NCBI RefSeq assembly: GCF_021390675.1
Contig: NZ_JAJEJV010000004.1
Location: 1,426,001-1,490,000, forward strand
Origin: Dyella sp. 2HG41-7
GTDB lineage: Bacteria; Pseudomonadota; Gammaproteobacteria; Xanthomonadales; Rhodanobacteraceae
Length of the DNA: 64,000 nucleotides
Reading direction: 5' to 3'
A program made the position numbers and the translations under genes. Shown here piece by piece: positions 1-64,000 of the stretch. The notes below the pieces were generated by a model. That model saw nothing but the letters and a program-made list of their open reading frames with translations, did not search any database and was not told the DNA's origin. Numbering within the stretch: position 1 is the stretch's first letter; every line of letters starts with the position of its first letter.

Positions 1-7
1 TACCTTG

Positions 8-1285
8 CTAACGCAGCGAAACGGCGGAAAGCGGGAATCTCAGGCGCATTTCCGCACCGTATTCCGTATTCGTGGCGATCAATTCGCCAGCGAGCCGTTC
101 GGCCGTGGCTTCGGCCAGCGCCAGGCCGATACCCAGGCCGCTCTGTTTGTCGCTTTCCCCGATGGCGGCGGCCGCGCCGGTTGGCGCAAACCCAGGACCG
201 CGATCACGCACGATCCACTCCAGCCAATCGTCGACTCGGCGAACTTCGAGGGCGACATGGTTGGAGTTTCGCAGCGATGACGCATCGACGGCGTTGTTGA
301 GCAAGTTGAGCAATGCATGGCGCAGGCCAGGCGGCGTGCGCAGCACGAGATTGTCCAGTTGCGGCGATACGTGCAGCTCCAGCTCCGCTTCGGGGCGCAA
401 TAGCTGAAAGCGTTCGAGGCAACCGTGGATAAAAGCGGAAAGCGCAATCTGCTCGGGCGCCTGCGACAACTGCGCTTTGCCGAAGGCGACCATCTCACGC
501 AGGATGGTTCGGCAGCGTTCCACTTGGCCTTCCAGCAATTCCAGATCGTCGTCCAGCGCGGCGTCCGCCGTGTGTTCGCGGCGTAATTCGGGCAGCAGCG
601 TGCGCATGGTCGACAGCGGCGTATTGAGTTCGTGCGCGGCGCCGGCCGCTTGCGTGGCGATCGCCATGATGCCTTCATCGCGCAACGCGCGTTCGCGGAT
701 GCGCTGCACTTCCTGTTGTTGCTGACGCACGGCGGTGGCGAGTCGATTGATAAAGAAACCGAGCAGCAACGCTGTGATCACGAAGTTCACGCCCATGCCT
801 GCCACATGCAACGAGAAGCCGTGATCGCTACTCATCGAGTCGTTTATTGGTAACGGTACATACCAGCGCACCAAGACGAAGTACGCGGCGCCGGCAATCG
901 CTGCAATGGCGAGCACCGCGCGTACCGACAACGCCGCCGCGCCCAGCGCGATGGGCACCAACAGCAAGGTGATAAAGGGATTTCTTGCGCCACCGGTGAA
1001 ATAGAGCAGATAACTCAAAACGAGCGTGTCTGCGACGATGTGACACACCGTTTCCCACTCATGCACAGCCCAAGGCTGGCGGGTGCGCCATGCGGCGAAC
1101 ACGGCGAAGACGGCAAGCATATCGATGCCGAGCAACAGCGACAGCGTGGGGATATCGATATGCATCCACCACGAGCACACCATCACGGCCATGCTTTGGC
1201 CGGCAATCGCGCACAAACGCAGCCACGCGAGCGTGCGCGTCAGCGCAAACGGTCCAATCGGTTGCTTGAGTTGAAGTTGCGCCAT
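8..1285 (-). CDS. regB: RegB/PrrB-type redox-sensing histidine kinase
   Basis: Membrane sensor kinase of 425 aa that probably controls respiratory or redox genes through a RegA/PrrA-type regulator. About six hydrophobic segments fill residues 15-185. Residues 98-104 read GGARNPF, matching the GGxxNPF quinone-binding motif of RegB. The H-box AAHELNTPLST places the phospho-acceptor at His218. A cysteine lies exactly 40 residues later (Cys258, in VERCRTI), the same spacing as His225 to the redox-active Cys265 of Rhodobacter capsulatus RegB. An ATPase domain follows (N-box LLNLLNNAVDAS, G-box DRGPGF and SGLGIGLALA). The stop codon is at 8-10, so the gene is complete. The expected regA partner would lie downstream, outside the window. 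Confidence 0.9.
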   Translation of the reverse strand: MAQLQLKQPIGPFALTRTLAWLRLCAIAGQSMAVMVCSWWMHIDIPTLSLLLGIDMLAVFAVFAAWRTRQPWAVHEWETVCHIVADTLVLSYLLYFTGGARNPFITLLLVPIALGAAALSVRAVLAIAAIAGAAYFVLVRWYVPLPINDSMSSDHGFSLHVAGMGVNFVITALLLGFFINRLATAVRQQQQEVQRIRERALRDEGIMAIATQAAGAAHELNTPLSTMRTLLPELRREHTADAALDDDLELLEGQVERCRTILREMVAFGKAQLSQAPEQIALSAFIHGCLERFQLLRPEAELELHVSPQLDNLVLRTPPGLRHALLNLLNNAVDASSLRNSNHVALEVRRVDDWLEWIVRDRGPGFAPTGAAAAIGESDKQSGLGIGLALAEATAERLAGELIATNTEYGAEMRLRFPLSAVSLR

Positions 1286-1302
1286 GACCAGCCCGGAGAG
1301 AT

Positions 1303-1333
1303 TGCGATCCGCCGCATGATACGGCGGATCGCA
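1303..1333 (-). promoter_or_regulatory. Perfect 12-bp hairpin between dtpT and regB
   Basis: TGCGATCCGCCG and CGGCGGATCGCA form a perfect 12-bp stem around a 7-nt loop. It sits in the 54-bp gap between the stop of the peptide transporter and the regB start, 18 nt before the regB ATG. No T-run follows on the minus strand, so it is not a standard intrinsic terminator. It could stabilise or process a shared mRNA, or damp regB translation. The function is inferred. Confidence 0.5.
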
Positions 1334-1339
1334 GGCAGA

Positions 1340-2884
1340 TCATGGCGTATTGAATTCCTCGCTGCGCACGGCGGGCAGCGGGTGATAGTTGGTGGCCGGG
1401 TCCGAATGGCTGGCGGAGAGTTTGTTCATCAGCGGCAGAATGCCGACCGCAATGGCGGTGCAGCCGATGCCCACGAAGCCGAGAATGTTGAACAGGTGCG
1501 TGTAGATGCTCAGCGACTGCAACGGATCGGTAATGTTGTCCGGAATATGCGCGATATTCGCCACCACGCTGCCGAGATATTGCGAGATGCCGACCGCGAC
1601 GTAATACGCGCCCATCATGAAGCCGCCCATGCGATCGGGAACATAGCGCGCAATCATCGCTAGGCCAAGGCCGCTGACCAGCAATTCGCCGAGCGAGTAC
1701 AGGCCGTAACCCCAGACCATGATCCACGACGACACCTGACCGTTCACCGCCCAGCTCGCGCCGAATCCGTACATGAAAAAGCCCAGCGCGACCGCGGCGA
1801 AACCCCACGCGAATTTCGCGGCGATCGAAGGATCTTTGCCGAGCTTGCCGAGCGAGTTGTAGATAAAAACCAACACCGGACTAAGCAGCACGATCCAGAT
1901 CGAGTTCAAGTTCTGGTATTGCTCGGGAATCCAGTTGAACAAATGAATCCCGAAGACGCTAAACGAAAGATCGACGTTGCGCTGAGCGAAAAGATTCAGC
2001 GACGTCGCCATCTGCGCGTAGAAGATAAAGAAGAAAATGGTCTGCACCGTAAGCACCAGCGCAGCGGTAAGGCCAGCGCGCTCGTTTGAACGACTGCCGC
2101 GAATCAGGTGCACGAAAATGCCTAAGATGACGACACCCGCCGTGTAGACGCACCATTCTGCAATGGTCTCGCTCTGCAAGATAAATGCCGCGATAAAAAC
2201 CGTCGCCAGCGAAACAAGCGCAACAGCCGCAGCGCGCTTGAGGCTGACCGGCTGATCGTCGCTCGGCGAACCGATATGCGACAGCGTTCGCTTCATCAGC
2301 GAGAAATTGATCAGGCCGAGCACCAGGCCGATCGAGCAAACGCCGAACGCGGTGTGCCAGCCCAGATCGTCGCCGAATTGTTCGCCGATGTAATTGCGAA
2401 TCCACGGCGTGGCGGTCATGGAAATCATCGAGCCGATGTTCACCGCCATGTAGTACATGGTGAAGGCGCTATCGATTTGCGTTTCGTCGCCTTCGTAAAT
2501 CTTGCGGACCAGATTGCCGGCATTGGGTTTGAAGAAGCCGTTGCCGACCACGATCACGCCGAGCGAGAGATACGTTACGTAAGCGTTATTAGAAGGGATC
2601 CACAGCATTGCGTAACCGACCGCCAGCACGACCGCGCCGATCAGCATCGTGCGACGGGTTCCCAACAGTTTGTCGCCAACCCAACCGCCGATCGCCGGGG
2701 TCGCGTAAATAAGCGCCGCCGCCGCGCCCCACACCAGGTTGGCTTTTGTATCGATAAAACCCAGCTTCTTCATCATGAAGGTGACCATCAACACCTGCAT
2801 GCCGTAGAAGCCGAAGCGCTCCCACATTTCGATCAAGAAAACGGTGGTGAACGACCGGGTTTGTGAAACGGGTTGGGTCTGCAT
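1340..2884 (-). CDS. Proton-dependent oligopeptide (POT/PTR2) transporter
   Basis: Inner-membrane symporter of 514 aa that imports di- and tripeptides with protons. The POT signature ExxERFxxYG is present in TM1 (Glu19, Glu22, Arg23, Phe24, Tyr27), and some 12-14 hydrophobic segments are visible. The second POT signature region (GFFKPNAGNLVRKIY, then FTMYYMAVNIGS) is also conserved. Length fits the DtpT-like branch. It lies on the same strand as the regB gene and 54 bp before it, so co-transcription is possible. The peptide specificity cannot be read from sequence. Confidence 0.92.
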   Translation of the reverse strand: MQTQPVSQTRSFTTVFLIEMWERFGFYGMQVLMVTFMMKKLGFIDTKANLVWGAAAALIYATPAIGGWVGDKLLGTRRTMLIGAVVLAVGYAMLWIPSNNAYVTYLSLGVIVVGNGFFKPNAGNLVRKIYEGDETQIDSAFTMYYMAVNIGSMISMTATPWIRNYIGEQFGDDLGWHTAFGVCSIGLVLGLINFSLMKRTLSHIGSPSDDQPVSLKRAAAVALVSLATVFIAAFILQSETIAEWCVYTAGVVILGIFVHLIRGSRSNERAGLTAALVLTVQTIFFFIFYAQMATSLNLFAQRNVDLSFSVFGIHLFNWIPEQYQNLNSIWIVLLSPVLVFIYNSLGKLGKDPSIAAKFAWGFAAVALGFFMYGFGASWAVNGQVSSWIMVWGYGLYSLGELLVSGLGLAMIARYVPDRMGGFMMGAYYVAVGISQYLGSVVANIAHIPDNITDPLQSLSIYTHLFNILGFVGIGCTAIAVGILPLMNKLSASHSDPATNYHPLPAVRSEEFNTP

Positions 2885-2911
2885 AGGGTATTTCCGAAAA
2901 GGTGTACTACA

Positions 2912-2927
2912 AGGTCGAAATCGACCT
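2912..2927. promoter_or_regulatory. 16-bp near-perfect palindrome upstream of the POT transporter
   Basis: AGGTCGA-AA-TCGACCT lies 28-43 bp upstream of the transporter ATG. The position and dyad symmetry suit an operator. The plus strand also carries a T-run just after it (ATTTTT). The rest of the 2885-3136 gap shows no further gene. The role is inference only. Confidence 0.35.
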
Positions 2928-3136
2928 ATTTTTCCGCACCTTTAGCAAGGCACAGTCGCGGAAGGGTAACCGATTCGTCATTTGCTTGAAGTTGCATTGC
3001 GGCAAGCAAAGTCTTGCGGGGAAGCGGCGTATTCCCTGGCTTATGGCATCATGTCGCGCCTGTTGCCGCCTACCCGGAGTGGTGCTCTCCATGCCGAAAA
3101 ATACCGTTATCTCCCCGCTGGTGAGTTCCCCGACCT

Positions 3137-3511
3137 ATGCCTGGTAACGGATTTCGCGGCGATCCGCGCCAGTTGTGGCGCGCTTTTCGATGGTCGATGA
3201 ACGGTCTGCGCGCCTGCTGGCGCTACGAGGCGTCGTTTCGGCTGGAGGCCATGCTGACTGTCATCCTGGTGCCCGTGGGTTTGTGGGCGGGCAACGGGGC
3301 GCTGGAGAAAATAGCCCTCGTCTCACCGGTGATTTTGGTGTTGTCGGTGGAGTTGCTGAATTCCGCGATCGAGGCGGTGGTGGACAAAGTCAGCCCCGAA
3401 TTTCACGAGCTGGCGGGCCGCGCCAAAGACATGGGTTCGGCGGCGGTATTTCTGCTGTTGGTGCTGGTGGCCTTGTGCTGGGGGTTGATCCTTGGTCCAC
3501 GGTTTTTTTGA
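3137..3511 (+). CDS. dgkA: Diacylglycerol kinase DgkA
   Basis: Small integral-membrane kinase (124 aa) that phosphorylates diacylglycerol to phosphatidate, recycling lipid released during membrane-derived oligosaccharide and LPS modification. It shows the family hallmarks: ERxAFR-like EASFRLE at about residues 31-37, the ELLNSAIEAVVDK catalytic helix with its glutamates and Asn, and RAKDMGSAAV. Three transmembrane helices are evident. The ATG start keeps the usual N-terminal amphipathic region, though the Shine-Dalgarno site is weak. Confidence 0.95.
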   Translation: MPGNGFRGDPRQLWRAFRWSMNGLRACWRYEASFRLEAMLTVILVPVGLWAGNGALEKIALVSPVILVLSVELLNSAIEAVVDKVSPEFHELAGRAKDMGSAAVFLLLVLVALCWGLILGPRFF

Positions 3512-3593
3512 GCTGCCGCGTTTCAGAAAGATCGACGATTGCATCGGCGTCATGCCGGTGCTGCAATGAAAGCTCACTGGAAGGAGCATTCCG

Positions 3594-4214
3594 ATGAAAA
3601 GTCTACGCATGCTCGTGTTGCTGCTGCTTGCCGTGATGTTGAGCGGCTGCGGTTACAACTCGATCCAAAAGCAGGATGAGGCCGTCAAGGCGCAGTGGTC
3701 CGAAGTGCTCAACCAGTATCAGCGTCGCGCCGATCTGGTGCCCAATTTGGTGAACACCGTAAAGGGCTACGCGGCGCACGAGGAAAAGATTTTTACCCAA
3801 GTCGCTGACGCGCGTTCGCGTGTGGGCAGCATTCAAATCACGCCTGAGTTGGCGAACGATCCGGACGCGCTGGCCAAATTCCAGGCCGCGCAAGGTCAAC
3901 TTACCGGCGCGTTATCCCGCTTGATGGCGGTCAGCGAGAACTATCCGAATCTGAAAGCGGACGGCGTGTTCCAGAATCTGCAAGCGCAGCTGGAAGGCAC
4001 CGAGAACCGCATCACCGTGGCGCGCAATCGCTACATTCAGGCGGTGCAGCAATACAACTCGATGATCCGCACGTTCCCCAACAATCTCACCGCGAAGATG
4101 TTCGGCTACCAGGTGAAACCGAACTTCAGCGTGGAAAACGAGAAGGCGATTTCCACGGCGCCGACGGTGGATTTCGGCACGAGCACGCCGGCTCCCGCGA
4201 CCTCGGCACACTGA
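3594..4214 (+). CDS. lemA: LemA family lipoprotein
   Basis: LemA-family protein of 206 aa. The N-terminus is a lipoprotein signal with lipobox LSGC, so it should be lipid-anchored at the membrane. The conserved LemA core follows (YNSIQKQDEAVKAQWSEV, then NQYQRRADLVPNLVNTVKGY and ENRITVARNRYI), mostly alpha-helical. An AAGGAG site precedes the ATG at good spacing. It heads a three-gene operon with two TPM-domain proteins, an arrangement common in proteobacteria. The molecular role is not established. Confidence 0.92.
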   Translation: MKSLRMLVLLLLAVMLSGCGYNSIQKQDEAVKAQWSEVLNQYQRRADLVPNLVNTVKGYAAHEEKIFTQVADARSRVGSIQITPELANDPDALAKFQAAQGQLTGALSRLMAVSENYPNLKADGVFQNLQAQLEGTENRITVARNRYIQAVQQYNSMIRTFPNNLTAKMFGYQVKPNFSVENEKAISTAPTVDFGTSTPAPATSAH

Positions 4215-4215
4215 C

Positions 4216-5106
4216 ATGATGCGGCGCTGGGTGCGCCTATGGATGGTACTGGCGATAGCGTTGCTATCGCCCTGGACCGCGCATGCCGACGATCAGCCGG
4301 CCGTTCCGACACTGACGCGTCACGTGACCGATCTCACCGGCACGTTGAACGCACAGCAGATCGATCAGCTCGATACGCAACTCACTGCGCTGGAAAAGCA
4401 GAAAGGCGCGCAGTTGGTGGTGCTGATGGTCGGCACCACGCAGCCGGATGATTTCGATGATTACTCCCTGCGCGTCGCCGAAGCGAACAAGCTGGGACGC
4501 AAAGGCGTCGACGACGGCGTGTTGCTGCTGATTGCGAAAAACGACCGTCGCGTTCGCATCGAAGTGGGTTACGGCCTCGAGGGCGCAATTCCTGACGCTG
4601 CGGCGGCGCGCATCATTCGCGAATACCTCGCGCCGAAATTTCGCAGCAACGATTATTTCGGCGGCATCGGCGATGCGATCGGTGCGTTGACGCAACTGAT
4701 CAACGGCGAGCCCTTGCCGCCGCCCGTGCGTGGCAACGACGTTGAGCACGGCCGGAGTTATCAGGGAATTTTCTTCCTGGCGATCTTTGCGGTGATCTTC
4801 TTGCGCGGGATATTCGGCCGCGCGCCTGCGCTGGTTCGTGCGCCTTTGGGTGGACTTGTCGTTGGCGGTTTGTTGTGGATGCTCGCATCCGTCGGCATTG
4901 GCATTTTGGGCGGTGTGCTCGGCAGTCTGTTTATGCTGCTGCCGGCCGGCGCCGGCCGATCGATCGGCGGGGGTGGCTGGGGCGGTTTCGGCGGCGGTGG
5001 CTTTGGGGGCGGGGGATTCGGCGGAGGCGGTGGGTTTGGTGGCGGCGGTGGCTTTAGCGGTGGGGGCGGCAGTTTTGGTGGCGGCGGCGCCTCGGGGAGC
5101 TGGTGA
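4216..5106 (+). CDS. TPM-domain protein (YgcG family) with glycine-rich tail
   Basis: Exported protein of 296 aa. It has a signal peptide (residues 1-24, cleavage near AHA-DD) and a TPM domain at about residues 30-165 (VTDLTGTLNAQQIDQLD, RVRIEVGYGLEG). Two hydrophobic segments lie at about 180-240. The C-terminus from about residue 247 is almost entirely Gly, Phe and Ser (GGGGFGGGG repeats). It begins 1 nt after lemA ends, so translation is coupled. The TPM fold occurs in proteins tied to photosystem repair or phosphatase activity; the substrate here is unknown. Confidence 0.88.
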   Translation: MMRRWVRLWMVLAIALLSPWTAHADDQPAVPTLTRHVTDLTGTLNAQQIDQLDTQLTALEKQKGAQLVVLMVGTTQPDDFDDYSLRVAEANKLGRKGVDDGVLLLIAKNDRRVRIEVGYGLEGAIPDAAAARIIREYLAPKFRSNDYFGGIGDAIGALTQLINGEPLPPPVRGNDVEHGRSYQGIFFLAIFAVIFLRGIFGRAPALVRAPLGGLVVGGLLWMLASVGIGILGGVLGSLFMLLPAGAGRSIGGGGWGGFGGGGFGGGGFGGGGGFGGGGGFSGGGGSFGGGGASGSW

Positions 5107-5107
5107 G

Positions 5108-5614
5108 ATGCCTTCACGTAATCAACGACTGTTGATGAATGCCTTTGAGGGCTGGTTTGCGATCCATCGGCGTTTTCCGCCTGATTTGCTCGACGATATG
5201 ACCGAGGCAGTCGCGGACGGCGAGCGTACCCATCTTGGCGAAGTGCGATTCGCAGTCGAATCGCGCCTTCCATTGCCGCTGGTTTGGGAGGGTCTGGATG
5301 CAAGCACGCGTGCGCGCCAGATTTTCGGTCAACTCAACGTTTGGGATACCGAACACAACTGCGGCGTGTTGATCTATGTGCTGATGTCCGAGCATCGCAT
5401 CGAAGTAGTGGCCGATCGCGGTATCGCGCGTCGCGTGAAACCCGAAGAGTGGGTGTCGATCTGCGCAGCGATGCAGGAAAGCTTCGCGGCAGGGCAATGG
5501 CGTGCGGGTGCATTGCGTGGCATTTCCGAGGTGCATGCGTTGCTTGCGAAGCATTTCCCCAGTCACGGGAAGGCGCGGCCGGATGAGTTGCCAGATAGGC
5601 CGGTGTTGCTATAA
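5108..5614 (+). CDS. Second TPM-domain protein of the lemA operon
   Basis: Cytosolic-looking protein of 168 aa with no signal peptide. It carries a TPM-like core, including LNVWDTEHNCGVLIYVLMSE and HRIEVVADRGIARRV, which aligns with the VEVGYGLEG region of YgcG. The ATG at 5108 lies 1 nt after the stop of the preceding gene. A longer reading frame that starts at 4838 only reads the glycine-rich tail of its neighbour in another frame. Function unknown; co-transcription with lemA suggests a shared envelope role. Confidence 0.85.
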   Translation: MPSRNQRLLMNAFEGWFAIHRRFPPDLLDDMTEAVADGERTHLGEVRFAVESRLPLPLVWEGLDASTRARQIFGQLNVWDTEHNCGVLIYVLMSEHRIEVVADRGIARRVKPEEWVSICAAMQESFAAGQWRAGALRGISEVHALLAKHFPSHGKARPDELPDRPVLL

Positions 5615-5620
5615 CTCTCT

Positions 5621-6157
5621 TTAGTTGGTCGTCGGGCACTGAAACTTATTTGTGTCTTGCAGTGACTCGCCTCTGACGCGTCCAACCTTGCTGATGACTA
5701 CCGACAAAATTCGCTGCGGATCGTCTTTTACGCAGAAAAAGAAACTCTGCTCAGTGCCCACTGAGCTGCCATCAGGGCCAAACCAGACGTAATTTCGCGA
5801 CGAGTTGCTAGCGACCGTCAGCGCATCGCGATATCCGCGACCCGTATAACGTGGCGGCCCTGCCATCTGCGTCTTCTTCTTGGAGTCGACCAAGCCGATT
5901 AACCAGCCGTTGCCCCATGACTTGCTCCCGCTGCACGTAAGAGCATCCTGGCTGGGGCAGAAAATAACGCGCGTCTGCTCGTTCACCGCCAAATTGCGTG
6001 CATGCTGCAAGGCCACGATGTAATCGGTCTGGGCGACACGCAATTCGTGCCCCTCCAGCATCCGATGAAAAGCGGGCACGGCCATCGCGGCGAGTACCGC
6101 CAGTAGCACCAAGGTCATGATCTGTTCGATCAGTCCGAATCCATGTTGACCACTCAT
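5621..6157 (-). CDS. FimT/GspH-type type IV pseudopilin
   Basis: Minor pilin-like protein of about 178 aa from the ATG at 6157. A class III prepilin leader is present: short positive head, then G^FGLIEQIM with the cleavage glycine and Glu+5, followed by a hydrophobic helix (LVLLAVLAAMAVPAF). The region after it (LRVAQTDYIVALQHARNLAVNEQTRVIFCPS) is characteristic of FimT/GspH. Four or so cysteines may form disulfides. Starts at 6184, 6187 or 6241 are possible; 6241 has the best Shine-Dalgarno match but would give an unusually long leader. It is isolated from other pilus genes. Confidence 0.8.
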   Translation of the reverse strand: MSGQHGFGLIEQIMTLVLLAVLAAMAVPAFHRMLEGHELRVAQTDYIVALQHARNLAVNEQTRVIFCPSQDALTCSGSKSWGNGWLIGLVDSKKKTQMAGPPRYTGRGYRDALTVASNSSRNYVWFGPDGSSVGTEQSFFFCVKDDPQRILSVVISKVGRVRGESLQDTNKFQCPTTN

Positions 6158-6252
6158 TGCAGGTTCGTTATCGCGTTTTGGCATCATCCGAACGATGCTA
6201 GGTCCAGTTTCGGCCGTGCCAACCGCGAAAGAGGAGGGCATGCGTACGACCC

Positions 6253-6273
6253 TGCTGACAACTTGTGTCAGCA
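6253..6273. promoter_or_regulatory. Perfect 8-bp inverted repeat upstream of uvrB
   Basis: TGCTGACA-acttg-TGTCAGCA is a perfect dyad 43 bp upstream of the uvrB start. An A/T-rich TAAAAT at 6283-6288 could be a -10 element. The half-sites contain CTG...CAG like an SOS box, but the spacing is N11, not the N10 of the E. coli consensus, so a LexA role is only a possibility. Confidence 0.45.
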
Positions 6274-6315
6274 CGTACCGTTTAAAATCTGCTTCGGCGC
6301 CCGCAGAGTATCCGT

Positions 6316-8346
<2,031 letters not shown>

Positions 8347-8399
8347 TCAGGGTCTTCGGGTAGACTACGCGGCTCGCGCGGTCCATCGTGCGAGCACAT

Positions 8400-8474
8400 G
8401 GGCGGTTAGCTCAGCGGTAGAGCACTTCCTTGACATGGAAGGGGTCACAAGTTCGATCCTTGTACCGCCCACCA
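8400..8474 (+). tRNA. tRNA-Val (GAC)
   Basis: A complete cloverleaf with encoded CCA. The acceptor stem GGGCGGT pairs with ACCGCCC, the D-arm is TAGCTCAGCGGTAGAGC, and the anticodon stem CTTCC/GGAAG encloses loop TTGACAT, giving anticodon GAC. The T-arm contains GTTCGATCC. It is followed by an intrinsic terminator at 8484. Confidence 0.97.
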
Positions 8475-8483
8475 ATTCCCGAT

Positions 8484-8516
8484 AAAACGGCGTGCTTTAT
8501 GGCACGCCGTTTTTGT
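8484..8516 (+). terminator. Intrinsic terminator after tRNA-Val
   Basis: AAAACGGCGTGC and GCACGCCGTTTT form a 12-bp stem with a 6-nt loop, followed by a T-rich run (TTTTTG). It lies 10 nt after the tRNA CCA end and before the next gene. Confidence 0.9.
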
Positions 8517-8536
8517 TTGCGATTCGGGAGTCGGAA

Positions 8537-8986
8537 ATGATCTATCTGTGGGTCAAGACGTTTCACGTGTTGTTCGTCATCGCCTGGATGTCGGCCGTGT
8601 TTTATCTGCCGCGCATCCTGGTGAATATTGCCGAAGCGGGCGGCGACGCCGCGGTCAAAGCGCGGCTGCAGCTGATGGGGCGCCGCCTGTATCGCTTCGG
8701 CCACAACCTGTTCGGTATCGCGTTTCTGTTCGGATTGACGTTGTGGCAGGGATGGCGTGTGTTTCCGCAAACCTTGCCCGATATCACCAGCGGCGGCCAC
8801 TGGATCGACGCCAAACTCGGCTTGGTCGTTTTGCTGCTGGCGCACTTCGTGTGGTCCGGGCGCATGCTCAAGCGCAGCGAACAAGGTGGCGCGTTGCCGT
8901 CCGCGCGCACCTTGCGGCTCATGAACGAGCTGCCCGTGCTGGTTTTGCTGGGCGTGCTCTTTCTGGTTTTGGCGAAGCCTTTCTAA
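8537..8986 (+). CDS. HemJ/CopD-family integral membrane protein
   Basis: Membrane protein of 149 aa with four hydrophobic helices. The pattern resembles HemJ, the coproporphyrinogen/protoporphyrinogen oxidase of heme synthesis: LWVKTFHVLFVIAWMSAVFYLPRI at the N-terminus, a conserved His10 and Lys93 (in IDAKLGLV) that match the heme-ligand positions reported for HemJ, and a closing MNELPVLVLLGVL...KPF. The related CopD family is the alternative. The start at 8537 is chosen for its GGGAG site and for homology at LWVK. It is a single gene between tRNA-Val and a convergent epimerase. Confidence 0.72.
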   Translation: MIYLWVKTFHVLFVIAWMSAVFYLPRILVNIAEAGGDAAVKARLQLMGRRLYRFGHNLFGIAFLFGLTLWQGWRVFPQTLPDITSGGHWIDAKLGLVVLLLAHFVWSGRMLKRSEQGGALPSARTLRLMNELPVLVLLGVLFLVLAKPF

Positions 8987-8995
8987 GCGTAAGCG

Positions 8996-10006
8996 TCAGG
9001 CGACGTGGTGATAATCGCGATACCACTTCACGAACTTGGCGACGCCTTCTTCGATCGACGTATTCGGCGCGTAACCCACGTCGCGGTGTAGTGCCGATAC
9101 GTCCGCCCAGGTATCCGGGACATCGCCCGGTTGCATAGGTAACAGACGCTTTTCCACCGTGCGGCCCAGGTTTTGCTCCATCAGCTCGATAAAGCGCATG
9201 AGTTGCACGGGTTGGTCGTTGCCGATGTTGTAGACGCGATACGGTGCGCCCGACGTACCTGGATTCGGTTGGGTCGCGTCGTACATCGGATCGGGTTCGG
9301 CCACGTGATCCAAGGTGCGGATCACGCCCTCGACGATGTCGTCCACGTACGTGAAGTCGCGACTGTGATTGCCGTAATTGAAGACGTCGATCGGCTCGCC
9401 ACGCACGATGCGGTCGGCGAACAGGATCGGCGACATATCCGGGCGTCCCCATGGTCCGTACACCGTGAAAAAGCGCAATCCCGTGGTCGGCAGTCCGTAC
9501 AGGTGGCTATAGGTGTGCGCCATCAATTCGTTCGCCTTCTTGCTGGCGGCGTACAAGCTCACCGGGTGATCGACGGGATCTTCCACCGCGAACGGCAGCT
9601 TGCGATTCGCGCCGTAGACCGAGCTGGACGAGGCGTAGACCAAATGCTCCACTTTGTTGTGGCGGCATGCTTCCAGCACGTTGACGAAACCGACCAAATT
9701 GCTTTGCACGTAAGCGTGCGGATTCTTCAGCGAATAACGCACGCCGGCCTGCGCCGCGAGATTCACGACGCGTTGTGGCTGGAACTCGTGAAACGCGCGA
9801 TTCACGGCCTCAAGATCAGCCAAGTCGGCGCGCAGATGCGTGTAGTTGGGATGCGATGCGAAACGCGCCAGGCGGGCTTCTTTCAGCGTCGGATCGTAGT
9901 AATCGTTATGGTTGTCGATGCCATAAACCTGATCGCCCCGAGCCAACAGGCGTTCCGTGAGGGCGGCGCCGATAAAGCCGGCCGAGCCGGTGACGAGTAC
10001 ACGCAT
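8996..10006 (-). CDS. NAD-dependent epimerase, UDP-glucuronate 4-epimerase type
   Basis: Extended short-chain dehydrogenase of 336 aa that interconverts nucleotide sugars for envelope polysaccharide. The Rossmann motif TGSAGFIG lies at residues 6-13. The signature DNHNDYYDPTLKEARLARF is typical of UDP-GlcUA 4-epimerases (GAE/LpsL type). Catalytic Tyr and Lys are in SLYAASKKANE, and Ser in ASSSSVYG. The ATG at 10006 has an AAGGA site 7 nt upstream; a longer frame upstream lacks support. No glycosyltransferase genes are adjacent, so the target polymer is unknown. Confidence 0.88.
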   Translation of the reverse strand: MRVLVTGSAGFIGAALTERLLARGDQVYGIDNHNDYYDPTLKEARLARFASHPNYTHLRADLADLEAVNRAFHEFQPQRVVNLAAQAGVRYSLKNPHAYVQSNLVGFVNVLEACRHNKVEHLVYASSSSVYGANRKLPFAVEDPVDHPVSLYAASKKANELMAHTYSHLYGLPTTGLRFFTVYGPWGRPDMSPILFADRIVRGEPIDVFNYGNHSRDFTYVDDIVEGVIRTLDHVAEPDPMYDATQPNPGTSGAPYRVYNIGNDQPVQLMRFIELMEQNLGRTVEKRLLPMQPGDVPDTWADVSALHRDVGYAPNTSIEEGVAKFVKWYRDYHHVA

Positions 10007-10060
10007 CGCAATATCCTTGAGGTGAGGTTCGTATTGTATAGCTGGCTCGTTGTGGCTAAA

Positions 10061-10089
10061 TTGACACGACCGGATCGCTAAACTAGCGT
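10061..10089 (+). promoter_or_regulatory. Predicted sigma-70 promoter for the thrS leader
   Basis: A consensus TTGACA (10061-10066) is followed after 17 bp by TAGCGT (10084-10089). A small dyad CGCTA-aac-TAGCG overlaps the -10. Transcription from about 10096 would give a leader of about 230 nt before thrS. The -10 element is weak, so the call is moderate. Confidence 0.5.
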
Positions 10090-10149
10090 TCACATCCCAA
10101 TACGTGAGGACAAGGTGGCCCGCGCCAACGCGCCGGCCGAGCGTGCGAC

Positions 10150-10176
10150 ATGGCAACTACGAGCTTCCAGCACTGA
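10150..10176 (+). other. Possible thrS leader peptide (MATTSFQH)
   Basis: A nine-codon frame (ATG GCA ACT ACG AGC TTC CAG CAC TGA) sits in the thrS leader. It has two consecutive Thr codons and stops 24 nt before a terminator-like hairpin at 10201. This layout is what ribosome-mediated attenuation would need. The upstream ribosome site is weak (GAG at 9-10 nt) and two Thr codons are few, so it is a hypothesis. Confidence 0.25.
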
Positions 10177-10200
10177 TACCTGCCACGCCTTGTGTTCGCA

Positions 10201-10228
10201 AAAAGGGCGCGCGTGGCGCCTTTATTTT
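10201..10228 (+). terminator. Terminator-like hairpin in the thrS leader
   Basis: AAAGGGCGC pairs with GCGCCTTT (one bulged G) around a short GCGTG-type loop and is followed by ATTTTTG. It lies between the predicted promoter and thrS, so it could act as an attenuator or end transcription coming from upstream. Confidence 0.55.
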
Positions 10229-10229
10229 T

Positions 10230-10276
10230 GCCCGTCGTCCAGACGGGCAAGGAAAAACCGGCCATCCATGGCCGGA
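10230..10276 (+). promoter_or_regulatory. Two further perfect hairpins in the thrS leader
   Basis: GCCCGTC-gtcca-GACGGGC (10230-10248) is a 7-bp stem. CCGGCCAT-cc-ATGGCCGG (10259-10276) is an 8-bp stem. Together with the hairpin at 10201 they make three consecutive stems within 76 nt, just before the 12-bp palindrome TGTGACGTCACA (10303-10314) and the thrS ATG (10327). E. coli ThrRS represses its own mRNA by binding tRNA-like hairpins; a similar operator here is possible but untested. Confidence 0.4.
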
Positions 10277-10326
10277 CTCTTCAAAAAAAGCGCGTCCACT
10301 GATGTGACGTCACAGGTCTGAAAACC

Positions 10327-12228
10327 ATGATCGAAATTACGCTACCCGACGGCAGCAAACGTCCCTTTGACCATCCCGTCACGGTGCAAGATGTGGCTGC
10401 CTCCATTGGCGCCGGCCTCGCCAAGGCCACGCTCGCCGGCAAAGTGGATGGCAAGCTGGTGGATGCCAGTTTCGCCATCGACCATAACGCGAGTCTTGAA
10501 ATCGTCACGGAAAAAAGCCCGGAGGCGCTGGAGATTCTTCGTCACTCCACGGCGCATTTGCTCGCGCAGGCCGTGCAGCGCCTTTTCCCCGGCGCGCAGG
10601 TCACCATCGGTCCGGTGATCGACAACGGCTTCTATTACGACTTCGCTTACGAGCGCCCGTTTACGCCCGACGATCTGGTGAAGATCGAGGCGGAGATGGA
10701 AAAGATCGTGAAAGAACAGCTACCGGTCACGCGCAGCGTGAAATCGCGTGATGACGCAGTGAAGTTTTTCCGCGGCATCGGCGAAGCGTACAAAGCCGAG
10801 ATCATCGAAAGCATTCCCGCGAACGAAGAACTTTCGCTCTACTCGCAAGGCGAGTTCACGGATTTGTGCCGCGGCCCGCATGTGCCCAACACGGGCAAAC
10901 TGCGCGCGTTCAAGCTGATGAAAGTGGCCGGCGCGTATTGGCGCGGCGATTCCAACAACGCCATGTTGACGCGTGTTTACGGCACGTCGTGGTTGAACGA
11001 CAAAGATCTGAAGGCGTACCTGCATCAGCTCGAAGAAGCCGAGAAGCGCGATCACCGCAAAATCGGCAAGGCGCTGGATCTGTTCCATCAGCAGGAAGAA
11101 GCACCGGGCATGGTGTTCTGGCACCCCAACGGCTGGGCCATCTGGCAGGTAGTAGAGCAGTACGTGCGCGGCGTTTATCGCAGCAGCGGTTACCAGGAAG
11201 TGCGCGGCCCGCAGATCATGGACGTGAGCCTGTGGAAGAAGTCCGGTCACTGGGACAACTACCAGGAAAACATGTTCTTTACCGAATCGGAGAAGCGCAC
11301 GTATGCGCTCAAGCCGATGAACTGTCCGGGCCACGTGCAGATCTACAACACGAACCTGCACAGTTATCGCGATCTGCCCATTCGCTACGGCGAGTTCGGC
11401 GGCTGCCATCGCAACGAACCGTCGGGCGCGTTGCACGGCATCATGCGCGTGCGCGCTTTCACGCAGGACGACGGTCACGTGTTCTGCACGGCAGAACAGA
11501 TTGAATCCGAAGTCACGGCATTCCATCAGCAGGCCATGAAGGTGTACGCCGATTTCGGCTTCGACGACATCGCATTGAAAATTGCGTTGCGTCCCGACAA
11601 GCGCATTGGCAGCGACGACGTGTGGGATCGCGCCGAAGATGCGCTGCGCGCCGCCTTGCGTTCGGCGGGTGTGGAATGGCAAGAACTGCCGGGCGAGGGT
11701 GCGTTCTACGGCCCGAAGATCGAGTATCACATGAAGGATTCGATCGGCCGCGCCTGGCAGGTCGGCACCATGCAGGTCGATTTCATGATGCCCGAGCGTC
11801 TCGGCGCCGAGTACGTGGACGAACACAGCCAGCGCAAGCATCCGGTGATGCTGCACCGGGCGATCGTGGGCTCGATGGAGCGCTTCATCGGCATCCTGAT
11901 CGAGCATCACGCCGGCAATTTGCCCGCCTGGCTGGCGCCAGTGCAGGCGCAGGTCTTCAGCATCACCGACGCCCAGTCCGACTATGTTCGCGAGGTGACG
12001 CAAGCCCTTGTCGAGAAAGGCTTCCGTGTACAGGCCGATTTGCGCAACGAAAAGGTCGGCTATAAAATCCGCGAACATACGCTTCAGAAAGTGCCCTACC
12101 TGCTTGTGGTCGGCGATCGCGAAAAGGCATCGGGTGCCGTTTCTGTGCGTACACGTTCGGGCGAAGATCTGGGCAGCATGCCGCTTGCCAGCTTCATCGA
12201 ACGCCTGGAGACCGAGATGCGGCGCTGA
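10327..12228 (+). CDS. thrS: Threonyl-tRNA synthetase
   Basis: Class II synthetase of 633 aa that charges tRNA-Thr. It has an N-terminal TGS domain (about residues 1-62) and an editing domain with HSTAHLLAQ (HxxxH, near residue 77). The catalytic core carries motif 2 around [20 protein letters not shown] and motif 3 ([14 protein letters not shown]), and the zinc ligand Cys lies in MNCPGH. An anticodon-binding domain forms the C-terminus. It heads the translation operon that continues into infC 42 nt later. Confidence 0.98.
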
Positions 12229-12270
12229 TGCCGCCCGGCCAATCTGAAACATCTTCTGGAGGATAGTGGT

Positions 12271-12795
12271 ATCGCCACCACAGAAACTAAGGGCAACCGT
12301 CGCAACCATGAGATCCGCGTCCCGCGCGTACGTGTGATCGGGCCGGATTCCGAGCAGCTCGGCATCCTGACCCGCGACGAGGCACTCCGCGCTGCCGAGG
12401 AAGCGGGGCTCGACCTGGTCGAGATCCAGCCGAACGGCGATCCGCCGGTCTGCCGCATCATGGACTACGGCAAGTTCAAGTTCGAAGCCCAGAAGAAGGC
12501 TCAGGCTGCCAAGAAGAAGCAAAAGCAGGTCGAGATCAAGGAAGTGAAGTTCCGTCCGGTCACGGACGTGGGCGACTACCAGATCAAGCTGCGCAACATG
12601 CTTCGCTTCCTGGAAGAGGGCGATAAGGTCAAGGTCACCATCCGCTTCCGCGGCCGCGAGATGTCCCACCAGGACCTCGGCCAGGAACTCGCCAAGCGCA
12701 TCCAAGAGGACGTGGGCGAGAACGGGGTGGTGGAGTCCTTCCCGCGTCTGGAAGGGCGCCAGATGGTTATGATGATCGGCCCGAAAAAGAAGTAA
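12271..12795 (+). CDS. infC: Translation initiation factor IF-3, AUC start
   Basis: IF-3 of 174 aa, which keeps ribosomal subunits apart and checks start-codon fidelity. The N-domain ([21 protein letters not shown]), linker ([24 protein letters not shown]) and C-domain ([24 protein letters not shown]) are conserved. No ATG, GTG or TTG in frame can include the conserved N-terminus; the first is GTG 12334, inside the N-domain. ATC at 12271 lies 7 nt after a perfect GGAGGA, so AUC is the likely start. Non-AUG infC starts allow IF-3 autoregulation. The 233-bp gap to rpmI contains an AGGCCC-gat-GGGCCT hairpin. Confidence 0.95.
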
Positions 12796-13028
12796 GGCCC
12801 AGGCCCGATGGGCCTCGTGGCTTGCGCGGACGGCGGCCTGCGGGTCGCCGTTTCGTTTGGGTTTTCGGTCGCCGGCCTCTGGTGTCGGGCCCTTGTTTCA
12901 CGTAAACTTTCTCGTTCGACCCGCAAGGAAGGGTCGTGCACCGATCATGGCAGGACGGAAAGAGCAGCCCCCGAGGTTGCCGCCAGATCAGTCAGAAACC
13001 GGGGTTCAGCCCCATCAAGGAGCATTCC

Positions 13029-13226
13029 ATGCCCAAGATCAAGACCAATCGCGCGGCGGCGAAGCGTTTTCGCAAGACCGCGTCCGGCAAGTTCAAGGCC
13101 GGCCATGCGTTCAAGTCGCACATTCTTACCAAGAAGTCGACCAAGCGTAAGCGCAACCTGCGCGCCACCAACCACGTCAAGGCATGCGACACCAAAGGTG
13201 TAGCACGCATGTTGCCGTATCTCTAA
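13029..13226 (+). CDS. rpmI: 50S ribosomal protein L35
   Basis: Small basic ribosomal protein of 65 aa. It begins [20 protein letters not shown] and includes the family stretch [15 protein letters not shown], with a typical end (VARMLPYL). The ATG has AGGAG 6 nt upstream. It lies between infC and rplT as in most bacteria. In E. coli L20 represses rpmI-rplT translation by binding upstream mRNA; whether the infC-rpmI gap does that here is not shown. Confidence 0.97.
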
Positions 13227-13242
13227 GGCGGAGGACTAAACC

Positions 13243-13602
13243 ATGGCTCGTGTAAAGCGTGGCGTTACCGCCCGTCGTCGTCACAAGAAAATCATTGGCC
13301 GCGCGAAGGGTTACTACAACGCCCGTCGCAAGGTCTTCCGCGTCGCCAACCAGGCCGTCATCAAGGCTGGTCAGTACGCGTATATCGGCCGCAAGCAGAA
13401 GAAGCGTCAGTTCCGCGCCCTGTGGATCGTGCGTATCAATGCGGCTGCCCGTCAGTTCGGTTTGTCGTACAGCCGCCTGATCAACGGTCTTGCCAAGGCC
13501 GGTATCACGGTGGACCGCAAGGTGCTTGCCGACATCGCCGTGCACGACATCAAGGCGTTTGGGGCCATCGCGGAAAAGGCGAAGGCCAGTCTGGCCGCTT
13601 GA
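13243..13602 (+). CDS. rplT: 50S ribosomal protein L20
   Basis: Ribosomal assembly protein of 119 aa that binds 23S rRNA early. It shows the typical [32 protein letters not shown] start (basic extension), [24 protein letters not shown], and a C-terminal globular domain. It starts 16 nt after rpmI and is followed by a strong terminator, so the thrS-infC-rpmI-rplT unit can end here. Confidence 0.98.
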
Positions 13603-13635
13603 TCGTCAGCCACTGACGAAATGATGTGAATCAAG

Positions 13636-14846
<1,211 letters not shown>

Positions 14847-14867
14847 CCGCAGCAGGAATCGATACGC

Positions 14868-17279
14868 ATGAAATTCTCGGAAAATTGGCTGCGTCATCAC
14901 GTTCCCACGCGCGCCTCGCGCGATGAACTTGTCGCGACGCTGACCGCGATCGGTCTGGAAGTCGAAGACGTCGCGATCGTAGGCGAATCGCTCGACGGCG
15001 TTGTTGTTGCGCGCATCGTCAGCGCAAAGAAACATCCGGAAGCCGATCGCCTGCAGGTTTGCGACGTGGATGCCGGCAAAGGCACGGTGCAAATCGTTTG
15101 CGGCGCACCCAACGCGCGCGCGGGTTTGATTGCGCCGTTGGCTATGGTCGGTGCAAACCTGCCGGGCGGCATTGCCATCAAGGCGGCGAAGCTGCGCGGC
15201 GTGGAATCGTTCGGCATGCTTTGTTCGGCCAAAGAACTTGGCGTCGATCCCGATGCATCGGGTCTGCTCGAGCTCCCCGCCGATGCGCCGGTGGGCACGC
15301 CGCTCGCCGCGTATCTCGGGCTGCCTGATGCATCGATCGAGATCAAACTCACGCCCAATCGCGCCGATTGCTTCAGCGTGCGCGGTATTGCGTTCGACGT
15401 CGCCGCCGCGCTTGGCAGCGAAGTCGTTCCGCTCGACGCTTCGCCGGTGCCGCCGCAGAGCGACGCTGCCATGACCATCGCGTTGGAAGCCGGCGCGCGC
15501 GTGCCGCGCTTTGCGGGACGCGTCATCGACGGCGTGAACGCCAAAGTCCAGACGCCCGTGTGGATGGCCGAACGCTTGCGTCGTAGCGGTTTGCGTCCCA
15601 TCAGTTTTCTGGTCGATGTCACGCAGTACGTGATGCTGGAACTCGGCCAGCCGATGCATGCGTTCGACAAAGATAAGCTGGAAGGCGACATCGTTGTGCG
15701 TGCGGCACAGCCAAAGGAATCGTTGGCGTTGCTCGATGGACGTACAGTGACGTTGGACGACGATTTCTTGGTCGTGGCCGACAGCCGCGGCGGTCGCGGC
15801 GCGCGCGCTGTCGCCTTGGGCGGCATCATGGGCGGCTCGGAAACGCGTGTCACCGACGAGACGCGCAACGTGTTTCTGGAAGCCGCACACTGGGTTCCAT
15901 CGGCCATCATCGGGCGCAGCCGCAAGCTCGGCATGCACACGGACGCGGGGCATCGCTTCGAGCGCGGCGTCGATCCCGAACTGCCGGGCATTGCCATCGA
16001 ATATGCGACGCGTTTGATCGTCGATATTGCCGGTGGTGTTCCGGGTCCGTTGCTGGACGTGACGCTGCCCGACGGTCTGGCCGCGCCAAAGCCGATCTTG
16101 CTCCGTCGCGCACGACTGGCGCGCGTACTCGGTTTGCACGTTCCCGATCAGGAAGTCGCGCGCATTTTTACGGCGCTCGGCATGCACGTCGAGGCGGTGG
16201 CCGATGGTTGGCGCGTCACGGCGCCGAGCCGACGCTTCGACATCGAGCGCGAAGAAGACCTTATCGAAGAAGTCGCGCGCATCCACGGTTACGAAAATAT
16301 TCCGACGCATACGCCCGGCGGCGCGTTGACGCTGGCGATCGAGCCGGAAGGACGTCTGATGGAACTGGCCGTGCGCGAGCAGCTCGCTGCGCGCGGCTAT
16401 TACGAAGCCGTGAACCTCGCCTTCATTGGCAACGACGTGTTGCAAAGCTGGGGCATGACCGACCAGCTGGTCCCGTTGGCCAATCCGCTTTCCGCCGATC
16501 TGGCGGTGATGCGTCCTTCCTTGCTGCCCGGTTTGATCGTCGCGCTATCGCACAATCGCGCCCGTCAGCAGGAACGGGTGCGTTTGTTTGAGCTAGGTCG
16601 GACCTTCCAGCTCGGCGGCGAGGCGGCTGCCCGCAAAGACGCGCCCACCGAAACGCCCAAGCTCGCCATCGTGGCCTGCGGAGCCGCCCACGCGGAGCAG
16701 TGGGGCGAAGCCGCGCGCCCGCTCGACTTCTTCGACCTGAAGGGCGATCTGGACGCCCTGATCGCCTGGGGCGGCGAGCCGCAGCGCTGGGCCGTCCATG
16801 CCGACGAGCTGCCGGGCTGGCTGCACCCCGGGCGCGCCGCGCGTGTCACGCGCGATGGCGAAACCGTTGGTTACCTGGGGGCCGTCCATCCGCAGCTGGC
16901 CAAAACGCTCGACCTCGGGTCGGACGTGCATGTCCTGGAATTGGCCCTGGAGCCGCTGCTGGCGCGTCGCCTGCCCAAGTCGCTACCAATCTCACGTTTC
17001 CCGGCCGTCCGCAGGGACATCGCCGTTGACGTTCCTGAACAGGTAAGCTGGTCACACATTGAGCAGACGGTCCGCGGCACCCTGGGTTCGACTTTGGCAG
17101 AGCTGCGCCTGTTTGATCGATACAGTGGCAAAGGGGTCGAAGTGGGCCGAAAGAGTCTCGCTATGGGCTTGATTTTGCAGGACGCTTCCCGCACGCTTAC
17201 CGACGACGACGCCGACCGCTGTGTTCAAAATGCAGTGTCGGCGTTAGCGGCTGCGTGCGAGGCAAAATTGCGAGGGTAA
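14868..17279 (+). CDS. pheT: Phenylalanyl-tRNA synthetase beta subunit
   Basis: Beta subunit of 803 aa. Domains in order: EMAP/OB-fold tRNA-binding domain (about residues 40-150, [11 protein letters not shown]...QIVCGAPN), B3/B4 editing domain (ELTPNRADC-like [12 protein letters not shown], then [11 protein letters not shown]), B5 DNA-binding-like domain, inactive synthetase core, and C-terminal FDX-ACB domain ([17 protein letters not shown]). Length is typical. ihfA begins 1 nt after its stop, so translation is coupled. Confidence 0.97.
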
Positions 17280-17280
17280 G

Positions 17281-17583
17281 ATGGCGGCGCTGACAAAGGC
17301 GGAGATGGCAGAGCGCCTCTTCCTCGAGGTGGGCCTTAACAAACGTGAAGCCAAAGAATTCGTGGACGCCTATTTCGAGGTCGTCCGCGAGGCATTGGAG
17401 CGGGGAGAGCAGGTCAAGCTGTCAGGATTTGGCAACTTCGATCTGCGAAAAAAGAACCAGCGACCGGGGCGTAATCCCAAGACGGGCGAAGAGATTCCCA
17501 TCTCCGCCCGCCGGGTGGTGACGTTCCGGCCAGGACAAAAACTCAAGGTGAGAGTCGAGGGCTATGCTGGATCAGGGGAATAA
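17281..17583 (+). CDS. ihfA: Integration host factor alpha subunit
   Basis: DNA-bending nucleoid protein of 100 aa. The core [26 protein letters not shown], the beta-arm [20 protein letters not shown] (with the intercalating Pro region RNPKTG) and a VKLSGFGNF segment are all present. As in other gammaproteobacteria it lies just after pheT. Its last 20 nt overlap the next gene. IHF often supports sigma-54 promoters such as the one predicted for glnK in this window. Confidence 0.97.
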
Positions 17584-17920
17584 CACCGAGCTGCCCGCCA
17601 TCCCGGCCAAGCGCTACTTCACCATCGGTGAAGTCAGCGACCTGTGCGGGGTGAAGCCTCACGTGCTCCGTTACTGGGAGCAGGAGTTTCCTGCGCTCAA
17701 TCCGGTCAAGCGTCGCGGCAATCGCCGGTACTACCAGCGCCACGATGTGCTGATGATCCGTCAGATCCGCTCCTTGCTGTACGACGAAGGCTTCACCATC
17801 ACCGGTGCGCGCGCGCGTCTGGAAGGTCCGCAGGCCCGCATGGAAGCCAGCATGTCGCACCAGATCGTGCGTCAGGTGCGCATGGAGCTGGAAGAAGTGC
17901 TCGCTCTGCTGCGGCGCTGA
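17564..17920 (+). CDS. MerR-family transcriptional regulator
   Basis: Regulator of 118 aa. The winged helix-turn-helix is at residues 17-85: [25 protein letters not shown], then [24 protein letters not shown] short C-terminal coiled coil follows with no effector domain and no Cys cluster. It overlaps ihfA by 20 nt. This small MerR gene after ihfA is a conserved neighbour in many gammaproteobacteria, but its targets are unknown. Confidence 0.9.
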
Positions 17921-17979
17921 GCTATCTCTATCGGCCTAGCTGCCGGTACTGATACAATTTCTCTCTTTGCTGAGTCAGT

Positions 17980-18056
17980 CGGGGCGTAGCGCAGCCTGGT
18001 AGCGCATTTGCCTGGGGGGCAAAGGGTCGTCGGTTCGAATCCGGCCGCCCCGACCA
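17980..18056 (+). tRNA. tRNA-Pro (GGG)
   Basis: Complete cloverleaf with encoded CCA. The acceptor stem CGGGGCG pairs with CGCCCCG. The anticodon stem TTTGC/GCAAA encloses loop CTGGGGG, so the anticodon is GGG. The T-arm has GGTTCGAATCC. A terminator follows at 18074. Confidence 0.96.
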
Positions 18057-18073
18057 ATTCGCAGAACAGATCG

Positions 18074-18097
18074 ACGGCGCCCTGGGCGCCGTTTTTC
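18074..18097 (+). terminator. Intrinsic terminator after tRNA-Pro
   Basis: ACGGCGCC and GGCGCCGT form a perfect 8-bp stem with a CTG loop, followed by TTTTC. It closes the transcript that contains tRNA-Pro. Confidence 0.9.
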
Positions 18098-18181
18098 GTT
18101 TCGGCTTTCCGTCGCCATTTCGAACGATGACACGCTAGTCTCAGCGCCAGTGACCCCACTGCGCAGGAAGGAGCTCGCGTT

Positions 18182-18907
18182 ATGCCGTCGAACACCTGTC
18201 ACCCGAATGCCCCGCACGTCAAACTGAAGGCGCCCGATTGGTACATGTCGTCGCTGATGATGGATCGCGCGCTCGACGCCGTCTTGCGCCGAGTGAAAAA
18301 GCTCGACCGCAACCATGACATTCCTTATCTCGCCGGCTACAGCCAGGACGGCAAAACCATCTATATCGATCGCCATTTGCCGAAGTCGTTTACGTTTCGC
18401 GGTCGCTCGATCGACGTGGATCGGTTTTTGATTCTTCACGAAGAAGTGGAGAAAACGCTGATCGATCAACTCGGACTGCACTACTTGCACGCCCATCAGA
18501 TCGCCACGCGCGCGGAAGAGGCAGCGGTACATGCGCAGCGCATCACCTGGAAGGCCTATGACCGCTTCATGCAGAAATACGTGAAGAAAATCGGCGACGA
18601 ACGCTTGAGCAAAGTGCCGGTAGATTTGGACCTCAAACCGTATCGCGATTATCACGACTACGAGTTGCTGCAACGCATGGAGCAGCACCTCGATCAAAAA
18701 GCGGGCTATACCGCCAAGCAGAAAGCCGAGTTGAAATCCTACGCCGCGGCGTTTCGCGAGCAGATTCGCGTGCAGCGGCAGCATGAAGTGCAAGGCGACG
18801 CAGCGAAACCGGAGAAGTCCGCTAAAAAGACAAAGGCCGCTACGAAAGCCGCAAAATCAAGCAAGCCGTCAACTAAGCGGAGCGCGCCGGCCAAGCGCGC
18901 CAAGTAA
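18182..18907 (+). CDS. Unidentified protein with HExxE-type motif and lysine-rich tail
   Basis: I do not recognise this 241-aa family. Two parts are visible. Residues 15-190 are a soluble domain with a metal-site-like pattern: HEEVE at 86-90, then His100, His103 and His105, and Glu112-Glu113 (LHYLHAHQIATRAEE). This resembles zinc peptidase geometry, though it is not a named signature. Residues 195-241 are almost only Lys, Ala, Ser, Thr and Pro with a histone H1-like composition, suggesting nucleic-acid or polyanion binding. There is no signal peptide or TM segment. A GGAAGGAG-like site precedes the ATG. It stands alone between tRNA-Pro and a convergent chemoreceptor. Confidence 0.75.
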   Translation: MPSNTCHPNAPHVKLKAPDWYMSSLMMDRALDAVLRRVKKLDRNHDIPYLAGYSQDGKTIYIDRHLPKSFTFRGRSIDVDRFLILHEEVEKTLIDQLGLHYLHAHQIATRAEEAAVHAQRITWKAYDRFMQKYVKKIGDERLSKVPVDLDLKPYRDYHDYELLQRMEQHLDQKAGYTAKQKAELKSYAAAFREQIRVQRQHEVQGDAAKPEKSAKKTKAATKAAKSSKPSTKRSAPAKRAK

Positions 18908-18943
18908 CCTTGAGCCGATAATGCGCCGTGGGAAGGTGCGCTT

Positions 18944-20605
18944 TCAGGCAGCTTGCAACTGCCCGAAGCGCACCGCCTCCTGGCGCGGTTGGCTGGAAAC
19001 TTGTTCTGCCGGATCGGTAGCGGCTTCCTTCTCGGTGAGCTTGAAGAACGCCACGCTCTCCACCAAGGCGCGCGCACGAACCTGCACCGTATCGGCAGCG
19101 GCGGCAGCTTCTTCGACGAGCGCCGCGTTGTTCTGTGTCACTTCATCCATCTGACGCACGGCGCGGTTCACTTGTTGAATGCCGCTGGCTTGTTCCATGT
19201 TCTGCGTGGCGATGGATTCGACGGTGTGCGTGACGTTGTCTACGCTCTCAAGCAGTTTTCCGACCATGGATTCGGCCCGGGCGATAATCTGCGTGCCGTT
19301 GCCGATGATCGACACCGACTCTTCGATCAGCGCGCGAATTTCGCTCGATGCGGTGCGCGAGCTGCGCGCCAGCGATTGCACTTCGGCGGCCACGATATTG
19401 AAGCCTTTGCCCGCTTCGCCGGCGCGCGCCGCTTCCACCGCTGCGTTGAGCGCCAGGATGTGCGTCTGCGTGGCGATGCGGTCCATCGTTTCGGTGATTT
19501 CCGTGATGCGATTGGCGACGTCTTGAACTTGCGTCATCGCGCTCACCGCTTCGGACATCGCCGCACCGCTTTCGCGCGCGATACCCGATGCCGATTCGGC
19601 CAACTGGCTTGCTTCGTGCGTGCGCTTGGCGTTGCTGTTGACGCTGGAGGTGAGCGCCTGCATCGACGCGGTGGTTTCTTCGAGCGCAGCGGCCTGTTCG
19701 CTGGTACGTGCGGAGAGATCCTGGTTGCCCGTCGCAATTTGCCGCGTCGATGCGGATATCTCTGTCGACCCATCGCGAATAACGCTCACTACGTTGCGCA
19801 ATTGATGGTTCATCACGCCAAGCGCGGACAGCAACTTGCCGGTTTCGTCGTGACTGTCGGCGACGACGTCGGTGGAAAGATCGCCTTTGGCGACGGCCTG
19901 CGCCACTTTTACGGCGCGTCCCAGCGGTGCGGTAATGCTGTAGGCGAGTAGCCAGATAAACGCCGCACCCGTCACCGTCGCGCACAGCGCAACCGACAAC
20001 AATAAGGTGCTCGCTTGCTTGAACGCTTCGCTGGTTTCTTCGTCGATGCGCTTCGAAGCGGTTTCCGCATTTTTCTTCATGCCGGCCACGAGGTCATCGA
20101 TAGCCGTTGTCGGTGCGCGATCGATACCGGCGACCAGGCCATCGACAACATGGACGCTCTTTTCGTCTTTTGCGTCGTAATGCTGGATGGCGGCGAGGTA
20201 CTTCGTGCCAAGTTCTTCGTGCGTAGCAATTGCCGTGTCCACGCCGTGCGTGTCGAGACTTAGCTCGCTCATTTGTTGCTTGAGCAAAGCGAGGTCTTTA
20301 TTGACCGCCTGCGCCTGTTCAGCGAACTGGTCGTGATATTTCTTGAATTTATCGGCGTCTGCGCCGCGCAAGAGCAAGTCCTTCCATTCCTGCACTTGCT
20401 TCTTGAAATCCACCTGCGCGACGCGCGCCGTATCGACAGCCGCGGCGAATTTGGCCGCCGTTTCGGTAGAACGAACCTGAAGATCGTGCGTGCGAACCAA
20501 ACCGCGCCAGCCGCCGTAACCGACGATCACGGTGGCTGCCAACATAACGACGCCTAACAATGTCAGGCGTGCCGCGATACGTAGATCTTTAAATCGAAAG
20601 CTCAT
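18944..20605 (-). CDS. Methyl-accepting chemotaxis protein
   Basis: Chemoreceptor of 553 aa. It has a short cytoplasmic head, TM1 (about residues 15-37), a periplasmic helical ligand domain of the four-helix-bundle type, TM2 (about 190-212, ending AYSITAPLGRAV), a HAMP domain, and a long coiled-coil signalling domain. The hairpin tip that contacts CheA/CheW has the expected sequence (VAAEVQSLARSSRTASSEIRALIEES). The ligand is unknown. The start at 20605 gives a normal N-terminus; an upstream ATG at 20659 would lie inside the terminator of serA. Confidence 0.93.
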   Translation of the reverse strand: MSFRFKDLRIAARLTLLGVVMLAATVIVGYGGWRGLVRTHDLQVRSTETAAKFAAAVDTARVAQVDFKKQVQEWKDLLLRGADADKFKKYHDQFAEQAQAVNKDLALLKQQMSELSLDTHGVDTAIATHEELGTKYLAAIQHYDAKDEKSVHVVDGLVAGIDRAPTTAIDDLVAGMKKNAETASKRIDEETSEAFKQASTLLLSVALCATVTGAAFIWLLAYSITAPLGRAVKVAQAVAKGDLSTDVVADSHDETGKLLSALGVMNHQLRNVVSVIRDGSTEISASTRQIATGNQDLSARTSEQAAALEETTASMQALTSSVNSNAKRTHEASQLAESASGIARESGAAMSEAVSAMTQVQDVANRITEITETMDRIATQTHILALNAAVEAARAGEAGKGFNIVAAEVQSLARSSRTASSEIRALIEESVSIIGNGTQIIARAESMVGKLLESVDNVTHTVESIATQNMEQASGIQQVNRAVRQMDEVTQNNAALVEEAAAAADTVQVRARALVESVAFFKLTEKEAATDPAEQVSSQPRQEAVRFGQLQAA

Positions 20606-20620
20606 AGGGAAAAACCGCAA

Positions 20621-20660
20621 TAAAAAGTGATGCCGAGTTATCAGAGGTATCGGCATCACT
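20621..20660 (-). terminator. Intrinsic terminator after serA
   Basis: On the minus strand AGTGATGCCGA pairs perfectly (11 bp) with TCGGCATCACT around a 13-nt loop, and TTTTTATT follows. It separates serA from the chemoreceptor gene 15 nt further on. Confidence 0.85.
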
Positions 20661-20727
20661 GCGGTTGAGCTTGAGTTGAGGTGTTCAGAACGGGGCCGGA
20701 CAAGGTGCTGGCCCCCGTATGCCTAGA

Positions 20728-21960
20728 TTAAAAAAGCACGCGGGTACGCAAGGTTCCGGGGATCGCGGCCAGTTTTTCCTTCAGCGAGGAGGCTTGTTCA
20801 GCTTCGGCGGAAATATCGATCACCACGTAGCCCACTTCCACATTGGTCTGCAGGAACTGCGCGTTGATGTTCATATTGCCGGCGGAGAACAGTTCGTTGA
20901 TGCGGGAAAGCACGCCCGGCACGTTGCGATGAATATGCAGCAGGCGGCGGCTGTCCGGATGTTCGGGCAAGGTCACTTCGGGGAAGTTGACCGCAGACAA
21001 TGTGGAACCGTTGTCGCTGTAGCGCACGAGCTTGCTTGCGACTTCGATACCGATGTTTTCCTGCGCTTCCAGCGTGCTACCGCCGATATGCGGCGTGAGA
21101 ATCACGTTGTCCATGCCGAGCAGCGGCGAGACGAACGGATCGTCGTTGCCTTTGGGTTCGACCGGAAACACGTCGATGGCGCCGCCGCCGATATGTTCTT
21201 TGCGCAAGGCATCGGCCAATGCGTCGATGTTCACCACAGTGCCGCGCGAAGCATTGATCAACACCGCACCCTGGCGCATTTTCGCCAGCTCGTTTTTGCC
21301 GATCATCATCTTCGTGGTCGGCGTTTCGGGCACGTGCAGCGTCACCACATCGGAACGCTCCAGCAGATCGTCGAGACTGTCCGCCGCGCGCGCGTTGCCG
21401 AGCGAAAGCTTGGATTCGATATCGTGGAAGATCACGCGCATGCCAAGGCTTTCCGCCAGTACGCCAACCTGCGTGCCGATATGGCCGTAACCGACAATGC
21501 CGATCACTTTATCGCGCGCTTCGAAGCTGCCTGCGGCCGATTTTGTCCAACCGCCACGATGACAAAGTGCGTTTTTCTGCGGAATGCCACGCAGCAACAT
21601 GATGGCTTCGGCAATCACCAGCTCCGCCACGCTGCGCGTGTTGGAATAGGGCGCGTTGAATACTGGAATGCCGAGTTTTTCCGCGGCGCTCAGATCCACT
21701 TGATTCGTGCCGATGCAATAGCAGCCCACCGCGATCAGCCGCTTCGCATGGTCCAACACCTCGGCGGTGAGATGCGTGCGCGATCGGATGCCGATGATGT
21801 GCGCGTCGGCGACGCGCGCTTTCAATTCGTCCTCAGGCAAAGACTTGGCGTGATATTCGATCTGGCTATAACCCGCACGCTGGAACGTTTCGACCGCCGT
21901 GCGGCTGACGCCTTCGAGCAACAGCACCTTGATGTCTTGCTTGGGGAACGAAGTCTTCAT
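20728..21960 (-). CDS. serA: D-3-phosphoglycerate dehydrogenase
   Basis: First enzyme of serine synthesis, 410 aa: oxidises 3-phosphoglycerate with NAD+. The E. coli-type form is present: a substrate-binding domain, a Rossmann fold with GIVGYGHIGTQVG, the catalytic Arg (NASRGTVV), Glu and His (LTPHIGGSTLEAQENI), and a C-terminal ACT domain (about 335-410) for serine feedback. The start at 21960 (MKTSF) fits the family; upstream reading-frame extension does not. It is divergent from a D-2-hydroxyglutarate dehydrogenase gene, which matters because SerA can also reduce 2-oxoglutarate. Confidence 0.96.
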   Translation of the reverse strand: MKTSFPKQDIKVLLLEGVSRTAVETFQRAGYSQIEYHAKSLPEDELKARVADAHIIGIRSRTHLTAEVLDHAKRLIAVGCYCIGTNQVDLSAAEKLGIPVFNAPYSNTRSVAELVIAEAIMLLRGIPQKNALCHRGGWTKSAAGSFEARDKVIGIVGYGHIGTQVGVLAESLGMRVIFHDIESKLSLGNARAADSLDDLLERSDVVTLHVPETPTTKMMIGKNELAKMRQGAVLINASRGTVVNIDALADALRKEHIGGGAIDVFPVEPKGNDDPFVSPLLGMDNVILTPHIGGSTLEAQENIGIEVASKLVRYSDNGSTLSAVNFPEVTLPEHPDSRRLLHIHRNVPGVLSRINELFSAGNMNINAQFLQTNVEVGYVVIDISAEAEQASSLKEKLAAIPGTLRTRVLF

Positions 21961-22069
21961 GATCGCACCGCGTTTGGATGTCCAAACACTATGCCAGATT
22001 TTGTCGCGTTGCAGCACTAGACGCCTGCGATAAGCGCTGGCACCCTGGAGGCTTCCTTCCGGAGTCGCC

Positions 22070-23455
22070 ATGAACCAGGACGTCCTCGCCGATCTCTCCA
22101 GCCGCCTGCCCGGCCTGCGCCTGCTCACCGATCCGGGCGATCTGGAGCACTACGGCCGCGACTGGACCCGGCGCTGGGCCCCGGCGCCGCTGGCCATCGC
22201 CTTGCCGGTGTCCATCGAGGAAGTGCAGGGCATCGTGCACTGGGCCAACGAACGCAACGTGGCGCTGGTTCCGTCCGGTGGCCGCACGGGCCTTTCTGGC
22301 GGGGCTGTGGCGGCGCAGGGCGAGCTGGTGGTGAGCCTGGCGCGTATGAACCAGGTGCTGGATTTCAACGCCGTCGACCGCACGCTGACCGTGCAGCCTG
22401 GCATTGCGCTGGAAGCGGTCCATGGCGCAGCGCGCGAGCATGGCCTGATCTACCCCGTGGATTTCGCCGCTCGCGGCTCCTGCTCCATCGGCGGCAATAT
22501 CGCGACCAACGCAGGCGGCATCCGGGTGATTCGCTACGGCAACACGCGCGAATGGATTGCCGGCCTAAAAGTGGTGGCCGGCAACGGCGAGTTGCTGGAT
22601 CTCAATCGCGGCCTGATCAAGAACTCCAGCGGCTACGACCTGCGCCAATTGATGATCGGCTCGGAAGGCACGTTGGGCATCGTGGTGGAAGCGACGCTGC
22701 GGCTGACGGATCCGCCGCCGGCTTCGCAAGTCATGCTGCTCGCGCTGCCGGATATGGATGCGTTGATGCAGGTGTTCGCGTTATTTCGATCACGCCTGTC
22801 GTTGCAAGCTTTCGAATTCTTCACTGATATCGCGTTGAAGCATGTGCTTGCGCATGGCGCGCAGCGTGCGATCGATGGCGACCATCCGTATTACGTGGTC
22901 ACCGAATTCGATGCGGTCGATGAGCGCGTGCAAGACATCGCGCTGGAAGTGTTCGAGCAAGGCGTCGAGCAAGGTTGGATCAGCGACGGCGTGATGGCGC
23001 AGAGCGAAGCGCAAGCCGCCGCGCTTTGGCGTTTGCGCGAAGGCATTACCGAAAGCCTTGCGTCGCATAAGCCGTATAAAAACGATATTTCCGTGCGTAT
23101 CGGCGCAGTGCCCGATTTTCTGCAGGACATTCAATCGCTGCTCGCGCGCGAATATCCGCATATCGACGTGGTGTGGTTCGGCCATATCGGTGACGGCAAT
23201 CTGCATATTAACGTGCTGAAACCGGCGTCGCTTTCCGACGCGGATTTCATCGCGCAGTGCGAGCACGTCACCAAGTTGCTCGCGCAAGCGTTGCAGCGTC
23301 ATGGCGGCAGTATCTCTGCCGAACACGGTATCGGGCTGGTGAAGCGCGCGTATCTGGAAAGCACGCGGAGCGCGGCGGAGATTGCGCTGATGCGTGGCGT
23401 GAAGGCGACGTTTGATCCGAACGGGATACTCAATCCTGGGAAGGTGTTTGCGTAA
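22070..23455 (+). CDS. FAD-linked D-2-hydroxyglutarate / D-2-hydroxyacid dehydrogenase
   Basis: Flavoenzyme of 461 aa in the GlcD/D2HGDH/D-lactate dehydrogenase family. The FAD PCMH domain includes VPSGGRTGLSGGAV and CSIGGNIATNAGGIRVIRYGNTREW. The C-terminal FAD-oxidase domain has HIGDGNLHINVLK, ISAEHGIGLVKRAYL and the end FDPNGILNPGKVF, with metal-binding His residues. The 109-bp divergent spacing with serA suggests the substrate is D-2-hydroxyglutarate made by SerA, a coupling described for Pseudomonas stutzeri. D-lactate is the main alternative. Confidence 0.88.
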   Translation: MNQDVLADLSSRLPGLRLLTDPGDLEHYGRDWTRRWAPAPLAIALPVSIEEVQGIVHWANERNVALVPSGGRTGLSGGAVAAQGELVVSLARMNQVLDFNAVDRTLTVQPGIALEAVHGAAREHGLIYPVDFAARGSCSIGGNIATNAGGIRVIRYGNTREWIAGLKVVAGNGELLDLNRGLIKNSSGYDLRQLMIGSEGTLGIVVEATLRLTDPPPASQVMLLALPDMDALMQVFALFRSRLSLQAFEFFTDIALKHVLAHGAQRAIDGDHPYYVVTEFDAVDERVQDIALEVFEQGVEQGWISDGVMAQSEAQAAALWRLREGITESLASHKPYKNDISVRIGAVPDFLQDIQSLLAREYPHIDVVWFGHIGDGNLHINVLKPASLSDADFIAQCEHVTKLLAQALQRHGGSISAEHGIGLVKRAYLESTRSAAEIALMRGVKATFDPNGILNPGKVFA

Positions 23456-23461
23456 ACCTAG

Positions 23462-24634
<1,173 letters not shown>

Positions 24635-24668
24635 AACCCTAACTGCGAGGGGAGTTCTTTAGCGCGAT

Positions 24669-24789
24669 GTCATTCCGGCGAAGGCCGGAATCCAGTTTGA
24701 ATATGCAGTGCGAAGCACACGAAACCTTTTTTAGGTTGTGTGCTTCGCACACCGTTATTTGACTGGATTCCGGCCTTCGCCGGAATGAC
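24669..24789. repeat. MITE-like element with perfect 27-bp terminal inverted repeats
   Basis: GTCATTCCGGCGAAGGCCGG and its extension AATCCAG (24669-24695) are repeated exactly in inverted orientation at 24763-24789. Inside lies a second perfect dyad, GTGCGAAGCACAC (24708-24720) and GTGTGCTTCGCAC (24738-24750), with a further AACCT/AGGTT stem. The whole 121 bp can fold as one near-complete cruciform. The outer sequence belongs to a repeat type common in proteobacterial intergenic DNA. It lies between the convergent genes pip and upp and encodes nothing. Confidence 0.9.
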
Positions 24790-24850
24790 GCTGAGGAGAT
24801 AGCGGGTCTTTCTGAGGTGGATTGCTTCGGGCCTTCGTGAGGAAGAGCAA

Positions 24851-25489
24851 TTACCCAGGTAATTGCTTGGTCCCAAAAATCTTATCTCCCGCATCGCCAA
24901 GCCCAGGCAAGATGTAGCCATGCTCGTTGAGCCGCTCATCGATCGATGCGGTATAGATTTCGATATCCGGATGCGCCGCTTCGATCCGCTTCAAACCTTC
25001 CGGCGCGGCGACCAAGAACAATCCCTTGATGCGCTTGCATCCGGCGGCTTTCAACATGTCCACGGTCGCAACAAGCGTTCCCGCCGTAGCGAGCATCGGA
25101 TCGACGATGAGCGCAATGCGTTCATCCATCCGACCGGTGAGCTTTTCGTAATATGTCGTGGGCTGCAACGTGTGTTCATCGCGCTGCAAACCGACCACGC
25201 TGACTTTCGCGGCGGGAATCAATTCGAGTACGCCGGGCAACATACCCAAGCCTGCACGCAGTATCGGCACGATGGTGATCTTTTTGCCCTTGATCTGCTG
25301 CACGCGAACGGGACCTGCCCAGCCTTCGATCTGCGCGTCGACCGTTTCCAGATCCTTGGTCGCTTCGTACGTGAGCAGCGAGCCGACTTCGGAGGCCAGC
25401 TCGCGAAACTCCTTGGTGCTGATGCCGGCGCGGCGCATCAGGCCCAGCTTGTGCTGAATCAGCGGGTGGCGAACTTCGACGATCTTCAT
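24851..25489 (-). CDS. upp: Uracil phosphoribosyltransferase
   Basis: Pyrimidine salvage enzyme of 212 aa that makes UMP from uracil and PRPP. The PRPP-binding loop is [19 protein letters not shown]. Other family segments are [28 protein letters not shown] at the N-terminus, [26 protein letters not shown], and the uracil-binding end [17 protein letters not shown]. The gene is monocistronic, with a psiF terminator just upstream and a MITE-like element just downstream. Confidence 0.97.
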
Positions 25490-25535
25490 GCGGACATGTC
25501 ATGGAAGCGGGAAGTGCGGCAAGCATAGCCGGAAA

Positions 25536-25566
25536 CGAAAAAGGCGCCGCCATGCGGCGACGCCTT
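25536..25566 (-). terminator. Intrinsic terminator of the PsiF-repeat gene
   Basis: On the minus strand AAGGCG-t-CGCC-gcat-GGCG-g-CGCCTT folds into a ten-pair stem with one mismatch, followed by TTTCG. It lies between the PsiF gene stop (25599) and the upp start (25489). Confidence 0.8.
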
Positions 25567-25598
25567 GAACATTCGATGAGCCTCGATGTTTTAGCGGA

Positions 25599-25937
25599 TC
25601 AATGGGATTTCATGCAGGCGCTGACGGCACTCTTGTAATCGGCGCCTTTCTTGCCCGCGTTTTCCTTGGCGCATGCGGACATGCGTTGCTGCGAGGTCAT
25701 CTTGGTGTCGGCGGCGGGTGCGGCTGCGGCGGTGTCGCCCTTCATGCAGGCGCTGACCGAACTCTTGTAGTCGGCGCCGGTCTTGCCTTTGGCGGCGTGG
25801 CTGCAATCGGCCATTTTCTGCTGGGACGACGACATCGTCTTGCCGGACGCGGCAGTGCTTTGCGGGGTGGTGGCGAACGAGGCAGTGGCGAAAACCAGCG
25901 CGGCGCTCGCGGCGAGCAGGCTGAAACGCATGGACAT
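25599..25937 (-). CDS. Small exported protein with two PsiF repeats
   Basis: Periplasmic protein of 112 aa. A Sec signal peptide (cleavage near ASFA-TT) precedes two tandem PsiF-type repeats: QQKMADCSHAAKGKTGADYKS-SVSACMKG at about 39-67 and QQRMSACAKENAGKKGADYKS-AVSACMKS at about 83-111. Each has two cysteines, likely disulfide-bonded. PsiF is phosphate-starvation inducible in E. coli; its function is unknown. The start at 25937 has AGGAGG 7 nt upstream. A separate promoter is expected because a terminator lies upstream. Confidence 0.88.
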   Translation of the reverse strand: MSMRFSLLAASAALVFATASFATTPQSTAASGKTMSSSQQKMADCSHAAKGKTGADYKSSVSACMKGDTAAAAPAADTKMTSQQRMSACAKENAGKKGADYKSAVSACMKSH

Positions 25938-26020
25938 GATGCTTCCTCCTGGTGGTGGGGCCGGTGGTGGTCCCGGCGGAGGCAGTCTATGTCGTGTGAA
26001 GAGGCAGGGGAACGGGGATA

Positions 26021-26067
26021 GCAAAACGGGGAACATAGGCGTTTTGCAACGCTTTATGTTCCCCGTT
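26021..26067 (-). terminator. Long terminator hairpin after the class III aminotransferase
   Basis: AACGGGGAACATA (26025) pairs with TATGTTCCCCGTT over 13 bp, and an inner GCGTT/AACGC stem extends it. On the minus strand TTTTGC follows. It ends the aminotransferase transcript before the PsiF gene. Confidence 0.75.
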
Positions 26068-26087
26068 CCGAAGGTCCGGTTTTTCGA

Positions 26088-27584
26088 TCAGGCTGCCTGG
26101 GCTTCGCGCTTGCGCGGGCCTTCCAGCAAGGCGTGGCGAACATGAGCGATCACTAAATCCACTTCCGCGCCGGTGATGTTGAAATGCGGGGTGAAGCGCA
26201 GCGAATTGGCGCCGCCGTGGATCACGCCGATGCCGCGCTCGCGCATGTACTCCTCGGTGGAACCCTCGCCGTAGCATTTGAACTGCGGCGCCAGCTCGCA
26301 CGAGAACAACAAACCTGTGCCTTGAACCTTGGTGATCAGGCCGCCCAATTCGTCCTTCAACGCATTGAGCTTGTCGACGAATTCCTTGCCCCGAGCACGA
26401 ATGTTGGCGCGCACGTCGTCGGTCAGTTGATCCATCGTCGCCAGCGCAACATCCAGCGCACGCGGATTGGCGGTCATGGTGTTGCCGTAGATGCCCTTGC
26501 GGTACAAGTTGGCGACGCGATCGCCCACGGCCAGCACCGACATCGGATATTGACCGGCGTTGAGCGCCTTGGAGAAGGTTTCCATATCCGGCGGCGCCAG
26601 CTTTTCAAAGCCGGGATAATCGACGATCGACAACACGCCATGCGCGCGCAAGCCCGCCTGGATCGAGTCGATCAACAACAGCGAACCGTGCGATTCGGTC
26701 AACTCGCGCGCGGCTTGATAGAACGCCGGCGTCACCGAACGTCCCGGATCGCCTTCGCCCATCACGGGTTCGAGGAACATCGCCTCAATAAACCAGCCGT
26801 GCTTGTCCGCGTCGGCGAATGCAGCTTCCAATTGCGCCAGATCGTAAGGCGCCACGGTGATCACCGAATCTTCGTGGCGATAGCTCGCCAGGTGCTGCAC
26901 ATATGTGCGGCGCGACGAATCCGAATACAGCGCCGGTTTATCGGTGCGGCCGTGGAACGCGCCTTTCACCGCGATGCGTTTGATGGTGCGACCGGCGTAA
27001 CGTCCGCCCGCGTCGGTCATCATCTTGGCATTCACGTCCGCGATGCGGCATGCAAGGCCGACCGCTTCCGAGCCGGAATTCAAGCAGAGATAACGCGTGT
27101 ACGGATTGGTGCCGCGATGACGACCGAGTTCGCGATTCATCGCCTGCGTGAAACGCATCTGCGACACGCTCGGCGTCATCACGTTGGCCATCACTTGCGG
27201 ACGCGCCAGCGCTTCGTCGATGGCGGCATTGTTGTGGCCGAAACCCAACATGCCGTAGCCGCCATTGTCGTGCACCACGGCGCCTTTCATCGTGATCACC
27301 CAGGGGCCGCGCGCGGCAGCCGGCAGATACGGATTGATCGCATCGTCCGGATAGAAATTGACGAAATCTTTTTGCGCCTGCGCCAGTTGCTCGGCTTCAT
27401 CCAATTTCAGGAAATCGCCCAGCTCGGCGCGCAACGCGCGATGGCGCGCAACCGCTTCGGAAATCGCTTGCGCGAGTTGCGGATCCAGCGCGGCCATGCG
27501 CTCGATGGTGGCATCGTCCAGGCCTGTGGTCCGCGGCTTGCCGCCAAATTCGCGCAATTCGCGCAGCTGATCGGTGACACCCAT
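26088..27584 (-). CDS. Class III PLP-dependent aminotransferase
   Basis: Fold-type I aminotransferase of 498 aa, in the acetylornithine/ornithine/omega-amino group. Visible features are an N-terminal extension of about 90 residues, YLCLNSGSEAVGLACRIADVN (cofactor phosphate loop), KGAFHGRTDKP, the PLP-ring Asp in LLLIDSIQAGLRAHG, and the probable Schiff-base Lys in ETFSKALNAG. The C-terminal small domain ends with LRFTPHFNITGAEVDLVI. The substrate cannot be assigned; lysine, putrescine and GABA-type donors are candidates. A second, distinct class III enzyme occurs at 58060. Confidence 0.85.
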   Translation of the reverse strand: MGVTDQLRELREFGGKPRTTGLDDATIERMAALDPQLAQAISEAVARHRALRAELGDFLKLDEAEQLAQAQKDFVNFYPDDAINPYLPAAARGPWVITMKGAVVHDNGGYGMLGFGHNNAAIDEALARPQVMANVMTPSVSQMRFTQAMNRELGRHRGTNPYTRYLCLNSGSEAVGLACRIADVNAKMMTDAGGRYAGRTIKRIAVKGAFHGRTDKPALYSDSSRRTYVQHLASYRHEDSVITVAPYDLAQLEAAFADADKHGWFIEAMFLEPVMGEGDPGRSVTPAFYQAARELTESHGSLLLIDSIQAGLRAHGVLSIVDYPGFEKLAPPDMETFSKALNAGQYPMSVLAVGDRVANLYRKGIYGNTMTANPRALDVALATMDQLTDDVRANIRARGKEFVDKLNALKDELGGLITKVQGTGLLFSCELAPQFKCYGEGSTEEYMRERGIGVIHGGANSLRFTPHFNITGAEVDLVIAHVRHALLEGPRKREAQAA

Positions 27585-27860
27585 GACTACTCTCCTCGAA
27601 TCTGCCAGCGCCTCGCGCCCAACGCGAAGCAGGCCGGCAGGAAGTTTTGCGTGCGTGGAAGGGCTAGGCGCCCAAGGGGCGCGATGCGCCCGCTCGCACT
27701 GCGCCGCGTATGGGAAAACGCCGGCGCACGCCTATCAGGATACCCTGGGGGCAGGGGTGCCCGGTACCCCCTGGATGACGTCTGTCATGCCCGATCGCTG
27801 ACGTGGGCTACTGCTGAAATCGGCTTGCCAAGCCTACGCTGCAGTGCAAGGAGGCCCACC

Positions 27861-28775
27861 ATGCACACCCAATCTGATGTCGTAGCCCGTCTCAGCGGCG
27901 TTGTGAAACGTTATGGAAATGTCACCGCACTCGATGGTGTCGATCTTGTGTTGCAGCGCGGCGAACTGCTCGCGGTGCTGGGGCCCAACGGGGCCGGCAA
28001 AAGCACCAGCATCGGTTTGTTGCTCGGTCTGATTCGTCCCGATGGCGGCCGTGCGGAATTGTTCGGCATGGACCCGCAGGAGATCGATGCGCGCCGCCGC
28101 ATCGGCGTGATGCTGCAAACGGCGATGTTGCCGCCCACATTACGCGTGGGCGAGTTGCTGCGCGTCGTGTCCAGTTACTACCCCAATCCTCGTTCGATCG
28201 ACGAAAGCGCCGCGCTAGCGGGCATCGCCGATCTTTTGAAGCGGCCTTACGGCAAGCTGTCGGGCGGCCAGCAGCGTCGCGTGCAATTTGCGTTGGCATT
28301 GTGCGGACGCCCCGAGCTCGTGTTTTTGGATGAACCCACCGTCGGCATGGATATCGATGCGCGGCGCAAATTGTGGGCCGCGATGCGCGCGCTCGTCGCC
28401 GAAGGATGTTCGGTGGTGCTGACCACGCACTATCTGGAAGAAGCCGAAGCGCTCGCGCAGCGCGTCGTCGTGATGGGGAAAGGTCGCGTGCTCACGGAAG
28501 GCAGCGTCGACGCATTGCGCGCACATGTGCCGCTCACGCGTATTCGCTGCGTCACCGACCTCGATGTCGATGCCATTGCGCGTTGGCCGCAAGTGGCATC
28601 GGCGGAGCGCGACGGTACTCGCGTGCGCATCAGCACGAGCGCTGCAGAGCATGTGCTTCGTCGCATGCTCGATGCGGATGCCGCGCTAAGCGAACTGGAA
28701 GTGCAGCGCGCAGGTCTTGCGGAAGCATTCACCGAACTCACGCGCGACGAAAACGAACAACAGGAGGCCGCGTAA
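27861..28775 (+). CDS. ABC transporter ATP-binding protein
   Basis: ATPase of 304 aa for an ABC-2 exporter. Walker A GPNGAGKS is at residues 41-48, the signature is LSGGQQRR, Walker B is LVFLDEPTVGMD, and the H-loop is TTHYLEEAE. The C-terminal extension (about 215-304) is typical of drug- and antibiotic-type exporters. AAGGAG lies 8 nt before the ATG at 27861; a longer frame upstream is an artefact of the antisense aminotransferase. It overlaps the permease start by 1 nt. Confidence 0.93.
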   Translation: MHTQSDVVARLSGVVKRYGNVTALDGVDLVLQRGELLAVLGPNGAGKSTSIGLLLGLIRPDGGRAELFGMDPQEIDARRRIGVMLQTAMLPPTLRVGELLRVVSSYYPNPRSIDESAALAGIADLLKRPYGKLSGGQQRRVQFALALCGRPELVFLDEPTVGMDIDARRKLWAAMRALVAEGCSVVLTTHYLEEAEALAQRVVVMGKGRVLTEGSVDALRAHVPLTRIRCVTDLDVDAIARWPQVASAERDGTRVRISTSAAEHVLRRMLDADAALSELEVQRAGLAEAFTELTRDENEQQEAA

Positions 28776-29569
28776 TGAACACCGTATCGATTTCCGTCAA
28801 TGCCGCGGCGCCGACCGCCGGCATGAGTTTCGGCCGCGTCGTAGGCGCATATCTCGCGGAAGCGCGCGCCGAATGCATTCGCTACATGCGCGCACCGGGC
28901 TTTATGTTGCCGATCACGCTGTTTCCTTCGATGTTCTATCTGTTGTTCGGCATCGTGATGCGCGGCTCCGAAGGCGCGGATGCGGCGCGCTATCTGCTGG
29001 TGAGCTACGGCGTGTTTGGCGTGATGAGTCCGGGCCTGTTCGGCTTCGGCGTGTCGCTCGCGATCGAGCGCGACGGCGGTCTGCTGACTTACAAGCGCGC
29101 CTTGCCCATGCCGCCCGGCGCGTACTTGCTCGGTAAAATGCTGATGGCGATGGCGGCGGCGACGGTGGTGATCGTGCTGTTGCTTGTGATGGGTGTAACG
29201 CTGGGGCACGTCACGTTGTCGTTGGCTCAGGTCGGCATGATGTTGTTGATGGGCGCGCTGGGCGTGCTGCCGTTCTGCGCACTCGGCATGCTGGTCGGCA
29301 CGCTGATCAAAGGGCAGGGCGCACCGGGCATGCTCAATTTGATTTATCTGCCGATGTCTTTTCTGTCAGGTTTATGGGTTCCCATTACGATGTTGCCGCA
29401 CGTGTTGCAGCAAATGGCGCCGATTTACCCGAGTTATCACCTGGATCAGCTGGGCCTGATCGCCCTGGGGCTGGCCGAAGGCAGCATCTGGAAACACATC
29501 GGCATGCTGATCGCCTTCGCCATCGTGTTCTTCGTTATCGCCGCTCGCCGGCTGAGGCGCTACGGTTGA
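28775..29569 (+). CDS. ABC-2 type transporter permease
   Basis: Membrane permease of 264 aa with about six helices. It carries the ABC-2 pattern, including LTYKRALPMPPGAYLLGKMLMA and NLIYLPMSFLSGLWVPITMLPHVLQQMAPIYPSYH. Its start shares a base with the ATPase stop (TAATG). Together they should form a homodimeric-type exporter. The substrate is unknown; the linked two-component system suggests sensing of a membrane-active compound or membrane state. Confidence 0.9.
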   Translation: MNTVSISVNAAAPTAGMSFGRVVGAYLAEARAECIRYMRAPGFMLPITLFPSMFYLLFGIVMRGSEGADAARYLLVSYGVFGVMSPGLFGFGVSLAIERDGGLLTYKRALPMPPGAYLLGKMLMAMAAATVVIVLLLVMGVTLGHVTLSLAQVGMMLLMGALGVLPFCALGMLVGTLIKGQGAPGMLNLIYLPMSFLSGLWVPITMLPHVLQQMAPIYPSYHLDQLGLIALGLAEGSIWKHIGMLIAFAIVFFVIAARRLRRYG

Positions 29570-29605
29570 AGTACGATGCATGTCATCGACGTTTCGGGGC
29601 GGGCC

Positions 29606-30790
29606 ATGATCACACTGATTCGAAGTTGGTTTAAGCCAGCCCCCGACTCGTTCGCTGCGAACGGCATTCGCAAAGGCAGGTCGCCGTGGGTCGATGGCGT
29701 GCATCTGCTGTGGTCGGTGTGGATTTTTATCACGCCGATGTTCGATCGCTACACGTGGACTTGGGCGCTGTTTACGCTGGCGACCTATCCCGTGTTCCTG
29801 TTTCTGTACGCCAAGTGCATCGTATCGTCTCGGCGCGCCGTCAAGTTCTATGCGCTGAGCATGAATGCGCTATCCATGGCGCTCTTGGCTTGGTATCCCA
29901 GTGGGCTGACTTATTTTGTATTCGGTTGCATCTTGCTGCGTGGCTGCATGCTCAGCTTCCGCATGTACCTGTTGGCGATTACAGCGCTCAATGCCGCGTG
30001 TCTGGCCGAGGCGTGGCTTCTTCACTATCCGTGGCAGGCGGTCTTTTCGATCCCGCTAGTGTCTTTCATCGTTGGATTGGTCACGGCTGCAGAGCGCATC
30101 AGCGACGACAAGGATGCGGAGCTCAAGCTTTCGCACGACGAAGTGCGCCGGCTGGCGGCGACAGCCGAGCGCGAACGCATCGGCCGCGATTTGCACGACC
30201 TGCTGGGGCACACGCTGTCGTTGATTACGTTGAAGCTTGAGCTGTCGCGCAAACTCTTCGATCGCGACAGCGCCGGCGCACGGCGCGAACTGGAGGAGGC
30301 CGAGCGCGTGGCGCGCCATGCGTTGGCGGAAGTGCGCGCCGCGGTCACCGGCATTCGTTCCACCGATCTGGCCGCAGAACTTGCGTCGTCGCGTCTCTTG
30401 TTGGAATCGTCCGGCGTGCATCTGGACTATGGCAATTTGCCTGACGCGTTACCGCAGGATATCGAGCGCACGCTCGCATTGGTTATCCGCGAAGCCATGA
30501 CCAATATTCATCGTCACGCTGGCGCCACCGAAGCCAGCATTCGTTTTACCCGGACTGCAGAAAAACTGGACATGCAGATCAGCGACAACGGCAAAGGCGG
30601 TCTCGCCGCGCACGGCAACGGCGTCAGCGGCATGTGCGAGCGCATACGCTCGATTGCCGGAACGTTGCAGATCGACTCGCCGCCGCATCGCGGCACGCGC
30701 TTGCTGATTAGCGTGCCGCTGCAAGGACAAAAAGCCGGAGAAGGTTCGGCAGGAACGTCACAGAAAGGTTATATGGGGACCGCTGCATGA
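29606..30790 (+). CDS. DesK-type sensor histidine kinase (HPK7)
   Basis: Sensor kinase of about 394 aa. Four to six TM helices in residues 20-165 have no sizeable periplasmic domain, pointing to sensing within the membrane. The HisKA_3 box is ERERIGRDLHDLLGHTLSLI with the phospho-His in DLHD. The ATPase domain is compact (REAMTNIHRHAGAT, SDNGKG, GVSGMCERI). The start at 29606 is preferred for homology at SFAANGIRKGRSPW; an in-frame ATG at 29576 is possible. It overlaps the response regulator by 4 nt. Confidence 0.9.
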   Translation: MITLIRSWFKPAPDSFAANGIRKGRSPWVDGVHLLWSVWIFITPMFDRYTWTWALFTLATYPVFLFLYAKCIVSSRRAVKFYALSMNALSMALLAWYPSGLTYFVFGCILLRGCMLSFRMYLLAITALNAACLAEAWLLHYPWQAVFSIPLVSFIVGLVTAAERISDDKDAELKLSHDEVRRLAATAERERIGRDLHDLLGHTLSLITLKLELSRKLFDRDSAGARRELEEAERVARHALAEVRAAVTGIRSTDLAAELASSRLLLESSGVHLDYGNLPDALPQDIERTLALVIREAMTNIHRHAGATEASIRFTRTAEKLDMQISDNGKGGLAAHGNGVSGMCERIRSIAGTLQIDSPPHRGTRLLISVPLQGQKAGEGSAGTSQKGYMGTAA

Positions 30791-31389
30791 TCCGTGTGTT
30801 ACTGGCCGAAGATCAGGCATTGGTGCGTGGCGCGCTATCGGCCTTGCTCAATCTCGAATCCGATATCGAAGTGCTCGGTTCCGTTCCGGACGGCGAGGCA
30901 GCCTGGCGCGAAGTGCAGCGGCTCAAGCCGGATGTTTTGGTGACGGATATCGAAATGCCGGGCATCACCGGCCTCGAACTGGCGCAACGCATTCACCGGC
31001 ATGAGTTGCCGGTGAAATGCGTGATCGTTACCACTTTCGCTCGTCCCGGTTTTTTGCGCCGTGCGTTGGACGCAGGCGTCTCGGGCTATTTGCTGAAAGA
31101 CGCGCCGGCGGAGAATCTTGCCGAAGCCTTGCGCATCGTGCATCGCGGCGGACGCTCGATCGATCCGCAGTTGGCGCTTGAAGCGTGGTCCGAAGCCGAT
31201 CCTCTAAACGACCGCGAACGCCAGGTGTTGCGTCTGGCCGGTGAAGGTCAATCCGCCAGCGACATCGCGACGCAACTCAATCTGTCGCACGGCACGGTGC
31301 GCAATTATCTTTCTGAGGCGATCGGCAAATTGGGTGCGGCCAATCGCATCGAGGCGTATCGATTGGCGCGGCAAAAAGGTTGGTTGTGA
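30787..31389 (+). CDS. NarL/LuxR-family response regulator (DesR-like)
   Basis: Response regulator of 200 aa. The receiver domain has the acidic pair Glu8/Asp9, phospho-acceptor Asp54 (VTDIEMPG) and the conserved Lys in LLKDAPAENL. The C-terminal LuxR HTH covers about residues 137-195 (LNDRERQVLRLAGEGQSASDIATQL, then GTVRNYLSEAIGKLGAANR). It is translationally coupled to the kinase (ATGA). The likely target is its own four-gene operon, as in LnrJK-LnrLMN-type systems; that is inference. Confidence 0.93.
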   Translation: MIRVLLAEDQALVRGALSALLNLESDIEVLGSVPDGEAAWREVQRLKPDVLVTDIEMPGITGLELAQRIHRHELPVKCVIVTTFARPGFLRRALDAGVSGYLLKDAPAENLAEALRIVHRGGRSIDPQLALEAWSEADPLNDRERQVLRLAGEGQSASDIATQLNLSHGTVRNYLSEAIGKLGAANRIEAYRLARQKGWL

Positions 31390-31398
31390 TGACGGTGC

Positions 31399-31428
31399 GT
31401 GCGTCGCGATAGCGCGACGCACGTTTGT
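31399..31428 (+). terminator. Terminator between the response regulator and the M28 peptidase
   Basis: GTGCGTCGCG and CGCGACGCAC form a perfect 10-bp stem with an ATAG loop, followed by GTTTGT. It lies between convergent genes and could work in both directions. Confidence 0.7.
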
Positions 31429-31431
31429 ACA

Positions 31432-32829
31432 TTACTGCGCTGTCTTTTTCGGTGTGAGCGGTTCGAAACTGCCTGCCACACCGGGAAACTCCACGGGGCT
31501 TTCGTAACCATCGTTCGATACGGCCGATACGCCGAAGAACCAATCGTCGATCACGACGTCTTTGAGCACGGTTTGATCGACATCGCCAACGATTCGACTG
31601 TATTGCCATTGCGGCGCCGTGGTGTCGCGCCAGTGCACGCGATAACTCGCCGCGCCAGCTACTTTCTGCCACTTGAGCGTAGTGTCGGTAGCGACCGCAC
31701 CACGGATGCCGACCTGCGTGGGTGGTGCGGGAGCGCGCGCCATCGCCGCCATCGTGATGGTGTTCAACGCCGTCACGCGTGCGAGATAGCGAAAGTCGAT
31801 GCCGTTGATCGTGTCGCCGTACGTGATGCCATGATCGGTACGCAGCGTTTGATGTTGATGTGTGTAATCCTCATGGCTTTCGGTCACGCGCACGGCGGGA
31901 TATCCCTCTTCGAGAAACGGCACTTGATCGCCGCCACGGCCGTAGCGGTCGGTGCGGTAGATCATGCGCACGTGAAAATCGGGCAGGTATTGATCGGCGA
32001 GCGATGCCATGTACCGGGCGACATTGCGAGACGGCGAATCGACTTCGCCGCCGGCGTAATTGCGTATTTTTGCTTCGTCGGGCGTTTCCGTGCTGCGCGT
32101 GCCTTCGCTGAATACGCGCACGCTCGTGCTGTCGCTGGCGCCATTTTCGCCGCGGCTGTTGCCGATGATGTCGTTGTTGAGGTCTGCCTCGACGCGCCAG
32201 CCGTGGGCCTTGGCGTAGTCGGCAAGCACCTTGCCGCCGTAAAGACCTTGTTCTTCGCCGGAAAGCGCCGCGAATACCAGGGTGGCGCGATTGTCCTGCT
32301 TCGACAGCAAGCGCGCCGCTTCCATCAGCGCGGCCACGCCGGAAGCATCGTCGTTCGCGCCAGGCGCGTCGCTGGTCGCATCCATCACGTCGCTGACGCG
32401 CGAATCCAAATGACCGGTCACCAGGATCACCCGCTGCGGATCGCTGCTGCCGCGTTTGATGGCGACGATGTCCATCACTTCGGTCGGTTTGGGTATGCGC
32501 TTGCCGGTGACGGTCTCGGAAGGCGTAACGACCTCCAGGCAGCCGCCGCACTCATGCGAAAGCGCCTCAAAGCGCGAGTGGACCCAACGCCGCGCCGCAC
32601 CGATGCCCCGCGTCTTGGACATGGTGTCGGAAAGGGTGTGGCGCGTTCCAAACTCAACCAGAGTAGTGATGGTGTTCCGCAGTTGTGTCTCGTCCGGAGC
32701 GGCCGCCAAAGCGTGAAGATCGGGCTGTTCATGCGGATAGGCCGGGTTGGACTGCGCGAAAGCAGCGCTGACCTGCATAGCGACAAAAGCGGCTAAAGCA
32801 TAGGAAACGGCGAGGCGTGGCATGGGCAT
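31432..32829 (-). CDS. Secreted M28-family zinc aminopeptidase
   Basis: Exported metallopeptidase of 465 aa. The signal peptide ends near AAFA-QS (residue 25). The zinc ligands of the M28 family are visible: His in VTGHLDS, bridging Asp in PGANDDASG, Glu-Glu in LSGEEQGLYG, then a later Asp and His (ESHEDYTHQH). An insertion with two close cysteines (CGGC) precedes the catalytic domain. Residues 370-450 look like a fibronectin-III-type beta domain (LKWQKVAGAASYRVHWRDT). The likely role is extracellular or periplasmic peptide digestion. Confidence 0.9.
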   Translation of the reverse strand: MPMPRLAVSYALAAFVAMQVSAAFAQSNPAYPHEQPDLHALAAAPDETQLRNTITTLVEFGTRHTLSDTMSKTRGIGAARRWVHSRFEALSHECGGCLEVVTPSETVTGKRIPKPTEVMDIVAIKRGSSDPQRVILVTGHLDSRVSDVMDATSDAPGANDDASGVAALMEAARLLSKQDNRATLVFAALSGEEQGLYGGKVLADYAKAHGWRVEADLNNDIIGNSRGENGASDSTSVRVFSEGTRSTETPDEAKIRNYAGGEVDSPSRNVARYMASLADQYLPDFHVRMIYRTDRYGRGGDQVPFLEEGYPAVRVTESHEDYTHQHQTLRTDHGITYGDTINGIDFRYLARVTALNTITMAAMARAPAPPTQVGIRGAVATDTTLKWQKVAGAASYRVHWRDTTAPQWQYSRIVGDVDQTVLKDVVIDDWFFGVSAVSNDGYESPVEFPGVAGSFEPLTPKKTAQ

Positions 32830-32911
32830 CCTTGATGAGCGTTTTTCGGCCGGTTTCTAAGATGAAAGACACTGCGCGATAATTGTGCTCCATGTCCGGC
32901 CGCGCACAATC

Positions 32912-33943
32912 TTGAAAAAGTCCGATTTCCACTTCGATTTGCCGCCGGCATTGATCGCCCAGGCGCCACTTCCCCAGCGTAGCGCCAGCCGCCTGTTGGT
33001 GCTCAATGTGCCGACGCGGACGTGGCGGGACCGGATGTTTCGCGAGCTTCCTTCGCTGCTGCGTAAAGGCGACTTGCTGGTCTTCAACGATACACGCGTG
33101 TTGCCGGCGCGCTTGTACGGTAACAAGCCGAGCGGCGGCGCGGTGGAGATTTTGATCGAGCGCGTCATGGGCGCGCACGAAGCGATCGTGCAATTGGGCG
33201 TCAGCAAGAAACCGCGCGAAGGCACGGTGATCGTATTGGCCGATGGCAGTCATGCCACGGTGCTGGGGCGCGATGAAAGTTTTTTCCATCTGCGCTTCGA
33301 ATCGCCGGAGCCGCTGGAGCGGCTGCTGCAGAAGCTAGGCGAGATGCCCTTGCCGCCGTATATCTCGCGGCACGCCGACACGAGCGATATGGAACGCTAT
33401 CAGACGGTGTATGCGCGCGAGCCTGGGGCGGTCGCCGCGCCGACGGCGGGTCTGCATTTCGACGACGACATGCTTACGCAACTACGCACGCTTGGCGTCG
33501 ATTTCGGATACGTGACCTTGCATGTGGGCGCGGGCACGTTTCAACCGGTGCGCGCGGACGATCTGTCGCATCACAAGATGCACCGCGAATGGCTCAATGT
33601 CGGTGCGAGTCTGGTTGAGCAGATTCATCGCACGCGCCGCGATGGCGGTCGTGTTATTGCAGTGGGAACAACCGTGGTGCGTGCGCTGGAAAGCGCAACG
33701 GTGGAAGGCGAATTGCGTCCGTTCGCCGGCGAAACGCAGATCTTCATTTTTCCCGGTTATCGCATCACCAGCATCGATGGGTTGATCACCAACTTCCATC
33801 TGCCGCAATCGACTTTGTTGATGTTGGTCTCGGCGCTGGCGGGCAGGGAGTTCATCCTCAGCGCTTATCGGCATGCGGTGGAGGAGGAATATCGGTTCTT
33901 CTCCTACGGGGACGCCATGCTGATCTTGCCGCAGGGCATGTGA
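32912..33943 (+). CDS. queA: tRNA preQ1(34) S-adenosylmethionine ribosyltransferase-isomerase QueA
   Basis: Enzyme of queuosine synthesis (343 aa from the TTG) that transfers and isomerises ribose from SAM onto preQ1 in tRNA, giving epoxyqueuosine. Family segments include KKSDFHFDLPPALIAQAPL, LPARLYGNKPSGGAVEILIER, YQTVYAREPGAVAAPTAGLHF and TNFHLPQSTLLMLVSALAG. The TTG at 32912 aligns with the usual MKKSDF start; a GTG at 32885 in frame is an alternative. It is the first gene of the queA-tgt-yajC-secDF cluster. Confidence 0.96.
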   Translation: MKKSDFHFDLPPALIAQAPLPQRSASRLLVLNVPTRTWRDRMFRELPSLLRKGDLLVFNDTRVLPARLYGNKPSGGAVEILIERVMGAHEAIVQLGVSKKPREGTVIVLADGSHATVLGRDESFFHLRFESPEPLERLLQKLGEMPLPPYISRHADTSDMERYQTVYAREPGAVAAPTAGLHFDDDMLTQLRTLGVDFGYVTLHVGAGTFQPVRADDLSHHKMHREWLNVGASLVEQIHRTRRDGGRVIAVGTTVVRALESATVEGELRPFAGETQIFIFPGYRITSIDGLITNFHLPQSTLLMLVSALAGREFILSAYRHAVEEEYRFFSYGDAMLILPQGM

Positions 33944-35119
<1,176 letters not shown>

Positions 35120-35280
35120 CGAACCCCGGCTTGCAAAGCTTGTCTCAAGGCCACATGCCAAGGCCTCGGGAAGGGGTTTGCGTACCGTGCACGGCACTGG
35201 GGCGCATGGCATAATCCAATGTCTTTATTTAGGCGCGCGGCGAAAACTCCAGTCGCAGCCACAACTTGCGGGATTAACAG

Positions 35281-35610
35281 ATGACTTTTCCGACGACTTT
35301 CGTGCTGGCGCAGGCAGCGCCTGGCGCAGCCAATGGCGGCTTTTCCATGCTGATCATGATGATCGTGCTGTTTGGCGCGATGTATTTCATGATGATCCGC
35401 CCGCAAATGAAGCGGCAGAAAGAACATCGCCAAATGGTGTCGAGCCTCGCCAAGGGCGACGAAGTGGTCAGCAACGGCGGCATCGCCGGTCGCGTCGAGG
35501 ATGTGGGCGAAACCTTCATCACGGTCGAGATCGCGCCGAACGTCAAGATCAAGCTGCAGAAGAGCGCCGTGCAGCAAGTGTTGCCGAAGGGCACGTTGAA
35601 GTCGGCCTGA
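35281..35610 (+). CDS. yajC: Sec translocon accessory protein YajC
   Basis: Single-pass membrane protein of 109 aa that associates with SecDF at the translocon. One hydrophobic helix lies at about residues 20-40 (MLIMMIVLFGAMYFMMIRPQ) followed by KRQKEHRQMVSSLAKGDEV and GIAGRVEDV, the family core. It is 66 bp before secD, the usual order. Confidence 0.96.
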   Translation: MTFPTTFVLAQAAPGAANGGFSMLIMMIVLFGAMYFMMIRPQMKRQKEHRQMVSSLAKGDEVVSNGGIAGRVEDVGETFITVEIAPNVKIKLQKSAVQQVLPKGTLKSA

Positions 35611-35675
35611 TCGGCACGCTTTTTTTCAATTCCTAATTCTCGCTACTTCCGCAGCCGCGCGCCGCGGATCATTGG

Positions 35676-37577
35676 ATGCAAGGCATGAGTGATTTTCCAC
35701 GCTGGAAATACTTTCTAGTTGCCATCGTACTGGTGCTAGGCGTCCTGTACGCCGTGCCGAATATGTACGTGCCGTTGCAAGCCGTGCAGGTTTCGGCGAG
35801 CCAAGGTCAGACGCTCGATCCCACCGTGCAGGAGAAGATCACCTCTGCGCTGCAGGCGGCCAAGATTCCGTACGTCAACGAAACGCTCAAGCACGATGCG
35901 AGTCGCGGCGACTACGTGGTCGTGGGTTTTTCCAACGGCGATTTGCAGAAGAGCGCGGCCGACGCGCTGAAGGCATCGTTGGGCGACAACTTCACGGTCG
36001 CGTTCAATCTTGAATCGACGGTGCCGAAGTGGCTGGCCACGATCAATGGTCGCGCGATGCCGCTGGGTTTGGACTTGCAAGGCGGCGTGCGCTTCCTGAT
36101 GGCGGTCGACCAGGACGACATCATCGATCGGCAGGAAACCCGGTATACGACGGATATTGCCGCGCTGCTCAAGGATAAGAAGATCTCCTTCATCTCCGTG
36201 ACGCGCAACGCAACGCGCGGGCAAGGCGTCAACGTGGTGCTCAATTCGGCGGCCACGCGTTCGACCGCCTCCGATGCGATCGCTGTCGAATACCCGGATC
36301 TGGCGATCACCGATGGCGCGAACACCGGCGATCGTTTCGTTCTCAATGCGGTGATCAAGCCGGACAAGTTGCGCGATCTGCAAACGAATGCGATTCGCCA
36401 GAACCTTCAAACACTGACCAACCGCATCAATGCGCTGGGCGTGTCCGAGCCGGTGATTCAGGCGCAGGGAACGGATCACATCTCCGTGGAACTTGCGGGC
36501 GTGCAAGATCCTGCCGAGGCGAAGAAGGTGATTGGCGCCACGGCAACGCTGCAATACGTCGCCGGTCTGGGCGACGGGCGCGATCCTGCCGTGCAAGATG
36601 CGGCGAAGACCGGCAACGTTCCGCCGGATGCGCATTTGTACTATGGCCCGCGTGGCGAACCGTATCTCGTCAGCAAAACCATCATCGCCAGCGGCGACGA
36701 GCTGGTCGATGCCACGTCCGGCAACGATCAGCAGACCGGCTCGCCCGCCGTGAACGTGACGCTCAATTCGGCCGGTGCGGCCAAGATGCTGGACTTCACG
36801 CGCGACAACGTCGGCAAGCCGATGGCCGTGGTGTACGTGGAAAACACCACCGACGCCAAGGTTGTGGACGGCAAGGAAGTGCGCACGCCCAAGACCACCT
36901 ATCAAGTGATCAACTACGCGACGATCAACGGCGTTTTCAGCAACAAGTTCCAAACCACCGGCTTGGCCAGCAATAAGGCTGCGTCGGACCTGGCGCTGAT
37001 GCTTAAGGGCGGTTCGCTTGCGGCGCGCATGGACATCATTTCCGAAGGCGTGATCGGCCCGAGCCTCGGTCAGGACAACATCGAGAAGGGTCTCAAGGCC
37101 GTGTTGCTGGGTCTGGGCCTGGTGCTGCTGGCCGCTGCGATCTATTACAAGCTGTTCGGTCTGGTGGCCGATATCGCGCTTTTCTTCAACCTGGTTGTGT
37201 TGGTGGCGGTGATGTCGTTGATCGGCGTCACGCTGACCATGCCGGGCATCGCCGGTATCGTGCTGACACTGGGTATGGCGATCGACGCCAACGTGCTGAT
37301 CTGCGAACGCGTGCGTGAGGAACTGCGTAACGGCTCCACGCCGCTGGCTTCGATCCGCGCCGGCTACGAAAAAGCATGGGCGACTATTCTCGACGCCAAC
37401 GTGACCCACCTTATCGCTGCGCTGGCGCTGACCACGATGGGTTCCGGCCCGATCCGCGGTTTCGGCGTGACGCTGCTGATCGGTATTCTCACCTCGATGT
37501 TTACCTCGGTGACGGTTACCCACGCGATCACCGCGCTTATTCACGGCGGCCGCAAGCTCAAGACGCTGTCGGTGTAA
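35676..37577 (+). CDS. secD: Protein translocase subunit SecD
   Basis: Proton-driven translocation factor of 633 aa. TM1 is near residues 10-30, a large periplasmic region (P1) covers about 30-450, and five further helices lie in the C-terminus. Conserved segments are GLDLQGGVRFLMAVD, TNRINALGVSEPVIQ, GGSLAARMDIISEGVIGPSLGQDNI and GMAIDANVLICERVREEL, whose Asp is needed for proton use. Start 35676 or 35685 is possible. It is followed 12 nt later by secF. Confidence 0.97.
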   Translation: MQGMSDFPRWKYFLVAIVLVLGVLYAVPNMYVPLQAVQVSASQGQTLDPTVQEKITSALQAAKIPYVNETLKHDASRGDYVVVGFSNGDLQKSAADALKASLGDNFTVAFNLESTVPKWLATINGRAMPLGLDLQGGVRFLMAVDQDDIIDRQETRYTTDIAALLKDKKISFISVTRNATRGQGVNVVLNSAATRSTASDAIAVEYPDLAITDGANTGDRFVLNAVIKPDKLRDLQTNAIRQNLQTLTNRINALGVSEPVIQAQGTDHISVELAGVQDPAEAKKVIGATATLQYVAGLGDGRDPAVQDAAKTGNVPPDAHLYYGPRGEPYLVSKTIIASGDELVDATSGNDQQTGSPAVNVTLNSAGAAKMLDFTRDNVGKPMAVVYVENTTDAKVVDGKEVRTPKTTYQVINYATINGVFSNKFQTTGLASNKAASDLALMLKGGSLAARMDIISEGVIGPSLGQDNIEKGLKAVLLGLGLVLLAAAIYYKLFGLVADIALFFNLVVLVAVMSLIGVTLTMPGIAGIVLTLGMAIDANVLICERVREELRNGSTPLASIRAGYEKAWATILDANVTHLIAALALTTMGSGPIRGFGVTLLIGILTSMFTSVTVTHAITALIHGGRKLKTLSV

Positions 37578-37589
37578 TCGGAGACTCTC

Positions 37590-38555
37590 ATGGAAATCTT
37601 TAGTCACAACAGCAACGTCCACTTCCTGGGTCTCCGCAAGATCAGCATCGGCATCGCCGTGTTGCTGATGGTCGCGTCCATCGCGCTGCTCGCAACCCGC
37701 GGTCTGAACTACGGCCTGGACTTCCAGGGCGGTATCGAAGCCGAGCTGACGTACGACAACCCCGTGTCCGTGGAAGACGTACGCACGGCGCTGACCAACG
37801 GCGGCATCGAAAACCCGGTCGTGCAGAGCGTGGGCGGTACGCGCCAGATTTTGGCCCGCTTCCAAGTTAAAGACGACAAGCACTACGTAGAGCAGGCAGG
37901 CAAGGCACCTAACCTCGACCTGATCGCCGCTGACGTGGCCAAGGCGATCCAGGCCACGCGCCCGGACGCTAAAGTTGCGGGCCGCAGCTATGTGAGCCCG
38001 CAGGTGGGCGATCAGTTGCGTAGCGACGGTACGACGGCGGCGATCTTCGTGATGATCGGCATCGGCGTATATCTGTGGATTCGCTTCGAACGCCGCTTCG
38101 CCATCGCCGCGCTGCTGACCGAATTGCACGACACCCTGGTTACGCTGGGCGTGATCTCGCTGGTGCAGCGCGAGTTCGATCTCACCGTGCTGGCGTCGGT
38201 GCTGGCGGTGATCGGTTACTCGATCAACGACAAAGTGGTGGTGTTCGACCGTATCCGCGAGTTGTTCCGTTCGTCGCGCAAAGCCGATTCGGAAGAAGTG
38301 CTCAACCGCTCGATCAACAGCACGTTGTCGCGAACGATCATCACGTCGTTGTTCACCAGTATCGCGATGGCGGCGTTGTATTTCTTCGGCGGTCCGTCGG
38401 TGCACGGTTTCGCGATCACCATGCTGATCGGTATTTTGATCGGTACGTTGTCGTCGATCTTCGTCGCCAGCCCGATTCTGCTGTGGCTGGGCGTATCGAA
38501 GAAGGACCTGATGCCGGTGACGCGCGAGAATCCGGAGTTGGCGCGTCGTCCTTAA
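37590..38555 (+). CDS. secF: Protein translocase subunit SecF
   Basis: Partner of SecD, 321 aa and six TM helices. Family marks are GLNYGLDFQGGIEAEL in the first periplasmic segment, SVGGTRQILARFQ, and the C-terminal VIGYSINDKVVVFDRIREL with the conserved Asp. A terminator follows 27 nt later, so the queA-secF run ends here. Confidence 0.97.
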   Translation: MEIFSHNSNVHFLGLRKISIGIAVLLMVASIALLATRGLNYGLDFQGGIEAELTYDNPVSVEDVRTALTNGGIENPVVQSVGGTRQILARFQVKDDKHYVEQAGKAPNLDLIAADVAKAIQATRPDAKVAGRSYVSPQVGDQLRSDGTTAAIFVMIGIGVYLWIRFERRFAIAALLTELHDTLVTLGVISLVQREFDLTVLASVLAVIGYSINDKVVVFDRIRELFRSSRKADSEEVLNRSINSTLSRTIITSLFTSIAMAALYFFGGPSVHGFAITMLIGILIGTLSSIFVASPILLWLGVSKKDLMPVTRENPELARRP

Positions 38556-38581
38556 GGACAACGTTCCGTCCCGCTTCGAAC

Positions 38582-38612
38582 AAACGGCCCGCAGATGCGG
38601 GCCGTTTTGTTT
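38582..38612 (+). terminator. Intrinsic terminator after secF
   Basis: AAACGGCCCGC and GCGGGCCGTTT form a perfect 11-bp stem with an AGAT loop, followed by TGTTTG. It separates the Sec operon from motAB. Confidence 0.92.
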
Positions 38613-38712
38613 GTTGCGTCACATAAAGTGTGAAGAGAGGTGACGCGGTTTGTCACTTTCGTGACAGGAAATTGCGTGTGATGCGCATTGAAAGTGTTGA
38701 GATTTTTTTACC

Positions 38713-38739
38713 TTAACTTCGACTCGCAGTGGCCGATAA
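38713..38739 (+). promoter_or_regulatory. Sigma-28 (FliA) promoter for motAB
   Basis: TTAACTTC, an 11-bp spacer and GCCGATAA match the flagellar sigma-28 consensus TAAAGTTT-N11-GCCGATAA: the -10 is perfect and the -35 matches at five of eight positions. It lies 40 bp before the motA ATG. A dyad TGTCAC-tttc-GTGACA (38651-38666) sits about 50 bp upstream. Confidence 0.88.
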
Positions 38740-38778
38740 GAAGGACGGGACATGGTGTCCTGACGTGGTGGAGTCCAC

Positions 38779-39648
38779 ATGCTTGTCCTGATCGGTTCCT
38801 TTGTCGTGGTTGCCTGCGTGCTGGGCGGATACCTGCTTTCGCACGGGCAGATCCTCGCGCTTTGGCAACCGTATGAGTTGATGATCATTCTTGGCGGATC
38901 CGTCGGATCGTTTCTCTCCGCCAATTCGTCGAAGATCGTCAAGGAAGCGCTGCGCAACGTCTTGTCCCTTTTCAAAGGGGCTACGTATGGCAAGCAGGAC
39001 TACATCGATTTGTTGTCGCTGCTGTACGACATCTTCGGCGTGATCCGCAAACAAGGTTTGCTTGGGTTGGAATCGCATATCGACGATCCGCATTCGAGCT
39101 CGATCTTCACCGCGTACCCGCGCTTGGTGAAAGAGCATCACCTGATCGAATTCATCACCGACTGCTTGCGTTTGATGGTAGGCGGCGATATGAACCCGCA
39201 CGAGTTGGAGCAACTGCTAGACGTGGAGTTGGAAACGCATCACCACGACGCCGAAGCGCCCGCGCAAGCCGTGACGAAGATGGCCGATGCGCTGCCGGGG
39301 TTCGGTATTGTCGCGGCCGTGCTTGGTATCGTTACCACCATGTCGCAACTGGGCGGCGATACCTCGCAGATCGGCGAACACATCGCGGGCGCGCTAGTCG
39401 GCACCTTCCTCGGCATCTTGCTTTGCTACGGGTTTATCGGCCCGCTTGGCGCCGCGATGGAAGCTCGCGTCAATGAAGATGGCCGAGCATTCGAATGCGT
39501 GAAGGTTGCGCTGCTTGCCTCGCTGCGCGGCTATAACCCGAAGATCTCCGTGGAATTTGCGCGCAAGACACTGTCGCCGCAGATGCGCCCGAACTTCCAG
39601 GATTTCGAAGAGCACCTCAAAGGTGCACGCGCCGGAGCGCCGGCGTGA
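38779..39648 (+). CDS. motA: Flagellar motor stator protein MotA
   Basis: Proton-channel stator subunit of 289 aa. It has four TM helices (about residues 2-20, 33-52, 170-190 and 203-225) and a large cytoplasmic loop that contacts FliG. The typical sequences ALPGFGIVAAVLGIVTTM and GALVGTFLGILLCYGFIGPL carry the conserved channel prolines. It is under a sigma-28 promoter and overlaps motB by 4 nt. No other flagellar genes are in the window. Confidence 0.96.
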   Translation: MLVLIGSFVVVACVLGGYLLSHGQILALWQPYELMIILGGSVGSFLSANSSKIVKEALRNVLSLFKGATYGKQDYIDLLSLLYDIFGVIRKQGLLGLESHIDDPHSSSIFTAYPRLVKEHHLIEFITDCLRLMVGGDMNPHELEQLLDVELETHHHDAEAPAQAVTKMADALPGFGIVAAVLGIVTTMSQLGGDTSQIGEHIAGALVGTFLGILLCYGFIGPLGAAMEARVNEDGRAFECVKVALLASLRGYNPKISVEFARKTLSPQMRPNFQDFEEHLKGARAGAPA

Positions 39649-40673
39649 CCAAGAAAGACAGCGAAATGATGATCGTGGTGCGCCGTGCGAAGCGCCAAAA
39701 GCACGGTCATCACGGTGGTGCGTGGAAGGTTGCTTACGCAGACTTCGTCACGGCCATGATGGCGTTCTTTCTCGTCATGTGGCTGATCGGCGTGGGAACG
39801 AAACAACAACGCGCCGCCATCTCCGAGTATTTCAAAAATCCCAGCATGGCGCCGGGCAACGCCACCATCGCGCCGCCCGGCAAGATGGGGCCCGGTGGCG
39901 CCAGCGACAGTGCGATCAAACTCGGCGGGGCCATGGATATTCCGCATGGCCCGGGCAAGGATCGTCGCGCGGCGATGCAATCTGCCGCCGCGGCTCCGCC
40001 GGATGTGGAAAAGCTGGCGCGAGAACGCGAAAAGGAGCGCCTGGAAAATCTGATGCAGCAGTTGCATGCGGCAATCGAGAAAAGTCAGGCGCTGGAGCCT
40101 TTCAAGGATCAGCTGCTGCTCGATATCACCCCCGAGGGACTGCGCATCCAAATCGTGGATAAACAGAATCGCCCGATGTTCGACACGGGCAGCGCGACGC
40201 TGAAGCCGTATACGGTCGCCATTCTTCATGAGTTGGCGGGCTTTATCGATCAGGCGCCGAACAAGGCGAGCATTTCCGGTCATACCGACGACGCGCCTTA
40301 TAACGGCGCCGATCACTACAGCAACTGGGAGCTTTCTGCCGATCGCGCCAATGCCGCGCGACGCGCACTGCTCGATGGCGGTTTGGAAGACGGAAAGATC
40401 GCGCGTGTCGTGGGTCTTGCCGCGTCTGTGCCGTTCGACAAAGCAAATCCGAGCGACCCCATCAATCGACGCATCAGCATCATCATGATGACCAAGCAAG
40501 CGCAGGATGCGGCGCTTTCGCAGGAATCGGCCGATAGCGCGCAGATTCCCGCGCCGCCGGCACGCATTGTTCCTGCGCCAGCTATCGCATCATCCGCGCC
40601 AGACATTCACAACGATGCGGCGTTCAACGACGACAAGCGTTCCGGCGTGCCGACGTCGGCCCATACACCGTGA
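39645..40673 (+). CDS. motB: Flagellar motor stator protein MotB
   Basis: Stator subunit of 342 aa that anchors the motor to peptidoglycan. A single TM helix (about 30-50) carries the essential proton-binding Asp33 (WKVAYADFVTAMMAFFLVMW). A plug/linker follows, then the OmpA-like domain (about 185-290: FDTGSATLKPY, ISGHTDDAPYNG, LSADRANAARRALLDGGL, NRRISI). The start is GTG, overlapping motA (GTGA). Its last 67 nt overlap murU on the other strand. Confidence 0.96.
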   Translation: MTKKDSEMMIVVRRAKRQKHGHHGGAWKVAYADFVTAMMAFFLVMWLIGVGTKQQRAAISEYFKNPSMAPGNATIAPPGKMGPGGASDSAIKLGGAMDIPHGPGKDRRAAMQSAAAAPPDVEKLAREREKERLENLMQQLHAAIEKSQALEPFKDQLLLDITPEGLRIQIVDKQNRPMFDTGSATLKPYTVAILHELAGFIDQAPNKASISGHTDDAPYNGADHYSNWELSADRANAARRALLDGGLEDGKIARVVGLAASVPFDKANPSDPINRRISIIMMTKQAQDAALSQESADSAQIPAPPARIVPAPAIASSAPDIHNDAAFNDDKRSGVPTSAHTP

Positions 40674-41305
40674 TGGTGGCTTCCGCTCACCAAGCCTTGG
40701 TCCATCGCAACGCGTAGCAACGGCGCAAGTTTGAAGCGCGGCGGTTTCGTATTCGCCGCCGCGTCGCCGACGATCGCGGGCCAGTTGTCCAGCACCGCGC
40801 GGCGGTAGACGCCGATGCCGCTGTACGTCAATCGATGGTTGCCGTCGTTGTGCAGCTTGCCGTGTTCGTCCAGCGCGAAATCGCCTTGCGCGTGATGCGG
40901 CGGATTGTCCACCAGCAACAGATGCGCAACGCCCTTGGGTTCGGCGGGGAGTGCGCGGAAGTCGGCATCCGTCCATACATCGCCGTTGAGCACGATAAAC
41001 GGCTCCGGGCCCAGGAATGGCAGCGCGTTGAGCATGCCGCCGCCAGTTTCCAGCGGCGTCGGGCCCTCGTAGACATAACGAATGCGCAAACCCCAGCGCG
41101 CGCCGTCGCCGAGCACTTCGGGAAATTGATCGGCCAGATGCGAGGTATTTATCGCTACGTAATGCACACCGATCGCGGCCAGCTTTTCCAAGTGCCAGAC
41201 GATCAGCGGTTTGTCTTGCACGGTCAATAGCGGTTTGGGCGTGCGATCGGTCAGCGGACGCATGCGCTCGCCCAATCCTGCGGCGAAGATCAAGGCGTGT
41301 CTCAT
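40607..41305 (-). CDS. murU: N-acetylmuramate alpha-1-phosphate uridylyltransferase MurU
   Basis: Sugar nucleotidyltransferase of 232 aa. It makes UDP-MurNAc from MurNAc-1-phosphate in the cell-wall recycling route that bypasses de novo synthesis and is associated with intrinsic fosfomycin tolerance. The nucleotide loop is FAAGLGERMRPLTDRTPKPL, with GDVWTDADF and the closing WADVGTPERL. It overlaps amgK by 4 nt (ATGA), the standard pairing. The 3' end overlaps motB convergently. Confidence 0.92.
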   Translation of the reverse strand: MRHALIFAAGLGERMRPLTDRTPKPLLTVQDKPLIVWHLEKLAAIGVHYVAINTSHLADQFPEVLGDGARWGLRIRYVYEGPTPLETGGGMLNALPFLGPEPFIVLNGDVWTDADFRALPAEPKGVAHLLLVDNPPHHAQGDFALDEHGKLHNDGNHRLTYSGIGVYRRAVLDNWPAIVGDAAANTKPPRFKLAPLLRVAMDQGLVSGSHHHGVWADVGTPERLSSLNAASL

Positions 41306-42306
41306 GCGCGGCGCACCTGAGTGAGGTCGCGACCTTCTGCATGGCATTCGATCAAATCCGCAAACGCGTGGAGTTCCGAATAGCTGCGCGCCACGGATAT
41401 CACGTACTGATAAACGCGCGGCACATCCGTCAGATAACCCGGTTTCCCGTCGCGATACCAAAGACGATAGAACTGTCCCAACACGCGTACATGACGGTGC
41501 AGGCCGGTGAGATCGAACCAACGCAGGAACTGTTCGGCGCCGACATCGTCGCCTATCGCACCGACATCGCGCAGACGTAGCCGGTAAGACTCCACCCAGG
41601 ATTCCACACGCGCACGCGGCCAGGCGATGTATGCATCGCGCAGCAGCGACGCGAGATCGTACGTGATGGGGCCGGCTAGCGCGCCCTGGAAATCGATCAC
41701 GCCTGGGTTGTTGTCGTCGACAACCAGCAGATTACGGCTGTGGAAATCGCGATGCACGAAGCAGCGCGGTTGTACTTCGGCGTTTTGGATGACGACCTCG
41801 AACGCCGCTTCCAGCACTTGCTGTTCCGTGCCGTCGGGCGTGTGTTCGAGATGGCGTTTTAGAAACCACTCCGGCATCACTTCCAACCCGAGCGCTAAAA
41901 CGCTGCGATCGAAGGGCGGCAAATCGCGGTATGCCATGCGTGTTTGCATCAAAAGCAACGCATTCATCGCATCGCGATACAGCGCGTCGGCATTTGTATC
42001 GTTGAGCTCGGATAAGTAGAGGCGATTGCCGAGATCTTCGATCAACAGAAAACCTTGTTCGAAATCGTGTGCATACACCGCCGGCACATGCAGGCCCGCA
42101 TCAGCGAGCTGCGCGCCGATCTTCACCCACGGGCGCGGATCTTCCTTCGCGGGCGGCGAATCCATCACGATCCAGCTGCGACCGTCGTAATGCGTGCGCC
42201 AATAGCTGCGAAAACTCGCATCGGACGATGCGGGTTGCAGATCGAGCGAAGGGTCGCCAAGAGACGTGCGCGTCCAGGCCAGGCGGGCGGCGGTGCGATC
42301 GGTCAT
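41302..42306 (-). CDS. amgK: N-acetylmuramate/N-acetylglucosamine kinase AmgK
   Basis: Anomeric sugar kinase of the aminoglycoside-phosphotransferase fold, about 334 aa. It phosphorylates recycled MurNAc and GlcNAc at C1, feeding MurU. Kinase motifs are FVHRDFHSRNLLV (catalytic Asp and Asn) and GVIDFQGALAGPITYDLASLL (metal-binding Asp). GFLLIEDLGNRLYL is the hinge region. Start choice is uncertain: 42306, 42315 and a TTG at 42339 are in frame; 42306 has GGAAA upstream. Confidence 0.92.
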   Translation of the reverse strand: MTDRTAARLAWTRTSLGDPSLDLQPASSDASFRSYWRTHYDGRSWIVMDSPPAKEDPRPWVKIGAQLADAGLHVPAVYAHDFEQGFLLIEDLGNRLYLSELNDTNADALYRDAMNALLLMQTRMAYRDLPPFDRSVLALGLEVMPEWFLKRHLEHTPDGTEQQVLEAAFEVVIQNAEVQPRCFVHRDFHSRNLLVVDDNNPGVIDFQGALAGPITYDLASLLRDAYIAWPRARVESWVESYRLRLRDVGAIGDDVGAEQFLRWFDLTGLHRHVRVLGQFYRLWYRDGKPGYLTDVPRVYQYVISVARSYSELHAFADLIECHAEGRDLTQVRRA

Positions 42307-42390
42307 GCTTTCCATGTGGAGATTCGTTGCGGACACCAAGAGAGCTTAGAGCCTGCAAGCGGCGAACGCATGGTTACACGACGATTTGCT

Positions 42391-42528
42391 CCGTTCCCTA
42401 CGTGCAGTGAGGGAGGGTTGGGGTGGGGTGAAGTCCATCAAGCGTGCGGCAAGCTCGTGCAACCCCACCCCAGCCCTCCCCCCGGACAAAATCATTCCGG
42501 GGCAGGCTCTGCAAGCAGGGGAGGGAGT
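42391..42528. repeat. Inverted REP-like repeat pair with an insertion in one loop
   Basis: Same design as the pair at 23462. The forward unit ends GGGAGGGTTGGGGTGGGGTGA. The reverse unit starts CAACCCCACCCCAGCCCTCCCC. In the reverse unit the hairpin loop holds about 30 extra bases (CGGACAAAATCATTCCGGGG and following) compared with the 23546 copy, whose loop is only about 8 nt. It lies between amtB and amgK on the minus strand, so it may separate the two transcripts. Confidence 0.82.
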
Positions 42529-42534
42529 CCTTTA

Positions 42535-43866
42535 TCAGGAGAGGTTGTACGCGCGCTCTTCGTGCTCGGCGATATCCAGGCCCACTTGCTCCTGCTCGGG
42601 ACCGACGCGCAAACCAATCGCCAGATCGACCAGCTTCAAGATCGCCCAACTCAACACGCCGCTCCACACGATGGTGAAGCCCACGCCTTTGGCTTGAATC
42701 CACAATTGCAGCATCGGCGAAGTGACCGTGCCGAAACCGCCGAGCTTGGCGGCGGCGAACGGGCCGGTCAGCAGCGCGCCGATGATGCCGGCGATGGCGT
42801 GCACGCCGAACACGTCGAGTGTGTCGTCGTAGCCGAGCTTGTGTTTGAGTTTGGTGGCGGTGAAAAAACACACGGCGCCGGCGGCGAAGCCGATGAGCAA
42901 CGCGCCGCATGGGCCCGCCGTGCCCGCTGCGGGTGTGACGGCGACCAAGCCCGCGACGGCGCCGGATGCAGCGCCCAACACGCTGGCGCGCTTGTGCACG
43001 GCCCATTCCATCGCCACCCAGCCGATGGTCGCGGCGGCGGTGGCGATCTGCGTCACCAGCATGGCCATGCCCGCGCTTCCGTTCGCTGCCACGGCCGAGC
43101 CGGCGTTGAAACCGAACCATCCCATCCAGAGCAAGCTCGCGCCGATCACCGTGTAGCCGAGATTGTGCGGCGGCATATGCGTGTGCGGAAAGCCGCGACG
43201 CTTGCCGATCACCAGACACGCCACCAGACCGGCAATACCCGCGTTGATATGCACCACCGTGCCGCCCGCGAAATCGAGCACGCCCAGATCGCCCAGCAGC
43301 GAACCGGGACCGCTCCAGACCATGTGCGCAATCGGCAGATAGACGAACGTCACCCACAAACCGGTGAACCACAGCATGGCGCTGAACTTCATGCGTTCCG
43401 CGTAGGAGCCGATGATCAGCACGGGCGTAATGATGGCGAACGTAAGCTGGAACATCACGTACACGCTTTCAGGCACGGTCTGATACAGCGTCGACGGCGT
43501 AAGCCCCGCGAGCATCGCGCGATCCCAGCCGCCGATAAAGGAGTGCCAGTTGGTGACGCCGGCATGCATGCCTTCGGTGCTGAAGGCGAGGGAATAGCCG
43601 TAAACCATCCACAACACCGTCACCAGCGCAGTGATCGCCAGACACTGCATCATCACCGAAAGCAGGTTCTTGGCGCGCACCATGCCGCCGTAGAACAGCG
43701 CGGCGCCGGGTATCGTCATCATCAGCACGAAGGCGCTGGCGACGATCATCCATGCGGTGTCGCCGCTGTTGAGCGTGGGCGTTGTCGTTTGCGCAAGCGC
43801 CGGCAGCGCGGTGAACAAGCTCAAGCCCGCGACAAGCCACTTCGCATTGCGCCGACGCACAAGCAT
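42535..43866 (-). CDS. amtB: Ammonium transporter AmtB
   Basis: Ammonium channel of 443 aa. A signal-like N-terminus (to about residue 25, PALAQTT) precedes eleven TM helices. The conserved twin-His pore is present: His in GGTVVHINAGIAG and in FGVHAIAGIIGALL. The periplasmic ammonium-recruitment region and the C-terminal tail that binds GlnK are recognisable. Start 43866 has AAGGGG about 9 nt upstream. It is the second gene of glnK-amtB. Confidence 0.96.
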   Translation of the reverse strand: MLVRRRNAKWLVAGLSLFTALPALAQTTTPTLNSGDTAWMIVASAFVLMMTIPGAALFYGGMVRAKNLLSVMMQCLAITALVTVLWMVYGYSLAFSTEGMHAGVTNWHSFIGGWDRAMLAGLTPSTLYQTVPESVYVMFQLTFAIITPVLIIGSYAERMKFSAMLWFTGLWVTFVYLPIAHMVWSGPGSLLGDLGVLDFAGGTVVHINAGIAGLVACLVIGKRRGFPHTHMPPHNLGYTVIGASLLWMGWFGFNAGSAVAANGSAGMAMLVTQIATAAATIGWVAMEWAVHKRASVLGAASGAVAGLVAVTPAAGTAGPCGALLIGFAAGAVCFFTATKLKHKLGYDDTLDVFGVHAIAGIIGALLTGPFAAAKLGGFGTVTSPMLQLWIQAKGVGFTIVWSGVLSWAILKLVDLAIGLRVGPEQEQVGLDIAEHEERAYNLS

Positions 43867-43894
43867 GTTCGGTTTCCCCTTGATGTCACGCACG

Positions 43895-44470
<576 letters not shown>

Positions 44471-44491
44471 AAGACGCGGCTTCCCCTGCCC

Positions 44492-44953
44492 ATGTTTCGT
44501 GTCAGCCGACTGACGGACTACGCCACCGTGGTGATGACGTGCATCGCCGCGCACCCGAGCGATGTCCTCAGCACGGCGCAGATCGCCGAGGAAACCCATC
44601 TTGAGCTGCCCACCGTCAGCAAATTGCTGAAGTCGCTAGGACACGCCGGCTTGGTGGATTCGTTTCGCGGCGTCAACGGCGGCTATCGCCTTGCGCGCCC
44701 CGCGCAGCAGATCAGCCTGGCCGAGATCGTGGAAGCGATGGAAGGGCCGCTCGGCATGACCGAATGCAGCATGGGCGACGGCCAGTGCGAACGCGAAGCG
44801 CAATGCGGCGTGCGCGGCAGCTGGCAACGCATCAATCACGTTTTGGATAACGCGCTGCGCACGATGAGTCTGGCCGACATGCTGCGCCCCGTGGCGCCGC
44901 CGGCGGTGACCACCGTTGCGCTTACCGAATTGAAAGGCAGGACAGCATCATGA
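44492..44953 (+). CDS. sufR: Rrf2-family Fe-S regulator of the suf operon
   Basis: IscR/Rrf2-type regulator of 153 aa. The winged HTH is N-terminal ([44 protein letters not shown]). Three cysteines at 92, 99 and 105 ([15 protein letters not shown]) match the cluster-ligand pattern of IscR-like proteins. It should repress suf when it holds a cluster. The gene is first in the operon and its stop overlaps the sufB start (ATGA). There is no obvious ribosome site. Confidence 0.92.
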
Positions 44954-46416
44954 CCATCGAAAACGATAGCCCCGCCGTGCTGCGCGACAACGCTGAAGTC
45001 GCCGCCGCGCTCGGCCGTCGCTACGAAGCCGGGTTCGTTACCGACATCGAAATGCACAGTCTGCCGCCGGGTTTGTCGGAAGACATCGTGCGCCAGTTGT
45101 CGGCGTTGAAGGGCGAACCGGAGTGGATGACCGAGTGGCGCCTGAAGGCGTATCGCCATTGGCTGACCATGCCCACGCCGCACTGGGCCAAGCTCAAGAT
45201 CGCGCCGATCGATTTTCAGGCGATCAGTTATTACGCCTCGCCGAAAAACAAACCGAAATCGCTCGACGAAGTCGATCCCAAGCTGCTCGAAACCTACGAC
45301 AAGCTCGGCGTGCCGTTGCACGAGCGGGCGAAGCTGGCCGGCGTGGCGGTGGATGCGGTGTTCGACTCGGTTTCCGTCGGCACCACGTTCCGTAAAGAGC
45401 TGGCCGAAGCCGGTGTGATCTTCTGCTCGATGAGCGAAGCGATCCGCGAATACCCAGAACTGGTGCAGAAATATCTGGGCAGCGTCGTGCCGACGGGCGA
45501 CAACTACTTCGCCGCATTGAATTCGGCGGTGTTTTCGGACGGCTCGTTCGTGTTTATTCCGAAGGGCGTGCGTTGCCCGATGGAATTGTCGACGTACTTC
45601 CGCATCAACGCTGGCCACACCGGTCAGTTCGAGCGCACGTTGATCATTGCCGAAGACGGCGCTTACGTGTCCTACCTGGAAGGCTGCACCGCGCCGATGC
45701 GCGACGAGAATCAGCTGCACGCCGCAGTGGTGGAGCTAGTCGCGTTGGAAAAAGCGCAGATCAAATACTCGACCGTGCAGAACTGGTATCCGGGCGACGA
45801 AGAAGGCCGCGGCGGCATCTACAACTTCGTCACCAAGCGCGGCGATTGCCGCGGCGACGATTCCAAGATTTCCTGGACGCAGGTTGAAACCGGTTCGGCG
45901 ATCACCTGGAAATATCCGAGCTGCGTGTTGCGCGGCGATCGTTCGGTCGGCGAGTTCTATTCGGTGGCGTTGACGCATCATCGCCAGCAAGCCGATACCG
46001 GCACCAAGATGATCCATATCGGCAAGGGCACGAAATCCAAGATCGTGTCCAAGGGCATCAGCGCGGGCAAAAGTTCCAACAGCTATCGCGGCCTGGTGAA
46101 AGTGGAGAAGGGCGCCGACGGTGCGCGCAACTACACGCAGTGCGATTCGCTGCTGATCGGCAAGAAGTGCGGTGCGCACACCTTCCCGTATATGGAAGTG
46201 AAAAATCCCACGGCGGTGGTCGAGCACGAAGCGACCACGTCCAAGATTTCCGACGATCAGCTGTTCTATTGCCGCGCTCGCGGCATCGGCGAGGAAGACG
46301 CCGTGTCGATGATCGTCGACGGTTTCTGCAAGCAGGTGTTCCGCGAGCTGCCGATGGAGTTTGCGGTCGAGGCGAAGAAGCTGCTCGAAATCTCGCTGGA
46401 AGGTGCAGTCGGATAA
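44950..46416 (+). CDS. sufB: Fe-S cluster scaffold subunit SufB
   Basis: Core of the SufBCD scaffold, 488 aa. It is a right-handed beta-helix protein with an N-terminal helical region. Conserved segments include [68 protein letters not shown] and [13 protein letters not shown]-like [16 protein letters not shown]. The functional Cys in EGCTAP and the later Glu are present. It is the largest member of the suf operon. Confidence 0.97.
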
Positions 46417-46514
46417 CGATGTGCGGAACGGCGACGCGTGCGCCGATTCGATTTCATCGATGTAACGAGAATTCAATCGCACGCTCGATAGCGATGCGAC
46501 AACAGGAACAGAAC

Positions 46515-47288
46515 ATGCTGAAGATCGAAAACCTGCATGCCCGCGTCGAGGGCAAGGACATTCTCAAAGGTCTCACGCTCACCGTGAACCCGGGCGAGGT
46601 GCACGCCATCATGGGCCCGAACGGCGCCGGCAAGTCGACGCTGGGTAACGTGCTGTCCGGTCGCGACGGTTACGAAGTGACGGAAGGCTCCGTGATCTTC
46701 GAAGGGCGCGATCTGCTTGCGTTGGAGCCGGAAGAACGCGCGGCAGCTGGCGTGTTTCTGGCGTTCCAGTATCCGGTGGAAATTCCTGGCGTAAACAACA
46801 CCTATTTCCTGCGCGCGGCGCTCAATGCGCAGCGCAAGCAGCGTGGCGAACCGGAACTGGATTCGATGCAGTTTCTCAAGCTGGTGCGCGAGAAGCTGAA
46901 GATCATGCAGATATCCGACGAATTGCTGCATCGCGCCGTCAACGAAGGTTTCTCGGGCGGCGAAAAGAAGCGCAACGAAATTTTCCAGATGGCCGTGTTG
47001 GAGCCGAAGCTGGCGATTCTCGACGAGACCGATTCCGGTCTCGACATCGACGCGCTTAAGCAGGTTGCGCAAGGTGTAAACGCATTGCGTTCACCGGATC
47101 GCGCCTTCCTTGTGATTACGCACTACCAGCGCCTGCTCGACTACATCGAGCCGGACTTCGTGCACGTGTTGGCCGACGGTCGCATTGTCGAAAGCGGCGA
47201 CAAGACGCTGGCGCTGAAGTTGGAAGAACACGGTTACGCGTGGGTGGCCGATCGCGACCCGGCTCTGACGACCGAGGCGCGTGCATGA
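46515..47288 (+). CDS. sufC: Fe-S assembly ATPase SufC
   Basis: ABC-type ATPase of 257 aa that drives SufBCD. Walker A is GPNGAGKSTLG, the SufC-specific signature FSGGEKKRNEIFQM replaces the usual LSGGQ, Walker B is LAILDETDSGLD, and the H-loop is VITHYQRLL. The ATG at 46515 gives the family N-terminus (MLKIENLHARV); upstream in-frame extension is rejected. A 98-bp gap from sufB is the largest inside the operon. Confidence 0.96.
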   Translation: MLKIENLHARVEGKDILKGLTLTVNPGEVHAIMGPNGAGKSTLGNVLSGRDGYEVTEGSVIFEGRDLLALEPEERAAAGVFLAFQYPVEIPGVNNTYFLRAALNAQRKQRGEPELDSMQFLKLVREKLKIMQISDELLHRAVNEGFSGGEKKRNEIFQMAVLEPKLAILDETDSGLDIDALKQVAQGVNALRSPDRAFLVITHYQRLLDYIEPDFVHVLADGRIVESGDKTLALKLEEHGYAWVADRDPALTTEARA

Positions 47289-48598
47289 GTCAGTCGTCGG
47301 CATCCGTGCCTTTTATCGACGCCCTGCGCGACGCCGATAACCTGCGCCTGCCTGGTAGCGGGTTGGCGTGGCTGGACGCGGCGCGGCGCGAAAATCTCGC
47401 AGCCTTCGTGGCGGCCGGCATGCCGGATACGCGTGCGGAAGCGTGGAAATACACGGCGCTGCGTGCGCTGGGGCAGCGTCGTTTTGCATTGGGCGATGCG
47501 GCGGCGACGGCGCATAACGTCGATCCGCATGCTTTGGCGCTGCCGGGTATCGATGGCCCTCGCTTAGTGTTCGTCAACGGCGTTTTTCGCGCCGATTTGT
47601 CGCGCCTTGAAGCGCTGCCTTCGGGGCTGTCGTTGCAGCCGCTTTCGAAAGTGCTGGAAAAAGATCCCGAGCCGCTGCGTTTTGCGCTCAGCCGTCATTA
47701 CCGCGAAGTGAGCGACGCGTTCGCGCAGCTCAATGCTGCGTTGTCGGGTGACGGTGTCGTGTTGCGTGTCGCACCGGGCGTGCGTGTCGGCAAACCTGTG
47801 CACATTTGTTTCGCGGGCACGCCTGCGCAAGGCGATCTTGCGTGGCATGTGCGCAATGTTATCGAGCTGGGCGAGGGTTCCGAGCTCGATCTGATCGAGC
47901 ATCATCTGGCGACGGCGCCGCACAAGCATCTGGGTACGCTGGTCAGCGATATCGTGGTGCGCGACGGCGCGAAGCTTCAGCACGCGTTGCTGCAGCAGGC
48001 GGCCGAAGATAGCGTGTTGATTCGTCGCGGCAGCATGCATCTCGGTGCGAAGTCGCAGACTGTGCTGCATACGCTTGAACTCGGCGGCGGCCTGGTTCGT
48101 CATGATTTGCATGCGGAATTGCGCGGCGATCACGCGCGCCTGGATACGCGCGGCGTGTTTGTGCTGCGTGGTCGCCAGCATGTCGATACGCAACTGTCGA
48201 TTCGTCATCAGGCGCTCAATACTGCGTCCGAGTCGATCTGGCGCGGCGTCGCCGACGAGCGTTCGCGCGGCGTGTTTCGTGGCGCCATTGTGGTGGCTGA
48301 AGGCGCCGATGGTAGCGACGCCAGCCTCAGCAATAAGAATCTTCTGCTTTCCGCGCAAGCGGAGATCGACACCAAGCCCGAGCTGGAAATTTACGCCGAC
48401 GAAGTGAAGGCGGCGCACGGCGCAACGGTCGGTCAGCTGGATGAGCGCGCGTTGTTCTATCTGCGCTCGCGCGGTCTGCCCCTTGGTGAGGCGCGCGCAT
48501 TGCTTACGGCGGCTTTCTGCCGCGCGGTGTTTACGGCGCTCCCCAACGACACGCTGCGCGATCACTTTTCCAACACGTTGCTCGCTCATCTGCCCTGA
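47285..48598 (+). CDS. sufD: Fe-S assembly protein SufD
   Basis: SufB paralogue of 437 aa that completes the SufBC2D complex. The N-terminal EAWKYTALRAL and the C-terminal beta-helix with IYADEVKAAHGATVGQLDERALFYLRSRGL, including the conserved His (AAHGAT), are typical. It overlaps sufC by 4 nt and starts MSQSSASVPF at 47285. Confidence 0.95.
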   Translation: MSQSSASVPFIDALRDADNLRLPGSGLAWLDAARRENLAAFVAAGMPDTRAEAWKYTALRALGQRRFALGDAAATAHNVDPHALALPGIDGPRLVFVNGVFRADLSRLEALPSGLSLQPLSKVLEKDPEPLRFALSRHYREVSDAFAQLNAALSGDGVVLRVAPGVRVGKPVHICFAGTPAQGDLAWHVRNVIELGEGSELDLIEHHLATAPHKHLGTLVSDIVVRDGAKLQHALLQQAAEDSVLIRRGSMHLGAKSQTVLHTLELGGGLVRHDLHAELRGDHARLDTRGVFVLRGRQHVDTQLSIRHQALNTASESIWRGVADERSRGVFRGAIVVAEGADGSDASLSNKNLLLSAQAEIDTKPELEIYADEVKAAHGATVGQLDERALFYLRSRGLPLGEARALLTAAFCRAVFTALPNDTLRDHFSNTLLAHLP

Positions 48599-48606
48599 TC
48601 GATCTT

Positions 48607-49854
48607 ATGAACGCCAAGCCTAGTCATCCTCCCGTTGATTTCGATGTGCAGCGCATCCGCGCGGATTTCCCGCTGCTGTCGCGCACCGTGCACGGCAAAC
48701 CGCTGGTGTATCTCGACAACGCCAATACCAGCCAGAAGCCGCGGCAGGTGATCGAGGCGGTGGATCGTCACTATCGCGAGCACAATGCGAACGTCGCGCG
48801 CGCGGTGCATCTGCTGGGTGAGGAGGCGACGGCCGCATACGAAAATGCGCGCCATAAGCTGGCCGCCTTTATCAATGCCAGCTCCAGCAGCGATCTGGTG
48901 CTGACGTCGGGCACCACGCAAGCGATGAACCTGGTGGCGTACAGCTACGCGCTGCCGCGTCTGAAACCCGGCGATGCGATTCTCACCACGGTGATGGAGC
49001 ATCACGCCAACATCGTTCCGTGGCAATTGGTGGCGGCGCGCACGGGCGCAACGGTCAAGGCGGCGCCGATCGACGAGCGCGGCGAACTGATTTTGGAAAA
49101 GTTTTACGAGCTGCTCACGCCGGAAGTGAAGCTGGCTTGCGTGGGACATGTTTCTAACGTCTTGGGCACCGTGAACCCTGTGCGCGAGATTGCGCGCGAA
49201 TGCCGCCGTCGCGGGATTCCCTTGGTGGTGGACGGTTCGCAAGCCTTGCCGCATCGTCCGGTCGACGTGCAAGCCATCGGCTGCGATTTTTATGCGCTGA
49301 CCGGTCACAAAATGCTCGCGCCGACGGGCACCGGCGCGCTATGGGCGAAGCGCGAACATCTGCAAGCTATGCCGCCGTTTTTCGGCGGTGGCGAGATGAT
49401 TCGCGAAGTGCGTTTCGACGGCACTACGTTTGCCGAGCCGCCGCATAAATTCGAAGCCGGTACGCCGAATATCGCCGGTTTTGCCGGCGTTGGCGCGGCC
49501 ATCGACTATTACCAGGCCATCGGTTTCGACGCGATTCGCGCGTGGGAACACGAGTTGCTGACCTACGCCACCGAGCGTTTGCGCGAGATTCCGGGCGTGC
49601 GCATTGTCGGCGAAGCCAAAGAGAAAGAGCCGGTGATTTCGTTCCTGGTCGACGGCGCGCAGGCCACCGACATGGCGACGCTGCTCGATTTGGAAGGCGT
49701 CGCCGTGCGTTCGGGTCATCACTGCGCGCATCCCTTGATGCAGTTTTATGGCGTACCGGCGACGCTGCGTGCGTCGTTGGCGTTCTACAACACGCGCGAA
49801 GAAGTGGATGCGTTTATTACGGCGCTGCTTAAGGTCCGCAAATTGCTGCTGTAG
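48607..49854 (+). CDS. sufS: Cysteine desulfurase SufS
   Basis: PLP enzyme of 415 aa that takes sulfur from L-cysteine for cluster assembly. The Schiff-base Lys235 is in LTGHKMLAPTG. The catalytic Cys373 lies in RSGHHCAHPLMQFYG, the group II (SufS) form. VMEHHANIVPW supplies the cofactor-stacking His. It is the last suf gene; no sufE or sufU sulfur acceptor follows, and none is in the window. Confidence 0.96.
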   Translation: MNAKPSHPPVDFDVQRIRADFPLLSRTVHGKPLVYLDNANTSQKPRQVIEAVDRHYREHNANVARAVHLLGEEATAAYENARHKLAAFINASSSSDLVLTSGTTQAMNLVAYSYALPRLKPGDAILTTVMEHHANIVPWQLVAARTGATVKAAPIDERGELILEKFYELLTPEVKLACVGHVSNVLGTVNPVREIARECRRRGIPLVVDGSQALPHRPVDVQAIGCDFYALTGHKMLAPTGTGALWAKREHLQAMPPFFGGGEMIREVRFDGTTFAEPPHKFEAGTPNIAGFAGVGAAIDYYQAIGFDAIRAWEHELLTYATERLREIPGVRIVGEAKEKEPVISFLVDGAQATDMATLLDLEGVAVRSGHHCAHPLMQFYGVPATLRASLAFYNTREEVDAFITALLKVRKLLL

Positions 49855-49870
49855 TACCTTCGAGGACGCG

Positions 49871-49899
49871 TAGGCCGGGATTGGTATCCCAACCTACAT
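49871..49899. repeat. Imperfect hairpin of a second dispersed repeat type
   Basis: GTAGG-cc-GGGAT-tggt-ATCCC-aa-CCTAC forms a hairpin with one internal loop between the convergent genes sufS and the anti-sigma gene. Similar fragments (GTAGGCCGGGAT near 60744, TAGGCTGGGATGG near 61465, GGCTGGGA near 59932) suggest a family. No T-run follows, so a terminator role is unclear. Confidence 0.5.
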
Positions 49900-50334
49900 A
49901 CGGTCGGCGTCGGAATGGCGATGCGGAACGCTAAGCGCTCTGCTTGCAGCAAGCAACACGATAACGCCCAGGGCGGCGGCCAACCAAGGTTGAGAGAGCA
50001 GCGGCATCACCTGCTTCCAGCTGTTGGCATACCAAGCCACGACGCCCATCAGCACGCCCACCAGCACGCCGAGCAACACAAAGATTAGATACTGCTCCAA
50101 TCGCGTATCGCCCACGGAGCGGCGACGCGCTTCCATGGCAACCTTGCTGGCAAAATCGGGCGGCAGGTTCTCATCAGGCGATTGCCGCAACGCGCGCGCG
50201 ACGACGCGATAACGTCGCAACGCTTCGTCGTCGCTATCGTCCAGCCCGAGCCGTTCCGCTCGAACGGCGCGCTCCTGCAGCATCCATTCGCGTTCCATGC
50301 GGTCATCGTTGGTTGATGGTGGTTCGCGATTCAT
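49894..50334 (-). CDS. Putative membrane anti-sigma factor
   Basis: Protein of 146 aa with a charged cytosolic N-terminus (residues 1-80) that contains the LPPDFASKVA pattern often seen in anti-sigma factors. Two TM helices follow at about 81-103 and 114-132. It is coupled to the ECF sigma factor by a 4-nt overlap (ATGA), which is the main reason for the call. There is no CHCC zinc motif, so it is not a standard ZAS-type anti-sigma factor. Confidence 0.65.
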   Translation of the reverse strand: MNREPPSTNDDRMEREWMLQERAVRAERLGLDDSDDEALRRYRVVARALRQSPDENLPPDFASKVAMEARRRSVGDTRLEQYLIFVLLGVLVGVLMGVVAWYANSWKQVMPLLSQPWLAAALGVIVLLAASRALSVPHRHSDADRM

Positions 50335-50960
50335 GATGAAACTCCGTACGCCGTTTCGAGTTGTTCGCGCAAACGCAGGCGTGTGCGAAACAGATGGCTT
50401 TTGATCGTGCCGGTAGCCAAGCCGGTGATATCGGCGATCTCGTCGATGGGTAGTTCGTCCAGATGATAGAGCGTAAGCACCGTGCGTTGCAGCGGTGGCA
50501 GCGTTTCGATGGCCGCGTGCAGGCGCGCCGCCATGTCGCTATCGGCGTAGGCGGCTTCCAGATCGAAACCGTCGCTGACTTTGTCCGTGAAATCCATGCC
50601 TTCGCTGTCTTCGCCGGGGTCGAACATCGGAATGCGCTTTCGTTCCAGATAACGCAGCGCCACGGTATAAGCCACGCGGCCGATCCAGGATTTGAGCGCG
50701 CTTTCGTAACGATACTGGCGCAGATTCTGGTGCACGCGCAGAAACGTATCCTGGCATAAGTCGCGCGCATCCTCCGGATGACGAACCATGCGGTAAATAA
50801 TGTGCCAGCACAGACCCTGATACTCGCGCACAAGCTTCTCGAACGCGCCGGGCGCGTTCGAGAGTACGGCTTCCACGAGCTGGCGATCCTTGTGGGTCAA
50901 TGCGTTCGATCGGAAAGAGTGATGACCATACTGGCGATTCCCTGCCTGCGCGCCGATCAA
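50331..50960 (-). CDS. ECF-type RNA polymerase sigma factor
   Basis: Extracytoplasmic-function sigma factor of about 209 aa. Region 2 contains FEKLVREYQGLCWHIIYRM and DARDLCQDTFLRVHQNLRQY. Region 4 contains LPPLQRTVLTLYHLDELPIDEIADITGLATGTIKSHLFRTRLRLREQL, so both DNA-binding regions are intact. The longest frame starts at a TTG (50960) that overlaps the preceding stop; a shorter start is possible. It sits between a small membrane protein and a putative anti-sigma factor in one operon. Confidence 0.9.
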   Translation of the reverse strand: MIGAQAGNRQYGHHSFRSNALTHKDRQLVEAVLSNAPGAFEKLVREYQGLCWHIIYRMVRHPEDARDLCQDTFLRVHQNLRQYRYESALKSWIGRVAYTVALRYLERKRIPMFDPGEDSEGMDFTDKVSDGFDLEAAYADSDMAARLHAAIETLPPLQRTVLTLYHLDELPIDEIADITGLATGTIKSHLFRTRLRLREQLETAYGVSS

Positions 50961-51295
50961 CCGAAACGTCGCCCAAACCAGAAATACAGCAGGGAACCCA
51001 ATCCAAAAGCGCCTAGCAGAATGGCAGGGACGCTGAAGTACGGGTACGTCCAGCCCATGAGCTGCACCAGTCCCAGACCGATCGCTTCCGTGATCGACAA
51101 AAGCCCCCAGCGCAGCGCCGTAAGTTGATCGCGGCGCGCATCGCTCATCACCAGCGATTCCACCAATTCCGTCGAATTGCAGGTTTGCAGCATCTTGATG
51201 CGCAAGCGCGATTGGACCAATTGTTTGACGACGTAGCAGATGCTCACGGCAATGCTAAGGAAGAGCACAACCGGGATGAGAGTGTTGCCGTCCAT
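50957..51295 (-). CDS. Small membrane protein (DUF6249-like), first in sigma operon
   Basis: Protein of 112 aa with an N-terminal TM helix (residues 6-24), a basic cytosolic segment (KQLVQSRLRIKMLQTCNSTELVESLV), and two C-terminal helices (about 63-80 and 86-105). It resembles small DUF6249-type proteins found next to ECF sigma genes; this match is from memory of the pattern. It overlaps the sigma factor by 4 nt, so it probably takes part in the same regulation. Confidence 0.7.
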   Translation of the reverse strand: MDGNTLIPVVLFLSIAVSICYVVKQLVQSRLRIKMLQTCNSTELVESLVMSDARRDQLTALRWGLLSITEAIGLGLVQLMGWTYPYFSVPAILLGAFGLGSLLYFWFGRRFG

Positions 51296-51363
51296 CGTTT
51301 ACTCCAGGTAAGGGGCGCACCGAACAGGCGCCATTGAGTATAGAGATACGGGCGGCATCGAAT

Positions 51364-51393
51364 CGGTTGCACGCCGCGCCTTGCAACCGTTTT
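51364..51393 (+). terminator. Hairpin with T-run in the leader of the exported-protein gene
   Basis: CGGTTGCA and TGCAACCG form a perfect 8-bp stem with a 10-nt loop, followed by TTTT. It lies 117 bp before the exported-protein gene at 51510, in the divergent gap from the sigma operon. It may be a terminator or a leader structure. Confidence 0.45.
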
Positions 51394-51509
51394 GGCTCCA
51401 CGCGCATCTCCCTTTCCGTAACTCCGCTCCCCATCGCAGCGATTCGCGCAGCCGCGTGCCCAGGCATGCCGGCCAAGGGGTTGCTGTGCCTATAGAAAAG
51501 GAGGTTGTC

Positions 51510-51878
51510 ATGCGTTCCCGTTTGGCCATCCTATGCCTGACCCTTATACCCGCCGTCGCGCTGGCCGATTCAGTGCATACCATCGAGGTGCGCAACGATA
51601 CGCACAGCCGTATCGACTCGTTTGCCATGGCTCCGGCCGGCAGCAATCGCTGGGTCGAAAAAGATTTCACCGCACCGATGGGGCAGTTCGAGTTTGATTA
51701 CCAGCTTGCCGTCACGCTGCGGTTCTACGACAACGACGGCTGCCTGCGCGACTTGCGCACTGTGCTTTCCGATGGTCGCCGGATCGTGGCGCGTAATTTC
51801 GATGTATGCCAACTCCACGTTTATCGCCCGGGCAGGCGTTTTTACGATGGCCATGCCGGTTCGCCGATGCTTCCGTAA
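51510..51878 (+). CDS. Small exported protein of unknown function
   Basis: Protein of 122 aa with a clear Sec signal peptide (residues 1-19, cleavage near ALA-DS) and a strong AAGGAGG ribosome site. The mature part is about 103 residues, predicted mostly beta (HTIEVRNDTHSRIDSFAM, FEFDYQLAVTLRFYDNDGC). Two cysteines (in DGCLRD and DVCQLHVY) may form a disulfide. I do not recognise the family. It is divergent from the ECF sigma operon, so it is a candidate target. Confidence 0.75.
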   Translation: MRSRLAILCLTLIPAVALADSVHTIEVRNDTHSRIDSFAMAPAGSNRWVEKDFTAPMGQFEFDYQLAVTLRFYDNDGCLRDLRTVLSDGRRIVARNFDVCQLHVYRPGRRFYDGHAGSPMLP

Positions 51879-51923
51879 GCGCGGGAGCTTTGGTCGAATC
51901 GTCGTGCGGATTATCATGGCCCG

Positions 51924-52463
51924 ATGAATGCCGTGATCACTCCTGTTTTCCGCAAGGCGGTTGAAGCCGATATCGACGCGATCGTCGCCTTGGTGCAATC
52001 CGCGTATCGCGGCGAATCCAGCCGTCAAGGCTGGACCACCGAAGCCGATCTGATCGACGGCCAACGCGTCGACGTGGCCAATGTGGCGGAGGTATTGGCC
52101 GCTCCGGACAGCGCCGTTCTGCTGGCGTCGATCGACAGCGAATTGCTGGCCTGCTGCCATATCGAGAAGCACGGCGACGCCGCGTATTTCGGTATGTTCG
52201 CGGTCCACCCGCCGCGTCAGGGCAGCGGGTTGGGGCGCTTGGTGCTGGCAGAAGCGGAGCGACACGCGCATCAGGCGTGGCAGTGCCGCGCCATGCATAT
52301 GAAAGTGATTGATGCGCGCGTCGACCTAATGGCTTGGTACGAGCGGCGCGGTTATCGCCGCACCGGCGAATACTCGCCATTCCCTTATGGTGAAGAACGT
52401 TTCGGCATTCCACGTCGCGACGATCTGCGTTTCGAATTAATGATCAAGGAACTCGCGCCATGA
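51924..52463 (+). CDS. GNAT-family N-acetyltransferase
   Basis: Acetyltransferase of 179 aa. The acetyl-CoA binding region is AYFGMFAVHPPRQGSGLGRLVLAEAERHA, with the QGxGLG loop. The C-terminal part (VIDARVDLMAWYERRGYRRTGEYSPFPYGEERFGIPRRDDL) resembles GNAT enzymes of unknown substrate. It overlaps the ferredoxin-like gene by 4 nt (ATGA), so the two are co-translated. Confidence 0.88.
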   Translation: MNAVITPVFRKAVEADIDAIVALVQSAYRGESSRQGWTTEADLIDGQRVDVANVAEVLAAPDSAVLLASIDSELLACCHIEKHGDAAYFGMFAVHPPRQGSGLGRLVLAEAERHAHQAWQCRAMHMKVIDARVDLMAWYERRGYRRTGEYSPFPYGEERFGIPRRDDLRFELMIKELAP

Positions 52464-52777
52464 GCGAAGCATGGGTGGAAGTGGGCACGCGCTCGGAATT
52501 GTTGCCCGGCGAATTTAAAGTGGTATGGGACGGCGACACCGCCATCGCGGTGTTCAATGTGGACGGCGATCTTTATGCGGTGGAAGACATCTGCACGCAC
52601 GACGGCGGCGAATTGGCTGGCGGAGAAATCATCGGTCATGAAGTGGAATGCCCGCGTCATGGCGCGCGCTTCGATTTGCGCACCGGCGAGCCGACCTGTC
52701 CGCCCGCATACGAACCCATTCACCGCTTTCCGGTGCGTGAATCGGACGGCTTGATCTGGACGCGGGACGATCGCTGA
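52460..52777 (+). CDS. Rieske-type [2Fe-2S] ferredoxin
   Basis: Soluble Rieske protein of 105 aa, like the ferredoxin subunit of non-heme iron oxygenases. The cluster ligands are all present: Cys45 and His47 (DICTHDGGEL), Cys64 and His67 (VECPRHGARFDLRTG). No oxygenase partner is nearby. In many proteobacteria such a gene follows sufBCDS, so it is probably part of the suf neighbourhood, here separated by the sigma operon and two other genes. Confidence 0.9.
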   Translation: MSEAWVEVGTRSELLPGEFKVVWDGDTAIAVFNVDGDLYAVEDICTHDGGELAGGEIIGHEVECPRHGARFDLRTGEPTCPPAYEPIHRFPVRESDGLIWTRDDR

Positions 52778-52795
52778 TCGTTTTTCCGCGCAGGA

Positions 52796-53695
52796 TTATT
52801 TCGGCGCGAATTTCACCAGCACACGCTGGCCGATGCGCAGCGGCGTAGACGGTTGCTGATCCAGCGTCAGCACGCATTCCACCGAACGCGTGTTGGCGCG
52901 CACTTGCGGGTCGTCTTCCAGCGTGCTGGCGCCGAACACGTTGCCAATGCGCAGCACGTGTGCTTTCAACGGCGCCATGCCGCTGCCGCTGTCGTCATCC
53001 ACTTCGGCGGCCATGCCGTCATGCACGACGCCGACAAAGGATTCGTTGAGTTCGGCGCGCACGATGCGCGGCGAATCCGGCAGGACCGAAAAGACAGGCC
53101 CGGAAGCGGGCGATACCGACGCGCCAAGTTGCACCGCGCGTTGCACGACTTCGCCATCGGATGGCGCGCGCAAGGTGCGCAGACTCAATTGGTAACGCGC
53201 ACCGGATACTTTTTGTTCGGCTAGCGCGACTGTCGCGCGTGCATTGGTCAACGCCGCTTCGGCTTGGTTTGCGGCATCGCGCGCATCGTCGGCGCTCTGC
53301 ATATCGCCGGCGCCGGCCTTGGCGGCTTGCTCAAGTCGAGATGCGCGCAGCGCGGCGGACTTGGCGCGAACGTCCAAAGAACCGATCTGCGCGGTGGCTT
53401 GTTGTTGTTCGGCCAGCGCCGAATCCAGCGCTAGCTTGGCGGGTTCCTGATCGAGTTGAACGAGCACTTGCCCTTTATGGACGTGATCGCCTTCGTGCGC
53501 GCCGATCTGCGCGACGACGCCTTCGCTCGGCATGGTGAGCTTGAGCAGTCCGCCTTCGATATCGATGCGGCCACGCGCCACGGCGGCGTAAGCGGACGGG
53601 GCGGCGTTGTTGGTCGCAGGCGCATCGCCTTGTGAGCAGCCTGCCAGAGCGGCTACAAGCAAGGTCAACGGCAGGCGAAGATCACGCAGAGTCAT
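52796..53695 (-). CDS. HlyD-type periplasmic adaptor lipoprotein (DevB/MacA-like)
   Basis: Membrane-fusion protein of 299 aa. A lipoprotein signal with lipobox LAGC precedes a beta-barrel/lipoyl module (LTMPSEGVVAQIGAHEGDHVHKGQVLVQLDQEPAKLA), a coiled-coil hairpin of about 80 residues, then the second lipoyl half (LRAPSDGEVVQRAVQLGASVSPASGPVF) and barrel domains. It is last in an outer membrane protein-permease-ATPase-adaptor operon and overlaps the ATPase gene by 4 nt. The ATG at 53695 is chosen. Confidence 0.92.
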   Translation of the reverse strand: MTLRDLRLPLTLLVAALAGCSQGDAPATNNAAPSAYAAVARGRIDIEGGLLKLTMPSEGVVAQIGAHEGDHVHKGQVLVQLDQEPAKLALDSALAEQQQATAQIGSLDVRAKSAALRASRLEQAAKAGAGDMQSADDARDAANQAEAALTNARATVALAEQKVSGARYQLSLRTLRAPSDGEVVQRAVQLGASVSPASGPVFSVLPDSPRIVRAELNESFVGVVHDGMAAEVDDDSGSGMAPLKAHVLRIGNVFGASTLEDDPQVRANTRSVECVLTLDQQPSTPLRIGQRVLVKFAPK

Positions 53696-54450
53696 GCAGT
53701 GGGTTCCTTTGCTCCTGCCGTGATGGCTGACGCAGGCGGCACATGGTCGCTCAGAATGCGACCGTCTTCCATCGCCAGCACGCGGTCCGCATGGCCGACT
53801 AGGCGCGGGTCGTGGCTGACGCAAAGCACCGTGGTGCCGTGCGTACGGGCAATACGGTGCAGGATATCGATGATGATTTGACCGTTCGCCGCATCCAGCG
53901 CGCTGGTGGGTTCGTCGGCGAACAGTAATTCCGGTTGCTTGGCGAGCGCGCGGGCGATGGCGACGCGTTGCTTTTCGCCGCCGGAAAGTTCGGCGGGAAG
54001 CAAACGCATGCGCGGGCCAAGGCCCACTTCTTCCAGCGATTCGATCGCGCGGCGGCGTGCGGTCCCCGGGGGCAGTCCCATGTAGCTCAGTGGCAATTCG
54101 ACTTGTTCCAACGCAGTGAGCGCCGGAAATAGATTGAAGCCCTGAAAAACGAAACCGGTGTGTTGCAGGCGGAAGTGTTCCAGCGCGCGCATGCTCAAGC
54201 CGTCGAGCACCTGACCCAGCGCGCGCACTTCGCCGGCATCGGCGGGCTGCAAGCCGCTCAAGATGGCGAGCAAGGTGCTTTTGCCGCAACCGGATGGGCC
54301 GGAGATCAAAGTCAGTTCGCCAGCGTGCACATCCAGCGTCAGATCGTGCAGCACGGTGCTGTGAATGCGCCCGGATACAAACGTTTTGCGCACGCCGCGC
54401 GCCTGCAGCGCAGGGGTGATGGCGGGAGATGTCTGCGTCATCGTCGACAT
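53692..54450 (-). CDS. ABC transporter ATP-binding protein (MacB/LolD/DevA type)
   Basis: ATPase of 252 aa. Walker A is [12 protein letters not shown], the Q-loop is [23 protein letters not shown], the signature is [19 protein letters not shown], and Walker B is [12 protein letters not shown]. The pattern [15 protein letters not shown] is typical of the MacB/LolD/DevA class that works by transmembrane mechanotransmission. It overlaps the adaptor by 4 nt and follows the permease after 2 nt. Confidence 0.93.
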
Positions 54451-54452
54451 GC

Positions 54453-55586
54453 TTATCTCAACAAGCTCGCAGGATCGGCGCGCCGCAAGCTGCGCACCGA
54501 AGCCAGGCCCGACACGATCGCCAGCGCCATGCTCAACGCCAGGCACGCCAGCGCGGTGAGCGGGCGCATTTCCATCGGTACGCTGCGCGCGCGTGCGATG
54601 ACCAGCAGAATCGCGCCGATCACGATGCTGCAAATCAATCCCAAAGCGCCGACCCAGAATGCCTGCTCCATCACCACTTTGCGCAACGAGCCGCGCCCCA
54701 CACCTAGCGCATTCAACGTGGCGTATTCGCGAATCGAGCCGATCACGGCGGCGATCAAGGTCTGGCTGGTGATCACCGCGCCGACCAAGAACACGATGCC
54801 CGCCAGAAACAACACGCCCGCGCCGGCGCCGGTGTCGAACATCCAATACAACTGCGATTCGCGCGCGAATTCTTTGGCCGTCCAAACGGTATACGGGCCA
54901 AACGAACTCGCGCCGTTCAAGCGATCCGCCGCCGCTTTCGGTTTTACGCCGTGGCGAAGCTTGGCGACGAAGTACGTCATCATGCCGGCATCGTCGGGCG
55001 CGATATCGAGTACTCGCGCAGTTTCCAGCGACGAAACGATGTTGACGCCGCCCAACGCGCGCAATCCGCTGCTTACGCCAACCACGCGCACGCGCTGGCC
55101 GTTGATCGCGGCGGTGTCGCCGATGTTCACGCCAAGGCTATCCAAGTCCGCTTTGTCGACGATTACCGCGCCCGGTTCGTTCAATCGGGCACGCAGCGCG
55201 GGCGGCAATGCGTGCGAAAACATCATGCCGTCAGGACGCGGATCGATCCCCGACACGAAAACGGACACGCCGCCCGTGTCGCGCGGACCGCGCCAATCGG
55301 CATCCACCCAACGAAACGGTTCCACGGCGGTGACGTCGGGATCCATGCGAAGACGCATCGCGATGTCTTCGCTGATCGGACGGCCGAGATTGACGCTTTG
55401 CGTACCCGGATAGCCCGCCCACAAATCGGCGGACGAGCCGGTGATATACACGCTGGCGCTGCCGAAGATGCCCAGCACCAACGCCGCCTGCAGCAATTGC
55501 AGCAAGCTGGCGAAGCCCACGGCGAGGATCGCCGGTAAAAAACGACGCCACTCATGCACCAGGGTTTTGCGCGCAAGGGCGACCAT
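54453..55586 (-). CDS. FtsX/DevC-type ABC permease
   Basis: Permease of 377 aa with four TM helices: one near residues 18-45 and three in the C-terminal third (about 257-365), separated by a large periplasmic domain of roughly 210 residues. This is the FtsX/MacB membrane topology, closest in layout to DevC. The C-terminal FtsX core includes IGSIREYATLNALGVGRGSLRKVVMEQAFWVG. It overlaps the outer-membrane gene by 1 nt. Confidence 0.9.
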   Translation of the reverse strand: MVALARKTLVHEWRRFLPAILAVGFASLLQLLQAALVLGIFGSASVYITGSSADLWAGYPGTQSVNLGRPISEDIAMRLRMDPDVTAVEPFRWVDADWRGPRDTGGVSVFVSGIDPRPDGMMFSHALPPALRARLNEPGAVIVDKADLDSLGVNIGDTAAINGQRVRVVGVSSGLRALGGVNIVSSLETARVLDIAPDDAGMMTYFVAKLRHGVKPKAAADRLNGASSFGPYTVWTAKEFARESQLYWMFDTGAGAGVLFLAGIVFLVGAVITSQTLIAAVIGSIREYATLNALGVGRGSLRKVVMEQAFWVGALGLICSIVIGAILLVIARARSVPMEMRPLTALACLALSMALAIVSGLASVRSLRRADPASLLR

Positions 55587-57064
55587 TACTGCGCCCCTTG
55601 TTTGTTTCCGAGCGCCTTGTAATCCGCAGCCACGTCGACCGGCGGAAGCGGTGCGCCACCCATTGCTTTGTAGAGCGATACGTACGCCAGATCGCGTTCG
55701 GCGCGCGCGGACACCAATTCGAGCTGCGCGTTTTGCTGGGCAAGGGTGGCTTCCTGGACTTCAAGCGTGCTGCTTAAACCGAGGTTGCGGCGTTTGCCGA
55801 GCGCGGTGACGTTACCGTCCAACGCTTGCGCGGCTTGTTCGGCCGCCGTCTCGCGCAACTGCGCCTGATGCAGATCGCCCATGGCGGTTTCCGATTCCGC
55901 GACGCCCTGCAGCACAGCTTGCCGATAGGCAAATACGGCTGCGCGCAGTTCGTGATCTTTGGCGTGCGCTTGCGCCAGGCGCATGCCCCAGTCGAACAGC
56001 GGCATGTCCACCACCGGGCCGGCAGAAAAAATACCTTCGCCGGAGCGAATCAGCCGATGGTGATGCAGCAGGTTCACCGACCAATCCAAGGAGCTGCCCA
56101 GGCCGATATGCGGATACACGTCCGCGTGGCTGACACCTGCGTCGCCGGCGGCGCGCAACACCTCCGCCTCGGCGGCGGCAATTTCAGGGCGCGTGCGCAA
56201 CAAGTCAGTGGGCGTGACCGGGATGTGCCAGTCGCCGAGTTGAGGCTGTGTGCCGCCTTCGTCCAGCCAGTCCGGGTCCGGCTCGCTTTGGCCGAGCAGC
56301 ACGGCAAGCTGTTGGGCGTTCGCATTGATGGCGCGCTGCGGTTCGGTCAGCGCCATCTCGGCACGGGCGAGCTCCGCTTGTGCCGTGGCTACGTCGGTCG
56401 GTGAGGCCAGCTTTAGTCCCTGACGCACCTGCACCAGGCGCAGTTTTTCCTGATCCGCATCGCGCTCGGACGTCAGCAGCCGCGCCTGTTCCTGCGCCGA
56501 GCGCAGCGAGATCCAGCAACGGGCGACTTCAGCGACCAGGGTGACATAGGTGCCTTGCAGCGCCGCCCGGGCCGCATCGAGATTGCCGGCGGCCTCGCGG
56601 TGTGTGCTCTTGAGCGCGCCGAACAGGGGCATTTCCCACAGCGCATCGAACCCGACGATGAAATACGAGGCACTGGCGTCGGGCTCGATCACCTGGTTGG
56701 TATCGAGCCGCAGGCTGGGCAAGTACTTGTCGTCCGCGTGGCGATAGAGCGTGCGGGTGGCAAGCAGGCGCTCGGACGCGGCCGCTACATCCAGATTCTT
56801 ATCCAGGGCGCGTTTGATAAGCGCGTTTAATGCCGGATCGTTGAAGGCCGTCCACCAGTTTTGCAGGTCCGGCTTCGCCGGGGCCTCAGTGGCGGCTGTG
56901 GGTGCGTTGCGCCAGGTCTGCGGCACCGGCGGTTTCAAATCCGGCAAAGGCGCCGCCGTACAGCCGGCCAGAACGGTGAGCGCCAGTGCAGGAAGCAGGC
57001 GCAGCCCGGCGATCAACGGGCGGAGGGCAGGCGAAGCATCATGGCGCGGTGCGGAATCGTGCAC
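55586..57064 (-). CDS. TolC-like outer membrane efflux lipoprotein (NodT family)
   Basis: Outer-membrane channel of 492 aa. A lipobox LAGC near residue 34 marks lipidation, as in NodT/OprM proteins. Two OEP repeats follow: a NWWTAFNDPALNALIKRAL segment near the N-terminus, and long helices with SLRSAQEQARLL, LASPTDVATAQAELARAEMALTEPQRAINANAQQLAVLLGQ and LSSTLEVQEATLAQQNAQLELVSARAERDLAYVSLYKAMGG. It is the first gene of the efflux operon, so the pump should span both membranes. The substrate is unknown. Confidence 0.93.
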   Translation of the reverse strand: MHDSAPRHDASPALRPLIAGLRLLPALALTVLAGCTAAPLPDLKPPVPQTWRNAPTAATEAPAKPDLQNWWTAFNDPALNALIKRALDKNLDVAAASERLLATRTLYRHADDKYLPSLRLDTNQVIEPDASASYFIVGFDALWEMPLFGALKSTHREAAGNLDAARAALQGTYVTLVAEVARCWISLRSAQEQARLLTSERDADQEKLRLVQVRQGLKLASPTDVATAQAELARAEMALTEPQRAINANAQQLAVLLGQSEPDPDWLDEGGTQPQLGDWHIPVTPTDLLRTRPEIAAAEAEVLRAAGDAGVSHADVYPHIGLGSSLDWSVNLLHHHRLIRSGEGIFSAGPVVDMPLFDWGMRLAQAHAKDHELRAAVFAYRQAVLQGVAESETAMGDLHQAQLRETAAEQAAQALDGNVTALGKRRNLGLSSTLEVQEATLAQQNAQLELVSARAERDLAYVSLYKAMGGAPLPPVDVAADYKALGNKQGAQ

Positions 57065-57216
57065 GAGCTGTGGACCGTAGGTGAAGCACGCAAAGGGTAA
57101 GCATAACGGTTCGCCCCCCTAATTTGCCTTGCTGGCGGCAAGCTGTCTTTTCCAGAAAGGGGACCGAAAGGGGTCGATGGCCAAGATGCATGACACATTT
57201 ATGTTGGAGTGGCCGC

Positions 57217-57918
57217 GTGACCGCCTGGAACATCCTCTGCGATTTTGACGGAACCATCTCCGTCGAAGACGTTATCGACTCGCTGCTGGATCGTTTCGGC
57301 CGTCCCGGTTGGGAAGCCCTGGAGCAGGATTGGCGCGCCGGCCGCATCGGTTCGCGCGATTGCATGAGCGGGCAGGTAGCCTTGCTCGATATGACGTCCG
57401 AGGAACTCGACGAGCACCTCGACGGCCTGTGGATCGACCACGCCTTCCCGGCCTTCGTGGCGCAAGCCACCCAACTGCAGACGCCGATCCGCGTCGTCAG
57501 CGACGGTCTGGACTACGCCATTCATCGCATTCTCGGTCGCTACGGGCTGGATCACCTGCCGCTGGCGGCCAACCATCTTGCGCCGGCCACGCCGCCGCGC
57601 GAGTGGCAACTCACTTCACCGTTCCAAGCCGCAGGCTGCCGCAGCGGTACGTGCAAATGCGCGTGCGTGGGTGAGGCGCGCAACACGGGTGGCAAAACGT
57701 TGTTGATCGGCGACGGCGCATCGGATTTCTGCGCTGCCGATCGCGTGGACTTTGTTTTCGCCAAGCATCGCCTGATCGAGCATTGCCGCGCCGCCGGCAT
57801 TCCGTACGTGCCGATCACCGGCTTCGAGGATGCGCTGGAGCTGTTGCCGCGCTTGCTCGATGGCAGCTTGCTGGCCGAACACGAGCGTCGTGTACTGCCG
57901 GCTGTTTCAAATTTCTAA
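57217..57918 (+). CDS. MtnX-like HAD-IB phosphatase
   Basis: Haloacid-dehalogenase-type phosphatase of 233 aa. Motif I DFDGTIS is at residues 9-15, motif II in PIRVVSDGLD, and motif III/IV at TLLIGDGASDFCAADRVDFVF. The layout matches MtnX/phosphoserine-phosphatase-like members. A Cys-rich loop (CRSGTCKCAC) lies in the cap-core junction and could bind metal. The GTG start at 57217 has GGAG 7 nt upstream. No methionine-salvage genes are near, so the substrate is open. Confidence 0.85.
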   Translation: MTAWNILCDFDGTISVEDVIDSLLDRFGRPGWEALEQDWRAGRIGSRDCMSGQVALLDMTSEELDEHLDGLWIDHAFPAFVAQATQLQTPIRVVSDGLDYAIHRILGRYGLDHLPLAANHLAPATPPREWQLTSPFQAAGCRSGTCKCACVGEARNTGGKTLLIGDGASDFCAADRVDFVFAKHRLIEHCRAAGIPYVPITGFEDALELLPRLLDGSLLAEHERRVLPAVSNF

Positions 57919-58059
57919 GTTGCGTCTTCCCCAAGCGCATCGATAGCAAAAGTCAGCGATTGCGCTTGCGCAAAAAAACATGCGCTCTTTGGTTAGCGCG
58001 AAAAATCAAAGCGCGGTCATCATCGGCCGCACGGTTTTATCTCTATCAGGTTTTCTTCC

Positions 58060-59469
58060 ATGAATGTTTTCGACAAAAGCGCCCTTACCAGCGTGATTCC
58101 CGACGAACAGTTGCTGGCCGACGAAGCGCAATACAGCTCGTTTGGCGATACCGTGCACTACGTCGATCCGCCGAAGATCTTCCGTCACGGCGAAGGCAGC
58201 TTCATGTACGACACCGCCGGCGTGCCGTTCCTCGATCTGCAGATGTGGTACTCGGCCGTCAACTTCGGCTACGGCAACAAGCGCCTCAACGACACGCTCA
58301 AGCGTCAGATCGATGTGTTGCCGCAAGTGGCCAGCCAGTATCTGCACCAGACGCGTATCGAACTGGCCAAGACCATCGCGGTGGACGCACAGCAGAAGTT
58401 CGGCCTCAAGGGTCGTGTGCACTTCAACGTCGGCGGCGCGCAGGCAGTGGAAGATTCGCTCAAACTCGTGCGCAACTATAAAAACGGCAAGAGTCTGATG
58501 TTCGCCTTCGAAGGCGGTTATCACGGCCGTACGCTCGGTGCGTCGTCGATCACGTCGAGCTATCGCTATCGCCGCCGCTTCGGCCATTTCGGCGAGCGCG
58601 CGATGTTTATTCCGTTCCCGTATCCGTTCCGTCGCCCGAAGGGCATGACGCCGGAAGAGTATTCCGACGCGTGCGTGCGTCAGTTCGAGCGCTTGTTCGA
58701 AACCGAATACAACGGCGTGTGGGACCCCAAGGTCAATCAGGCCGAATACGCCGCGTTCTACGTGGAGCCGATCCAGGGCACCGGCGGTTACGTCGTGCCG
58801 CCGCGCAATTTCTTCAAAGACCTTAAGAAGGTGCTCGACAAGTACGGCATCCTGATGGTCGTCGACGAAATCCAGATGGGTTTCTGGCGCACCGGCAAGC
58901 TGTGGTCGATCGAGCACTTCGGCGTGACGCCGGACATTATCGTGTTCGGCAAAGCGCTGACCAACGGTCTCAATCCGCTGTCCGGTTTGTGGGCGCGCGA
59001 AGAGATGATTAATCCGACCATCTTCCCGCCGGGTTCCACGCACTCCACGTTCAACTCCAATCCGCTCGGCACGTCGCTCGGTTTGGAAGTGATCAAGATG
59101 GGTTACGAGCTGGACTACGAAAAGACCGTGCCGGAGAAGGGCGCTTACTTCCTCGAAGCGCTGAAAGATTTGCAGAAGCGTCACAAGGAAATCGGCGACG
59201 TCGACGGTCTGGGTTTGGCCATGCGCGCCGAGATTTGCACTGACGATGGATTCACGCCGAACAAAGCACTCTTGGACAAGATGGTCGACATCGGCCTCGC
59301 TGGGGATCTCGAACACAACGGCAAGAAGATCGGCCTCGTGCTCGATGTCGGCGGCTGGTACAAGAACGTGATCACGTTCGCGCCGTCGCTGGATATCAGC
59401 TACGAAGAAATCGATCTCGCCATCGTGCTGCTCGATCAGTGTCTGACCAAGGCAAAGAAAGCGATGTAA
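58060..59469 (+). CDS. Class III PLP aminotransferase
   Basis: Aminotransferase of 469 aa, distinct from the one at 26088. Cofactor loop HFNVGGAQAVEDSLKLVRNYK, GYHGRTLGASSITSS, PLP-ring Asp in ILMVVDEIQMGFWRTGKLW, Schiff-base Lys in DIIVFGKALTNGLNPLSGLW, and the phosphate-binding Thr in THSTFNSNPLGTSLGLEVI. The last part ends in a catalytic-type Arg-free segment (DVGGWYKNVITFAPSLDIS). The substrate is not evident. It is followed by a REP-like unit. Confidence 0.9.
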   Translation: MNVFDKSALTSVIPDEQLLADEAQYSSFGDTVHYVDPPKIFRHGEGSFMYDTAGVPFLDLQMWYSAVNFGYGNKRLNDTLKRQIDVLPQVASQYLHQTRIELAKTIAVDAQQKFGLKGRVHFNVGGAQAVEDSLKLVRNYKNGKSLMFAFEGGYHGRTLGASSITSSYRYRRRFGHFGERAMFIPFPYPFRRPKGMTPEEYSDACVRQFERLFETEYNGVWDPKVNQAEYAAFYVEPIQGTGGYVVPPRNFFKDLKKVLDKYGILMVVDEIQMGFWRTGKLWSIEHFGVTPDIIVFGKALTNGLNPLSGLWAREEMINPTIFPPGSTHSTFNSNPLGTSLGLEVIKMGYELDYEKTVPEKGAYFLEALKDLQKRHKEIGDVDGLGLAMRAEICTDDGFTPNKALLDKMVDIGLAGDLEHNGKKIGLVLDVGGWYKNVITFAPSLDISYEEIDLAIVLLDQCLTKAKKAM

Positions 59470-59479
59470 CCCGCCTTTC

Positions 59480-59516
59480 TCCCTCTCCCCTCCGGGGAGA
59501 GGGTCGGGGTGAGGGG
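59480..59516. repeat. Single REP-like unit after the aminotransferase
   Basis: CCCTCTCCCCTCCGGGGAGAGGG followed by TCGGGGTGAGGGG is the same unit as the forward copy at 13695, with few changes. No inverted partner is nearby. It lies 11 bp after the aminotransferase stop codon. Confidence 0.85.
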
Positions 59517-59599
59517 CCACCCTCGCGAAAACGTTTTGTTTCAACACTACAAAAGAAAGTTTTTGTCGATGTTCCCATGCAGGGGAAGCTGACAAACAC

Positions 59600-59625
59600 G
59601 GCGGCGCTCAGCGCCGCCTTTTTTT
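59600..59625 (+). terminator. Intrinsic terminator upstream of the adhesin remnant
   Basis: GGCGGCGC and GCGCCGCC form a perfect 8-bp stem with a TCA loop, followed by TTTTTTT. It probably ends the aminotransferase transcript. Confidence 0.92.
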
Positions 59626-59677
59626 ATGCGTCGCGCAATGCGATGCATGTTGTCCGATATTTTTTCGTAGTAATCCT

Positions 59678-59848
59678 ACAAACGGAAAGCCGAACAAGTT
59701 CGGCGTAGGCGTCGGTTTCCAGAACGGCCAGTCCGCGATCGCGGTGGGTTACAACCGCCAGATCAAGCCGAATTTGAACATCTCGTTCGGTGGATCGGCT
59801 TCGGGCAGCGACGTGTCGGTAGGCGCGGGTATGGCTTTCGGCTGGTAA
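59678..59848 (+). pseudogene. C-terminal remnant of a YadA-type trimeric autotransporter
   Basis: In frame with the TAA at 59846-59848 the sequence reads KFGVGVGFQNGQSAIAVGYN and then RQIKPNLNISFGGSASGSDV and SVGAGMAFGW. This is the YadA anchor domain: alternating beta-barrel strands with GxxxGQSAIAVG and the terminal aromatic residue Trp. Only about 55 codons remain. Upstream the frame has no start or stalk; a terminator (59600) lies just before it, so it should not be expressed. The original gene's terminator survives at 59878. It is a deletion relic of a large surface adhesin. Confidence 0.82.
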
Positions 59849-59877
59849 CAACAACGTATCGTTTCTTGATGGTTGAG

Positions 59878-59904
59878 CCGGCACCTTCGGGTGCCGGTTT
59901 TTTT
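59878..59904 (+). terminator. Terminator of the lost adhesin gene
   Basis: CCGGCACC and GGTGCCGG form a perfect 8-bp stem with a TTCG tetraloop, followed by TTTTTTT. It lies 30 nt after the remnant's stop. Like the terminator at 59600, it runs into TTTTTTTATGCG. Confidence 0.92.
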
Positions 59905-60454
59905 ATGCGCGATGCACAACACGCGGAAATTGGCTGGGAAGCCAATCCCAGCAACGTCACGTCATACAAAAAAACGAGATGCCGCGCCACAAATCGCAAG
60001 TGATCTGAGCGGTAGAAGCGAGATCAACGTGCAACCATTTGTCGGTAATGCCGACAGCAATTCGTCCGCATGCGCTGACAGATAACCACGCTACATGTGT
60101 GCGAAGGTTTGTAAGCCGGGCGTGTCCATCCGGTTTAAAGAAGCCGACACGCCCGACATGAGTGAAACAGCGCGGATCGCCTGGGCTGGAACCCAAACGA
60201 TCCGCTGGCCACCACCAACTATCTGAGAGTTGATCATGGTTATTTCCGATCATACGGCACGCTCGCATTCGCGAGCCCCCGCCACGCCGCGTACTTCACT
60301 GTTTCACCGCCGCTCATACTGGACGGCGTCGGGCCTAAGTGGGCGTTTGTAGAGTTCTCAGTAAGAAAACCCCTCTACATAGGCAGGATTTTTCCTGTAG
60401 CCCTTCGCGCCACGCGCAATGTGTGGCGCGACCTACACGTTTGGACTAAAGCCG
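59905..60454. other. 550-bp stretch without a supported gene
   Basis: No convincing coding frame, tRNA or known RNA was found. It holds two inverted repeats: GGGCGTGTC/GACACGCCC (60118-60154) with an 18-nt spacer plus mismatch, and TCGCGCCAC/GTGGCGCGA (60405-60431). Between them are shorter stems such as CAGGA/TCCTG near 60384. The stretch may be decayed DNA left by the adhesin deletion, and its last part is the leader of the next small gene. Confidence 0.5.
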
Positions 60455-60724
60455 ATGAAAAACTTCTTGATCGATCTTCCCTCCGAGGGAGGCTTTGTGA
60501 TGTCCCAAGGCGATTACAACCAATTGCGCGAGGCGCGCGATCGGTTGTTTTTGTTGGCGCAGTTTTGCAACGTGGCGCCTATTGACCCGGATGACGATTC
60601 CTTGATGACGATTCGCCGCACGAGCCTGGGGAATTTGTTTGCGGATTTGAGTTGTCAGATTCGTGAGGTGCTGAATGTTGTGGAGCACATTGCGCCGCTT
60701 GGGAGTTCGTTGCAGGCGCATTGA
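60455..60724 (+). CDS. Small protein, possibly XAC0095-like
   Basis: Protein of 89 aa from the ATG at 60455 (a later ATG at 60500 would give 74 aa). It starts MKNFLIDLPSEGGFVMSQGD and continues with predicted helices (YNQLREARDRLFLLAQFCNV, RRTSLGNLFADLSCQIREVLNVVEHI). The LP-x-G followed by a helix ending in RLxLLAQ resembles the small XAC0095-type proteins of xanthomonads, recalled from memory and not checked. Acidic overall, no signal peptide. Function unknown. Confidence 0.55.
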   Translation: MKNFLIDLPSEGGFVMSQGDYNQLREARDRLFLLAQFCNVAPIDPDDDSLMTIRRTSLGNLFADLSCQIREVLNVVEHIAPLGSSLQAH

Positions 60725-60813
60725 TTGTGTCGGCCGGCAATCACAGTAGGCCGGGATGAAAATTCCGCAGCCATGAATGTTCCGAAGCGTGGATTGTTGT
60801 CCTAGCCCGCGCA

Positions 60814-61119
60814 TTAGCCGTTGGAGGTGCGCGGAATCACGCGACGCATGATGTCGTCGTGCGTGGGCAACGTTTTGAGGTCATAAGTGGCTTGCAGCGC
60901 CAGCCAACTTGCCGCATCGCCACCGAAGTAGCGGGCGAGCCGCTCGGCGGTGTCGGCGGTGACGGCGCGGCGTTCGTTGACGATTTCATGCATGCGGGTG
61001 GCAGGCACGCCCAGCGCCAGAGAAAGAGCGTTGACGCTCATGCCGACGGGCGCCAGGAAGTCTTCCCGAAGAATCTCGCCTGGGTGCACAGGGCGCATGC
61101 GGTTGATGGGTTTGGTCAT
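60814..61119 (-). CDS. higA: HigA-family antitoxin
   Basis: Xre-type HTH antitoxin of 101 aa. It has the HigA start RMRPVHPGEILREDFLAPVGMSVNALSLALGVPATRMHEIVNERRAV and TADTAERLARYFGGDAASWLALQATYDL. It is 12 nt after higB on the minus strand, the toxin-first order typical of higBA. It should bind the palindrome in the promoter to repress both genes. Confidence 0.95.
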   Translation of the reverse strand: MTKPINRMRPVHPGEILREDFLAPVGMSVNALSLALGVPATRMHEIVNERRAVTADTAERLARYFGGDAASWLALQATYDLKTLPTHDDIMRRVIPRTSNG

Positions 61120-61131
61120 GGCGATGCCTGC

Positions 61132-61413
61132 TTAGTGGTAGTCGACGATTTCAACGTGGGTAGGGCCTGCCTGTGTCCATGCGAAGCACAATCGAAATTG
61201 GCCGTTGATGCGTATGCTGTGCTGACCTTTGCGATCGCCCTTCAGGGCTTCGAGCATGTTGCCGGGCGGAGAGCGAAGAAAGTCTAGCGTCAACGCAACG
61301 TCCAATTGTGTGAGCTTTCGAATGGCAGCGCCTTCAAATGCCCGGAATTTGCGCGGGTGGCCACCTTCGAACAAGGTTTGCGTTTGTTTGCAGGCGAAGG
61401 ATTGAATGGCCAT
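61132..61413 (-). CDS. higB: HigB-family toxin (RelE-like mRNA interferase)
   Basis: Toxin of 93 aa. MAIQSFACKQTQTLFEGG aligns with HigB starts, followed by AAIRKLTQLDVALTLDFLRSPPGN, LEALKGDRKGQHSIRINGQFRLCF and the end HVEIVDYH, which includes the conserved Arg and His of the family. HigB cleaves mRNA on the ribosome. The ATG lies only about 8 nt after the predicted -10 box, implying a leaderless message. Confidence 0.94.
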   Translation of the reverse strand: MAIQSFACKQTQTLFEGGHPRKFRAFEGAAIRKLTQLDVALTLDFLRSPPGNMLEALKGDRKGQHSIRINGQFRLCFAWTQAGPTHVEIVDYH

Positions 61414-61420
61414 TACGCGA

Positions 61421-61449
61421 ATAGTATTACGTTATGCGTAATACGTCAA
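61421..61449 (-). promoter_or_regulatory. higBA promoter with embedded operator
   Basis: On the minus strand TTGACG, a 17-bp spacer and TACTAT form a strong sigma-70 promoter. The perfect palindrome GTATTACG-ttatg-CGTAATAC (61424-61444) occupies nearly the whole space between -35 and -10, ideal for repression by HigA. Confidence 0.88.
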
Positions 61450-61531
61450 ACGATTCGCGGACGCCTAGGCTGGGATGGGAAACCCAGCATTTGATGTTTG
61501 TCATTACTGGGAATGTTGTCCGGGCCTACAT

Positions 61532-62971
61532 TCAGGCCAAACCTTTCTTTGCGGGGGGCGATGGGATTGCGTCGATCTGCGCGGTGGGAAAAACAATTTC
61601 CACCCGCAATCCGCGTTCTTGGCTGCCGGAGATGTATCGCACGCGCGCACTGTGCCATTCCGCAATGCGCTGCACGATGGCCAAGCCAAGTCCGCTGCCT
61701 TGTTCTTCGCTGCCGGGTACGCGAAAGAAGCGTTCGCCAAGACGCTCGATCCATGTCGGCGGCACGCCAGGACCGTTGTCTTCCACGGCAAGACAAATGG
61801 CATTGCCTTCGCGAACCAGTGAAACCGTCATCAGACTTCCGCGTCCGGCGTAGCGCAGGCCGTTGTCGATCAAGTTGTCCAGCATTTCCTGCAAGCGATG
61901 GCGATCACCGTCTATCCATAACGGACCCGCAGGGCCGTCATATCCCAGATCGATGTCGGCAGCGATCGCTTCGTGCACGCGTTGACCGACTAGTTCCGGA
62001 ATCAGCAGCGCAAGATTCAAATTTTCAGAATCGCCCGCTTCGTGCCCTGCCGTTTGCGCGCGCGTAAGCGCTAGCAATTGGCTGGACGTGCGGTTGGCGC
62101 GCAGGATCAATCGTTGGATGTGATTGAGTGCATCGGTAATTGTTTCCGGATCGGATGTGGCCTGCGCGCGCTCGGCATGCACGCTCAAGCCAGCCAGCGG
62201 CGTGCGTAATTGATGCGCGGCGTCGGCGATAAAACGTTCGTGCAAGGCAAGCATGCTGCGCAGGCGCGCAAACAGTCCGTCGATGGTTCGCGTGAGTGGC
62301 AGAATTTCCGCCGGCACATCCGCCGCGCCGATCGGCGCCAGATCGTGTTCACGGTTCGCTAGCTGATTGGTGAGCGGTTCGAGTTGGCGTAAACCGGTGC
62401 GCACGCCCATCCATACCAAGAGAAACGCGGCGATGATCAGCAAGGCTTGTGCGGGAATACTGAGTAGCAGAATTTGCCGCGCTTCCAGATGCCGATCGCG
62501 CAGCGTTTCGGCAACGGTTACTTCCAGTTGGTCGTCCGGTTCGCGCGGATTGAGCATTTGAATGCTCGTCGCGCGCATGGAGTGTTTTTCGATTTGAATG
62601 TTGTAGAGCTGCGGTTTGACGCCGTCGATAAAAAGACCGCCCGCCGGTTTGAGCGCTGGATTGCCCGCAACCAAACCGTGTTTCGCGCTGAACACGCTGA
62701 AGTAGTTTCGGCCTTCCGGTTCGTATTCCAACAAGAACTGCGCTTGCGGCGTGACGCGACCGTCGGGGCTTTTGTTCGCCATCATTTGCACGAGCGTCAA
62801 CGTATCGTTGACCAGGTTCACGTCATGCACGTGGTTGGCGTAAATCAGCGCGCCCACATACGTGATAAGGCTGTTCAACAGCAACAGCGCAGTGAGCGGC
62901 ACCAGCAGCGTGGTCAACAGACGCCTGCGCAGGCTCTGGCGACCTTCGCGCCACAGCAGGCGCTGGCTCAT
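61532..62971 (-). CDS. Sensor histidine kinase, TctE/QseC type
   Basis: Kinase of 479 aa. TM1 is at about residues 20-45, a periplasmic sensor of about 125 residues (2CSK_N type) follows, TM2 lies at about 170-190, then a HAMP-like linker. The H-box is FIADAAHQLRTPLAGLSVHAE. The ATPase domain has LQEMLDNLIDNGLRYAGRG, VEDNGPGVPP and GSGLGLAIVQRIAEWH. It follows the regulator with a 4-nt overlap. Relatives respond to carboxylates (TctE) or other small signals; the ligand here is not known. Confidence 0.92.
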   Translation of the reverse strand: MSQRLLWREGRQSLRRRLLTTLLVPLTALLLLNSLITYVGALIYANHVHDVNLVNDTLTLVQMMANKSPDGRVTPQAQFLLEYEPEGRNYFSVFSAKHGLVAGNPALKPAGGLFIDGVKPQLYNIQIEKHSMRATSIQMLNPREPDDQLEVTVAETLRDRHLEARQILLLSIPAQALLIIAAFLLVWMGVRTGLRQLEPLTNQLANREHDLAPIGAADVPAEILPLTRTIDGLFARLRSMLALHERFIADAAHQLRTPLAGLSVHAERAQATSDPETITDALNHIQRLILRANRTSSQLLALTRAQTAGHEAGDSENLNLALLIPELVGQRVHEAIAADIDLGYDGPAGPLWIDGDRHRLQEMLDNLIDNGLRYAGRGSLMTVSLVREGNAICLAVEDNGPGVPPTWIERLGERFFRVPGSEEQGSGLGLAIVQRIAEWHSARVRYISGSQERGLRVEIVFPTAQIDAIPSPPAKKGLA

Positions 62972-63642
62972 GCGGTTTTCACTTCTTCGAGCAAATAGCC
63001 CAATCCGCGAATGGTGCGTACTTGCGTGCCCGAGTCGGTGAGTTTGCGGCGCAGACGATAAATGGCGATATCCAGGCCGTTATCGGTGAGCTCCTGATCC
63101 CAGCTGCACAGCGCTTCGATCAGTTGCGCGCGACTTGTGACGCGATCGGGACGCGCGGCGAGCGCTTCCAATAAGCCGAATTCGCGTGCGGTGAGTTCAA
63201 GCGGCTTGTCGTCGACCCAGGCGCGATGTCCGGGAAGATCGAGGCGCAGTCGACCCAACGTAATTTCCGGTGCCCCTTGCGTGGTGTAGCGTCGCAACAA
63301 CGCACGAACACGCGCTTCGAATTCCGCCAGCGCGAACGGTTTGACCAGATAGTCGTCGGCGCCGAGATCCAACACGCGCACACGTTCGCGCAGACCCTCG
63401 CGTGCAGTGATCACCAGCACCGGCAATCCGCTGCCGCGACGGCGCACGCGTTGCAGCACTTCGCTGCCATCCAGTCCCGGTAGCCCGAGATCGAGCACCA
63501 GCAAATCGTACGGCGTGTCTTTAAGCGCCGCATCGGCGCGCATGCCGTCGGCGACATGATCGACGGCGTGACCACCCTGACGCAGGGCCGCGCTCACGCC
63601 TGCAGCAATGGAAGGATCGTCTTCGGCAATCAGAATGCGCAT
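62968..63642 (-). CDS. OmpR-family response regulator, TctD/QseB type
   Basis: Regulator of 224 aa. Its receiver has Glu7, Asp8 and Asp9, phospho-acceptor Asp51 (LLVLDLGLPGLDG) and Lys in DDYLVKPFALAEFEARV. The winged-helix domain ends in DIAIYRLRRKLTDSGTQVRTIRGLGYLLE. It is the first gene of the pair. It is divergent from the exported-protein gene at 63865, which is therefore a candidate target. Confidence 0.94.
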   Translation of the reverse strand: MRILIAEDDPSIAAGVSAALRQGGHAVDHVADGMRADAALKDTPYDLLVLDLGLPGLDGSEVLQRVRRRGSGLPVLVITAREGLRERVRVLDLGADDYLVKPFALAEFEARVRALLRRYTTQGAPEITLGRLRLDLPGHRAWVDDKPLELTAREFGLLEALAARPDRVTSRAQLIEALCSWDQELTDNGLDIAIYRLRRKLTDSGTQVRTIRGLGYLLEEVKTA

Positions 63643-63864
63643 GATCGAATGACTCCCTCAGACCTGAGGCATTGCGGTATTTCTATGATTTTCAGCGGTT
63701 TCCACATCGATGAAGCTTAGCGCGTGCGGCGCAGTCCGCACAGCTTTGCCATGTCAGATCGGCGAAAGGGAGCTCGGTTGCCGATGGCAGCACATCATGA
63801 CCTCTGGCGGATGTCAGCCCTGTATGCTTGGGTCAGGCTCGACGGATCATCGGAAGGGGAGACC

Positions 63865-64000
63865 ATGATGAGGTTGTCAATCGGTAGAGGCGGGCCCTGG
63901 CTCGCAGCGTGCGTGGTGTTGTGGTCGTGTCAGGCGCTGGCGCAGACCACGCCAGCAGGAAAGGTGGAAACGGCCAATGCGGCCCCCGTTGTCCCAGCGG
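63865..64000 (+). CDS. Start of an exported protein, cut by the window edge
   Basis: The first 45 residues are visible. MMRLSIGRGGPWLAACVVLW, then SCQALAQTTP is a signal peptide with likely cleavage at ALA-QT. A good AGGGGA site precedes the ATG (an ATG at 63868 is also possible). The mature start is rich in Ala, Thr, Pro and Val. It could be a TonB-dependent receptor, porin or binding protein; too little is present to say. The divergent TctDE-like pair suggests co-regulation. The 222-bp gap (63643-63864) shows no other gene. Confidence 0.7.
   Translation, partial: MMRLSIGRGGPWLAACVVLWSCQALAQTTPAGKVETANAAPVVPA

Follow-up and report, generated by a model that had tools for sequence, protein, structure and literature searches.

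The 64,000-nucleotide stretch of Dyella sp. 2HG41-7 DNA analysed here (the window) contains an intact open reading frame of 241 codons plus a stop codon, with an ATG start, and this locus raises the question of what kind of protein joins a histidine-rich core to a C-terminus rich in lysine and alanine (coordinates in Table 1). A preliminary description had proposed a putative metallo-hydrolase tethered to DNA, RNA or polyphosphate by a histone-H1-like tail. The open reading frame and the residues that it named are as it said, with HEEVE at residues 86-90, His100, His103 and His105 forming an HxxHxH cluster, and Glu112. Our reading, to which we assign a probability of about one half, is that the gene encodes a small zincin-like (minigluzincin-like) metalloprotein with a predicted His-Glu-His metal site, that the protein would be a peptidase, and that in phages it would act with an ATE-like transferase.

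By sequence comparison, the protein belongs to a strongly conserved family that is not named by any model of Pfam, PHROGs, NCBIfam or PADLOC. With the window protein as query, Pfam returned no family at E ≤ 10, and the other three libraries returned one chance match each: PHROGs on the linker and tail (E 0.27), NCBIfam (E 0.057), and PADLOC to Cas8a (E 0.028). For six further family members, every PHROGs match either lay off the core or was no better than chance, and member L084 matched Pfam at chance level only. Peptidase_M78 (PF06114) was absent from the best 25 of the 29 Pfam families for 68 members and had no match in the own genome, and hhalign comparisons of the family with M78, Zincin_1 and SprT, whose target alignments are shallow (12, 25 and 8 rows), gave probabilities below 1% (M78, 0.3%). 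A match to a known non-catalytic family would have counted against the preliminary description; for the window protein no such match is significant, the nearest being a weak resemblance to DtxR that is weighed below.

Relatives are encoded at 65 loci of the species genome set, all labelled as Pseudomonadota groups except for one Eremiobacteraeota-labelled bin with a Dyella-like match (78%). The relatives found lie in Rhodanobacteraceae, in some Hyphomicrobiales and in uncultured phages, with phage proteins at 38-51% identity and Dyella and Rhodanobacter records at 67-89% identity to the window protein. The gene is present as a single copy in its own genome (4.26 Mb, four contigs), and it is carried by 14 of 15 congeneric genomes (G003 being the exception), by 56 of 147 sampled genomes of the window's own family, Rhodanobacteraceae, by 5 of 398 genomes in a phylum sample that counts the own genome, and by 4 of 297 genomes in the order of G090, all of one genus. 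Plasmid relatives comprise 10 records, all from Mesorhizobium. Alignment queries of viral contigs gave 30 loci and then the best 80 of 101 relatives, on partly overlapping contigs; tblastn against deposited phages gave no match for the window protein or for two phage relatives.

Six of the viral-contig loci (L085-L090) encode proteins 70-90% identical to the window protein and are cell-like. Because L085 has phage tail-like genes (identified by eye) immediately 5' of the gene and a presumed serA on the other side, we interpret it as host flank. In a tree of 82 rows without near copies (125 columns, with many of its forks unresolved), L087 falls within the cellular group and L089 and L090 fall beside it; diversity is high among the remaining viral rows, and branching within the cellular group is shallow. 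A supported group of 16 rows, otherwise made up of Rhodanobacteraceae, Nevskiaceae and unnamed proteobacterial rows, also contains three alphaproteobacterial ones (L049, L052 and L055), and this placement points to horizontal transfer. At one locus, in a Nevskiaceae bin (L066), the coding sequence is divided between two open frames, and the gene is there either broken or mis-assembled.

The metal site put forward in the preliminary description is largely borne out. His86, Glu90, His105 and Glu112, together with Glu87 and Asp63, do not vary in any of the 111 loci, among them phage relatives of about 40% identity, and the same is true of Tyr101, Ala108, Pro48, Gly52 and Tyr53 (136 rows, with 25 viral loci entered twice and near copies included). 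The motif is HExxE in all 136 rows and is never HExxH. The other two histidines of the cluster are not family-wide: in the viral rows other than L085-L090, His105 and Glu112 are each present in 57 of 57, His103 in 15 of 57 and His100 in 3 of 57, and His100 and His103, which vary in phages, were rejected as family-wide ligands. Downstream of the two helices, in the rows that reach the conserved 'P.DLDL.PY' segment, Asp150 and Pro153 are each present in 134 of 134 and Tyr154 in 132 of 134.

Because portions of the HE and PYLAGY motifs had been built into the search patterns, a check for bias was made. Nine viral rows fit no HE pattern of the searches, and all nine keep His86, Glu87 and Glu90; Asp63, Tyr101, His105, Ala108 and Glu112, each present in all 63 viral rows, were in no search pattern. 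We conclude that the invariance does not stem from the way in which the rows were searched for. The motif is also more than a chance pattern: among 2005 open frames of at least 150 aa in the window plus the 65 loci, counted after frames with 'AGYS' had been removed, the spacing HE..E-x14-H-x6-E is found in 3, two of which belong to the HExxE family itself. The core has a dN/dS of 0.041 (15 sequences, window included) and is under strong purifying selection; pN/pS is 0.34 in the linker and 0.53 in the tail, dS being saturated there.

Near the N-terminus, Cys6 is present in 65, His7 in 66 and His12 in all of the 67 rows of the cellular alignment, from which L001, L065 and L066 were left out, and among the few viral-contig rows that reach this motif Cys6 is present in 5 of 7 and His12 in 10 of 22. 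The motif might, as a guess, be an N-terminal switch. In four phage proteins (L109, L111, L112 and L114), about 20 additional residues separate the HExxE helix from Tyr101.

Table 1. Features of the locus, in window coordinates.
Feature	Position	Strand	Basis or remark
tRNA-Pro (GGG)	17980..18056	+	directly upstream of the 18182-18907 gene; recurrent neighbour in Dyella/Rhodanobacter
Terminator-like hairpin between tRNA-Pro and the 18182-18907 gene	18073..18093	+	consensus match only
Shine-Dalgarno-like AAGGAG	18168..18173	+	8 bases 5' of the ATG, read directly
Gene for HExxE zincin-like protein, 241 aa, stop codon included	18182..18907	+	ORF read; relatives; core dN/dS
N-terminal C6-H7-P8...H12	18197..18217	+	conserved in cellular relatives
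Asp63, invariant, just after strand 59-62	18368..18370	+	63/63 viral-contig rows
HEEVE, residues 86-90; H86, E87 and E90 invariant; helix 80-97	18437..18451	+	
His105, invariant, helix 101-118; proposed third metal ligand	18494..18496	+	
Glu112, invariant, same helix 101-118, two turns past His105	18515..18517	+	
D150-L-K-P153-Y154 of the conserved 'P.DLDL.PY' segment, after the helices	18629..18643	+	
Basic K/A/S/T/P tail, residues 206-241	18797..18904	+	composition kept in near relatives, sequence not

Predicted structures point in the same direction as the metallo-hydrolase proposal: the AlphaFold2 models of the window protein (68 rows; pLDDT 81.5 overall, block means of at least 90 for residues 41-130) and of the phage relative L098 (56 rows; pLDDT 88.8, pTM 0.80) both resemble metallopeptidases of the zincin type, although the scores are low. 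Because their alignments share rows, the two models do not count as independent. Both run from a helix or helices through strands to a helix carrying HExxE and a further helix carrying His105 and Glu112; the window-protein model has one long helix (19-37) before the strands, and the L098 model has two short ones (9-15 and 18-25). The PDB lists from Foldseek and VIA are headed, for both models, by selecase, jannalysin, abylysin, IrrE/PprI and BlaR1, and the best VIA match is selecase 4qhf in each case (window protein, Z 4.6, 95 aligned, 4.0 Å; L098, Z 5.2, 89 aligned, 3.8 Å). All VIA Z values are below 8, where the tool warns that a common arrangement is possible, and no PDB match in Foldseek has an E below 0.001; the first clearly non-zincin row in the L098 VIA list stands at rank 26, with rows classed by their titles and 6d2s only presumptively. 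A viral structure library gave two relatives (E 5e-10 and 2.5e-9), one of them named as a polyvalent-protein domain, the name of the BFVD relative being 'Large polyvalent protein associated domain'. Because the scores are low, the zincin likeness is a consistent resemblance and not proof; the fold, as modelled, is probably of a known, zincin-like kind.

The closest structural counterparts of the two models are thus the minigluzincins and M78-like zincins, with which they share the succession of helix, strands, active helix and second helix, and the His-Glu pair on the active helix. The HExxE family differs from them in having HExxE for HExxH, an invariant His105 and the conserved 'P.DLDL.PY' segment, and its sequence similarity to M78, Zincin_1 and SprT is not significant. 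Zincins have HExxH, and this defining feature fails here because every member has HExxE. The family looks like a small protease in which one metal-binding His has been changed to Glu.

The zincin-like domains of phage polyvalent proteins offer a second comparison, being alike in their phage setting and in the occurrence of some fusions (PMC5512222, from the excerpt consulted). At loci without the ATE-like partner described below, the HExxE domain is fused to a weak Mu-F-like part (L092) or to a NUDIX domain (L110), or lies between capsid- and tail-like genes (L097, by eye); in L100 and some relatives, which have that partner, it is fused to a C-terminal phrog_36119 domain. The zincin-like metallopeptidase domains of polyvalent proteins have, in the excerpt of the same source, a highly conserved HEXXH (PMC5512222); the present family, in contrast, has HExxE, and 52 of its 63 viral-contig proteins are shorter than 280 aa. 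The L092 fusion is a 925-aa phage protein (L092:7700-10474) in which several hundred residues, in part intein-like by eye, lie between the weak Mu-F-like part and the HExxE domain.

The mechanism that we infer, which covers the metal, the ligand set, the catalysis, the substrate and the role of the tail, is as follows. A backing helix and beta-strands would be followed by two antiparallel helices, of which the first would contribute His86 and Glu90 and the second His105 as ligands of a single metal ion; the His-His-Glu set usual in gluzincins would thereby be swapped to His-Glu-His. Glu87 would be the general base that activates water, Glu112 and Asp63 would shape or complete the metal site, and what is cut would most likely be a peptide bond. 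In the predicted hairpin of helices 80-97 and 101-118, worked through by hand, residue 86 would lie opposite 112 and residue 90 opposite 108, with His105 one turn off, and this hairpin makes the clustering of His86, Glu90 and His105 plausible. In phages, the ATE-like enzyme encoded by the preceding gene would add an amino acid to a protein or peptide, and the HExxE enzyme would trim or expose that end. In Dyella and Rhodanobacter, where the gene has no ATE-like neighbour, a disordered basic tail would have been added and may bring the enzyme to nucleic acid.

We take CLCA1, M35 and the neurotoxin light chain to be HExxH enzymes, and we therefore do not count the appearance of 'HEXXE' for them in print as precedent. 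In the excerpts of those papers the motif is given in passing, and the Glu is not named as a ligand (PMC6851300, PMC7215534, PMC5851995). HExxE with the proposed His-Glu-His ligands would be a new variation on a zincin-like metalloprotein. If the His-Glu-His site is right, a zincin scaffold can carry metal with swapped ligand positions throughout a family of phages and bacteria; even if the readings of the site and of the gene pair are wrong, the present work is the first anatomy of a strictly conserved metal-site family that lacks a Pfam, PHROGs or NCBIfam model.

The alternative that survives best, though we regard it as unlikely, is that His86, Glu90 and His105 bind Fe(II) or Mn(II) in a sensory or structural site resembling the ancillary site of DtxR/IdeR, with no catalysis. 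In IdeR, according to the excerpt consulted, His79, Glu83 and His98 belong to one site and Glu105 to the other, with Glu172 and Gln175 as further ligands, and the +4, +19 and +26 spacing of His86, Glu90, His105 and Glu112 on the helix hairpin is identical to that of His79, Glu83, His98 and Glu105 (PMC4689551). Sequence signals of DtxR also recur: phmmer with the window protein finds the DtxR chain 7b24 at E 0.32, the 68-row profile aligns with that chain without gaps across the helix hairpin, Fe_dep_repr_C (PF02742) is matched by one of 68 members at E 0.002 (and by the window protein not at E ≤ 10), and hhalign against a DtxR alignment gives a single-comparison E of 0.013. However, this likeness is not significant for a library search (profile E 1.7, hhalign probability 3.4%), and no winged helix-turn-helix is seen in the models, in which the site is preceded by one or two helices followed by strands. 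Moreover, Glu87 is extra with respect to DtxR/IdeR, being invariant in the HExxE family and Arg in the aligned DtxR chain, and IdeR Glu172 and Gln175 are given no counterpart in the family. The prediction of a metal site does not depend on the choice of zincin or IdeR as template, because both name the same three ligands; only catalysis depends on that choice, and the invariance of Glu87 favours catalysis.

Next in order, and improbable, is that the protein is an Fe(II) alpha-ketoglutarate-dependent oxygenase of zincin fold and not a hydrolase, with His-Glu-His as a 2-His-1-carboxylate facial triad. HEXXH alpha-ketoglutarate-dependent non-haem iron oxygenases with a zincin-reminiscent fold are known (PMC12636437, in excerpt), the VIA list contains a chain of this kind (8s5f_E, Z 3.7), 22ob 'SjiH-Ni' may, by its title, be a second (Z 3.2 and 3.1), and a glutaredoxin-like gene is among the phage neighbours. 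These oxygenases nevertheless keep HExxH, and the resemblance to them is no better than the resemblance to proteases. Ranked below it, and doubtful, is a pseudo-peptidase, that is, a zincin that has lost its metal site and serves as a binding module. The change from HExxH to HExxE in all 111 loci speaks for it, but the catalytic residues of pseudo-enzymes usually drift, and here Glu87, Glu90, His105 and Glu112 are invariant although identity to L098 drops to 31%.

The tail bears on the last alternative and on the remaining claims of the preliminary description, which had called the last 45 residues nearly pure Lys, Ala, Ser, Thr and Pro. This holds for the last 36 only (K11 A10 S5 P3 T3, 32 of 36, plus R2 D1 E1); the preceding nine contain none of these residues. 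The tail resembles histone-H1-like and other K/A-rich tails in being long, basic, K/A-rich and predicted to be disordered, residues 211-241 being coil with pLDDT 53-66 in the window-protein model. Across relatives, its length ranges from 0 to 49 residues; 64 of 67 cellular rows have it, and 45 of 63 viral rows end at most 11 residues past the profile match. Because the tail is variable and most viral-contig rows end near the profile match, tethering is not family-defining, contrary to the picture of an H1-like tether as the protein's characteristic trait. Judged from the aligned sequences, the tail is a lineage-specific accessory, and it may help nucleic-acid binding. Least probable of all is a protease like SPRTN or Wss1 that the tail would tether to DNA, a reading that gives the preliminary proposal a specific form: an excerpt places Wss1 and Spartan among the minigluzincins (PMC4559962), both are in the VIA lists (5jig Z 3.1 and 6mdx Z 2.8 with the window model, Z 3.2 and 3.5 with the L098 model), and K+R exceeds D+E in 63 of the 64 cellular rows having the tail, but the tail is of variable length (0-49 residues) and fast evolving (pN/pS 0.53), most viral rows end near the profile match, and the key motif differs from that of SPRTN/Wss1.

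For the preferred reading, that of a zincin-like peptidase, the phage gene pair is the most interesting result and the main lead. Of 53 phage loci for which a gene was called upstream, in a survey that left out L085-L090 as cell-like, 31 encode one recurrent protein family there on the same strand, and these paired loci represent 25 of 47 cores differing by at least 20%. The gap from partner to HExxE gene, measured with the start codon nearest the partner's stop as the HExxE start, is between -35 and +2 bases in 31 of 31 pairs. In the reverse search, among the best 80 of 426 partner relatives (those most like the L098 partner, many on contigs already counted), the HExxE gene comes next in 75 of 78 testable loci, two of the 80 contigs ending too soon, and in 39 of 42 without near copies, overlapping genes counted.

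The partner proteins resemble the aminoacyl-tRNA-protein transferases ATE1/Bpt. Pfam ATE_C is found in 22 of 27 partners at E ≤ 0.01 (best 3.5e-7), with two of four scanned singly above the Pfam curated cut-off and two below it, and NCBIfam arginyltransferase models are matched by all three partners tested (best E 8.5e-8). Unlike ATE1/Bpt, these three score far below the NCBIfam equivalog cut-off (best 32.2 bits vs. 252); the four partners scanned for ATE_N gave no row at E ≤ 5, and tblastn with the L098 partner found no relative among 50,697 deposited phage records. Other recurrent phage neighbours, named from one scanned member each, are glutaredoxin-like (15 loci), WYL_2-like (13), GNAT (10) and AdoMet-decarboxylase-like (8) families. 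At L098, L101, L127 and similar loci, the ATE-like/HExxE pair often shares a block with glutaredoxin-like, WYL_2-like and AdoMet-decarboxylase-like genes.

By analogy with N-degron pathways, the steady pairing of a tRNA-dependent-transferase-like gene with a protease-like gene suggests writing and cutting at protein ends. A more specific proposal, which we offer as a speculation of low but real probability, is that phages encode a self-contained two-gene module for tagging and proteolysis, in which the HExxE protease would expose an N-terminus on a protein of the host or of the phage, for the transferase to mark for the host N-degron pathway (or the protease would remove what the transferase adds), and that the slowly evolving cellular version in Rhodanobacteraceae and some Hyphomicrobiales may cooperate with Bpt, the transferase of the host. 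Should the pairing have the meaning proposed here, phages would tag proteins with amino acids and trim them with enzymes of their own; a narrow literature search found no account of such a phage pair. In the own genome, the ATE_C gene lies about 1.8 Mb from the HExxE gene, and no ATE gene is adjacent. The ATE_C gene is general in the Dyella group: G003 has it but lacks the HExxE gene, and in G013 (86% complete), which does carry the HExxE gene, it was not found. Because each of the two genes is thus found without the other, co-dependence of the cellular gene and the ATE_C gene is not shown.

The cellular gene has a setting of its own. The order ihfA - tRNA-Pro - gene - serA, in which ihfA and serA are presumptive names for the window's proteins, recurs across many Dyella and Rhodanobacter loci; these neighbours are found at none of the loci outside that group, nor at L025-L029 inside it. 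The interval between tRNA-Pro and the gene looks like an insertion hotspot. Three terminator-like hairpins are found in the region by consensus match, against 1.5 expected, and the open reading frame convergent with the gene presumably encodes a chemotaxis receptor, as read by eye. A mobile origin by way of the tRNA-Pro gene was considered and rejected, a second copy of the tRNA end (with up to 3 mismatches) being absent from the window, and inspection by eye of eight loci found no partner for the cellular gene.

Some further observations concern individual loci. The distance from tRNA-Pro to the gene is about 0.9-4.4 kb in L013, L015, L022 and L064, compared with the usual distance of about 0.1-0.2 kb. 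Eight alphaproteobacterial-type loci of the cellular gene (L041, L042, L044, L046, L047, L050, L051 and L053) have as a common neighbour a second nearby open frame with a KAEF.RIS.A.LRESHVHD stretch. In one congeneric genome, a weak SprT-like match, below the cut-off (22.2 bits), lies about 300 bases from the gene's relative (L247, G006:C31).
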